From: an uncultured Clostridium sp.
GTDB lineage: Bacteria; Bacillota; Clostridia; Lachnospirales; Lachnospiraceae
Length of the DNA: 39,175 nt
Direction: 5' to 3'
Assembly: GCA_946553025.1 (NCBI GenBank)
Contig: CAMNRM010000050.1
Coordinates: forward strand, 1 to 39,175
The first letter of the stretch is position 1; every line of letters starts with the position of its first letter. This document shows positions 1 to 39,175 of the stretch, piece by piece. A program made the translations under genes and the position numbers. The notes below the pieces were generated by a model that saw nothing but the letters and a program-made list of their open reading frames with translations, did no database searches and was not told where the DNA came from.

Positions 1-1779
1 GAAGTTACTTTTGACAGTGACGCCATCAAATCCATCGAAATTAAAGAACATGGTGAAACACCAGGGATTTCTGACGCTCCTATTGCAAAAATCCCAGAAG
101 CAATTTTAGCAAATCAATCATTGAACATTGATGCTGTTACAGGTGCAACGAACACAAGTAATGCCATTCTTGAAGCTGTTGCCGATGCTGTAAAACAAGC
201 GGGCGGAGATGCGGAAGCGCTTAAGAAAGTAGAAGTTGCTGCTAATGAAGCTGCAAAAGACGCGGTTGAAAAAGAAGCTGACGTTGTCGTAGTCGGCGCT
301 GGCGGAGCTGGTTTAGCTGCTGCTGTATCTGCTGCCGAAGAGGGGGCATCCGTAATTGTTGTCGAAAAGAACCCTTATATCGGTGGGAATACGGTTCGTA
401 CAGGCGGTGGTTATGCTTCTTGTGATCCGGAAGCTATCGCAATTCATGAGATGACGGATGGTCAAATGGATGAAATCGAAGGTTTAATTGCCAGAGAAAC
501 GGATAATGAGGTAGTTAAGGGCTGGCAGAAGAAAGTAGCCGAAGATATCGAAGCTTACAAAGCTGAAGGTAAAACGGAAGTCTATGATTCATTAGAATAC
601 ATGGCATTACAATACTTCTTCCGATTCAGCCAGGCTGCTGATCCGGAATTATTATATGATTTAGTATCTAAATCTAAGCCAACGAAAGAATGGTTAGGCG
701 AACTGGGATTTGACTGGACGGATTCACCGAGTTTATTATTAGGGGATACATGGCCGAGATGGTTCTCCTCCGTTTCAGCACATGGCGGAAATGCATTTAT
801 TTCCGTATTTACAGATGAAATTGAAGAAAAGAATTACAATGTAGAAATTATTAAAGAAGTCAGAGCCAGTGAATTGCTTACTGCTGACGGTAAAGTTGTA
901 GGTGTGAAAGGTACTGCCTCTGACGGAACGGAATATACATTAAATGCCAATAAGGGTGTAGTGTTAGCTACCGGCGGTTTCTCAGCAAATAAAGAGATGT
1001 TAATTGAATATTCTGATGGAAGATGGGCCGATGTTTCCAAATTACAAACGGACAATGATCCGGCTATGGTTGGTGATGGAATTAAGATGGCATTAGAAAT
1101 TGGTGCTGATGTTGTCGATATGGGACATTTACAATTAGTACCAACCTGTGATCCAAAAACGGGTGATGCCTATCCATTCATCGGTACGGGTACAAACCTG
1201 TATGTTAATAAAGAAGGCAAACGATTTGTCAATGAACTTTCAGACAGAGATACCCTTTCAAATGCCGCTTTAGCTCAAACTGATGGAATTTTCTATATGG
1301 TATGTGATAAAAACAATTCTGGTGTCAGCGAGGACGGTACCACTTATGGCGGACAAAATATTCAGGATTTAATCGATGCAGATATCGTTGTGAAAGCGGA
1401 TACTTTAGAAGAATTAGCCGAATTAATCGGTGTTGATTCTGCAACTTTCGTTGAAACCATTGAAAAATTCAATGAAGCTGTTAAGACAGGAGTTGACCCG
1501 GAATTTAATCGTGCTTCTTTTGGAGGCGACTTTATTAACCCTGATGGCAACCCTGGTATCTTTGAAGCGCCTTTCTATGCCGGTCCGAGAAGTCCTTCCG
1601 CTCATATTACAAAAGGCGGCTTAAAGGTTAATACAAGTGCTGAAGTTATTGGCACTGACGGCAATGCAATTCCCGGATTATTCGCTGCTGGTGAGGTTAC
1701 CGGCGGACGCACGGTTGCCGGCTTGCTTGAAGCTATGACATCCGGTCATACGGCTGGCAAAACCGTTATGGGTAAATAA
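1..1779 (+). CDS. FMN-binding/FAD flavoprotein reductase (fumarate/urocanate reductase family), 5'-truncated by window edge
   Basis: The frame is open from the first base, so the gene starts outside the window; 592 codons are visible. The N-terminal part ends in an FMN_bind motif, DAVTGATNTS (codons 44-53), where the Thr of the GAT triplet normally carries covalent FMN. An FAD-binding Rossmann start (VVVVGAGGAGLAAA, about codons 95-108) follows, then the FAD_binding_2 domain. SDRD (near base 1240) holds the Arg expected as proton donor in flavocytochrome c fumarate reductases, and PSAHITKGG near the C-terminus matches their substrate/FAD segment. Members reduce an activated C=C bond (fumarate, urocanate, acrylate-type acids), often at the cell surface with electrons passed through FMN. 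The substrate cannot be read from sequence. Codon use is more A/T-ending than in genes further right. Family is sure, substrate is not. Confidence 0.9.
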   Translation, partial: EVTFDSDAIKSIEIKEHGETPGISDAPIAKIPEAILANQSLNIDAVTGATNTSNAILEAVADAVKQAGGDAEALKKVEVAANEAAKDAVEKEADVVVVGAGGAGLAAAVSAAEEGASVIVVEKNPYIGGNTVRTGGGYASCDPEAIAIHEMTDGQMDEIEGLIARETDNEVVKGWQKKVAEDIEAYKAEGKTEVYDSLEYMALQYFFRFSQAADPELLYDLVSKSKPTKEWLGELGFDWTDSPSLLLGDTWPRWFSSVSAHGGNAFISVFTDEIEEKNYNVEIIKEVRASELLTADGKVVGVKGTASDGTEYTLNANKGVVLATGGFSANKEMLIEYSDGRWADVSKLQTDNDPAMVGDGIKMALEIGADVVDMGHLQLVPTCDPKTGDAYPFIGTGTNLYVNKEGKRFVNELSDRDTLSNAALAQTDGIFYMVCDKNNSGVSEDGTTYGGQNIQDLIDADIVVKADTLEELAELIGVDSATFVETIEKFNEAVKTGVDPEFNRASFGGDFINPDGNPGIFEAPFYAGPRSPSAHITKGGLKVNTSAEVIGTDGNAIPGLFAAGEVTGGRTVAGLLEAMTSGHTAGKTVMGK

Positions 1780-1868
1780 TGAACGATTATCGTTATTTTT
1801 AGCTTATAAGTCCCCTGCGGATTAGGCGGTATAAAATCGGATGTTTTATGGAAAATAATGGAGGAAAA

Positions 1869-2510
1869 ATGAAAAAATCAATGCTATGTGCTGCTGCAGT
1901 AATGCTTATGGCGGGTGCGGCAGTTGGAATCTTTGCCAGGAGTTACACCCCGAAAACAGGATTAACAGGAGAAAACTTCAGTATTTTAACGCCGGCAAGG
2001 GACGAGCAGGAATTGTCTTTGGCAGAATCCTTGGTTACTATTACAGATGATGATGTACCATTGGCAGCAGGGCCGGGGATTGGCACGGATCTTGGGATTG
2101 CATCGGAATATGCGCAGCCTGTAAATCAGGAAAACCCCTATATCCGCCAGGTTATTGCACTGGTTAATGAAGAGAGGGCAAAGGCCGGGCTGGCTCCCCT
2201 GGAAAAGTCGGACGATATTAACCTGGCAGCAGGACTGCGGGCAGAGGAAATTACTTCCAGTTTTTCCCATACAAGGCCGGACGGAAGTTCTTACCGCACG
2301 GTTTTGGAGCAGAGCGGAATTGCCTATCGGGGCTGCGGGGAGAATGTTGCCTATGGATATTCTACGCCGGATGCCGTGATGAGCGCCTGGATGGACAGTG
2401 AAGGGCACAGGAATAATATTTTAAATGCAGATTATACCAATATCGGGGTAGGCTATGTAAAGGATAACGGTCTGGGCTACTGGACACAGATATTTACGGT
2501 AAGGCGATAA
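1869..2510 (+). CDS. Secreted CAP/SCP-domain protein
   Basis: I start at 1869 because GGAGG (1860-1864) sits just before that ATG; an in-frame ATG at 1848 has no good site. The 213-aa product begins MKKSMLCAAAVMLMAGAAVG, a Sec signal peptide (basic start, hydrophobic core). After a spacer of about 80 residues comes a CAP (SCP/PR-1) domain: VIALVNEERAKAGLAPL, the histidine in FSHTRPDGSSY, the GENVAYG segment, then AWMDSEGHRNNILNADYTNIGVGY and a final YWTQIF. This order is typical of bacterial CAP proteins such as B. subtilis YkwD. They are extracellular; their biochemical role is mostly unsettled. The stop is one base from the next ATG, so the two genes are probably co-transcribed. Confidence 0.93.
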   Translation: MKKSMLCAAAVMLMAGAAVGIFARSYTPKTGLTGENFSILTPARDEQELSLAESLVTITDDDVPLAAGPGIGTDLGIASEYAQPVNQENPYIRQVIALVNEERAKAGLAPLEKSDDINLAAGLRAEEITSSFSHTRPDGSSYRTVLEQSGIAYRGCGENVAYGYSTPDAVMSAWMDSEGHRNNILNADYTNIGVGYVKDNGLGYWTQIFTVRR

Positions 2511-2511
2511 T

Positions 2512-4071
2512 ATGGTAATCAGTGTTCTCGGTCAGTATTTTGTATTTGAAACAGAGGCAGAGCCGACGAGGGAAGAATTAGAAGCCTTTTTTCATGATTT
2601 AAGTGAAAATGATGTTCTGGAAGTCAGGCTTTATTCGCCGCTTGAAGGAAAAATAGAAAAAGCATATCATGTAACAAAATATTTTTTGGAAAATGCTCTT
2701 CCCTTTCGCTATTATGCCCTTGAATTAAGCGAAGATGTGTTTGTGTCAGCTTCCAAAATATGCCCATGCTATGCGGTTGTGCCTGTCCTAAATCAGGACG
2801 GAAACTGTGTAAGTATTTTAAAGAAACTGCCGTCCTCTTATGATCATTCCTATGCCTGCGAAGGGGAACTGGATTTGATCTTTATCAATCGTTATCCTTA
2901 TATGGCATTGTTTGGCTTTAATGAATACTCCGTGGAAATCTATCGGAAAGTCATTCCCCTCTGGTCGGGTAAGGAAGTCTTTCTGGTGGGTGAAGACTGG
3001 ATGGATTACATGGATGTATTTCCAAAAATATCCAACGTGCAGGTTACGCTTGTAAAAAGTCAGGAAGAGTTATTTGCGCTGCTTCAGACTTCAAGAACCA
3101 TTGCAAACGGGCAGCTTTTAAGCGTGATCGAAAGGCTTCCGGAAAATGAAGACCTGTCAAGGATAAAGAACGGGATTTTGTGTTATGACGAGATCATGAC
3201 GCTTGTGTTTATGTTTTCCCATGTCATCCATCCCGGAGAAAAAAATCCGGGGATAAAGTTTTTCCGGATTGACGGCTATTTTCGGGTGGAAGGTATGTTT
3301 GCTATCTGGAATAAAGTGTTTACGGCGGCAAGATATGCTTTGGCGAAGGGCTATTGTCCGATCTTTCAAATCGTGTCTTCGGATGAAAATATTTATTCGG
3401 ATTATGCAGGAGATGATATCTGGAATAAGTTCTTTTTGCAGCCGGGAGAGTATGATCTTGACGAGGTTAAGCAAAGTCAATACCTTGCACTGTCACCGAA
3501 TATGAATGTGATGAATACCATGCGCTATATTATGGATGAGGTTTCGCGGGGGACGGATTTAACCTGGCCGAAGGGAAGATGGAATCAACAGGTGAAGCAT
3601 TATATTGATGAGCGAAAGAAGAAGTTTCTTCCTTATCCGGAGCGTACACTGGGGATTTTGCTTCGCGGAACCGACTATATCCATAATCCCCTGCCCAATC
3701 ATCCAAAACATGCGGCGGCGGAAACGGTGATGGAAAAAATTGACGAAGTAAGAGAAGCATGGGACGCTGACTGGCTTTATCTTGCAACGGAAGATGAGCA
3801 GATATGTCTGAAGATGAAAGAACGGTATGGAGAACAACTCTGCTTTACCGATCAGGAACGCTACCAGGTAAAGCCGGGACAGCTCTTGGTGGATCTTCAT
3901 CAGGAGAAAAAAGAAGGTGAAGGTTTTCGGCTGGGGGCGGAATACCTCTGCTCCGTGCATCTTCTGTCCCGGTGCAGCAGCCTGATTGCATCGGGAAGCT
4001 GCGGTGCACTGTCCGAAGCCCTGCGGGAAAATAACGGGAAATATAAGCATGTGTTTGTTTTTGAAGGATAG
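2512..4071 (+). CDS. Putative GT-B glycosyltransferase, fucosyltransferase-like fold
   Basis: The 519-aa product starts one base after the CAP gene stop and shares its operon. No signal peptide or membrane helix is apparent. The C-terminal half contains TLGILLRGTDYIHN (near base 3650), followed by a long helix, DWLYLATEDEQICLKMKERYG and LLSRCSSLIASGSCGALSEAL. A basic-residue strand (LLRGTDY), an L-x-LATED strand and a late Ser/Gly-rich donor-binding turn is the arrangement seen in the alpha-1,6/O-fucosyltransferase superfamily (NodZ, FUT8), which use GDP-sugars. The N-terminal half shows nothing I recognise. Family assignment rests on motif pattern alone; a GDP-fucose substrate is not established. 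Co-expression with a secreted protein is compatible with surface-glycan work, but that is inference. Confidence 0.5.
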   Translation: MVISVLGQYFVFETEAEPTREELEAFFHDLSENDVLEVRLYSPLEGKIEKAYHVTKYFLENALPFRYYALELSEDVFVSASKICPCYAVVPVLNQDGNCVSILKKLPSSYDHSYACEGELDLIFINRYPYMALFGFNEYSVEIYRKVIPLWSGKEVFLVGEDWMDYMDVFPKISNVQVTLVKSQEELFALLQTSRTIANGQLLSVIERLPENEDLSRIKNGILCYDEIMTLVFMFSHVIHPGEKNPGIKFFRIDGYFRVEGMFAIWNKVFTAARYALAKGYCPIFQIVSSDENIYSDYAGDDIWNKFFLQPGEYDLDEVKQSQYLALSPNMNVMNTMRYIMDEVSRGTDLTWPKGRWNQQVKHYIDERKKKFLPYPERTLGILLRGTDYIHNPLPNHPKHAAAETVMEKIDEVREAWDADWLYLATEDEQICLKMKERYGEQLCFTDQERYQVKPGQLLVDLHQEKKEGEGFRLGAEYLCSVHLLSRCSSLIASGSCGALSEALRENNGKYKHVFVFEG

Positions 4072-4094
4072 GAATTCAGATAGTAGTAAATGAA

Positions 4095-4133
4095 GAAAGC
4101 AGGGAACTGTTTTGCAGACGGTTCCCTGTTTTC
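4095..4133 (+). terminator. Rho-independent terminator after the glycosyltransferase-like gene
   Basis: CAGGGAAC (4100-4107) pairs with GTTCCCTG (4121-4128). The flanking AAA/TTT bases lengthen the stem and a T-rich run follows. It lies 24 bp past the stop at 4071. The stem is also usable from the minus strand, where the tail of the interrupted permease gene ends at 4229. Confidence 0.85.
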
Positions 4134-4228
4134 TGTTATTATGGATTTTCGTTTGTTGATTTGGTTTTTTGTGTTCTGCAAAGTATTTATTTGCTGTGGC
4201 TGGATGAACCATAACTGCAGCAAATCGT

Positions 4229-4325
4229 TTACCGCATACGTTTTTCCAGCAATGCAATTAACTGATACAGAAAAACCGAAATCAGGCAGAGGATAACGAT
4301 GGAGGTGACAACTAAGGTCATCTGG
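4229..4325 (-). pseudogene. Detached 3' end of the ABC permease gene (last transmembrane segment)
   Basis: On the minus strand these bases encode QMTLVVTSIVILCLISVF followed by a short LLEKRMR tail and a TAA stop (4231-4229). This is the last membrane helix and basic tail typical of NitT/TauT-type ABC permeases. It has no start and stops making sense exactly where the left end of the integrated element begins (core AA at 4326-4327). The missing 236-codon front of the gene lies at 13050-13757. Joined through the two-base core, TTC is rebuilt and the frame continues YGSQT-F-QMTL, which is what homologues show at this place. Confidence 0.88.
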
Positions 4326-4363
4326 AATAGCTGAGGGTACAGGGTGAGAGGATTGCTTATCGT
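4326..4363 (+). repeat. attL: core AA plus left P-arm inverted repeat
   Basis: The core AA (4326-4327) is followed by TAGCTGAGGGTAC and 23 further bases to 4363. Read inward, they match the right end at 32 of 36 positions (mismatches at arm positions 7, 14, 21 and 30). Immediately left is host permease sequence. Confidence 0.85.
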
Positions 4364-4390
4364 TGTGGGGAAAAATGCTTTAAGAAGTGT

Positions 4391-4419
4391 TTGTATTTTA
4401 TTGGGGTTTTCGTTATACT
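4391..4419 (+). promoter_or_regulatory. Promoter inside the left end of the element
   Basis: TTGTAT (4391-4396), a 17-bp spacer and TATACT (4414-4419), 28 bp inside the left inverted repeat and 58 bp before the Fic start. The second AAA-ATPase gene at 31690 has a near-identical layout (TTGTAA-17-TATACT). Confidence 0.65.
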
Positions 4420-4477
4420 AAAAGCAGAGGAAAATTTTATGACGGGCCAAAGCGTATAGAAAAGAAAGGAATCAATA

Positions 4478-5095
4478 ATGCTGGAAAATAAATTGAATCT
4501 TACCAGTTCGGCAGAGCTTGCACAGATAGAAGAGAAGCTCAGTAAGAAAAAAGCAGTGCAGTTATTTGAAAGCGGATATTTGTATACTTTAGAGGCAGGA
4601 ACAGTGGACAGTCTTTTTGCCATACACAGGTATCTTTTTGATGAAATTTATGATTTTGCAGGGAAGATTAGGACAGTAAATCTTGCTAAAGGAAATTTTC
4701 GATTTGCTCCGGTGATGTATCTGGAGGCGGCCCTGGAAAGTGTGGGAAAGATGCCGCAGTCAACTTTTGATGAAATTATTGAAAAATATGTTGAAATGAA
4801 TGTTGTCCATCCTTTTCGTGAAGGCAATGGGAGGAGCATGAGAATCTGGCTGGATTTAATGTTATATCAGGAACTCCATCAGGTGATAGATTGGAGTCAG
4901 ATTGATAAGGACAATTATCTTTTAGCGATGGAAAGAAGCCCGGTTAAGGATTTGGAAATTAAATATCTGTTAAAAAATGCACTGACCGATAGGGTTAATG
5001 ATAGAGAAATTTATATGAAGGGCATTGACTACAGTTATTATTATGAAGGTTATACTATGTATAAGGCCGAGGAAATACTCTTAGATACAGAATAA
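4478..5095 (+). CDS. Fic-family AMP-transferase with C-terminal self-inhibitory motif
   Basis: The 205-aa product carries a complete Fic catalytic loop, HPFREGNGRSMR (residues 111-122), with His111, the acidic Glu115 and both arginines. Fic proteins usually transfer AMP from ATP to a hydroxyl of a target protein. A second motif near the C-terminus, SYYYEG (186-191), fits the S/T-x-x-x-E-G/N inhibitory helix. Its C-terminal place and the short length correspond to class III, self-inhibited Fic proteins of the Neisseria NmFic type, so no separate antitoxin is needed. The region before the loop (NFRFAPVMYLE) fits the target-binding flap. It is the first cargo gene of the element, 38 bp before the AAA-ATPase gene. 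The likely role is a regulated toxin or host/phage-responsive enzyme; the target is unknown. Confidence 0.92.
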   Translation: MLENKLNLTSSAELAQIEEKLSKKKAVQLFESGYLYTLEAGTVDSLFAIHRYLFDEIYDFAGKIRTVNLAKGNFRFAPVMYLEAALESVGKMPQSTFDEIIEKYVEMNVVHPFREGNGRSMRIWLDLMLYQELHQVIDWSQIDKDNYLLAMERSPVKDLEIKYLLKNALTDRVNDREIYMKGIDYSYYYEGYTMYKAEEILLDTE

Positions 5096-5133
5096 GGGAA
5101 GGTTAGGGAAAAATAGAGAAAGGATGTGAGCAG

Positions 5134-6828
5134 ATGAAAAAGCGAGTAGGGATAGGGCATCAGAATTTTGAAAAAATCAGAGAAAATGATTTGTTTTATG
5201 TGGATAAGACTGCGTTTATCCGGGAATGGTGGGAAAATGCAGACGAAGTAACCCTGATTACACGTCCAAGAAGATTTGGAAAGACATTAAATATGAGTAT
5301 GTTGGAGAAGTTTTTTTCGGTTGACTATGCAGGGCGGGCGGATTTGTTTCAGGGGCTTGCTGTCTGGGAAGATGAAAAATACCGAAAACTTCAGGGAACC
5401 TATCCTGTTCTTTTTATTAGCTTTGCTGACGTGAAAGAAACAACCTATGAGCAGGCAAGGAAAATCATTTGCCGTATTATCAAAGAACTCTATCATCAAT
5501 ATTATTTTTTATTAGAAGGCGATTTATTAAGCGAAAGTGAAAGGAAAGATTTTTTGCATATTTCCGTTGATATGGAAGATAATGAAGTTGCTTATTCCCT
5601 AAAGGCTTTGTCAAATTACCTTTGTCGCTATTATGGAAAGAAAGTGATTATTCTGTTGGATGAATATGATACACCTATGCAGGAAGCTTATGTTCATGGT
5701 TATTGGGAGGAATTAGTATCTTTTACACGAAGTCTGTTTAATTCCACATTTAAAACCAATCCGTATCTGGAACGTGCGATTATGACAGGAATTACCAGAG
5801 TGAGTAAGGAATCCATATTTTCCGATTTGAATAATTTAAAAGTTATTACAACGATTTCCGAACAATATGCCGATTGTTTTGGATTTACAGAAAAAGAAGT
5901 ATTTGATGTGCTGGATGCATATGATTTGTCAGAAAGAAAACAGGAAGTAAAAGCCTGGTATGATGGGTTTATTTTTGGAAATAGAAAAGATATTTATAAT
6001 CCATGGTCAATTATTAACTATCTGGATACACAAAGATTGGGAACCTATTGGGTGAATTCCAGTTCAAACAGCCTTATAGGAAAGCTGATTCGGGAAGGAA
6101 GTTCACAAGTAAAGACAGTGGTGGAAAATCTGATTCAGGGAGAGGAATTTCATGTATCATTTGATGAGCAGATTGTATTTAGCCAGTTAGATCAAGATGA
6201 TTCTGCCGTATGGAGTTTGTTATTAGCCAGTGGATATTTAAAGCCAGAATATGCTGAATTTAATGTGGAATCTGGAAAGATGGAGTACAGCCTGAGCCTG
6301 ACAAATCGGGAAGTTTACTTTATGTTTCAGCACATGATTGAGGGATGGTTTGGAAAATGCCGTGAGGTACACAATGCATTTCTACAGGCGCTTTTGTCCC
6401 ATGATTTGGAAGGCATGAATGACTATATGAATGAGATTTCCGAAGAACTATTCAGTAGTTTTGACGCGGGAAAGAAGCCTTCGGATAAGCTGCAGCCTGA
6501 AAAGTTCTATCACGGATTTGTTCTTGGTTTGATGGTGGAACTGCGTGGACGGTATTACATTTCATCAAATAAAGAAAGCGGTTTGGGGCGATATGATATT
6601 ATGATGGAACCTAAGGAAAAAGATGCAGATGCATTCATTATCGAGTTTAAAGTAGTTCATGAAAAAAGGGGGGAAACCCTGGAAAGTGCAGTGCAGGCGG
6701 CATTGAAACAGATCGAGGAAAAGAAGTATGATATCATATTGCGTAATCGGGGAATAGAGGCAGAACGGATAAGAAAGTATGGGTTTGCATTTTTGGGCAA
6801 AGAAGTATTGATTGGTGAAAAGGTTTAA
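5134..6828 (+). CDS. AAA-ATPase-like / PD-(D/E)XK nuclease fusion protein (element copy)
   Basis: The 564-aa product has the AAA-ATPase_like N-terminal domain (PF09820 type) and a C-terminal PD-(D/E)XK nuclease-like domain (PF08011 type). Visible motifs are the variant P-loop RPRRFGKT (residues 44-51), the Walker B ILLDEYDTP near residue 175, and GLGRYDIMMEP followed by FIIEFKV near residue 504, the Asp...Glu-x-Lys pattern of the nuclease fold. GIGHQNFEKIRENDLFYVDKT at the start is the family signature. These proteins are abundant as paralogues in Clostridia and Bacteroidetes and their role is unknown; a mobile-element or defence link is often suspected. The RBS AAAGGATGTGAG lies just upstream. 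A close paralogue sits outside the element at 31690-33378. Confidence 0.9.
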   Translation: MKKRVGIGHQNFEKIRENDLFYVDKTAFIREWWENADEVTLITRPRRFGKTLNMSMLEKFFSVDYAGRADLFQGLAVWEDEKYRKLQGTYPVLFISFADVKETTYEQARKIICRIIKELYHQYYFLLEGDLLSESERKDFLHISVDMEDNEVAYSLKALSNYLCRYYGKKVIILLDEYDTPMQEAYVHGYWEELVSFTRSLFNSTFKTNPYLERAIMTGITRVSKESIFSDLNNLKVITTISEQYADCFGFTEKEVFDVLDAYDLSERKQEVKAWYDGFIFGNRKDIYNPWSIINYLDTQRLGTYWVNSSSNSLIGKLIREGSSQVKTVVENLIQGEEFHVSFDEQIVFSQLDQDDSAVWSLLLASGYLKPEYAEFNVESGKMEYSLSLTNREVYFMFQHMIEGWFGKCREVHNAFLQALLSHDLEGMNDYMNEISEELFSSFDAGKKPSDKLQPEKFYHGFVLGLMVELRGRYYISSNKESGLGRYDIMMEPKEKDADAFIIEFKVVHEKRGETLESAVQAALKQIEEKKYDIILRNRGIEAERIRKYGFAFLGKEVLIGEKV

Positions 6829-6901
6829 ATGCTTATAAAAGGCAAGTTCTATCACCCGGATAATTTGGAGAAAGGGAATTGTTTATAAGGGACATACAGA
6901 A

Positions 6902-7393
6902 ATGAATGTTATTGAAAAGAGCGGCTTATTTAAGGTGATTTGTGATGAAAATTTTTTTGGATTAAATGAGTTAGAACTTTCTTATTATCTTTATCAACAG
7001 ACAGAAGAGGATTTTTCAGAATATCTGCAATTTGTGCGGAAACATTTTATGGAAATGTATTCTGCAGTTTTACAAGGTTTGTTTATGGCTTATAGTAAAA
7101 ATCCCAAATGGGATATCTGGGATGAGGTAACAAAAACTTTTTCGCGAATGGAGTTACGTGATTACAAAGCTGTTCATCAATATATTGGTATGCCAGTGAT
7201 AGAAATTATGCGTTATAAAGAAAAAATATTAACTGGATTTTCTTTTTATCAGGGGAACAGAATGTCTGTAGAGCATGGAATCTGTGCAGTTTTTGAATCT
7301 TGTAATTTATTGCTAATCAGTGATAATCATTTTTCTGAAATACTGCGTTATTGGGATTATCATGACAGCTTTAATATACTGAAATTAGGTTGA
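6902..7393 (+). CDS. Hypothetical protein, 163 aa
   Basis: I do not recognise this protein. It is AT-rich, acidic in its first half and rich in aromatic residues, with a hydrophobic stretch near CAVFESCNLLLISDN but no clear membrane segment or signal peptide. It begins 73 bp after the AAA-ATPase gene and ends just before a terminator, so it is the last gene of the left transcript (Fic, AAA-ATPase/nuclease, this protein). A partner or immunity role for one of those two is possible but unsupported by any motif. Confidence 0.6.
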   Translation: MNVIEKSGLFKVICDENFFGLNELELSYYLYQQTEEDFSEYLQFVRKHFMEMYSAVLQGLFMAYSKNPKWDIWDEVTKTFSRMELRDYKAVHQYIGMPVIEIMRYKEKILTGFSFYQGNRMSVEHGICAVFESCNLLLISDNHFSEILRYWDYHDSFNILKLG

Positions 7394-7397
7394 TTAT

Positions 7398-7431
7398 AGG
7401 TAGAGGGATAGTTTCTCTGCCTGTATTTTTT
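7398..7431 (+). terminator. Rho-independent terminator closing the left cargo operon
   Basis: AGGTAGAG (7398-7405) pairs with CTCTGCCT (7415-7422), eight pairs including one wobble, followed by a T-run to 7431. It lies 5 bp past the stop at 7393 and separates the Fic/ATPase transcript from the integrase transcript. Confidence 0.8.
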
Positions 7432-7571
7432 GTCGGTTCAGGTCTTTGCTCCTGTCCATTCTTCAAGGTAGTTTTCCAAGAAAGGAAAATTATGTATGGG
7501 ATTTTCATATACATAGAAGAAAAAGGAAGTTTTTCATGGAAAATTCCATCCACATAAAGGAGGTTTTGCCA

Positions 7572-7694
7572 ATGAAAAAGCAACCTAATGAAAACGAAAT
7601 TCTTCGCCAGATAGCAACCTTATTAGTGCGGGAAAAATTACTGAGTCCAGAGGAACATCTCCGTTTTTTGTCCCTGCTAAAGGAGGAATCCTAA
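7572..7694 (+). CDS. Small 40-aa protein translationally coupled to the integrase
   Basis: I chose ATG 7572 because AAAGGAGG (7556-7563) lies eight bases before it; upstream in-frame ATGs at 7446 and 7536 lack such a site. The product is MKKQPNENEILRQIATLLVR followed by EKLLSPEEHLRFLSLLKEES, two predicted short helices resembling the C-terminal hairpin of SHOCT-like modules, though too short to be sure. Its TAA (7692-7694) directly abuts the integrase ATG (7695), and AAAGGAGG inside its end serves the integrase. The tight coupling suggests an accessory to the integrase, for instance a directionality factor or regulator; this is inference. Confidence 0.7.
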   Translation: MKKQPNENEILRQIATLLVREKLLSPEEHLRFLSLLKEES

Positions 7695-9632
7695 ATGGCT
7701 TTACTGCGTGCAGTGTTTTATTGCCGATGCAGTACCGAAGAGGAAAGTCAGGTGGATGCTTTACATAAGCAGGTGTTAGAAAGTGAGGCTTGTATCCAGG
7801 AACAGGGATGGTGCCTGGTGGATCGTTATGTTGAATCGAAAAGCGGGACAACAACGAAGGGAAGAGTTGAATACAATCGTTTATATGATGATTTATTGAA
7901 CGATAAGTTCGATATTATTGTCATTAAAAGTCAGGATCGTCTTATGCGCAATGTGAAGGACTGGTATCTGTTTCTGGACAGGATGCTGAGTCAGGGAAAA
8001 CGGCTTTTTATGTACCTGGAAAGGAAATTTTATTCGACAGATGATGCCTTGATAACCGGAATAAAGGCGATTCTTGCAGAAGAGTACAGCAGAGAATTAA
8101 GTAAGAAAATTAATAATGCGCACCGGAACAGGCAGAAAAATGGCGGTAAAGCGATGTTAACTTCACGGGTGTTTGGGTTTTCTAAAAAGAAAGACGGGAC
8201 TTTGGTTGTCGTAGAAGAGGAAGCGAAGATTATCAGGCAAATTTATGAATATTGTGCGGCTGGATATGGCAGCCGCACGATTGCCAATATCTTCTTTAAT
8301 CAGGGATATGTGAAAAAGACAGGAAATAATTTAACCGCAAGTGCAATAGGGAAAATAATTCGAAATCCACTCTATAAAGGCGTTATGGTGATGAACCGGC
8401 GGCACTATGATTTTGAAACAAAACGTACCATTAATCTGCCCAAGGAGGAATGGATTTACAGTCAGAATATGATTCCTGGTATTATTGACAGTAAATTGTG
8501 GGAACAGGCAAATCGGGCGATGGATGGACGTGCCAGAAAGTTCTGTGCGCAAGGGGGATATAGTAAAGGAACAAAAACGGGAAGGTACGATTTATCCGGA
8601 AAGCTGATTTGCGCAAGTTGTGGGAAACCATATTATCACACATGGAGGCAGAATTATGCTTTAAGGAGAAAAGAGGGAATAAATACAGAGAAGAGCGCCA
8701 AGATAATTGAATGGAAATGCAGCAGTTATCTGGAAAAGGGGAGAAAAACCAAGGGCTGTCTGGATAAATTAAGGAAGGTTGAAAAGAAATTTTCGGACGG
8801 GTGTGATAATGTACACCTGGATGAAGATGTCATTTTTTCGCTTCTTGAACAGGTGTGCGGGAAGATTTATTATGGGGAAAGGCAAGATAAAGATAATATC
8901 ATTCACCGCACGGTAGAAATTCTGCAGAAGGCCCTGGAAACCGGGCAGGAAAAAGACCGATGGGAGCAGATAGAAAAAGAAGAAACACAGCTAAACCAGC
9001 AAAAGGATTTTCTTCTGACAAAGCTCTTAGAAGGTGTTATTGCCGATAAGGATTACCGAAGAAAAGATAACGAATTGGAGGATAAGCTTCGTAATCTTAA
9101 GCAGAAAAAAGAAGAATGGAAACAGAAAGAATGGGAAAGGGAAAATCTGGAACAGAGGATTGCACAGATTAAGGCCCGATTGGAAGGCGGAGGGGTGGAG
9201 AAAGCAGCGGCGGCGCAGATGATTGAAGACCTTCGGGAAATTCGGGTGCATGGATGGCAGCTTGAACTGTGCTTTGATCCTTTGCGTTTGCTTTCTATAC
9301 CAGATACAGACCGGGAAAATCAGCAGTTTTTGCAGGAAATCGTAAAAAAGGAATTTAGCCTGTGGATAGATTATCCGTTTTCCCCGGAAACCGAGCGGGG
9401 AAGGTATCTGGATCGCCGGAAAATTATGGAGTTGATGAAAAAAGACCCTTCATCCACGGCAAAGGAGATTGCCGGGAGGATGGGACGATCGGTTTATATG
9501 GTAAGAAATCGTATTGCCGAACTGACCAGGGGCGGTTATCTTTATTTTCATGGGAGAGGCGGGCATGGGGAGTGGGTGATACGTAAAGAACTTCCTGATA
9601 AAAAGGAGAGTTTTAGAAATGGGGGACTGTGA
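7695..9632 (+). CDS. Large serine recombinase / integrase with extra C-terminal winged-helix
   Basis: The 645-aa product begins with a resolvase catalytic domain: YCRCSTEEES with nucleophile Ser13, KSQDRLMRN (78-86) and the E-helix into about residue 150. A Recombinase domain follows (about 155-290, RTIANIFFNQGY and IIRNPLYKGVMV), then a zinc ribbon with Cys306, Cys309, Cys342 and Cys355, and a Lys/Glu-rich coiled coil (about 410-500). These are the parts of phiC31/TnpX-type enzymes, which cut attP and attB at a two-base core and integrate without a tyrosine recombinase. The last 80 residues add a segment that looks like a winged helix (DPSSTAKEIAGRMGRSVYMV, then a GGYLYFHGRGGHGEWVI wing), which is not standard in the family. 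It is the only recombinase in the element and so the likely agent of the att borders. Confidence 0.95.
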   Translation: MALLRAVFYCRCSTEEESQVDALHKQVLESEACIQEQGWCLVDRYVESKSGTTTKGRVEYNRLYDDLLNDKFDIIVIKSQDRLMRNVKDWYLFLDRMLSQGKRLFMYLERKFYSTDDALITGIKAILAEEYSRELSKKINNAHRNRQKNGGKAMLTSRVFGFSKKKDGTLVVVEEEAKIIRQIYEYCAAGYGSRTIANIFFNQGYVKKTGNNLTASAIGKIIRNPLYKGVMVMNRRHYDFETKRTINLPKEEWIYSQNMIPGIIDSKLWEQANRAMDGRARKFCAQGGYSKGTKTGRYDLSGKLICASCGKPYYHTWRQNYALRRKEGINTEKSAKIIEWKCSSYLEKGRKTKGCLDKLRKVEKKFSDGCDNVHLDEDVIFSLLEQVCGKIYYGERQDKDNIIHRTVEILQKALETGQEKDRWEQIEKEETQLNQQKDFLLTKLLEGVIADKDYRRKDNELEDKLRNLKQKKEEWKQKEWERENLEQRIAQIKARLEGGGVEKAAAAQMIEDLREIRVHGWQLELCFDPLRLLSIPDTDRENQQFLQEIVKKEFSLWIDYPFSPETERGRYLDRRKIMELMKKDPSSTAKEIAGRMGRSVYMVRNRIAELTRGGYLYFHGRGGHGEWVIRKELPDKKESFRNGGL

Positions 9633-9701
9633 TAGGATAGAAGTTACGGTTTGGGCAGGTATGTGCTTACGATTTACATGGTTCATTGTAACGGGATGCG
9701 T

Positions 9702-9727
9702 GTTACTGTTCACATGTTCGCAGCAAC
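9702..9727 (-). repeat. Dispersed 26-bp hairpin repeat, copy inside the element
   Basis: On the minus strand it reads GTTGCTG, a 12-nt loop and CAGTAAC, so the transcript could form a 7-bp stem with one G-U pair. It matches the copy at 24958-24983 in 24 of 26 positions. It lies in the 219-bp gap between integrase and Uma2, which otherwise contains a small dyad (CGATAA...TTATCG near 9808-9823). Confidence 0.6.
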
Positions 9728-9851
9728 GAATGCGCATACAAGCTGTAACTTTATGTGATTTTCTGCTTGCCTCCAACACTTGGTTAAGGTAAAATTAAGG
9801 TAGGTTCGATAAAAGCTTATCGTAGATAAAGCCTACAGACTGGAGGTTATC

Positions 9852-10367
9852 ATGGGATTAAAAATCGTAGATATGGCAGGAGCCAGGCCAGAACATTCCA
9901 CGGTCATTGTTAATTTTGTTGCGGCGATACGCGGGCAGTTGCTGAACAGCACATGTTTTGTATTTTCTGATAATGTACAATATAAGTGGGATACAAAGGA
10001 AGGGGAAGAAAAAATCGTTATCCCGGATGCGTCCATCAATTGCCGTACCAAAGTAAGAAAAGGCAATGTTTTCCTGGATATTCCCCGGTTTGTGATGGAA
10101 GTGTTAAGCCCTTCTACAGAGAAGTATGATCGCAATGAAAAAAAGGAATTATACAGGCAGCAGGAAATTGACGAGTACTGGATTGTTGACTGGGAAAATA
10201 AAAAAGTTGAAATTTACAATCTTGATTATGACGAAAACCAGGAACCACAGTACTATTTATGGAAAGTTATTACCGAGTCCAATAAAGATGAATTAAAAAT
10301 CGTGCATTTTCCCAAGATTTCGATTACCTTTGAACAATTATTTGCAGAGGTTGATTTAGAGTATTAA
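9852..10367 (+). CDS. Uma2-family putative PD-(D/E)XK endonuclease
   Basis: The 171-aa product is the length of Uma2 (PF05685) proteins and shows their signature order: VNFVAAIRGQLL, IVIPDASINC with the conserved Asp, FVMEVLSPSTEKYDRNEKK with the conserved Glu, and YRQQEIDEYWIVDWENKKVE. Uma2 proteins have a restriction-endonuclease fold; members are widespread in cyanobacteria and in mobile regions, and their function is largely unknown. ATG 9852 follows CTGGAGG. The gene stands alone in the cargo between the integrase and a membrane protein. Confidence 0.88.
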   Translation: MGLKIVDMAGARPEHSTVIVNFVAAIRGQLLNSTCFVFSDNVQYKWDTKEGEEKIVIPDASINCRTKVRKGNVFLDIPRFVMEVLSPSTEKYDRNEKKELYRQQEIDEYWIVDWENKKVEIYNLDYDENQEPQYYLWKVITESNKDELKIVHFPKISITFEQLFAEVDLEY

Positions 10368-10480
10368 TGTACTCTTGCAGGCGGAGAAAAACTTTGACAA
10401 TTTTATTATTTAGCAGAAAATACCTGTATGTACCTAAAGAGTATAATATGCGGTGAAATGCGCACAGAATGGAGGAAAAC

Positions 10481-10846
10481 ATGGATATGCTGTTCTTTTT
10501 CGTGGCCTGTCTGGGGCTGGCGGAAACGGTTGATTTGTTTATGGGAAAAGATTTCCTGATGTTTATGGGGAATAAGATGGATGAAAAGGATTATGATTTA
10601 CCGAAGGTTTTTGCTGTGGAAAAATGGCTTTTTGCCGCCGACACCATAGGATGTTTTATCCTGACAAAAGGTTCACTGATTGGTTTTTGGGGACAGATTA
10701 TTGTTCTTTTCCTTTTGTTTATTACGCTGATTGTGCATACCTGGGTGTTTAATGATGAGCGTTTTATGTCGGCTTCTGGAATCAAAAAGAAGCAGTTGAA
10801 GAAAGAGGCAAAAGAAGCTTGGAGAAATCGGAAAAAGGGGAAATAA
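10481..10846 (+). CDS. Small membrane protein, unknown function
   Basis: I start at 10481 because GGAGG (10471-10475) lies just before it and would fall inside the gene if ATG 10469 were used. The 121-aa product has a hydrophobic N-terminus (MDMLFFFVACLGLAET), a second segment near LFAADTIGCFILTKGSLIGF and a third (IIVLFLLFITLIVHTW), so probably three membrane helices, then a strongly basic tail (KKKQLKKEAKEAWRNRKKGK), predicted cytosolic. I do not recognise the family. A TTGACA (10394-10399) and a TATAAT (10442-10447) precede it but are too far apart to be one promoter. Confidence 0.7.
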   Translation: MDMLFFFVACLGLAETVDLFMGKDFLMFMGNKMDEKDYDLPKVFAVEKWLFAADTIGCFILTKGSLIGFWGQIIVLFLLFITLIVHTWVFNDERFMSASGIKKKQLKKEAKEAWRNRKKGK

Positions 10847-11036
10847 AAAGGTGAATGAAATTTCTGATAAGGCAGAAGGGGGTGATGCGATGTTCAGGCG
10901 TTTCAATACTGAGTTGCAGTAGCAAACTGTATTTTTGAAACCAGGCTTTATAACTGGTTGATGTCGGAGAAATTATTGAACAGTAAAATTTATGCTCTGT
11001 TACAGGAATAATCTTAGAATCAGGAAGGTGATAACC

Positions 11037-12329
11037 GTGTATTTGAAAAAAATTATTCTGGAAAATTTTCGCTGTTTTGAGCGCTTAGAAGTGGAGTTTT
11101 ATGAGAAAATGACACTTATTGTTGGCGATAATGGTGCTGGTAAAACTTCTCTTTTTGAGGCGATTGCCATTGCTGTCAGTACGATGTTTGTTTCTATAGA
11201 TGGCTTAAAGGGAATAGGTATTGACAAGGCACAGGCACGTTTGAAGGCTTATGCGCTGGGAAGTACAAATGATATACAGGCACAGTTTCCGGTAAAAGTT
11301 TCTGCTGTAGCGGTAATTGACGGGCAGGAAATTCATTGGGAGCGAAGTCTGAATACAGCCAAGGGGCAGACAACAATTAAGGGTGCAAAAGAAATACTTG
11401 ATGTAATGGCGGGCTATCAAAAGCGGCTTCGTGATGGAGATGCTTCATTAATTCTTCCGATTATTGCTTATTATGGAACCGGACGTTTGTGGGACTATCA
11501 TCATGAAAAACAAAGTGATATTTTTGAAACCAGTACCCGAACAAATGGTTATATTAACTGTGTCGATGGAACTACCAATATTAAGTTAATGATGAATTGG
11601 TTTGCTAAAAAAACCATTCAAAAATATCAAAATCAAGAAAATGGGTTGGGAGAAATCCCTGAACTTGAAGCTGTATTTAAAGCAATGGAAAAATGTTACA
11701 GTCGAATTACAAAGTTGGATAAGATAAAAGTGCAATATAATATGGGACGCAGAGAATTGGATATTTCTTATACTGATGAAGCAGGAGAAAGGATGCGTAT
11801 TCCTATTAGCCAGTTAAGTGATGGATATAAAGGTATAATCAGTTTAGTAGCAGATATTGCTTATCGTATGGCAGTATTAAATCCACAGTGTTTAGGGGAT
11901 GTATGCAGTGAAACGGATGGTATTGTTTTGATTGATGAAGTTGATTTACATTTGCATCCGGCATGGCAGCAGGGGATTTTAGATGATTTGACTTCTATTT
12001 TTCCAAAAGTGCAATTTATTGTCAGTACACATGCACCAGAGGTTATTAATTCGATATCGAAGGAAAGCGTAATCGTTATAGAAAATAATCAAGTGTTCTC
12101 TGCTCCGACAGAAACTTATGGTAGAGATGCGAATGGTATTCTTCGTTCTATTATGCATGTAAATGAACGTCCGCAGGAAGTAATGGAGAAGTTTGATGAG
12201 TTTTATCATGCAGTTGACAGGAAGGATTATGTAAAAGCAGAGGAAATTTTATATGTACTTGAAGATAGGATAGGGGAAGATCCTGAACTTGTTTCAATGC
12301 ATGTACAGCTTGATTTAGAGCAATTTTGA
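11037..12329 (+). CDS. ptuA: PtuA-like AAA ATPase (Septu-type / retron-effector ATPase)
   Basis: I place the start at GTG 11037, eight bases after AGGAAGGTG, giving the usual opening YLKKIILENFRCFERLEVEF of SMC/RecF-like AAA ATPases. Walker A is GDNGAGKTS (30-38). Further on are SQLSDGYKGIISLVADI (signature-like), Walker B with VLIDEVDLHLHPAW, and the switch His in VSTHAPEVI. The C-terminal part (ERPQEVMEKFDEFYHAVDRK) is the helical region seen in PtuA and in ATPases of retron Ec78-type systems. PtuA oligomerises and binds the HNH nuclease PtuB; together they stop phage infection, probably by nucleic-acid cleavage. The HNH gene follows by 13 bp. No reverse transcriptase or msr/msd is in the element, so it fits a stand-alone Septu pair. 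The symbol is a homology-based guess. Confidence 0.82.
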   Translation: MYLKKIILENFRCFERLEVEFYEKMTLIVGDNGAGKTSLFEAIAIAVSTMFVSIDGLKGIGIDKAQARLKAYALGSTNDIQAQFPVKVSAVAVIDGQEIHWERSLNTAKGQTTIKGAKEILDVMAGYQKRLRDGDASLILPIIAYYGTGRLWDYHHEKQSDIFETSTRTNGYINCVDGTTNIKLMMNWFAKKTIQKYQNQENGLGEIPELEAVFKAMEKCYSRITKLDKIKVQYNMGRRELDISYTDEAGERMRIPISQLSDGYKGIISLVADIAYRMAVLNPQCLGDVCSETDGIVLIDEVDLHLHPAWQQGILDDLTSIFPKVQFIVSTHAPEVINSISKESVIVIENNQVFSAPTETYGRDANGILRSIMHVNERPQEVMEKFDEFYHAVDRKDYVKAEEILYVLEDRIGEDPELVSMHVQLDLEQF

Positions 12330-12342
12330 GGTACAGGATAAA

Positions 12343-13008
12343 ATGATAGAGATAAAAAAACAAAATGAACCAAGAGAACTTTTAGCCTATCGTCAGCAGA
12401 CTTTTGCTTCTTATGCAGATATGCCTCCTGATGTGAAGAAAAAAGTAATTGATAGCCTGCTTGCAGAACAGGGTCATTTATGTGCCTATTGTATGAGCCG
12501 AATTAACAATAATGATGGGAAACACAAGGTAACCATTGAACATTGTTTACCGCAGGCAGTTTCTACAGAACAAGACCGTTTAAGTTATAAAAATATGCTT
12601 GCTGTTTGCTGGGGAAATCGTGATGCTCATGCAAATGATGATAAAAGTTGTGACGCGAAAAGGGGAAGTTTACCAAAAGAACAGCAGATAATGAAGAAAA
12701 TTAATGTTTTTGATGAAAAAACATTAATAGATATTCAATATGCTTCAGATGGAACGATTTTTTCTGATAATCCAGAGGTAGATGAAGATTTGAATAAAAG
12801 ATTGAATCTGAATTGTGAGGCACGAAGATTAAAAGCATGTAGGTTGCAGGCCCTGCGTGCGTTACATAGTGCAATTAACCGAAAATATCCAAATAAAACA
12901 GCATCAAAAAAATATTTTCAAAAGTTACTCGAACATTATATGGAGTCGAGTGAAAATAAAGCACCATATTGCGGAATCCTTATAGCATGGCTTCGCAAAA
13001 GAACCTGA
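12343..13008 (+). CDS. ptuB: PtuB-like HNH endonuclease
   Basis: The 221-aa product matches the 'retron/Septu HNH endonuclease' type (TIGR02646-like). CAYCMSRI (Cys47, Cys50) is followed by VTIEHCLPQA (His67), YKNMLAVCWGNRD (Asn84, Cys89) and KSCDAKRGS (Cys103), the metal and catalytic residues of this HNH variant. DEDLNKRLNLNCEARRLKACR is the conserved helix after the nuclease core. It starts 13 bp after the ATPase stop. Its own stop lies only 3 bp before the right inverted repeat of the element, so the defence pair occupies the extreme end of the cargo. The expected role is the nuclease arm of an anti-phage Septu system. Confidence 0.85.
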   Translation: MIEIKKQNEPRELLAYRQQTFASYADMPPDVKKKVIDSLLAEQGHLCAYCMSRINNNDGKHKVTIEHCLPQAVSTEQDRLSYKNMLAVCWGNRDAHANDDKSCDAKRGSLPKEQQIMKKINVFDEKTLIDIQYASDGTIFSDNPEVDEDLNKRLNLNCEARRLKACRLQALRALHSAINRKYPNKTASKKYFQKLLEHYMESSENKAPYCGILIAWLRKRT

Positions 13009-13011
13009 TTG

Positions 13012-13049
13012 ACGATAGGCAATCCTATCACCCCGTACCCCCAGCTAAA
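13012..13049 (-). repeat. attR: right P-arm inverted repeat plus core AA
   Basis: Reading leftward from 13047 on the minus strand gives TAGCTGGGGGTAC and continues to 13012, matching the left arm at 32 of 36 positions. Core AA occupies 13048-13049, and host permease codons start at 13050. Confidence 0.85.
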
Positions 13050-13757
13050 CGTCTGCGACCCATACGTAATTAAGTACCCCAAACCTGCCCGGCTGGATAA
13101 GAACTCGCCGATAATTACGCCCACCAGGCAAAGCCCGATATTGACCTTCATGCTGCTGATGATCAGCGGGATGGAGGAGGGCAGGAGGACTTTTGCCAGC
13201 ACATCTTTTTTTGTCCCGCCCAGGGAGTAAATCAGCTTGATTTTTTCCGGGTCGGTCTGGGAAAAACCGGTGTGCAGGGTGAGGATAGAGCCAAAGAGGG
13301 CCACGGAAACGGCGGCAACGATAATGGTTTTGGTGTTATTGCCCATCCATACTAAAAACAGCGGGGCCAGGGCGGATTTTGGCAGGCTGTTTAAAACGAC
13401 CAGATAGGGTTCCAAAATTTCCGACATGGCCCGGCTTGACCAGAGGAGGAGAGCGCAGGCCAGGCTGATTAAGATGACCAGCAGAAAGGAAACCAGGGTT
13501 TCCATCAGGGTGATTCCCGTGTGCACAAAAAAGGAACCGTCGGCAAGCATGGAATAAAAGTATTTTCCAATCATGGACGGACTGCTGAAAATAAAGCTGT
13601 CAATCCAGGAAAAAGAAGCTGCCAGCTCCCAGAGTGCCAGAAAAAGAACCATCAGCATCGTGCGGACGATTCTTACCTGTCTGCGGTGGAGAAGCTCTTT
13701 TGCCAGATAATGTTCCTGGGCCAGGGAAAGAACAGAGAAGAATTTATGCTCCATCAT
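13050..13757 (-). pseudogene. ABC transporter permease (NitT/TauT type), interrupted by the element
   Basis: The start at 13757 follows GGAAGGAG and overlaps the end of the ATPase gene by 14 bp, a sign of translational coupling. The first 236 codons are intact: a basic N-terminus, membrane helices, and the ABC-permease EAA-type loop near VLNSLPKSALAPLFLVWMG, up to LGYLITYGSQT. There the element enters. In the present chromosome the frame runs on into the element as SWGYGVIGLPIVNQ and stops at 12936, replacing the last membrane helix with unrelated residues. The lost helix survives at 4229-4325. The restored protein would be 268 aa, normal for the family. No substrate-binding protein gene is nearby, so the substrate is unknown. 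Confidence 0.9.
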
Positions 13758-14622
13758 GTTTTAACTCCTTCCAGATAAGATTAAAATACTGTGAAAATTC
13801 GGGAGTATTGCGGCGTTCCATGGGGGAAATACAGGCTGGCGAGTGTTCATTCGATATGTTTTTATCAGGAGAATCGTTTTTATCGGGAGAATCGTTTATA
13901 TCAGGAGAATTGTTTTCATCGGGAGAATCGCCGGGAACAGTTCTTCGGGAAAAAGAAACCGGGATAATGGCCTTCACCCTTGCCGGGCGGGGCGATAAGA
14001 CGATAATCTGATCCGCCACGCTGATGGCTTCCGATAAATCGTGGGTGACCAGCACCGCGGTTTTTTTTGTTTTTCGGATAATGGTGCTGATATCGTCGCA
14101 GACAGACAGCCTTGTCTGGTAATCGAGTGCGGAAAATGGTTCGTCCAGCAGCAGAATATCCGGTTTTAATGCCAGCGTGCGGATAAGCGCAGCCCTCTGG
14201 CGCATACCGCCGGAAAGCTGGGAGGGGCGCATATCCTGGAATTGCTCCAGACCATAGGTTTTTAACATTTCTTTTAATTCTTTCTGGTTTTCGGGGGTGA
14301 GGCGCTTTTGGATTTCCAGTCCCAGGGAAACATTGGATAAGATCGTCCGCCATTCAAACAGGTGATCTTTTTGCAGCATGTAGCCGATTAAGTCGCCTGC
14401 CTCGTCCAATGGTTTCTGGTCAATAAGAATAGAGCCGCTTTCCGGCCTGACCAGTCCGCAGAGCAGGGATAAAAGCGTAGATTTTCCGCATCCCGAGGGG
14501 CCTACGATGGCGATAAATTCCCCGGTATCTGCTGTAAATGATATATCCGAAAGAGCCGGCGTTTCCCCTTCCATCGTGTGGTAGGCGTAGCCGACTCCCC
14601 GTACCTCAAGCTTATGAGCCAT
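13744..14622 (-). CDS. ABC transporter ATP-binding protein (NitT/TauT type) with SPDxN hexapeptide repeat
   Basis: The 292-aa product has all ABC motifs: Walker A GPSGCGKST (near residue 42), Q-loop GYMLQKDHLFEW, signature LSGGMRQR, Walker B ILLLDEPFSALD and the switch His in VTHDLSEAISVAD. Its closest relatives by pattern are SsuB/TauB/ThiZ-type ATPases that import sulfonates, nitrate or pyrimidines. Between the core and the C-terminal helix (PEFSQYFNLIWKEL) lies a hydrophilic insert with four hexapeptides: SPDENN, SPDIND, SPDKND and SPDKNI. It overlaps the permease start. Because the permease is split, the transporter is probably inactive while the element is in place. Confidence 0.92.
   Translation of the reverse strand: MAHKLEVRGVGYAYHTMEGETPALSDISFTADTGEFIAIVGPSGCGKSTLLSLLCGLVRPESGSILIDQKPLDEAGDLIGYMLQKDHLFEWRTILSNVSLGLEIQKRLTPENQKELKEMLKTYGLEQFQDMRPSQLSGGMRQRAALIRTLALKPDILLLDEPFSALDYQTRLSVCDDISTIIRKTKKTAVLVTHDLSEAISVADQIIVLSPRPARVKAIIPVSFSRRTVPGDSPDENNSPDINDSPDKNDSPDKNISNEHSPACISPMERRNTPEFSQYFNLIWKELKHDGA
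13868..13939 (-). repeat. 18-bp tandem repeat, four copies, inside the ABC ATPase gene
   Basis: On the plus strand GGAGAAT recurs at 13868, 13886, 13904 and 13922, a period of 18 bp with a few substitutions. It encodes in-frame SPDxNx hexapeptides and could vary in copy number between strains. Confidence 0.85.
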
Positions 14623-14650
14623 GATAATGATTCCTTAATTTCTGCTCTTT

Positions 14651-15094
14651 CTATACTCTATGACTGCCGTTTTCGAGTGGTTCATCATCTTCAATTTTCT
14701 GCAGCAAAAACATCGTATAGGTTCCGACGGCAACGAGTTTTCCCGCTTCCGTGGTGATTTCCACCCGGTTGACCACCGTTGACCGCCCCTTATGTGCCGC
14801 CCTGCATTCGACATAGAGTTTCCCTTCTTCTAAAGGAATACCGTGGAGGAAATTGATGCTGGCGCTCTGCGTGGTGTTGGTCATTTCATAGGCATAGGTA
14901 GCCATACCTGCCGCCATATCGCACAGGGTAAACAGGAAGCCTCCGTGGACAATTCCGTAAATATTGATGGATTCCGGCGGAATTTCAATAGAAAACTTTG
15001 AATATCCCGGGCGTGCATCAATCAATACTGCGCGTTCAAAACCGCCAAGCGGATGAATGTGGCTTACGATGCCTTTCCAAATCTTATCTCTCAT
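14651..15094 (-). CDS. PaaI-family hotdog-fold acyl-CoA thioesterase
   Basis: The 147-aa product carries the PaaI thioesterase signature NIYGIVHGGFLFTLCDMAAGMA, with the conserved His-Gly-Gly and the helical Asp, and later SINFLHGIPLEEGKLYVECRAAHKGRS. These enzymes hydrolyse acyl- or aryl-CoA thioesters in the cytosol. It is the first gene of the minus-strand operon (thioesterase, ABC ATPase, interrupted permease) and diverges from the acyl-CoA dehydrogenase cluster that starts at 15578. Shared control and a role in releasing a stalled CoA ester from that pathway are reasonable inferences. The 28-bp spacing to the ATPase start supports co-transcription. Confidence 0.9.
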   Translation of the reverse strand: MRDKIWKGIVSHIHPLGGFERAVLIDARPGYSKFSIEIPPESINIYGIVHGGFLFTLCDMAAGMATYAYEMTNTTQSASINFLHGIPLEEGKLYVECRAAHKGRSTVVNRVEITTEAGKLVAVGTYTMFLLQKIEDDEPLENGSHRV

Positions 15095-15245
15095 GATTCT
15101 TTTCCCTTGTTCCCGTTCCCATAGCAGCAGGTGTGTGCGGTGTGAACGGCAACTTTCCTTTCTTTCCTTTTTTGTCTATTTTTGCCAGAAGAAATTGAAA
15201 GTTCATGGCCGGATTTTGCTTTTTTTGTCTATTCTGCACATCTTT

Positions 15246-15265
15246 ATTGTTAAACAAATAACAAT
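15246..15265. promoter_or_regulatory. Palindromic candidate LysR operator, copy 1
   Basis: ATTGTTA (15246-15252), six bases, then TAACAAT (15259-15265): a perfect 7-bp dyad in the 483-bp divergent gap between the thioesterase and the first acyl-CoA dehydrogenase. The same dyad occurs before the YkvI-like transporter gene at 23619-23638. The size and symmetry suit a LysR-type site; a LysR gene closes the cluster at 26503. Confidence 0.5.
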
Positions 15266-15475
15266 ATTTTTGCACGGTCAAAGAAAAAACGAAGAGAAAC
15301 TTCTATAATCAATTTGACCACGATGCATCATCCTTTTCCAAAGATTTATGGGCAAAATGATAAAAAATAAACTCTTAACCGGTAAACTATACCACAAAAG
15401 CGATAATTGTACAAGGAAAAATACAATCTATAGGCAATACCTATTAATCATAAAACAAGTTCGGGTTAGCATCGA

Positions 15476-15505
15476 TTGGATCTTTTAACGGGGCTATTGT
15501 ATAAT
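15476..15505 (+). promoter_or_regulatory. Promoter of the acyl-CoA dehydrogenase cluster
   Basis: TTGGAT (15476-15481), 18 bp, TATAAT (15500-15505), 72 bp before the ATG at 15578. A small dyad, ATAGG-N5-CCTAT (15430-15444), lies just upstream. The rest of the gap 15095-15577 is AT-rich with no gene I can support. Confidence 0.6.
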
Positions 15506-15577
15506 TCAAACATAAAGATTGTTAAAAAAAATCCAAAAAAAGAACAACAATAAAAAGCACAAGGAGGAAATGAACAC

Positions 15578-16762
15578 ATGAGTAAATTATCCGCAGAAGA
15601 ATTTCAGGCTTATTTAAAGCAGATTCGCGAACTGGCCGAGGGACCGTTGGAGGAAATTCAGAAAGAGGTTGAAGTTACGAATAAGTTCCCGCAGGAGTTT
15701 TATGACCTGGCAATCGAGAACAACTTATATCGCTGCTCCCTTCCCGAAGAGTACGGCGGCTGGGGATTAAGCGAACTGGAAATCTTACAGGTACAGGAAG
15801 AGTTCTCCAGAGGCCCGGGCGGCATGCGTATGCATCTTCACTATGCAATGGACTTAAACTGGAGAATCTTAGATGATTACGGCAGCAAGGAATTAAAAGA
15901 CGAGTGGATGCACAAATTCCAGGATAAGACCGTATTTACCTGCTTTGCTTTAACTGAAGCTACCGGAGGAACCGGTGCTGACTTACATACCACCGCAGTA
16001 AAAGACGGCGACTACTACGTATTAAACGGTGAGAAAACATTGATTTCCCATACCGACTGCTGCGAATTTGCCTATGTTATCGCTGTAACCAATCCGGAAT
16101 CCAGCAAGGACGACCGTCTGTCCGCATTCTTCGTACCGATGGATGCTCCTGGATTTGAAGTAATCAACATGCCGCATATGATGGGCTGCCGCGGTGCAGG
16201 ACACGGCGAATTAAAGTTCACCAACTGCAAGATTGACAAGAAGTACCTGTTAGGCAAAGAAGGCCAGGGTCTTGAAATTGCCATGCACTCCTTATCCGTA
16301 TCCCGTGCACACATCGCAGCTTCCAACCTGGGTATGGCACAGAGAATGTTAGAGCTGTCCTTACAGTATGCACATGACCGTGTAACCTTTGGCAAGCCAA
16401 TCGGAACCCGTCAGGCTATCCGCTGCAAGATTGCCGATATGTCCATGATGGTTCATGCTCTCCGCTGCATGGTTTACGACTTTGCGAAGTCTTATGAGGA
16501 GAACCCGACCGGTGAGTACATCGAAGAGAAGGCTGCAATGTGCAAGCTGTACAGCATCGACACGACAAGAAGAGTCAGCGACGAAATGCTGGAAATCTTC
16601 GGCGGCGTAGGCTACTTCGAGGACTGCAAATACGGCCCGGTAGAGCGTCTGTACCGTGACTGCCGCGCAATGTGGTTAGAAGAAGGTGCCCCAACCGTTC
16701 AGAGAATCACCATTTCCAGAAACACCATTAAGCATAATGCCAAAATAGAGTATGTGCTTTAA
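15578..16762 (+). CDS. Acyl-CoA dehydrogenase / enoyl-CoA reductase family flavoprotein 1
   Basis: The 394-aa product has the three acyl-CoA dehydrogenase parts: an N-terminal helical domain, the middle barrel with FTCFALTEATGGTGADLHTTA and LNGEKTLISHTDC (FAD and substrate binding), and the C-terminal domain with AHDRVTFGKPIGTRQAI. The catalytic base is expected at Glu368/Glu369 in WLEEGAPTVQ, where short-chain enzymes have YEGTxQ. It uses FAD and exchanges electrons with EtfAB, here encoded downstream. In car-, cai- and acd-type clusters such proteins run as enoyl-CoA reductases. AAGGAGG precedes the ATG. A long hairpin separates it from the CoA-transferase gene. The acyl group is not readable from sequence. 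Confidence 0.9.
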   Translation: MSKLSAEEFQAYLKQIRELAEGPLEEIQKEVEVTNKFPQEFYDLAIENNLYRCSLPEEYGGWGLSELEILQVQEEFSRGPGGMRMHLHYAMDLNWRILDDYGSKELKDEWMHKFQDKTVFTCFALTEATGGTGADLHTTAVKDGDYYVLNGEKTLISHTDCCEFAYVIAVTNPESSKDDRLSAFFVPMDAPGFEVINMPHMMGCRGAGHGELKFTNCKIDKKYLLGKEGQGLEIAMHSLSVSRAHIAASNLGMAQRMLELSLQYAHDRVTFGKPIGTRQAIRCKIADMSMMVHALRCMVYDFAKSYEENPTGEYIEEKAAMCKLYSIDTTRRVSDEMLEIFGGVGYFEDCKYGPVERLYRDCRAMWLEEGAPTVQRITISRNTIKHNAKIEYVL

Positions 16763-16775
16763 TTGAGCAGTGCAA

Positions 16776-16840
16776 AAATGCAGCCAGCTGCAAACCCGTT
16801 GAGAGCTTGCTCGCATAGGGGTTTACGGCTGGCTGCATTT
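16776..16840 (+). terminator. Long hairpin between dehydrogenase 1 and CoA-transferase (terminator or processing site)
   Basis: Thirteen bases starting AAATGCAGCC (16776-16788) pair perfectly with the mirror arm at 16828-16840; an inner AAACCC...GGGTTT adds to the stem. The T-tract is short and interrupted, so partial termination or mRNA stabilisation of the first gene is as likely as a full stop. Confidence 0.55.
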
Positions 16841-16920
16841 CTTAATGTCATCATTTCATGATCCCAGGGTCAAAAAACCTTTTGACCTCAACATCACATA
16901 TATAAAAGGAGAGAGCAATC

Positions 16921-18156
16921 GTGAAACCATTACAGGGAGTAAAAGTTATCGATTTAACCACTTATCTGGCTGCACCTACCACCGGACGTGTCCTTGGGGA
17001 GTGGGGTGCAGATTGCATTAAAGTTGAATCCGCCAAAGGCGATCCTGCCAGGACCCAGGGTGCTGTTTTCAATATGCCTTACAATGACGACGAAAATCTG
17101 GCCTTCGATGTGGCAAACTTCAACAAACGATTCATCACATTGAACTTAAAAGATCCAAAGGGGCAGGAAATCATGTACCGCCTTCTTGGTGAGGCAGATG
17201 TATTTTTAACGAATACCAGAACAAAATCTTTAGTGAAGCTGGGTCTTGATTATGATACGTTAAAAGAAAAATTTCCGAAACTGATTTTCGCACAGGTTCT
17301 TGGCTACGGAGAAAAAGGTCCTGAAAAGGATACTGCAGGATTCGACGTTACCTGTTACATGGCCCGCGGCGGCGTATTCGGTACGACCGTTAACCGTGGG
17401 GATGCCCCAATGATTCCAACCAACGGTTTTGGTGATTTCCAGGTTTCCATGGCCCTGGCATCTGGTATCTGCGCTGCTCTCTACGGCCGGGAGAAAAATG
17501 GTAAGGGCGATAAAGTTACCATCAGCCTGCATCATGCAGCCGTATATGCACTGAGTACCGGACTGATTTCCGCACAGTATGGCAACCAGTATCCAAAGAA
17601 CCGTATGGAGGTTGTTAACCCGTTCAACGATGTATTCCGTACCAGCGACGGCAAGTGGGTCTGCATCTGCTGTCCAGAGTATGATCGTGATTATGAGAAG
17701 ATGTTTACCGTTCTGGATGCTCCAGAAATGCTGACCGAAGAGGCAAAGGAAAAGTATCGCCGCTGTGAAGCCATCAATGCAAATGGCTTGAATGCAGAGG
17801 TAGTTGGCGCTCTGGACCGGGCGATTGCCAAGTATACCCGTGATGAATTAATGGCAAAACTGAAAGCAAATGATATGCCATGTGAAGCTTGTATGGAACC
17901 GGTGGACATTTATAAAGACGAGCAGGCTGCAGCGAATAATATTTTGGCTAAGATTCCGTATCCGTCAGGCGAACGTTTCCTGCCTACGAATCCGATCCGC
18001 TTCGGCAACATGGGTGAGCCGGAGTATGTAATTGGCGGCTCCCAGGGGGCCCATACCGTAGAAGTCATGAAAGAATTAGGCTATTCCGAGGACGAAATTA
18101 AAGAAGCCTTAGAAAACGGTGCAGCCACCGGAGAAACCAAACTCCGCAAGCTGTAA
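16921..18156 (+). CDS. Family III CoA-transferase (CaiB/BaiF type)
   Basis: The start is GTG 16921 after AAAGGAGAGAG. The 411-aa product opens with the family III signature VKVIDLTTYLAAPTTGRVLGEWGADCIKVE and keeps the nucleophilic Asp at residue 172 (NGFGDFQVSM), equivalent to Asp169 of formyl-CoA transferase. These enzymes move CoA between an acyl-CoA product and an incoming free acid through an aspartyl-CoA thioester. In carnitine (CaiB) and caffeate (CarA) systems that spares ATP once the pathway runs. Here it lies between two dehydrogenase genes and upstream of a CoA ligase, which would prime the cycle. Substrate undetermined. Confidence 0.93.
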   Translation: MKPLQGVKVIDLTTYLAAPTTGRVLGEWGADCIKVESAKGDPARTQGAVFNMPYNDDENLAFDVANFNKRFITLNLKDPKGQEIMYRLLGEADVFLTNTRTKSLVKLGLDYDTLKEKFPKLIFAQVLGYGEKGPEKDTAGFDVTCYMARGGVFGTTVNRGDAPMIPTNGFGDFQVSMALASGICAALYGREKNGKGDKVTISLHHAAVYALSTGLISAQYGNQYPKNRMEVVNPFNDVFRTSDGKWVCICCPEYDRDYEKMFTVLDAPEMLTEEAKEKYRRCEAINANGLNAEVVGALDRAIAKYTRDELMAKLKANDMPCEACMEPVDIYKDEQAAANNILAKIPYPSGERFLPTNPIRFGNMGEPEYVIGGSQGAHTVEVMKELGYSEDEIKEALENGAATGETKLRKL

Positions 18157-18286
18157 ACCCAAATCCCGGTTTTGTCTTAAAGAATATATTTTAAAGAAAA
18201 AATTAAAAAATACGTCTTAAAGAATAAAAAAACCGACGACCAAACAAAACAGCCCACAAGAATAAAGAAGAAAGGTGAAAATAAAT

Positions 18287-19429
18287 ATGAGCTTACTTTA
18301 CACCGATGAGCAGAAGGAATTAATTGCCATGGTTCGTGAAATGGCAGAAAACGAGATTAAGCCTTATGTTCAGGAAGCCGACGAAAAGGGTGAGTGCCCG
18401 AGAGAACTGTTTGACTGGGGCTTTAAGATGGGCCTGCACATGCTGGAAATCCCGGAAGAATTTGGCGGAACCGGCTTAAGCTATGAAACCACCGCGATGA
18501 TTTTTGAAGAATTGGCAAAGGTAGACGCCGGCTACGCAATCAGCTTCGTAACCTCCTTCGTAGCATTGCGCAACGTAATCTTAGCCGGAACCCCCGAACA
18601 GGGCAAGTACTTTGCCGACGTCGTAAAACCCGGAAAGTTTGCCGCCTTTGCCCTAACCGAGCCAAACGCCGGTTCCGACCCGGGCGCAATGCGTGCCACT
18701 GCCGTAAAGGACGGCGATGACTATATCTTAAACGGAAACAAGACCTTTATCACCAACGGAGCCTTGGCTTCCATTATGGTTGGCTTCTTTAAGACCAGCC
18801 CCGAACTGGGCAATAAGGGAATTTCTGCCTTTATCGTAGACGCCGACGCCCCCGGCATTACCATCGGCAAGCATGAAAACAAGATGGGCCTGCGTCTTTC
18901 CAATACCACCGATGTGACCTTTGAAAATGTAAGAGTAAAAGCTTCGGCAATGCTTGGACCGGAAGGCAGCGGCTTTAAGCTGGCCTTAAACGCCTTAAAC
19001 CTTTCCCGTGCATTCGTGGCAACCATGGCTGTGGGCATTATGCAGCGTGCACTTGACGAGTCCGTGAAATATGCCAAGGAAAGAAAGCAGTTTGGCGAGC
19101 CGATTATCAACTTCCAGATGGTTCAGCAGATGCTTGCGGATATGGCAATTAAGATTGAAGCTTCCCGCTGTCTGGTGAATAACACCATGCGGATGATGGA
19201 TCAGGGAAGCCTGGTGCAGAAGGAAGGTTCCATCACCAAGACCTTTGTTTCGGACTGTGCACAGGAAGTAACCTCGAACGCCGTACAGATCTTCGGCGGC
19301 TACGGTTACAGCAAGGAATATCCGGTGGAGAAGCTGATGCGCGACTGCAAGGTATTCCAGATCTTTGAGGGTGCAAACCAGGTACAGAGAATGACCATTG
19401 CCAATGTTTTAAAGAAAGAATACAAATAA
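18287..19429 (+). CDS. Acyl-CoA dehydrogenase 2 (butyryl-CoA dehydrogenase-like)
   Basis: I prefer ATG 18287 (MSLLYTDEQKELIAMVREMA) over GTG 18275 because AAAGG (18271-18275) is then correctly spaced. The 380-aa length, FAALTEPNAGSDPG-like segment (FAAFALTEPNAGSDPGAM), NGNKTFITNG, KERKQFGEPIINFQ and IFEGANQVQRMTIA with catalytic Glu361 are all canonical for short-chain acyl-CoA dehydrogenases of the Bcd group. It is followed 39 bp later by etfB and etfA, the usual partners. In anaerobes Bcd-EtfAB can couple enoyl-CoA reduction to ferredoxin reduction by flavin-based bifurcation. It is much closer to the family consensus than dehydrogenase 1, so the two probably act on different CoA esters. 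Confidence 0.94.
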   Translation: MSLLYTDEQKELIAMVREMAENEIKPYVQEADEKGECPRELFDWGFKMGLHMLEIPEEFGGTGLSYETTAMIFEELAKVDAGYAISFVTSFVALRNVILAGTPEQGKYFADVVKPGKFAAFALTEPNAGSDPGAMRATAVKDGDDYILNGNKTFITNGALASIMVGFFKTSPELGNKGISAFIVDADAPGITIGKHENKMGLRLSNTTDVTFENVRVKASAMLGPEGSGFKLALNALNLSRAFVATMAVGIMQRALDESVKYAKERKQFGEPIINFQMVQQMLADMAIKIEASRCLVNNTMRMMDQGSLVQKEGSITKTFVSDCAQEVTSNAVQIFGGYGYSKEYPVEKLMRDCKVFQIFEGANQVQRMTIANVLKKEYK

Positions 19430-19468
19430 GCGGCAAAAAATAAAGGAACAAAAACAGGAGGATGCAGG

Positions 19469-20257
19469 ATGAACATTGTTGTTTGTATCAAGCAGGTTCC
19501 GGATACGACGGAAATCAAGATCGATCCGGTAAAAAATACATTAATCCGTCAGGGCGTGCCCAGCATTATGAATCCCTTCGATAAAAATGCTCTGGAAACG
19601 GCTCTGCAGTTAAAAGACACCTACGGCGGGAAGGTCGTGGTTATCTCCATGGGACCGGGGCAGGCCAAGGCGGTTATCCGCGAAGCCATTGCCATGGGTG
19701 CAGACGAAGGCTATCTGGTAACCGACCGTGCATTTGGCGGTTCCGATACCTATGCAACCAGCTATATTCTTTCCCAGGCGATTGAGAAATTAGGGCCGTT
19801 TGACGTGATTTTAGGCGGAAAGCAGGCGATCGACGGCGATACCGGGCAGACCGCGCCGAGTATTGCCGAGCACATGGGCGCTACCCGTCTGACCTATGTT
19901 CTGGATATGAAGGTGGAGGGCGATAAGGTGATTGCACGCCGCCAGGTAGAAGAGGGGATTGAAGTGATTGAAACCAAATTCCCGGTACTGTGCACGGCAA
20001 CCAAGGAAAGCAATAAGCCGAGATATGCAACGGTGAGCCGCAAGCTTTACTCCCTGCGCTGCGATATTCCCGAACTTACTTTTGCGGATTTCCCGAACAT
20101 TGATACCACGAAGATCGGTTTAAAGGGTTCTCCGACTAAGGTAAAGGCAACCTTTACGCCAAAGCGGACGGCAAACGGAGTGACCATCGAGGGCAACAGT
20201 CCGGCAGATGTGGCAGTTTCCCTGCTGGATAAGCTGACCGAGGCAAAAGTTCTGTAA
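19469..20257 (+). CDS. etfB: Electron transfer flavoprotein subunit beta
   Basis: The 262-aa product opens MNIVVCIKQVPDTTEIKIDP and contains NPFDKNALETALQLKD, ISMGPGQAKAVIREAIAMGADEGYLV, and DVILGGKQAIDGDTGQTAP, all standard EtfB motifs. The NPxDxxALE segment and the AIDGDTGQ loop are kept in bifurcating EtfB proteins, which hold an extra FAD, but sequence alone does not prove bifurcation. AGGAGG precedes the ATG. It works with the EtfA encoded 22 bp downstream and shuttles electrons to or from the acyl-CoA dehydrogenases of this cluster. Confidence 0.96.
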   Translation: MNIVVCIKQVPDTTEIKIDPVKNTLIRQGVPSIMNPFDKNALETALQLKDTYGGKVVVISMGPGQAKAVIREAIAMGADEGYLVTDRAFGGSDTYATSYILSQAIEKLGPFDVILGGKQAIDGDTGQTAPSIAEHMGATRLTYVLDMKVEGDKVIARRQVEEGIEVIETKFPVLCTATKESNKPRYATVSRKLYSLRCDIPELTFADFPNIDTTKIGLKGSPTKVKATFTPKRTANGVTIEGNSPADVAVSLLDKLTEAKVL

Positions 20258-20279
20258 TCAAAAGGAGGAGCAAAACACG

Positions 20280-21290
20280 ATGAGCTTTGACAAATGTAAA
20301 GATGTATGGGTATTTATCGAATGCTTCCAGGGCGAGCCAAAGAGCGTGGGCTTTGAACTGCTTGGTCAGGGACGGAAGTTAGCCGACGGTTTAAAGCAGC
20401 AGCTTTGCGCCGTAGTGATTGGAAAAGATGTAGATAAGGCCGTAAAGGGCGCTGCCCAGTACGGTGCAGATAAGATTTATGTGGTAAAGGGCGACGAGTA
20501 CGAAAACTATACGGCAGATGCCTACGGACACGCATTTCTGGAACTGGTTTCCAAATACGATCCGAATACGATCTTAGTCGGCGCTACCGTAAACGGACGC
20601 GATCTGGGGTCTAAGCTTGCGGTCAGCCTGCACACCGGTTTAACCGCGGACTGTACGGCATTAAGCGTAGAAGAGGAATCCGGAAATGTAGTCTGGGAAC
20701 GTCCTGCATTTGGCGGAAACCTGTATGCGCAGATCCTCTGCAGCGAAACCCGTCCGCAGATGGGAACCTGCCGTCCGGGCGCATTTAAGAAGCCTCCGGT
20801 AAGCGCAGACAACCAGCCGGAGATTATCGAAGTGGAAATTCACACCCCGGCAGACAAGATCCGCACCAGGGTTGTTGAATTTATTAAGGCAGCCGAAGAT
20901 CAGGGAATGCGTTTAGACGAAGCCGATGTTATCGTATCCGGCGGACGTGCAATGAAGAACGCAGAGAATTTTGCCGTGCTTCAGGAACTGGCAGACGTCT
21001 TAGGCGGAACCGTGGGCTGTTCCCGTGCCGCTGTGGATGCCGGCTGGATGCCGCAGACCAAGCAGGTTGGACAGACCGGTTCGACGGTTTCTCCGAAGAT
21101 TTATTTTGCCTGCGGAATCTCCGGTGCCGTACAGCACGTTGCCGGAATGAGCGAATCAGGGACCATTGTTGCTATCAATAAGGATGAAACGGCACCGATC
21201 TTTGAAGTTGCCGATTACTGTATCGTAGGGGATTTATTCGAGGTGGTTCCGGCCTTAGTGAAGGAGTTAAAGGCCAGACACCAGGGATAG
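20280..21290 (+). CDS. etfA: Electron transfer flavoprotein subunit alpha
   Basis: The 336-aa product has the N-terminal EtfA domain (WVFIECFQGEPKSVGFELLG, ILVGATVNGRDLGSKLA) and the C-terminal FAD-binding domain (DVIVSGGRAMKNAENF, VGQTGSTVSPKIYFACGISG, AINKDETAPIFEVADYCIVGD). It lacks the N-terminal ferredoxin-like [4Fe-4S] extension found in caffeyl-CoA reductase CarE, so electrons must enter by another route. The RBS AAGGAGG is well spaced, and the ligase gene starts 4 bp after its stop, showing one transcript. Confidence 0.96.
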   Translation: MSFDKCKDVWVFIECFQGEPKSVGFELLGQGRKLADGLKQQLCAVVIGKDVDKAVKGAAQYGADKIYVVKGDEYENYTADAYGHAFLELVSKYDPNTILVGATVNGRDLGSKLAVSLHTGLTADCTALSVEEESGNVVWERPAFGGNLYAQILCSETRPQMGTCRPGAFKKPPVSADNQPEIIEVEIHTPADKIRTRVVEFIKAAEDQGMRLDEADVIVSGGRAMKNAENFAVLQELADVLGGTVGCSRAAVDAGWMPQTKQVGQTGSTVSPKIYFACGISGAVQHVAGMSESGTIVAINKDETAPIFEVADYCIVGDLFEVVPALVKELKARHQG

Positions 21291-21294
21291 GCTT

Positions 21295-22944
21295 ATGGTT
21301 GAAGAACTTAAAATTAATCCAAAACAGAAACAAATCTATCTGGAGAAGGGCTACTGGAGCGATAAAACCCTGCTGGACTGCTGGGAGGCTTCCGTAGAAA
21401 AATATCCTGACCGGGAGTATGTGGTGGATGATCGGGGATTTCGCTACACCTACCGGCAAATGGATGAGGCTGCATCGAAAGTTGCAGCCTATCTCCGCGA
21501 AAAAGGCGTGATGCCCCGCGATGTGGTTTCCTTCCAGATTCCCATATGGAGTGAATTTGTCCTGATAACGATTGCCTGCTTTAAGGTGGGAGCCGTTATC
21601 CATCCGATTGCCATGTCCTATGAGGAAAAGGAGTTAATCCGCAGCATGAACACCACGGAGTCGAAGGTGTATTTTGGCCCGACCTTTTTCTATAAAACGG
21701 ACTATGAACAGCGGATTCTTGCGGTGATGGATCAAATTCCGTCCTTAAAAGGCGTGGTGATGCTGGATTATGCCAGGGAGAGGAAGAGTAATCTTTCCTC
21801 GCTTGCCGAAATCATTAACGCTTATCCGCCGCTGCCGAAAGAGGAATGTGCCCATGAACTGACCGGGCAGGATATTACCCTGATTTTATGTACCTCCGGG
21901 ACGACGGGGGGAACTAAGGGCGTCTTATTGTCCCATGACAACATCCGCTACAGCGAAGAAACCTTTAACCAGGAACTGGAATTAGACGAAAACGATATTA
22001 TGTTTATGCCGGCCCCGTTAAATCATGCAACCGGTTTCCATCACGGCGTTATTGCCCCGATGCTTCTTGGCGCAAAGCTGGTGCTTCAGCAGAAGTACCG
22101 CTGCCACGAGGCGATTGCCCTGATGAACCAGGAAAAATGCACCTATTCCATGGGGGCCACGCCGTTTATCTACGATATCCTGCGCGAACTGGAAAACAGC
22201 GGGGGAGAACTGCCGTATCTGAAGTTTTATCTCTGCGGGGGTGCCCCTGTACCCGGTTACATGGTGCAGAAGGCGTGGAAGTTTAAGATCCTCCTCTGCG
22301 AGGTCTACGGATCGACGGAGAGCGTGCCCCACGTCTTTGTTCGCCCGAAAGAAGCGCTTGCCCTAAACGGGACAACTTCCGGGAGGACGATGGGCGCTAT
22401 CGAGGTCAAGGTGATTGACGACGAGGGCAACGAGGTTCCCACAGGGACGCCCGGCGAAGAGGTTTCCCGCGGCCCGAATGTATTTCTCGGCTATTTAAAG
22501 GCAAGGAATATCACGGACGGGGTGCTGGACGACGACGGGTGGTTCCACAGCGGCGATCTCTGCGTGATGGATGAAAACCGCAACATCCGCATTATCGGCA
22601 GAAAGAAAGATATGATTGTCCGGGGCGGGGAAAACTTAAATTCCAACGAAATTAACGATAACCTGGAAGGCTGCCCGGGGGTGGGCGAGCACACGATTAT
22701 CGGTATGGCGGACGACCGTCTGGGCGAGAGAATCTGTGCCTTTATCGTTCCGGCAAAGGGCGGAGAAAACCTGGTGCTGGAGGATGTGCTTGCCTACTTA
22801 AAGGGCAAGGGGGTGCCTAAACGGTTCTGGCCGGAACGTCTGGAATTAATTGACCGGATTCCGCACACCGGAAGCGGGAAGGTAAAAAAATATCTGCTTC
22901 AGGAAGAACTGAAAAAACGGATGGAAGCAGAAAAGAGTGTTTAA
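21295..22944 (+). CDS. AMP-forming acyl-CoA ligase (carnitine/cyclohexanecarboxylate-CoA ligase-like)
   Basis: The 549-aa product is an ANL-superfamily adenylating enzyme. It has the P-loop CTSGTTGGTKG (199-209), the A5-type CEVYGSTESVPH near residue 335, the adenylate Asp in WFHSGDLCVMD, the hinge GRKKDMIVRGGENLNSNEI, and the C-terminal catalytic Lys in HTGSGKVKKYLL. It activates a carboxylic acid with ATP and CoA to the CoA thioester. The start is 4 bp after etfA. Overall layout resembles CaiC and BadA/AliA-type ligases. In this cluster it would supply the first CoA thioester, after which the CoA-transferase can recycle CoA. The acid is unknown. Confidence 0.93.
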   Translation: MVEELKINPKQKQIYLEKGYWSDKTLLDCWEASVEKYPDREYVVDDRGFRYTYRQMDEAASKVAAYLREKGVMPRDVVSFQIPIWSEFVLITIACFKVGAVIHPIAMSYEEKELIRSMNTTESKVYFGPTFFYKTDYEQRILAVMDQIPSLKGVVMLDYARERKSNLSSLAEIINAYPPLPKEECAHELTGQDITLILCTSGTTGGTKGVLLSHDNIRYSEETFNQELELDENDIMFMPAPLNHATGFHHGVIAPMLLGAKLVLQQKYRCHEAIALMNQEKCTYSMGATPFIYDILRELENSGGELPYLKFYLCGGAPVPGYMVQKAWKFKILLCEVYGSTESVPHVFVRPKEALALNGTTSGRTMGAIEVKVIDDEGNEVPTGTPGEEVSRGPNVFLGYLKARNITDGVLDDDGWFHSGDLCVMDENRNIRIIGRKKDMIVRGGENLNSNEINDNLEGCPGVGEHTIIGMADDRLGERICAFIVPAKGGENLVLEDVLAYLKGKGVPKRFWPERLELIDRIPHTGSGKVKKYLLQEELKKRMEAEKSV

Positions 22945-22952
22945 CTTAATGG

Positions 22953-23003
22953 AAGTCCCCCGCTTCTAAGCCGCAAGTATGAAAGCGGCAGGCAGGGGGA
23001 CTT
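22953..23003 (+). other. Nested hairpin after the ligase gene
   Basis: AAGTCCCCC (22953-22961) pairs with GGGGGACTT (22995-23003), enclosing a second stem GCCGC/GCGGC. There is no T-tract on the plus strand (GCGTAAAAAA follows), so I do not call it a terminator; it may stabilise or attenuate the message before the desulforedoxin-domain gene. Confidence 0.5.
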
Positions 23004-23031
23004 GCGTAAAAAATGAAGGGATTGGTTGTCC

Positions 23032-23592
23032 ATGATTGAACAGACATTCAGTGCGACAAGATGTCGGGATACGCGAAAGCCCAGAGAAGGCGAGTGCCCG
23101 GGTGTTTGCTTTTACCGCTGTGAGGTATGCGGTGCGCTGTTTCCTGTGACCCGCGGGCTGGGCATGGATGCGGGCAGTAAAGAGCGGGAGATTATCTGCT
23201 GCGGAAAAAAAGCCGTGCGGCTTCATCCCCTGTCCCAGGAAAATGCCGGCGATTCCCTTGTGGTTACCTACCGGATTACGGGAGGCTACAATGATAATGC
23301 GGTAAAGGTGTCCTGGAAGGCAAAGCTTCCCGAAGATAACCCGGAATGGATTTACTTAAAAACCTTTACCGGCGGGTATTTAAAATATATTGCGGAGGGA
23401 AAGCGCCCGCCCATGGTGTTTGCCTTAGCCGATACGGATGCCTTTGCCTACTGTGATGAAGATCCCTGCCTGGAATGTGTGTTCCGGTGCAAGCGCGGTT
23501 TCATCCTCTATGTGTATGGAAAAAAGACAGGGCTTCTGGAGGTTCCGCTAGATAAAATGAATGCCCAGTGGCAGTCCAAGGCCAAACCATAA
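23032..23592 (+). CDS. Desulforedoxin-domain protein, degenerate superoxide reductase-like
   Basis: Starting at ATG 23032, the 186-aa product has an N-terminal desulforedoxin-type Fe(Cys)4 site: FYRCEVCGALF (CxxC), then REIICCGKKAV (paired Cys). The following domain (SLVVTYRITGGYNDNAVKVS, WIYLKTFTGGYLKYI) is laid out like the superoxide reductase (neelaredoxin) beta-barrel of desulfoferrodoxin. However, the histidines that bind the catalytic iron are not visible. A second Cys cluster (DPCLECVFRCKRG) replaces the usual C-terminal Cys/His ligands. I therefore read it as an electron carrier or redox sensor derived from desulfoferrodoxin, not a working superoxide reductase. Placement between an Etf-linked pathway and transporters suggests electron supply. 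Confidence 0.6.
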   Translation: MIEQTFSATRCRDTRKPREGECPGVCFYRCEVCGALFPVTRGLGMDAGSKEREIICCGKKAVRLHPLSQENAGDSLVVTYRITGGYNDNAVKVSWKAKLPEDNPEWIYLKTFTGGYLKYIAEGKRPPMVFALADTDAFAYCDEDPCLECVFRCKRGFILYVYGKKTGLLEVPLDKMNAQWQSKAKP

Positions 23593-23618
23593 TGTTTTTG
23601 GGGTTTTTTGCACGCAAA

Positions 23619-23638
23619 TTTGTTAATAAAATAACAAT
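23619..23638. promoter_or_regulatory. Palindromic candidate LysR operator, copy 2
   Basis: TTTGTTA (23619-23625), six bases, then TAACAAT (23632-23638). Arms TTGTTA/TAACAA and the 6-bp spacer are the same as in copy 1 at 15246-15265. It lies 28 bp before the transporter ATG, so a bound regulator would sit close to or over transcription or translation start. Confidence 0.5.
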
Positions 23639-23665
23639 ATTTTAGAAAAGAGGCAGAGGTAATTT

Positions 23666-24943
23666 ATGCAAAGTGAGATAAAACAAAGGGGAGCACAGGG
23701 AGTAGACTGGAAAACCGTTCTGGTCTTTGTATCGATTGCATTCAGTTCACAGTGCGGGGGCGGTTTTGCTTCCGGGTCTACGCCGTGGACCTATTTCTTT
23801 AGGAATACAGGGTTTTATGGGATGCTTCCTGTGGTGACGCAGCCCTATTTCTGTCTGTTTATGCCGTTTGTTGTTGCGGCGATTAACTGTTTTATTATTT
23901 ACTTTTTTATGAAATTTGCCATGGACTTTAAGGTATTTGACTACAGCAGCTTCCTGCTCAAATACGGTTCCCGGTTTTGCGGCGGAATCTTTGCAAGGCC
24001 GATGCAGGTGGTGTATGAACTGAACTTTAACTGGCTGCTGATCGTGTGCATGGCGCTTGCCTATTCCACCTCCGGTTCGGCATTATCCGAGCTTACGGGA
24101 ATCCCCTATCTGATTACCACCTTAATTGTCGGGGCAATTATGTTCCTCTTATGTATGAAGGGCGTGGACTTGGTTCGGAAAAATGCGGTATTTATGAGTG
24201 CCGTGATCTTCTTTGCCCTGATTCTGGTTCATGTGCCCAATATCCTGTATAATGTAGGTGCGGGGAAGCTTTCCGCAGAGATGGCAGTGATGACGAATGA
24301 GATGAACACCGCCGTTGCCTCAGGGGCAGGAAGCTTTATCAAGTACCTTTTGATTGCTGTTATCTGGGCCTATATCTTTTCCGGGCAGAACCTGGCCGGA
24401 TTTGGTGCCTACGTCAACCATGCGCAGCTTTTTGACAATAAAAAGACCCTGCGCTGGGCCGTTATCTTATCGGTCATTGCCAACTGGGCATTCCTTGCCA
24501 TGAACGTAATTAACCTGGCATCCAATTACTCCGCGGTTTATGACGGCTGGGCTAACGGAAAGGCGGTTTATACGATTTTGGTGGTACAGGAGGGAATCGG
24601 AAGCGGTGCGCTGAAAACGGTGATGCTGACCTTTTTGACCATTGCCATCTTTTTTGCCACGATTTCCACGGCGATCAACTATGCGCAGGGCTTTAACGAC
24701 CGTATTTTAAACTGGTATCAGAATAAGATCAAGGAAGATCCAAAGACCTCCGCGGCAAAGAGAAACAAACGAGGGGCTATTTTAACATTTATTTATATCT
24801 GTATTACCTGGGGCGTGTCCCAGGCCGGACTTACCTCTCTGGTGTCCAAAGGACTTACCCTTGCCTCGTATATTACCCTGTTTACCCTGATTATTCCGAC
24901 CATTTTCAACGTGGTTATCGGATGGAAGGACGGGGGAAACTGA
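23666..24943 (+). CDS. YkvI-like (LeuT-fold/APC) membrane transporter
   Basis: The 425-aa product has about ten to eleven hydrophobic segments. The first contains the unwound-helix glycine motif SSQCGGGFASGSTPWTYFF, which resembles the GGGFATGRE signature of the YkvI family and other LeuT-fold transporters. The second broken repeat lies around AVIWAYIFSGQNLAGFGAYV. Substrates of YkvI proteins are not established. In this cluster it is the first gene after the second palindrome and is a candidate uptake system for the acid that the CoA ligase activates. The RBS is GAGGCAGAGG. Confidence 0.7.
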   Translation: MQSEIKQRGAQGVDWKTVLVFVSIAFSSQCGGGFASGSTPWTYFFRNTGFYGMLPVVTQPYFCLFMPFVVAAINCFIIYFFMKFAMDFKVFDYSSFLLKYGSRFCGGIFARPMQVVYELNFNWLLIVCMALAYSTSGSALSELTGIPYLITTLIVGAIMFLLCMKGVDLVRKNAVFMSAVIFFALILVHVPNILYNVGAGKLSAEMAVMTNEMNTAVASGAGSFIKYLLIAVIWAYIFSGQNLAGFGAYVNHAQLFDNKKTLRWAVILSVIANWAFLAMNVINLASNYSAVYDGWANGKAVYTILVVQEGIGSGALKTVMLTFLTIAIFFATISTAINYAQGFNDRILNWYQNKIKEDPKTSAAKRNKRGAILTFIYICITWGVSQAGLTSLVSKGLTLASYITLFTLIIPTIFNVVIGWKDGGN

Positions 24944-24957
24944 CCGGGGAAAGAAAG

Positions 24958-24983
24958 GTTGCTGTGAACGTGTGAACAGTAAC
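24958..24983 (+). repeat. Dispersed 26-bp hairpin repeat, copy 2
   Basis: GTTGCTG, 12-nt loop, CAGTAAC, just after the YkvI-like gene. It matches the element copy (9702-9727, inverted) at 24 of 26 positions. A looser copy sits at 26441-26466 (20 of 26), before the LysR gene. Confidence 0.6.
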
Positions 24984-25050
24984 AAAGAAAGGAAGAATAG
25001 GGCAAAAAAACGGCTATCAGGGACGAAATTTTGGTTTAAAATAGAAAATG

Positions 25051-25078
25051 GTTACAGTGAAGGCTTCTGTGCTGTAAC
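25051..25078 (+). other. Inverted repeat before the GntP-type permease gene
   Basis: GTTACAG (25051-25057) and CTGTAAC (25072-25078) form a 7-bp dyad with a 14-bp spacer, ending 18 bp before ATG 25096. It could be an operator or an RNA stem masking initiation; it differs from the TTGTTA dyads. Confidence 0.4.
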
Positions 25079-25095
25079 AGGAAATGGAGGGAATT

Positions 25096-26397
25096 ATGCT
25101 TAGTACCATTGGATTGATTGTTGCCATTACACTCCTGGTTGTGATGATTATCAAGGGAATTGATATGATTACGGCGACGGTGATTACTGCACTGATTATC
25201 TTAGTTACCAGCGGGCTTGATATTTTTGAAGGATTCTTAACCACGTTTTCCGGCGGTGCCGGCGGTTTTGTGGCTTCGTGGTTTTTGATTTTGGGCATGG
25301 GCGGTGTTTTCGGACAGCTGGTTCTGGAAACGGGCCTTGCAACAAAGGTTGCTAAATATCTGACGGAAAAGTTAGGGGCAAAGATGGTTGGTCTGGTTAT
25401 TTTAATCTGTACCTTCTTTATCACTTTGCTGGGAATTAACGGTTATATTATGGTTTTCGTTTTATATCCGATTGCCGATAACCTGCTCAGAGAAAATAAG
25501 ATGGATCGCCGGGTACTCCCCTTTATGCTTTTGGGCGGCGGTGCCAGCGCAAATGGTTTTATGTACACCCTGGATATCTGTAATGTACTTCCCAACACCT
25601 ATTTAAAGACCTCCCTTGGCTCTGCACCGGGGCTGTCCATTGTGTTTACGGCGATTCTTGCCGTGTGCTATTTTGCTTATTTTAACTATGCACAGAAAAA
25701 GAGCCATGCCCAGAATACCGAAGAAGAACTTTTGGCGATGTACAAGGACAATGCCAGCATTATCCCCGACGAAGAACTCCCGGGAATCGGCATGTCGGTT
25801 CTTCCGTTTATCGTTGTTCTGGCAGCGGTTGTAATTACTTCCGGCTGGGGAACTTCAAACAGTATTTTATTCTCGCTTACCCTGGGAATCCTTTTGGTTA
25901 TTGCCACACAGTTTAAGCATATTAAAAATGTAAAGACTGCCGTTAAGACGGGAAGCAGCTCCGGTTTAAGCTCCATGCTTACCGTAGCCGCCGTTATGGG
26001 TCTTTCCAAGGTCTTAGGCATGGCTCCGGCCTTCCAGAGCCTTCAGGAAGCCGTGCTTGCACTGAATATTCCGGCTTATATTAAGGCTTACTTTGGTACG
26101 GCGGTACTTACCGGACTTACCGGTTCCGCGATTTCCGGCGAAACCATTTTCCTGGAGAGCTTTGGGCAGGCATTTTTGGATATGGGGGTAAATGCACAGG
26201 CCCTGCACAGAATTGTTACCGAATCCGCATTGATTTTAAATAAGCTTCCCAATTCTTCCGTTGCCATCCTGACCATGTCCATCTGCGGATGCAGCTTAAA
26301 GGAAAGCTATAAGCACATCATTATCGGGACGACGATCCCGGCGGCGATTGCAGGTCTGGTTATTGCTTTGATGGCTACGGCGGGGATTATTATTTAA
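25096..26397 (+). CDS. GntP/CitMHS-type organic-acid permease
   Basis: I start at ATG 25096 because TGGAGGG (25085-25091) would otherwise fall inside the gene. The 433-aa product is a polytopic membrane protein with about twelve hydrophobic segments. Features are an amphipathic hairpin around FSGGAGGFVASWFLILGMGG, VFVLYPIADNLLRENK, and late SAISGETIFLESFGQ and LPNSSVAILTM segments typical of the ion-transporter superfamily (GntP, gluconate/citrate-like permeases). It probably imports a carboxylate with protons or sodium. Together with the YkvI-like gene it gives the cluster two transporters, so uptake plus export (substrate/product antiport) is possible. Confidence 0.78.
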   Translation: MLSTIGLIVAITLLVVMIIKGIDMITATVITALIILVTSGLDIFEGFLTTFSGGAGGFVASWFLILGMGGVFGQLVLETGLATKVAKYLTEKLGAKMVGLVILICTFFITLLGINGYIMVFVLYPIADNLLRENKMDRRVLPFMLLGGGASANGFMYTLDICNVLPNTYLKTSLGSAPGLSIVFTAILAVCYFAYFNYAQKKSHAQNTEEELLAMYKDNASIIPDEELPGIGMSVLPFIVVLAAVVITSGWGTSNSILFSLTLGILLVIATQFKHIKNVKTAVKTGSSSGLSSMLTVAAVMGLSKVLGMAPAFQSLQEAVLALNIPAYIKAYFGTAVLTGLTGSAISGETIFLESFGQAFLDMGVNAQALHRIVTESALILNKLPNSSVAILTMSICGCSLKESYKHIIIGTTIPAAIAGLVIALMATAGIII

Positions 26398-26440
26398 CCG
26401 GTTAGGGAAGTCCTGTAAAACTGTCCTGTGAACTTATTGG

Positions 26441-26466
26441 GTTATGGTCAATGTGTGAACAGTAAC
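26441..26466 (+). repeat. Dispersed hairpin repeat, degenerate copy 3
   Basis: Shares TGTGAACAGTAAC with copy 2 and 20 of 26 bases overall, 36 bp before the LysR start. A fourth, weaker match (GTGTGAACGGCAAC) lies at 15140-15153. Confidence 0.45.
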
Positions 26467-26502
26467 CCTATTGGAGAAGGTGAAGAAACTTAGGAGGAAT
26501 TT

Positions 26503-27405
26503 ATGAATTTGTCCCAACTCTATTATTTCCGCAAACTGGCACAGCTTCAGCATTACACGAAGGCGGCAAAAGAACTTTATATTACCCAGCCCAGTTTAAG
26601 CGATTCGATTTCTTCTCTGGAGCAGGAACTTGGTTTATCGCTTTTCCAGAAAGAGGGCAGAAACGTAAAACTGACAAAGTATGGGAAGGAATTTTACGAA
26701 TATGTGGATGCTGCGCTTAATGAGCTGGATAAGGGGATTGCCGTAGCAAAAAGTAAATCCGGGCTGTTGGGCGGTGTAATTGATCTTGGCTGCATTCCGA
26801 CGATTTTAGGCGACTATGTGCCGTCGGTGCTGACACGCTACCGGGAAATCTATCCAAAAGTTTCTTTTAATATTTACCAGGGACATACACTGCGGCTTTT
26901 GGATGAACTGAAAAAAGGAACCTATGATCTGGCTTTTTGTTCAAAAACCGAAGATACAGAGTTAGAATTTATTCCGATTCTGGCCCAGAGGCTGATTCTG
27001 GTGGTGCGTGCGGATCATCCCCTGGCCCAGAAGGAATCGGTGATGCTGGAGGAACTGACCGACTATTCGCTTACCACTTACCGGGAAACCATTCCTATCG
27101 GAAAAATTGTCCGAACCGTTCTTAGAAATAAGGGCGTGGAGGCAAGCTTTTCCTATGATGATGAGATTTCCATCGGCGGTGTGGTGATGGCAACCAACCA
27201 GGCAGCCATTGCCGCGGACACGCCGTATCTGAGCCAGTTTGGTTATATTAAAAAGATTACCATTTCCGATATTCCGGAGGATACGCGCCTGGTGTACATG
27301 GTTTACAGCAAGAAAAACTATATGACGAAGGCAACCGAAGACTTTATGGAGTTTTTAGTGAAACATGCGCGGCAGCTTCCACGGTTTATGATGGAAGAAG
27401 GTTAA
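26503..27405 (+). CDS. LysR-family transcriptional regulator
   Basis: The 300-aa product has a typical N-terminal winged HTH (LSQLYYFRKLAQLQHYTKAA, then ELYITQPSLSDSISSLEQELG, LFQKEGR) and a C-terminal effector domain (VIDLGCIPTILGDYVPSVLTRY, PLAQKESVMLEELTDYSL). LysR proteins bind dyads around promoters and respond to a pathway metabolite. It closes the CoA-ester cluster and is the natural regulator of it. Two matching TTGTTA-N6-TAACAA dyads (15246 and 23619) are candidate targets. TAGGAGG precedes the ATG. Confidence 0.95.
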   Translation: MNLSQLYYFRKLAQLQHYTKAAKELYITQPSLSDSISSLEQELGLSLFQKEGRNVKLTKYGKEFYEYVDAALNELDKGIAVAKSKSGLLGGVIDLGCIPTILGDYVPSVLTRYREIYPKVSFNIYQGHTLRLLDELKKGTYDLAFCSKTEDTELEFIPILAQRLILVVRADHPLAQKESVMLEELTDYSLTTYRETIPIGKIVRTVLRNKGVEASFSYDDEISIGGVVMATNQAAIAADTPYLSQFGYIKKITISDIPEDTRLVYMVYSKKNYMTKATEDFMEFLVKHARQLPRFMMEEG

Positions 27406-27451
27406 GAAAAGCTTTAAAAATGATGAGTTTTAAAAATGATGATGAGGATAC

Positions 27452-27480
27452 TTGACAAACAGCAAAAATCCCGTTAAAAT
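27452..27480 (+). promoter_or_regulatory. Promoter of the pheST operon
   Basis: TTGACA (27452-27457), 17 bp, TAAAAT (27475-27480), directly before the T-box leader. Confidence 0.85.
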
Positions 27481-27489
27481 ATGCTTTAA

Positions 27490-27905
27490 GTTTTGAAAAA
27501 AGCTGTGAAGATGCAAGTAGACCTTTATTGTCTTTCAGAGAGGGAAAGTCGCTGGCTGAAAGCTTTCCTAAGTTCCTGTAAAGGATTGAAATTCCCATCG
27601 GAGCTGCACGGCTGAAATTTTTACGACGAAATGTTCGCGGTATAAAACCCTTACAGAGGGAACAATTTTGCGGAAAATATAGTAGGCTGTGACGGATTGC
27701 ACACGTTATAGGCAGATGAGTGCCTGCAGAGGCAAAACTTCTCTAATAAAAAGCATCTGGTTTGACCGATGAAAACTTTTTGTTCTATGTGCAGAAGGTT
27801 AAGATTTGAGCAGAACGTTAAGATTTGAGAGGTAAGGTTGCAGGAATCAGGGTGGTAACGCGAGAAATTAGCCTCGTCCCTTTGTGTGGGACGGGGCTTT
27901 TGTTT
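27490..27905 (+). promoter_or_regulatory. Phenylalanyl T-box riboswitch with terminator
   Basis: The leader shows the T-box plan: Stem I with AGAGAGGG and GGCTGAAAG, then a probable specifier TTC (27592-27594, a Phe codon) followed shortly by GGAGCTGC. The antiterminator box AGGGTGGTAACGCG is at 27849-27862. The competing terminator pairs GCCTCGTCCC (27871-27880) with GGGACGGGGC (27888-27897) and has a T-tail. Uncharged tRNA-Phe should favour the antiterminator and raise pheST expression. The specifier choice is inferred from position and from the genes downstream. Confidence 0.92.
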
Positions 27906-27934
27906 TATTATTAGGAAGGTTAAGGAGAATGATG

Positions 27935-28954
27935 ATGAAAGATCAACTGGAAAAAATCAAAGCAGAGGCGCTTGCAAAGATAGAAGCGTCCGATGCGCTG
28001 GAAAAACTGAATGAAATCCGTGTAGCCTATCTGGGCAAAAAGGGAGAACTGACCAGCGTATTAAAGAACATGAAAAATGTAGCACCCGAAGAACGCCCCA
28101 AGGTAGGGCAGATGGTCAATGACGCCAGGGCATTAATTGAAGAAAAACTGGAAGCCACAAGGCAGGAACTGGCAAGGCGGGCGAGAGAAGAGCAGATGAA
28201 GCGCGAGGTTATCGACGTTACCCTTCCGGCAAAGAAGAATAAGGTCGGTCACAGCCATCCCAATACCGTTGCCTTAAAAGAGGTGGAGAGAATCTTCGTG
28301 GGCATGGGCTATGAAGTTGTGGAAGGCCCGGAAGTCGAGTACGATTTATATAACTTTGAAAAACTGAATATTCCGGCAAATCACCCGGCAAAGGACGAGC
28401 AGGACACCTTCTATATTAATAAGGAAATCGTCCTGCGCACACAGACCTCCCCGGTACAGGCCAGGGTGATGGAGCAGGGCAAGCTTCCCATCCGCATGAT
28501 TGCTCCCGGGCGTGTATTCCGCTCCGACGAGGTGGACGCCACCCATTCCCCGTCCTTCCATCAGGTTGAAGGTCTGGTGATTGACAAACATATTACCTTT
28601 GCTGACTTAAAAGGAACCTTAGCTGAGTTTGCCAGGGAAATGTTCGGTGAGGAAACCAAGGTAAAGTTCCGCCCCCATCATTTCCCATTTACCGAACCAA
28701 GTGCGGAGGTCGATGTCACCTGCTTTAAGTGCGGCGGAAAAGGCTGCCGCTTCTGCAAAGGCTCCGGCTGGATTGAGATCTTAGGCTGCGGCATGGTGCA
28801 CCCCCACGTTCTGGAAATGTGCGGCATTGACCCGGAAGAATACAGCGGCTTTGCCTTCGGCGTGGGCCTGGAGAGAATCGCTCTGCTGAAATATGAAATT
28901 GACGATATGCGCTTATTATATGAGAATGATATCCGGTTTTTAAAGCAGTTCTAG
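27935..28954 (+). CDS. pheS: Phenylalanine--tRNA ligase alpha subunit
   Basis: The third of three consecutive ATGs (27929, 27932, 27935) has the best spacing to AAGGAG (27922-27927) and gives a 339-aa protein, the usual PheS length. The N-terminal coiled-coil tRNA-binding arm (LEKIKAEALAKIEASDALEK) leads to the class II catalytic core: HPNTVALKEVERIFVGMGYEV (motif 1 region), LRTQTSPVQARVM, RVFRSDEVDATHSPSFHQVEG (motif 2) and GFAFGVGLERIALLKY (motif 3). PheS charges tRNA-Phe as the alpha2-beta2 enzyme with PheT. An open frame reaching upstream to 27884 overlaps the T-box terminator and is not used. Confidence 0.97.
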   Translation: MKDQLEKIKAEALAKIEASDALEKLNEIRVAYLGKKGELTSVLKNMKNVAPEERPKVGQMVNDARALIEEKLEATRQELARRAREEQMKREVIDVTLPAKKNKVGHSHPNTVALKEVERIFVGMGYEVVEGPEVEYDLYNFEKLNIPANHPAKDEQDTFYINKEIVLRTQTSPVQARVMEQGKLPIRMIAPGRVFRSDEVDATHSPSFHQVEGLVIDKHITFADLKGTLAEFAREMFGEETKVKFRPHHFPFTEPSAEVDVTCFKCGGKGCRFCKGSGWIEILGCGMVHPHVLEMCGIDPEEYSGFAFGVGLERIALLKYEIDDMRLLYENDIRFLKQF

Positions 28955-29034
28955 CTAAACCTGTTGGGCCAGCAGATTCGTCAATAGAGAAAATTATTTA
29001 ACCGATTAGTGTAAATATAAATTTGGAGGACATT

Positions 29035-31455
29035 ATGAATACATCATTAGCATGGATTAAAGCATATGTACCGGATTTAAAGGTCAGCGCCCAGGAATAT
29101 GCGGACGCGATGACGCTTTCCGGCACAAAGGTAGAAAATTATGCCTGCCTGGATAAAAACCTGGAAAAAATCGTGGTGGGAGAAATTACAAAGATTGAAC
29201 GCCATCCTGACGCCGATAAGCTGATTGTCTGCCAGGTCAATATCGGCACAGAAACCATTCAGATTGTCACCGGTGCGCCAAATGTCAAAACCGGAGATAA
29301 GGTTCCCGTGGTTTTAGACGGCGGAAAGGTAGCCGGCGGACATGACGGCGGGCCGATGCCGGAGGAGGGAATTAAGATTAAGCGCGGAAAGCTCCGCGGG
29401 ATTGAGTCCTGCGGGATGATGTGCTCGATTGAAGAACTGGGTTCTTCGCGGGAGATGTATCCCGACGCGCCGGAGAGCGGCATTTACATCCTTCCGGCGG
29501 ACAGTGTGCCGGGGGCGGACGCGGTGGAACTTTTAGGGCTTCGGGATGCCGTGCACGAGTATGAAGTCACCTCGAACCGCGTGGACTGCTACAGTGTGGT
29601 CGGCATTGCCAGAGAGGCGGCGGCAACTTTCCATTTGCCGTTTTACCCGCCGCAGATTAAGGAAACGGGGAATGATGAAGATATCAATGATTATTTAAAG
29701 GTGCGGGTGGAAGATACGGATCTGTGTCCGCGCTACTGTGCCAGGGTGGTGAAGAATATTAAGCTGGCACCCTCGCCGGAGTGGATGAAGCGCCGTCTGG
29801 CGGCCTGCGGAATCCGTCCGATTAATAATCTTGTGGATATTACCAACTATGTGATGGAAGAATACGGGCAGCCGATGCACGCTTTTGACTATGATACCCT
29901 TGCCGGTCATGAGATTGTGGTTAAGCGGGCAAAGGACGGCGATGAGTTCCAGACCTTAGACGGGCAGGTAAGAAAGCTTGACCGGGATGTGCTGATGATT
30001 AACGACGGGGAAAAGGAAGTCGGCATTGCCGGAATTATGGGCGGTGAAAACAGCAAGATTACCGATGATGTCAAGACGATGGTGTTCGAGGGTGCCTGCT
30101 TTGACGGGACGAATATCCGGCTTGCGGCAAAGCGTCTGGGACTGCGCACGGATGCCTCGGGTAAGTTTGAGAAGGGACTTGACCCCAATACGGCGGCAGA
30201 GGCGGTGAACCGGGCCTGCCAGCTTGTGGAAGAACTGGGTGCCGGGGAAGTCGTCGGAGGAATAATTGATATTTACCCGGAAAAGAAAGAGGGAAGAAGG
30301 ATTGCCTTTGACGCGGAAAAGATTAACTGTCTTTTGGGGACGGACATTTCCGCGGATGAGATGAAGGAGTATTTTGCAAGGCTGGATCTGGGCTTTGACG
30401 AGGAGGCGCAGGAAGTGATTGTTCCGACCTGGAGGCAGGATCTGGAGCGGATGGCGGATATTGCGGAGGAAGTGGCGAGGTTCTACGGCTACGATAAGAT
30501 TCCCACCACCCTGCCTTCAGGCGAGGCGACGACGGGCAAGCTTTCCTTTAAGCTTCGGGTGGAAGAGATTGCCAGGGAGATTGCCGAGTTTTCAGGATTT
30601 TCCGAGGGGATGACCTATTCCTTTGAAAGCCCCAAGGTATTTGACAAGCTTCTTTTGCCGGAGGATTCACCGCTGCGAAAGACCGTGACGATAATGAATC
30701 CGCTGGGCGAGGATTTCAGTATTATGCGGACAACGCCGTTAAATGGACTGCTGACCTCATTGTCCACCAATTATAATCGCCGGAATAAGAATGTGAAGCT
30801 TTATGAGATGGCAAATATTTACCTGCCTAAAGACCTGCCGCTGAAGGAACTTCCTGACGAGAGGATGCAGTTTACCTTAGGGATGTACGGCGAGGGCGAC
30901 TTCTTTACCATGAAGGGTGTGGTCGAGGAATTTTTTGATAAGATTGGGATGGATAAGAAGGTGCATTATGAGCCGAACTGCGACCGACCGTTTTTGCATC
31001 CGGGGAGGAAGGCCGATATTATCTATAACAAGAAGGTCGTAGGCTATATGGGCGAACTGCACCCGGACTGTGCGGATAATTATAAGATTGGCGAAAAGGT
31101 TTACGTGGCTGTGCTGGATATGCCCCGGATTACGCCGTTTGCAACCTTTGACCGGAAGTACACGGGAATCGCCAAGCACCCGGCAGTGAACCGGGATATC
31201 AGCATGGTGGTTCCGAAAAATATCCTGGTGGGACAGATAGAGGATATGATTATCCAGCGCGGCGGAAAGCTTCTGGAAAGCTGCCAGCTGTTTGATATTT
31301 ACGAGGGAAGCCAGATTGTCGCCGGGTTTAAGTCAGTTGCCTATTCCATTACCTTCAGAGCCAAGGACAGAACGCTTACCGATGAGGACGTCAATGCGGC
31401 AATGAAGAAGATCCTGAACGGACTGCAGGGGATGGGGATTGAACTTCGGGCGTAA
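29035..31455 (+). CDS. pheT: Phenylalanine--tRNA ligase beta subunit
   Basis: Start ATG 29035 follows GGAGG (29024-29028); the in-frame TTG at 29023 lies at the Shine-Dalgarno itself. The 806-aa product has every PheT part: MNTSLAWIKAYVPDL, the tRNA-binding OB domain (VVGEITKIERHPDADKLIVC), the B3/B4 editing domain (DAVHEYEVTSNRVDCYSVVG to RPINNLVDITNYVMEEYGQP), B5, the catalytic-like core and the C-terminal anticodon-binding FDX domain (KHPAVNRDISMVVPKNI to FRAKDRTLTDEDVNAAM). It is 80 bp behind pheS in one operon and under the same T-box. Confidence 0.97.
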   Translation: MNTSLAWIKAYVPDLKVSAQEYADAMTLSGTKVENYACLDKNLEKIVVGEITKIERHPDADKLIVCQVNIGTETIQIVTGAPNVKTGDKVPVVLDGGKVAGGHDGGPMPEEGIKIKRGKLRGIESCGMMCSIEELGSSREMYPDAPESGIYILPADSVPGADAVELLGLRDAVHEYEVTSNRVDCYSVVGIAREAAATFHLPFYPPQIKETGNDEDINDYLKVRVEDTDLCPRYCARVVKNIKLAPSPEWMKRRLAACGIRPINNLVDITNYVMEEYGQPMHAFDYDTLAGHEIVVKRAKDGDEFQTLDGQVRKLDRDVLMINDGEKEVGIAGIMGGENSKITDDVKTMVFEGACFDGTNIRLAAKRLGLRTDASGKFEKGLDPNTAAEAVNRACQLVEELGAGEVVGGIIDIYPEKKEGRRIAFDAEKINCLLGTDISADEMKEYFARLDLGFDEEAQEVIVPTWRQDLERMADIAEEVARFYGYDKIPTTLPSGEATTGKLSFKLRVEEIAREIAEFSGFSEGMTYSFESPKVFDKLLLPEDSPLRKTVTIMNPLGEDFSIMRTTPLNGLLTSLSTNYNRRNKNVKLYEMANIYLPKDLPLKELPDERMQFTLGMYGEGDFFTMKGVVEEFFDKIGMDKKVHYEPNCDRPFLHPGRKADIIYNKKVVGYMGELHPDCADNYKIGEKVYVAVLDMPRITPFATFDRKYTGIAKHPAVNRDISMVVPKNILVGQIEDMIIQRGGKLLESCQLFDIYEGSQIVAGFKSVAYSITFRAKDRTLTDEDVNAAMKKILNGLQGMGIELRA

Positions 31456-31480
31456 GGTTAGAGAAAGTATAAAAGTGAGT

Positions 31481-31514
31481 GCCAGGCGGGGAAGTGTGCT
31501 GCCTGGCCTTTTTT
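31481..31514 (+). terminator. Terminator of the pheST operon
   Basis: GCCAGGC (31481-31487) and GCCTGGC (31501-31507) form the stem; a run of six T follows (31509-31514), 26 bp after the pheT stop. Confidence 0.9.
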
Positions 31515-31591
31515 GAGAGGTCGAAATAGTGGTTGAAGTAATGATTTAGAATATGCGTTGGAATTTTGCGTTGAAATTTGTGAAATACTTA

Positions 31592-31620
31592 TTGTAAAAG
31601 AGGATGAAATTCGTTATACT
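31592..31620 (+). promoter_or_regulatory. Promoter of the second AAA-ATPase/nuclease gene
   Basis: TTGTAA (31592-31597), 17 bp, TATACT (31615-31620). It lies inside a longer open frame that begins at 31558, which argues for the later ATG at 31690. Confidence 0.65.
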
Positions 31621-31689
31621 AGAGTGTGTCTGGACATTGCTATCTGGCAGGTGTGTGTGAAAGCAGAGGGCAGGAGGAGAGGGGGAGGA

Positions 31690-33378
31690 ATGGCAAGAAC
31701 AGTGAGTATCGGATGTCAGGATTTTGAAACGATACGAAACGCAGGATATTTTTATATTGATAAAACATCATTGATTAGAGAGTGGTGGGAGAGCGGGGAC
31801 AGTGTTACCCTGATTGCTCGTCCAAGAAGATTTGGAAAAACGCTTGCGATGAGTATGATGGAACAGTTTTTTTCCGTGAAATTTGCGGGAAGAAGGGATT
31901 TGTTTGAAGGGCTTTCGATTTGGAACGATGAAAAGTTTCGGAAGCTGCAGGGAACCTATCCGGTAATCAGTCTGTCGTTTGCAAATGTAAAAGAAAAGGA
32001 TTATCCGTCGGCAGTACAAAGGCTTTTTCAGATTTTAACGGATTTGTACAATAAACATATTTTTCTTCTGGAAGGAGATTTGCTGACAGAGGAAGAAAAA
32101 CGGTATTTTCGCAGTGTGAATTGCCGTATGGAAGAGGTTACTGCCACGTGGGCGCTGCATAAGATGTCGGATTTTTTGTCCCGCTATTACGGAAAGCGCG
32201 TGATTATTTTGCTGGACGAATACGATACGCCCATGCAGGAGGCTTATGTTCAGGGATACTGGGAAGAACTTACGGCATTGATGAGAAATATGTTTAATGC
32301 TGCTTTGAAAACGAACCCCTGTCTGGAGCGTGCCATAATGACAGGGATAACCAGGGTGAGCAGAGAGTCTATTTTTTCTGATTTGAATCATTTAGAAGTG
32401 GTAACAACGACTTCCGATAAATATGCGGACAGCTTTGGATTTACAGAGAGGGAAGTTTTTGCGGCGCTGGAAGAGTTTGCACTTGAAGGGCGGAAGCAGG
32501 AGGTAAAAACATGGTACGATGGGTTTACTTTTGGCAGATGTACAGAAATCTATAATCCTTGGTCGATTTTAAATTATCTGGATAAGAAAAAAGCGGGCGC
32601 ATATTGGGCAAATTCCAGTTCAAACAGCCTGGCAGGGAAGCTGATCCGGGAGGGAAATAAGGAGATTAAGCAGGAATTTGAAAACCTGTTGAGAGGCAAT
32701 ACTTTCAGGGGTGAGATTGACGAGCAGGTGGTGTATGGGGAACTGAATCAAAAGCCGAATGCTGTATGGAGCCTTTTGCTTGCAAGCGGATATCTTAAAG
32801 TGGTTCAAGTGGAATTTATCGAGGAAACTGGGCGTTGGTATTATACATTGGCATTGACTAATAAAGAAGTGCACATTATGTTTTCCCATATGATTCGCGG
32901 ATGGTTTTATGACGCCGATGGTAATTATAATGAATTTCTCCGGGCATTGCTGAAGGACGATGTAAAGGCAATGAATGTCTATATGAACCGTGTGGCAATG
33001 ATGACGTTTAGCTATTTTGATACGGGAAAGCGACCTTCCGTTACCCTGCCGGAACGTTTCTATCACGGCTTTGTACTGGGGCTGATGGCGGAACTGGAAG
33101 GAAGATACGTGCTGACTTCTAACCGGGAAAGCGGATTTGGTCGTTATGATGTGATGCTGGAACCGCTGAATTTATTTGATGACGCGATGATTATAGAGTT
33201 TAAAGTGCAGGATGAGGAGGAAGAAAAGGAACTGTCAGATACCGTGCAGGCGGCGTTAAAACAGATCGATGAGCAGTGCTATGAGGCGGCATTGATTGGA
33301 AAAGGTATTGGCAGGGAGAGGATAAGAAAGTATGGTTTTGCGTTTTGTGGGAAGAGGGTGAAAATTGGGAAGGGGTGA
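31690..33378 (+). CDS. AAA-ATPase-like / PD-(D/E)XK nuclease fusion protein (chromosomal copy)
   Basis: ATG 31690 follows GGGGGAGG and yields a 562-aa product opening MARTVSIGCQDFETIRNAGY, co-linear with the element copy at 5134-6828. The same motifs are present: RPRRFGKT, IILLDEYDTPMQEAYV, GITRVSRESIFSDLN, WYDGFTFG, YNPWSI, and the nuclease pair GFGRYDVMLEP and MIIEFKV. The two proteins are clearly paralogous along the whole length; by eye well over half of positions agree. Function unknown. It sits alone between pheT and the CRISPR locus, with a promoter of the same design as that before the Fic gene. Confidence 0.9.
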   Translation: MARTVSIGCQDFETIRNAGYFYIDKTSLIREWWESGDSVTLIARPRRFGKTLAMSMMEQFFSVKFAGRRDLFEGLSIWNDEKFRKLQGTYPVISLSFANVKEKDYPSAVQRLFQILTDLYNKHIFLLEGDLLTEEEKRYFRSVNCRMEEVTATWALHKMSDFLSRYYGKRVIILLDEYDTPMQEAYVQGYWEELTALMRNMFNAALKTNPCLERAIMTGITRVSRESIFSDLNHLEVVTTTSDKYADSFGFTEREVFAALEEFALEGRKQEVKTWYDGFTFGRCTEIYNPWSILNYLDKKKAGAYWANSSSNSLAGKLIREGNKEIKQEFENLLRGNTFRGEIDEQVVYGELNQKPNAVWSLLLASGYLKVVQVEFIEETGRWYYTLALTNKEVHIMFSHMIRGWFYDADGNYNEFLRALLKDDVKAMNVYMNRVAMMTFSYFDTGKRPSVTLPERFYHGFVLGLMAELEGRYVLTSNRESGFGRYDVMLEPLNLFDDAMIIEFKVQDEEEEKELSDTVQAALKQIDEQCYEAALIGKGIGRERIRKYGFAFCGKRVKIGKG

Positions 33379-33395
33379 GATAACCTAAGATATTG

Positions 33396-33423
33396 TTGAA
33401 TATTGATAGTTTTGGGCTATATT
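33396..33423 (+). promoter_or_regulatory. Putative promoter of the crRNA-like RNA
   Basis: TTGAAT (33396-33401), 16 bp, TATATT (33418-33423). Transcription would start near 33430, right at the first degenerate repeat (33433), as expected for a free-standing mini-array without a leader. Confidence 0.45.
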
Positions 33424-33432
33424 TGGGTATTA

Positions 33433-33524
33433 GATAAGCTTCAACATGAGATGTATTTGAATATAAATTTAGTTTTAAGATTTAGTTCTTATCAAATAAA
33501 CCGTAACATTAGATGTAATAAACA
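33433..33524 (+). CRISPR. Degenerate repeat-spacer-repeat (CreR/CreA-like crRNA-like RNA) before cas6
   Basis: Two degenerate 30-bp repeats, 33433-33462 and 33495-33524, flank a 32-nt spacer (33463-33494). Their cores are AACATGAGATGTATT and AACATTAGATGTAAT; they agree at 19 of 30 positions. The first closely resembles the repeat I remember for clostridial I-B arrays (core AACATGAGATGTATTTAAAT), differing mainly in its 5' part. An 8-nt handle ATTTGAAT (33455-33462) would precede the spacer after Cas6 cleavage. Spacer nt 1-21 match 33561-33581 at 18 of 21, with mismatches only at 6, 12 and 18. The target lies next to the cas6 promoter, so the RNA probably guides Cascade to repress cas expression. 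The genuine array is not in the window. Confidence 0.75.
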
Positions 33525-33560
33525 GCCAGAAAGTTTTAATAGGAGGGATAAATATAATCA

Positions 33561-33592
33561 ATAAAATTAGTATTAAGTTTTTCTTGATATAT
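33561..33592 (+). promoter_or_regulatory. Protospacer-like target of the crRNA-like RNA, overlapping the cas -35 box
   Basis: Begins ATAAAATTAGTATTAAGTTT and is preceded by TCA (33558-33560), a sequence that works as PAM in some clostridial I-B systems. Identity with the spacer is 18 of 21 at the PAM side and 5 of 11 beyond. The 32-bp footprint includes the -35 hexamer (33584-33589). Confidence 0.7.
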
Positions 33593-33612
33593 AGCATCAA
33601 ATATGGTATAGT
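33584..33612 (+). promoter_or_regulatory. Promoter of the cas operon
   Basis: TTGATA (33584-33589), 17 bp, TATAGT (33607-33612), 52 bp before the cas6 ATG. It sits immediately behind, and partly within, the crRNA-like target. Confidence 0.75.
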
Positions 33613-33664
33613 GCTAATAGTTAAATGACATTAGAAAAGATTTAATGATGTGAGGAGGGAAGAA

Positions 33665-34357
33665 ATGGAGGTAGCTCAAATTAGACTCAAGCTTTATACA
33701 TTAAAAGATATTCCTGTTGAACAAGTGCAGGAAAAACTGACCTTATTTATTGATACAGGATTTGCTGTCAATGAAGAACTGATTCAAATGCATGAGGAAA
33801 ATTGTTTTAAACCGTATTGCTTTGATTTTTTGTATAAGATCGAGCCGGACAAGATCTATAAAAAAGATCGTATCTATACGCTTACGATAAGAACGATAGA
33901 TCGAAAATTAGCAAAACATTTTTCAGAGGTTTGTGTAAATCATTATACGCAAGAGTTCAAGGGGCTTGTAGCGGAGGTGCGTATACTTCCTCATAAAAGG
34001 ATCGAGAGTTTATACTCATTGCCCCCAGTTATTTTGAAAGATCAAAAAGGATATTGGAGAAAGCACATGAGCCTGGAAGGGTTTGAAAAGAGATTGAAAG
34101 TAAATTTGATTAAAAAATGGAATTATTTTACTGGTGAAAAGATAGATGAAGATTTTCAGCTTTATACCCTTCTTGAGTTTTTAAATGATAAGCCGATTAG
34201 TGTAAATTATAAAAAGATTAAGTTGCTGGGCGATAAGATTCGGCTTCAAATTGCTGATAACGAGGTGGCACAAAAGCTATCGTACATGGCCTTGGGAACA
34301 GGGTTGTTGGAAAATAATTCCAGAGGATCAGGCTTTGTGAATTATCGATGGCTGTAG
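33665..34357 (+). CDS. cas6: CRISPR-associated endoribonuclease Cas6 (type I-B)
   Basis: ATG 33665 is chosen because AGGAGG (33653-33658) precedes it; a GTG at 33650 would lie upstream of that site. The 230-aa product has a ferredoxin-like N-terminal half (VAQIRLKLYTLKD), a His (His43, MHEENCFKPYCFDF) in the place usual for the catalytic residue of Cas6, and a C-terminal glycine-rich loop, GLLENNSRGSGFVNYRW, diagnostic for the family. Cas6 cuts pre-crRNA within the repeats, leaving the 8-nt 5' handle. It should also process the mini-array just upstream if that is transcribed. First gene of cas6-cas8b-cas7-cas5. Confidence 0.9.
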   Translation: MEVAQIRLKLYTLKDIPVEQVQEKLTLFIDTGFAVNEELIQMHEENCFKPYCFDFLYKIEPDKIYKKDRIYTLTIRTIDRKLAKHFSEVCVNHYTQEFKGLVAEVRILPHKRIESLYSLPPVILKDQKGYWRKHMSLEGFEKRLKVNLIKKWNYFTGEKIDEDFQLYTLLEFLNDKPISVNYKKIKLLGDKIRLQIADNEVAQKLSYMALGTGLLENNSRGSGFVNYRWL

Positions 34358-34366
34358 GAGGAAATT

Positions 34367-37055
<2,689 letters not shown>

Positions 37056-37058
37056 TTT

Positions 37059-37859
37059 ATGGATATTTTAAGATTTACATTGAGCGGGAAACAGGCATTT
37101 TTTAAGAAGCCGGAAGTAAATTCCTATTATTATTTTACTTATGGAAATATTCATAAGGTTGCACTTTTGGGGATTTTTGGGGCGATTCTGGGTTATGGCG
37201 GTTATACGCAGATGCAGGGTTTTGTAAGGGATAAGAAACAAAGCCGTTTATCGCCGGGTTTTCCAGAATTTTATGAAAAGTTGCAGAAATTGAAGATTTC
37301 TATTTTGCCTGCTTCAGATGCTAAAAATGGGGTAATTCCTAAAAAAATACAGACGTTTAATAACTCGGTGGGCTATGCTTCCGGGGAACAGGGAGGAAAC
37401 CTGATTGTAAAGGAGCAATGGTTAGAATATCCAAAATGGGAGATCTGCCTTCTTATTGATTCTGACGAAGCGGAGAAGGTAAAGGAATCTGTAGTCCAGA
37501 AGAAATGCGTATACTATCCTTATTTAGGCAAGAATGATCACCTGGCAGATATTTATGATGTCCGAACATTAGAGGCCAAAATTACGGCATCAGAGAGAGG
37601 CAGACTGCATTGCCTGGCATTAAAAGAAGAAATAGCAATTGCAGAACCGGATTTCGATGATTTTGATGACGAAGATAATGCAGATGGGGAAAATGCAGAT
37701 GGATGCGGAAGCTTCCGATATGAGGAAGCCCTTCCCTATGGTATGGATGAATGGACGAATCATTATCTTATGAAAACCTTTGTCTTTACCGATGCATTGC
37801 TTGAAACGGATGCCGATGTGTTTTTGCTGGAAGATGGAAAAAGGATAATGTTTTATTAA
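37059..37859 (+). CDS. cas5: Type I-B Cascade subunit Cas5
   Basis: The 266-aa product begins MDILRFTLSGKQAFFKKPEV, followed by SYYYFTYGNIHKVALLGIFG and AILGYGGY, the N-terminal RAMP strand and glycine-rich stretch of Cas5b proteins, which bind the crRNA 5' handle. It starts 3 bp after the cas7 stop. A C-terminal acidic stretch (EPDFDDFDDEDNADGENADG) is unusual. Its TAA is followed by a 181-bp gap before cas3 with its own promoter and hairpin. Confidence 0.88.
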   Translation: MDILRFTLSGKQAFFKKPEVNSYYYFTYGNIHKVALLGIFGAILGYGGYTQMQGFVRDKKQSRLSPGFPEFYEKLQKLKISILPASDAKNGVIPKKIQTFNNSVGYASGEQGGNLIVKEQWLEYPKWEICLLIDSDEAEKVKESVVQKKCVYYPYLGKNDHLADIYDVRTLEAKITASERGRLHCLALKEEIAIAEPDFDDFDDEDNADGENADGCGSFRYEEALPYGMDEWTNHYLMKTFVFTDALLETDADVFLLEDGKRIMFY

Positions 37860-37937
37860 TGCTCATACTTAATTATATCATGGTCATGGATTTTTGCTCG
37901 TTACTATACATTATGTCATAAAAACAGGGAGCCTGTA

Positions 37938-37966
37938 TTGACATAATCATTGTAACTTAATAATAC
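37938..37966 (+). promoter_or_regulatory. Promoter between cas5 and cas3
   Basis: TTGACA (37938-37943), 17 bp, TAATAC (37961-37966). A dyad ACAGG-GAG-CCTGT (37924-37936) sits directly before the -35 box and may be an operator. Confidence 0.65.
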
Positions 37967-37973
37967 AAGCAAT

Positions 37974-38020
37974 AAAGCAGTGAATTTGTTTTTGAATAAA
38001 AGAATAATTCGCTGCTTTTT
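37974..38020 (+). terminator. Terminator-like hairpin between cas5 and cas3
   Basis: AAAGCAGTGAATT (37974-37986) pairs with AATTCGCTGCTTT (38006-38018), 13 pairs with one wobble, followed by T-rich sequence to 38027. It can end the cas6-cas5 transcript. It also starts about where the promoter just upstream would initiate, so a transcript from that promoter begins with this hairpin before the cas3 RBS (AAGGAG, 38029-38034). Confidence 0.75.
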
Positions 38021-38040
38021 ATGTTTTTAAGGAGAATGGA

Positions 38041-39141
38041 ATGAAAGCAGAAGAGATAAAAGGATTAATTAATCATCTGGAACGATATGAAGCACATAGT
38101 AAAAGTGACGAGAATGGTATAATCACAGAAAGGGAAACTTTGCTGGAACATACCGAGCGGACGGTATGGTATTTTGAACAGTTAGGGGAAGAGAAAGATA
38201 TTTCAGCGATGCTGTCCCGTTTTTATCTGCAGATGTATGGGGGCTTATCGGAGAAAGCCGTGTATTTTTGGAGGGAAATGATAACAGGGATTCCGATTTT
38301 TCATGATTTGGGGAAGATTAATCCTGATTTTCAGCGCCGTAAATTACATAATGATCGAGTTGAAGATGAAGATGTATTTCGTTTTATTGCAGGAAGGCAT
38401 TCTATTCTTTCTGCAGTGTTTTATCTGGATTATTTTCTGGGGATGTTAAAAAATACAGAGATGGATAAGGCAGAAAAAAAGATATTAAGAAGATACATAC
38501 TTTATCATGCATATATTATTGAACGGCATCACAGTGATTTGAATGATTTTAGCTGTTTTATCCGAACATTGGAAGAGGAAGCAGGAAAAGATATTATAGA
38601 ATTGGGGAAAAATGGAAAGTGCAGGGCGTGGAAAAATAATTTTTTTCTGGATGAAAAAAAGATAAAAAGACTGATACAGGAATTTTACCGCCAGGAAGAA
38701 TTTTCGGAGGAATACGGGATGGGAATTTATACCTATGTAAAGCTGATGTATTCCCTTCTGGTGGCATCTGATTATTATGCAACAGCAGAATTTAGGTCGG
38801 GAATGAAGCGGAGCCAGTTCGGAAGTATAGGAGAAGTGCAGAGATGGCTTCAGGTGTATGAACAGACGAAAATGATGAAAGAGGTACGTATTTATCAGAA
38901 AACACAGTATCCTCAAACGATGGAAAAATTGCAGGCGGAAACAGAAATTAATCAGCTGCGCAGAGAAATGTTATGTGATGCCGAGTATGTGTTGCGCCAG
39001 CATCCAGAAGAAAATTTATTTTATCTGGAAGCACCTACCGGGAGCGGGAAGAGCAATACAGCATTGAATTTAAGTTTTCAGTTGATACAGATGCATCCGA
39101 AATTAAGAAAAATCTATTATACTATAAAAGAGCAAATTTAA
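38041..39141 (+). pseudogene. cas3: Truncated Cas3 (HD nuclease plus start of helicase)
   Basis: The 366-aa product has an N-terminal HD nuclease domain: His in LLEHTERTVWYF, the HD pair in GIPIFHDLGKINPDFQRRKL, and ERHHSDLNDF. The SF2 helicase Walker A EAPTGSGKSNTALNLSF follows near residue 330. Full Cas3 enzymes run 700-900 aa with five more helicase motifs. Here the match stops after HPKLRKIYYT, then IKEQI and a TAA at 39139-39141. Neither other frame continues the helicase in the last 60 bases. An insertion, rearrangement or assembly break beyond about 39110 is the simplest reading. Without the helicase the locus would be impaired for DNA degradation, although Cascade could still bind. 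Confidence 0.8.
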
Positions 39142-39175
39142 AATTTATTGTCAAAATGCACAAAAAATAAGACAT

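Follow-up and report, generated by a model that had tools for sequence, protein, structure and literature searches.

The window, i.e. the whole stretch of 39,175 nucleotides from an uncultured Clostridium sp. (Lachnospiraceae) that was analysed here, carries in front of its cas6 gene a mini-CRISPR whose single spacer resembles the DNA that follows it. This raises the question whether the locus encodes a guide that turns the system's own Cascade against its own cas genes. Cas-regulating RNAs (CreRs), which stem from mini-CRISPRs, are known to repress the cas genes of types I-B, I-E and V-A by pairing in part with their promoters (Liu et al. 2023, Cell Host Microbe, as cited in the accessible parts of PMC13131331, PMC12948488 and PMC12737573). 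As set out below, we consider it very likely that the locus encodes such a CreR, which would load Cascade and repress the cas operon.

The mini-CRISPR and its target in front of cas6

The features of the locus and of the adjoining operon are as follows, coordinates being those of the window unless contig C93 of the same assembly is named.

33396..33423, forward strand: candidate promoter of the mini-CRISPR RNA, TTGAAT-16-TATATT, 9/12 consensus
33433..33462, forward strand: degenerate repeat 1, 24/30 identical to the C93 repeat, last 20 identical
33463..33494, forward strand: guide (spacer) of 32 nt, flanked by both degenerate repeats
33495..33524, forward strand: degenerate repeat 2 with damaged 3' handle, 20/30 identical to the C93 repeat
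33558..33560, forward strand: PAM TCA, the three bases directly before the target
33561..33592, forward strand: target of the guide, 33561-33581 matching except at positions 6, 12 and 18
33584..33612, forward strand: predicted cas6 operon promoter, TTGATA-17-TATAGT, its -35 box inside the target footprint
33665..34357, forward strand: cas6 (TIGR01877 6.1e-16; PADLOC Cas6b 7.4e-96)
34367..36121, forward strand: cas8b, large subunit (PADLOC Cas8b (CAS-I-B) 2.5e-177)
36114..37055, forward strand: cas7 (PF05107 1.7e-38; PADLOC Cas7b 1.8e-40)
37059..37859, forward strand: cas5b (TIGR02592 6.8e-47)
38041..39141, forward strand: cas3, 5' part (PADLOC Cas3b 3.5e-88)
C93: Cas3 helicase part (TIGR01587 4.9e-27, under its cut-off)
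C93: Cas4 (TIGR00372 1.5e-17, just under its cut-off)
C93: type I-B Cas1 (TIGR03641 2.2e-126)
C93: Cas2 (TIGR01573 1.6e-10)

By its gene content, with Cas6, Cas8b, Cas7, Cas5b, Cas3, adaptation genes and an array, the system is a type I-B CRISPR-Cas system; the cas8b product has no NCBIfam or Pfam match. The cas6 gene begins with an ATG at 33665, and an in-frame GTG lies at 33650. At the contig edge the cas3 frame enters an apparent insertion-element end and the rest of cas3 opens contig C93, which continues with cas4, cas1b, cas2 and an array, a second array being located on contig C75. We infer that the window contig (C50) and C93 adjoin, and an insertion element seems to interrupt cas3: a terminal repeat (with GAGCAAATTTAAAA) is present in inverted copies at 39125-39175 of the window and at 1-75 of C93. 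Of the six sites of the end motif in the genome, five lie no more than about 50 bases from a contig edge. Given the break in cas3, this strain may lack active interference; Cascade and the repression by it could still work.

Most copies of the array repeat read GATTAATGGTAACATGAGATGTATTTGAAT on C93 and GATTAATAGTAACATGAGATGTATTTGAAC on C75. Of 12 array spacers measured in both arrays 11 are 34-37 nt long and one has 60 nt, compared to 32 nt for the guide of the mini-array. The 60-nt gap lies on C93 (3873-3932), where the other four gaps measure 34-37 nt, and its end closely resembles the sequence that precedes the first repeat, which looks like a duplication of the array start and the leader end.

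The mini-CRISPR is placed between an AAA-ATPase_like/PDDEXK_9 gene (end at 33378) and cas6. Comparison with the genome's own array repeats bears out the sequence-only reading of a 32-nt spacer between two degenerate I-B repeats: repeat 1 has lost most of its 5' part and retained the handle ATTTGAAT, its last 8 bases and the predicted 5' handle of the RNA, and repeat 2 has retained its middle part. As only 140 bases separate repeat 2 from the cas6 ATG, a mini-CRISPR with degenerate repeats thus adjoins the cas operon. The predicted start of its RNA near 33430 falls at the edge of repeat 1; the promoter call is weak evidence, since the region holds three promoter-like matches against a mean of 2.0 in shuffled sequence. 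No terminator was found between mini-array and cas6 and, together with the weak guide promoter, this makes read-through into cas6 possible. Folding of the mini-array RNA predicted no unusual structure (z 0.13) and a search of 33300-33760 against Rfam gave no match at E up to 1. The gene directly upstream (31558-33378) has a relative at 5134-6828 of the window, both with the AAA-ATPase_like and PDDEXK_9 domains (PF09820, PF08011).

Aligned to 33561 onward, the spacer matches at 18 of its first 21 nt with mismatches at 6, 12 and 18 and the next one from 22 on. The sequence-only reading had this match correct to the base, and the sequence also confirms its placement of the target behind TCA and of the 32-nt guide footprint over the -35 box of the predicted cas6 promoter, from which transcription would start about 46 nt before the cas6 ATG. 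The guide therefore has limited complementarity to the predicted cas promoter, starting with the seed behind a putative PAM. None of 3000 dinucleotide shuffles of 33525-33664 matched at all 15 pairing positions (best 14, in two of them), and one of 3000 gave 18/21 with every position counted. The next best site for the guide in the whole window matches at 15/21, and TCA followed by the 10-base seed (position 6 free) occurs at two sites in the 4.87-Mb assembly, the target upstream of cas6 and the 3' end of a cbiB-like gene. A second similarity within the genome is located on contig C7 (query 150-186).

Guides and targets in related operons

In order to compare the arrangement between genomes we collected Cas8b homologues from overlapping samples, the own genome being counted in each: 14/397 genomes of the family, 11/392 of the order, 2/11 of the genus, 22/341 of the class and 7/398 of the phylum. 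Two further searches in the family (1/2 and 3/22 genomes) gave none new, and four loci in named contigs as well as five plasmids were added. L025, apparently the same contig as L069, and four remote or partial Cas8b matches (G367, G785, G873 and a second place in G886) were left out, and the region upstream of cas6 (up to 700 nt) was compared in the resulting 55 loci with related Cas8b, the window included. Scans for handle and PAM kept positions 6 and 12, and in one scan also 18, outside the score, and pairs were curated from the top matches, a repeat-like stretch before the spacer being required.

In 27 of the 55 loci a repeat-preceded spacer matches the locus's own cas6 upstream region behind TCA. 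With handle and TCA required, 14 of the first 44 loci reach 15/15 pairing positions with themselves, compared to 0 of 1892 cross pairings between genomes; at least 13/15 behind TCA is reached by 22 of 55 loci versus 0.50 expected and a perfect 10-base seed behind TCA by 25 versus 0.50 (2970 cross pairings each). It is mainly this cross-genome comparison that excludes chance. Among the 27 pairs the seed fits its own target at 10/10 positions in 25 and at 9/10 in two (L055 and L112, one mismatch each), whereas the fit to the targets of other genomes is at most 8/10 in the 702 off-diagonal pairings, save four entries of two sister pairs. The spacers share on average 6.7 identities over nt 1-17, and more than 12 only in two sister pairs. 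As judged from these sequences, the guides differ between genomes and are mostly unrelated, each fitting its own target. Taxonomy labels, named contigs aside, place the pairs in 13 families, and three further pairs come from named contigs.

Not all pairs are equally strong. For L027, L106, L107, L126 and L130, which match at 10-12 of the 15 pairing positions, the case depends on a perfect 10-base seed. If any PAM is allowed and all positions are weighted equally, the curated target comes out first in 23 of the 27 pairs, second in L126 and L130 and seventh in L106 and L107, which show a one-base shift after nt 12.

No self-matching pair was found within up to 700 nt upstream of cas6 in 28 of the 55 loci, including all five plasmid homologues and G003 (Cas8b 39% identical), the only other one of 11 genomes of the genus with a related cas8b. 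Three pairless loci (L064, L108 and L129) had just 471, 239 and 134 nt upstream of cas6, and in L059, L061 and L063 a possible mini-repeat or partial match was seen by eye that fell short of the criterion for a pair. A long inverted repeat, perhaps another form of control, is located in the cas6 leader (-91 to -49) of L051, one of the loci in which the comparison gave no self-matching mini-CRISPR.

The layout of the 27 pairs varies. In 12 of them mini-array and target share the cas6 strand, the mini-array being the upstream one; in three (L057, L060 and L095) it lies between target and cas6, and in 12 it is on the opposite strand. In a crude promoter scan 18 pairs have a target that covers the top-scoring predicted promoter or its start, and nine show no overlap. 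By eye, three or four degenerate repeats were seen before cas6 in L024 (1760-1960) and L026 (4950-5170); in relatives of this type one of several spacers matches the promoter, and L026 has a long hairpin after the last repeat.

TCA is the trinucleotide with the largest excess of self-matches in the 55 loci, both for at least 13/15 positions and for the perfect seed, and among the best 12 trinucleotides listed AAT (13 vs 3.1 loci), GAT (7 vs 1.7) and GGT (4 vs 0.24) are also above expectation. One spacer of the C93 array matches eight viral contigs, several of them alike at the matched site, all behind TCN (TCA three, TCG three, TCC two); the other five of six array spacers tried gave no viral match. 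As the viral search patterns left positions 6, 12 and 18 free, mismatches there in the eight contigs are no evidence for the pairing rule. TCA also forms part of a tested PAM of the C. pasteurianum I-B system in the sections available of PMC4860712, and the earlier view of TCA as a plausible I-B PAM gains support from both the viral matches and the clostridial I-B PAMs described there.

The every-sixth-base pattern

Cas7 flips out every sixth base in Cascade. For the mismatch counts over the 27 pairs the TCA target was picked with equal weights over nt 1-18. Mismatches are absent at nt 1-5, 7, 8, 10 and 11 and number 2 at position 9, 19 at position 6 and 16 at position 12; positions 13 to 17 have 3, 3, 5, 8 and 9, position 18 has 20, and nt 19-24 have 13 to 23 per position. 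As unrelated bases of the same composition would mismatch in 67% of cases, or 18 of 27, positions 6, 12 and 18 behave as if free of constraint. Of the 37 mismatches within nt 1-12, 35 fall on 6 or 12, compared to a mean of 6.2 and a maximum of 16 in about 20,000 permutations, and the pattern is unchanged when one member of each sister pair is removed (25 pairs). The drift can be seen between close relatives: L127 and L128 have identical spacers with A at position 12, their targets carrying T and G there, both unlike the spacer, and in L106 and L107 target position 6 is T and C, respectively, with a shared and intact seed. By these alignments the every-sixth-base pattern is a typical trait of the group, not confined to the window genome, and constraint appears to be near-absolute on nt 1-11 bar the sixth and to fade until about nt 17, the flipped bases apparently drifting freely.

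Guides carry T (U) in 55 of 81 cases at 6, 12 and 18, compared to 181 of 405 for the remaining positions within nt 1-17 (post hoc Fisher test, p 1.5e-4, both members of sister pairs counted), hinting at a previously unrecognised base preference of Cas7 at flipped positions. In the literature examined, which was covered in part and not queried by name, we met no description of natural drift at 6, 12 and 18 in CreRs.

Regulator, remnant or antitoxin

The sequence-only reading had taken the locus for a CreR-like autoregulator and had asked whether spacer and promoter co-vary across strains while positions 6, 12 and 18 drift. This is the case in 27 of 55 loci and supports its view. The window also fits a CreR in each feature that sequence could test, from repeats, guide, PAM, target and predicted promoter to spacer-target co-variation, conserved seed and free sixth positions, and we infer transcription, processing, binding, repression and a response to free Cascade. 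In the model that we propose, an RNA starting near 33430 would be cut by Cas6 in both degenerate repeats, giving a crRNA-like guide with its 5' handle, and this guide would load Cascade (Cas8b-Cas7-Cas5). The complex would recognise TCA at 33558-33560 and pair with 33561-33581 except for the bases flipped out by Cas7; in this way it would mask the -35 box and keep cas6-cas8b-cas7-cas5 from being transcribed. Since pairing thins after about 21 nt, it should be too little for Cas3 cutting. Occupation of Cascade by true crRNAs, or its inactivation by an anti-CRISPR, would relieve this repression and allow more Cas protein to be made.

The same similarity might be left by an ordinary spacer taken up accidentally from the cas promoter, now part of a decaying array and harmless by its incomplete match without any regulatory role. 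Degenerate repeats and a cas3 that seems interrupted would suit such a remnant, but it should have started perfect and decayed evenly, whereas nt 1-5, 7, 8, 10 and 11 are free of mismatches in all 27 pairs and 6, 12 and 18 are near the unconstrained level. Moreover, in every pair the target is situated in front of the same operon, bearing in mind that the search in relatives was limited to this region. We therefore regard this origin as improbable. Similarity arising by chance in A+T-rich DNA, or by tandem duplication, has the composition of the 55 upstream regions (70% A+T) in its favour; against it, no shuffle in 3000 reached the pairing-position score, the cross-genome controls show no excess of matches, and the match begins behind a PAM and right after the repeat, at spacer position 1, as had already been argued against a tandem duplication. 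This makes it hardly conceivable.

Another possibility is that the guide is a CreTA-like antitoxin, its target promoter driving a small toxic RNA instead of the cas operon. CreA resembles the locus in its type of degenerate repeats and in its seed rule (PMC9458426, PMC8501985, both in part). In the text available of PMC9458426, the first CreA repeat keeps the Cas5-binding bases and the second largely loses them, comparable to the two degenerate repeats of the window with the handle kept in the first and damaged in the second. For haloarchaeal CreA the excerpts of PMC8501985 report that changing nt 6 or 12 is harmless and changing any other of the first 12 harmful, so that CreA and the window share a seed of 1-5 and 7-11 with indifferent positions 6 and 12. 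In contrast to CreA, the target in the window is the cas operon's own predicted promoter and no toxin gene is apparent: as transcription is predicted to begin about 46 nt ahead of the cas6 ATG, there is room for a short leader only, cas6 is the next gene and, judged from the layout, the promoter does not seem to drive a toxin RNA. A CreTA-like role is thus very improbable here. The scaRNA guiding Cas9 in Francisella resembles the locus in being a degenerate-repeat RNA that uses an effector as repressor through limited complementarity, and differs in effector and target (PMC9458426, as far as described there).

The CreR reading shares with described CreRs the crRNA-like RNA from a mini-CRISPR, the partial complementarity to a cas promoter and the type I-B system (PMC13131331, PMC12948488, PMC12737573, each in part), for the window as predicted from its DNA, and relatives of the locus may already be listed among the CreRs of Liu et al. 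2023. Thus a self-regulating CRISPR guide is a known idea, and what the comparison indicates in addition is that many related bacteria share the arrangement with different guides fitting their own promoters. It is a tentative and rather doubtful generalisation that, across Bacillota, a self-directed and repeatedly reprogrammed guide is a common part of the Cas8b-type I-B operon, in which guide and site change together, the layout of the mini-array varies, only the pairing positions are conserved and the flipped positions favour U.

In summary, natural co-variation supports an RNA-guided feedback loop in a CRISPR operon and comes close to the best evidence obtainable from sequence alone. By comparing self-matching pairs the pairing rule of Cascade becomes readable from evolution, and the same rule (repeat handle, TCA, nt 1-5, 7-11 and 13-17) finds such regulators in unannotated genomes. 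It also draws attention to cas operons that may be expressed more strongly once Cascade is taken up by anti-CRISPRs or crowding crRNAs.
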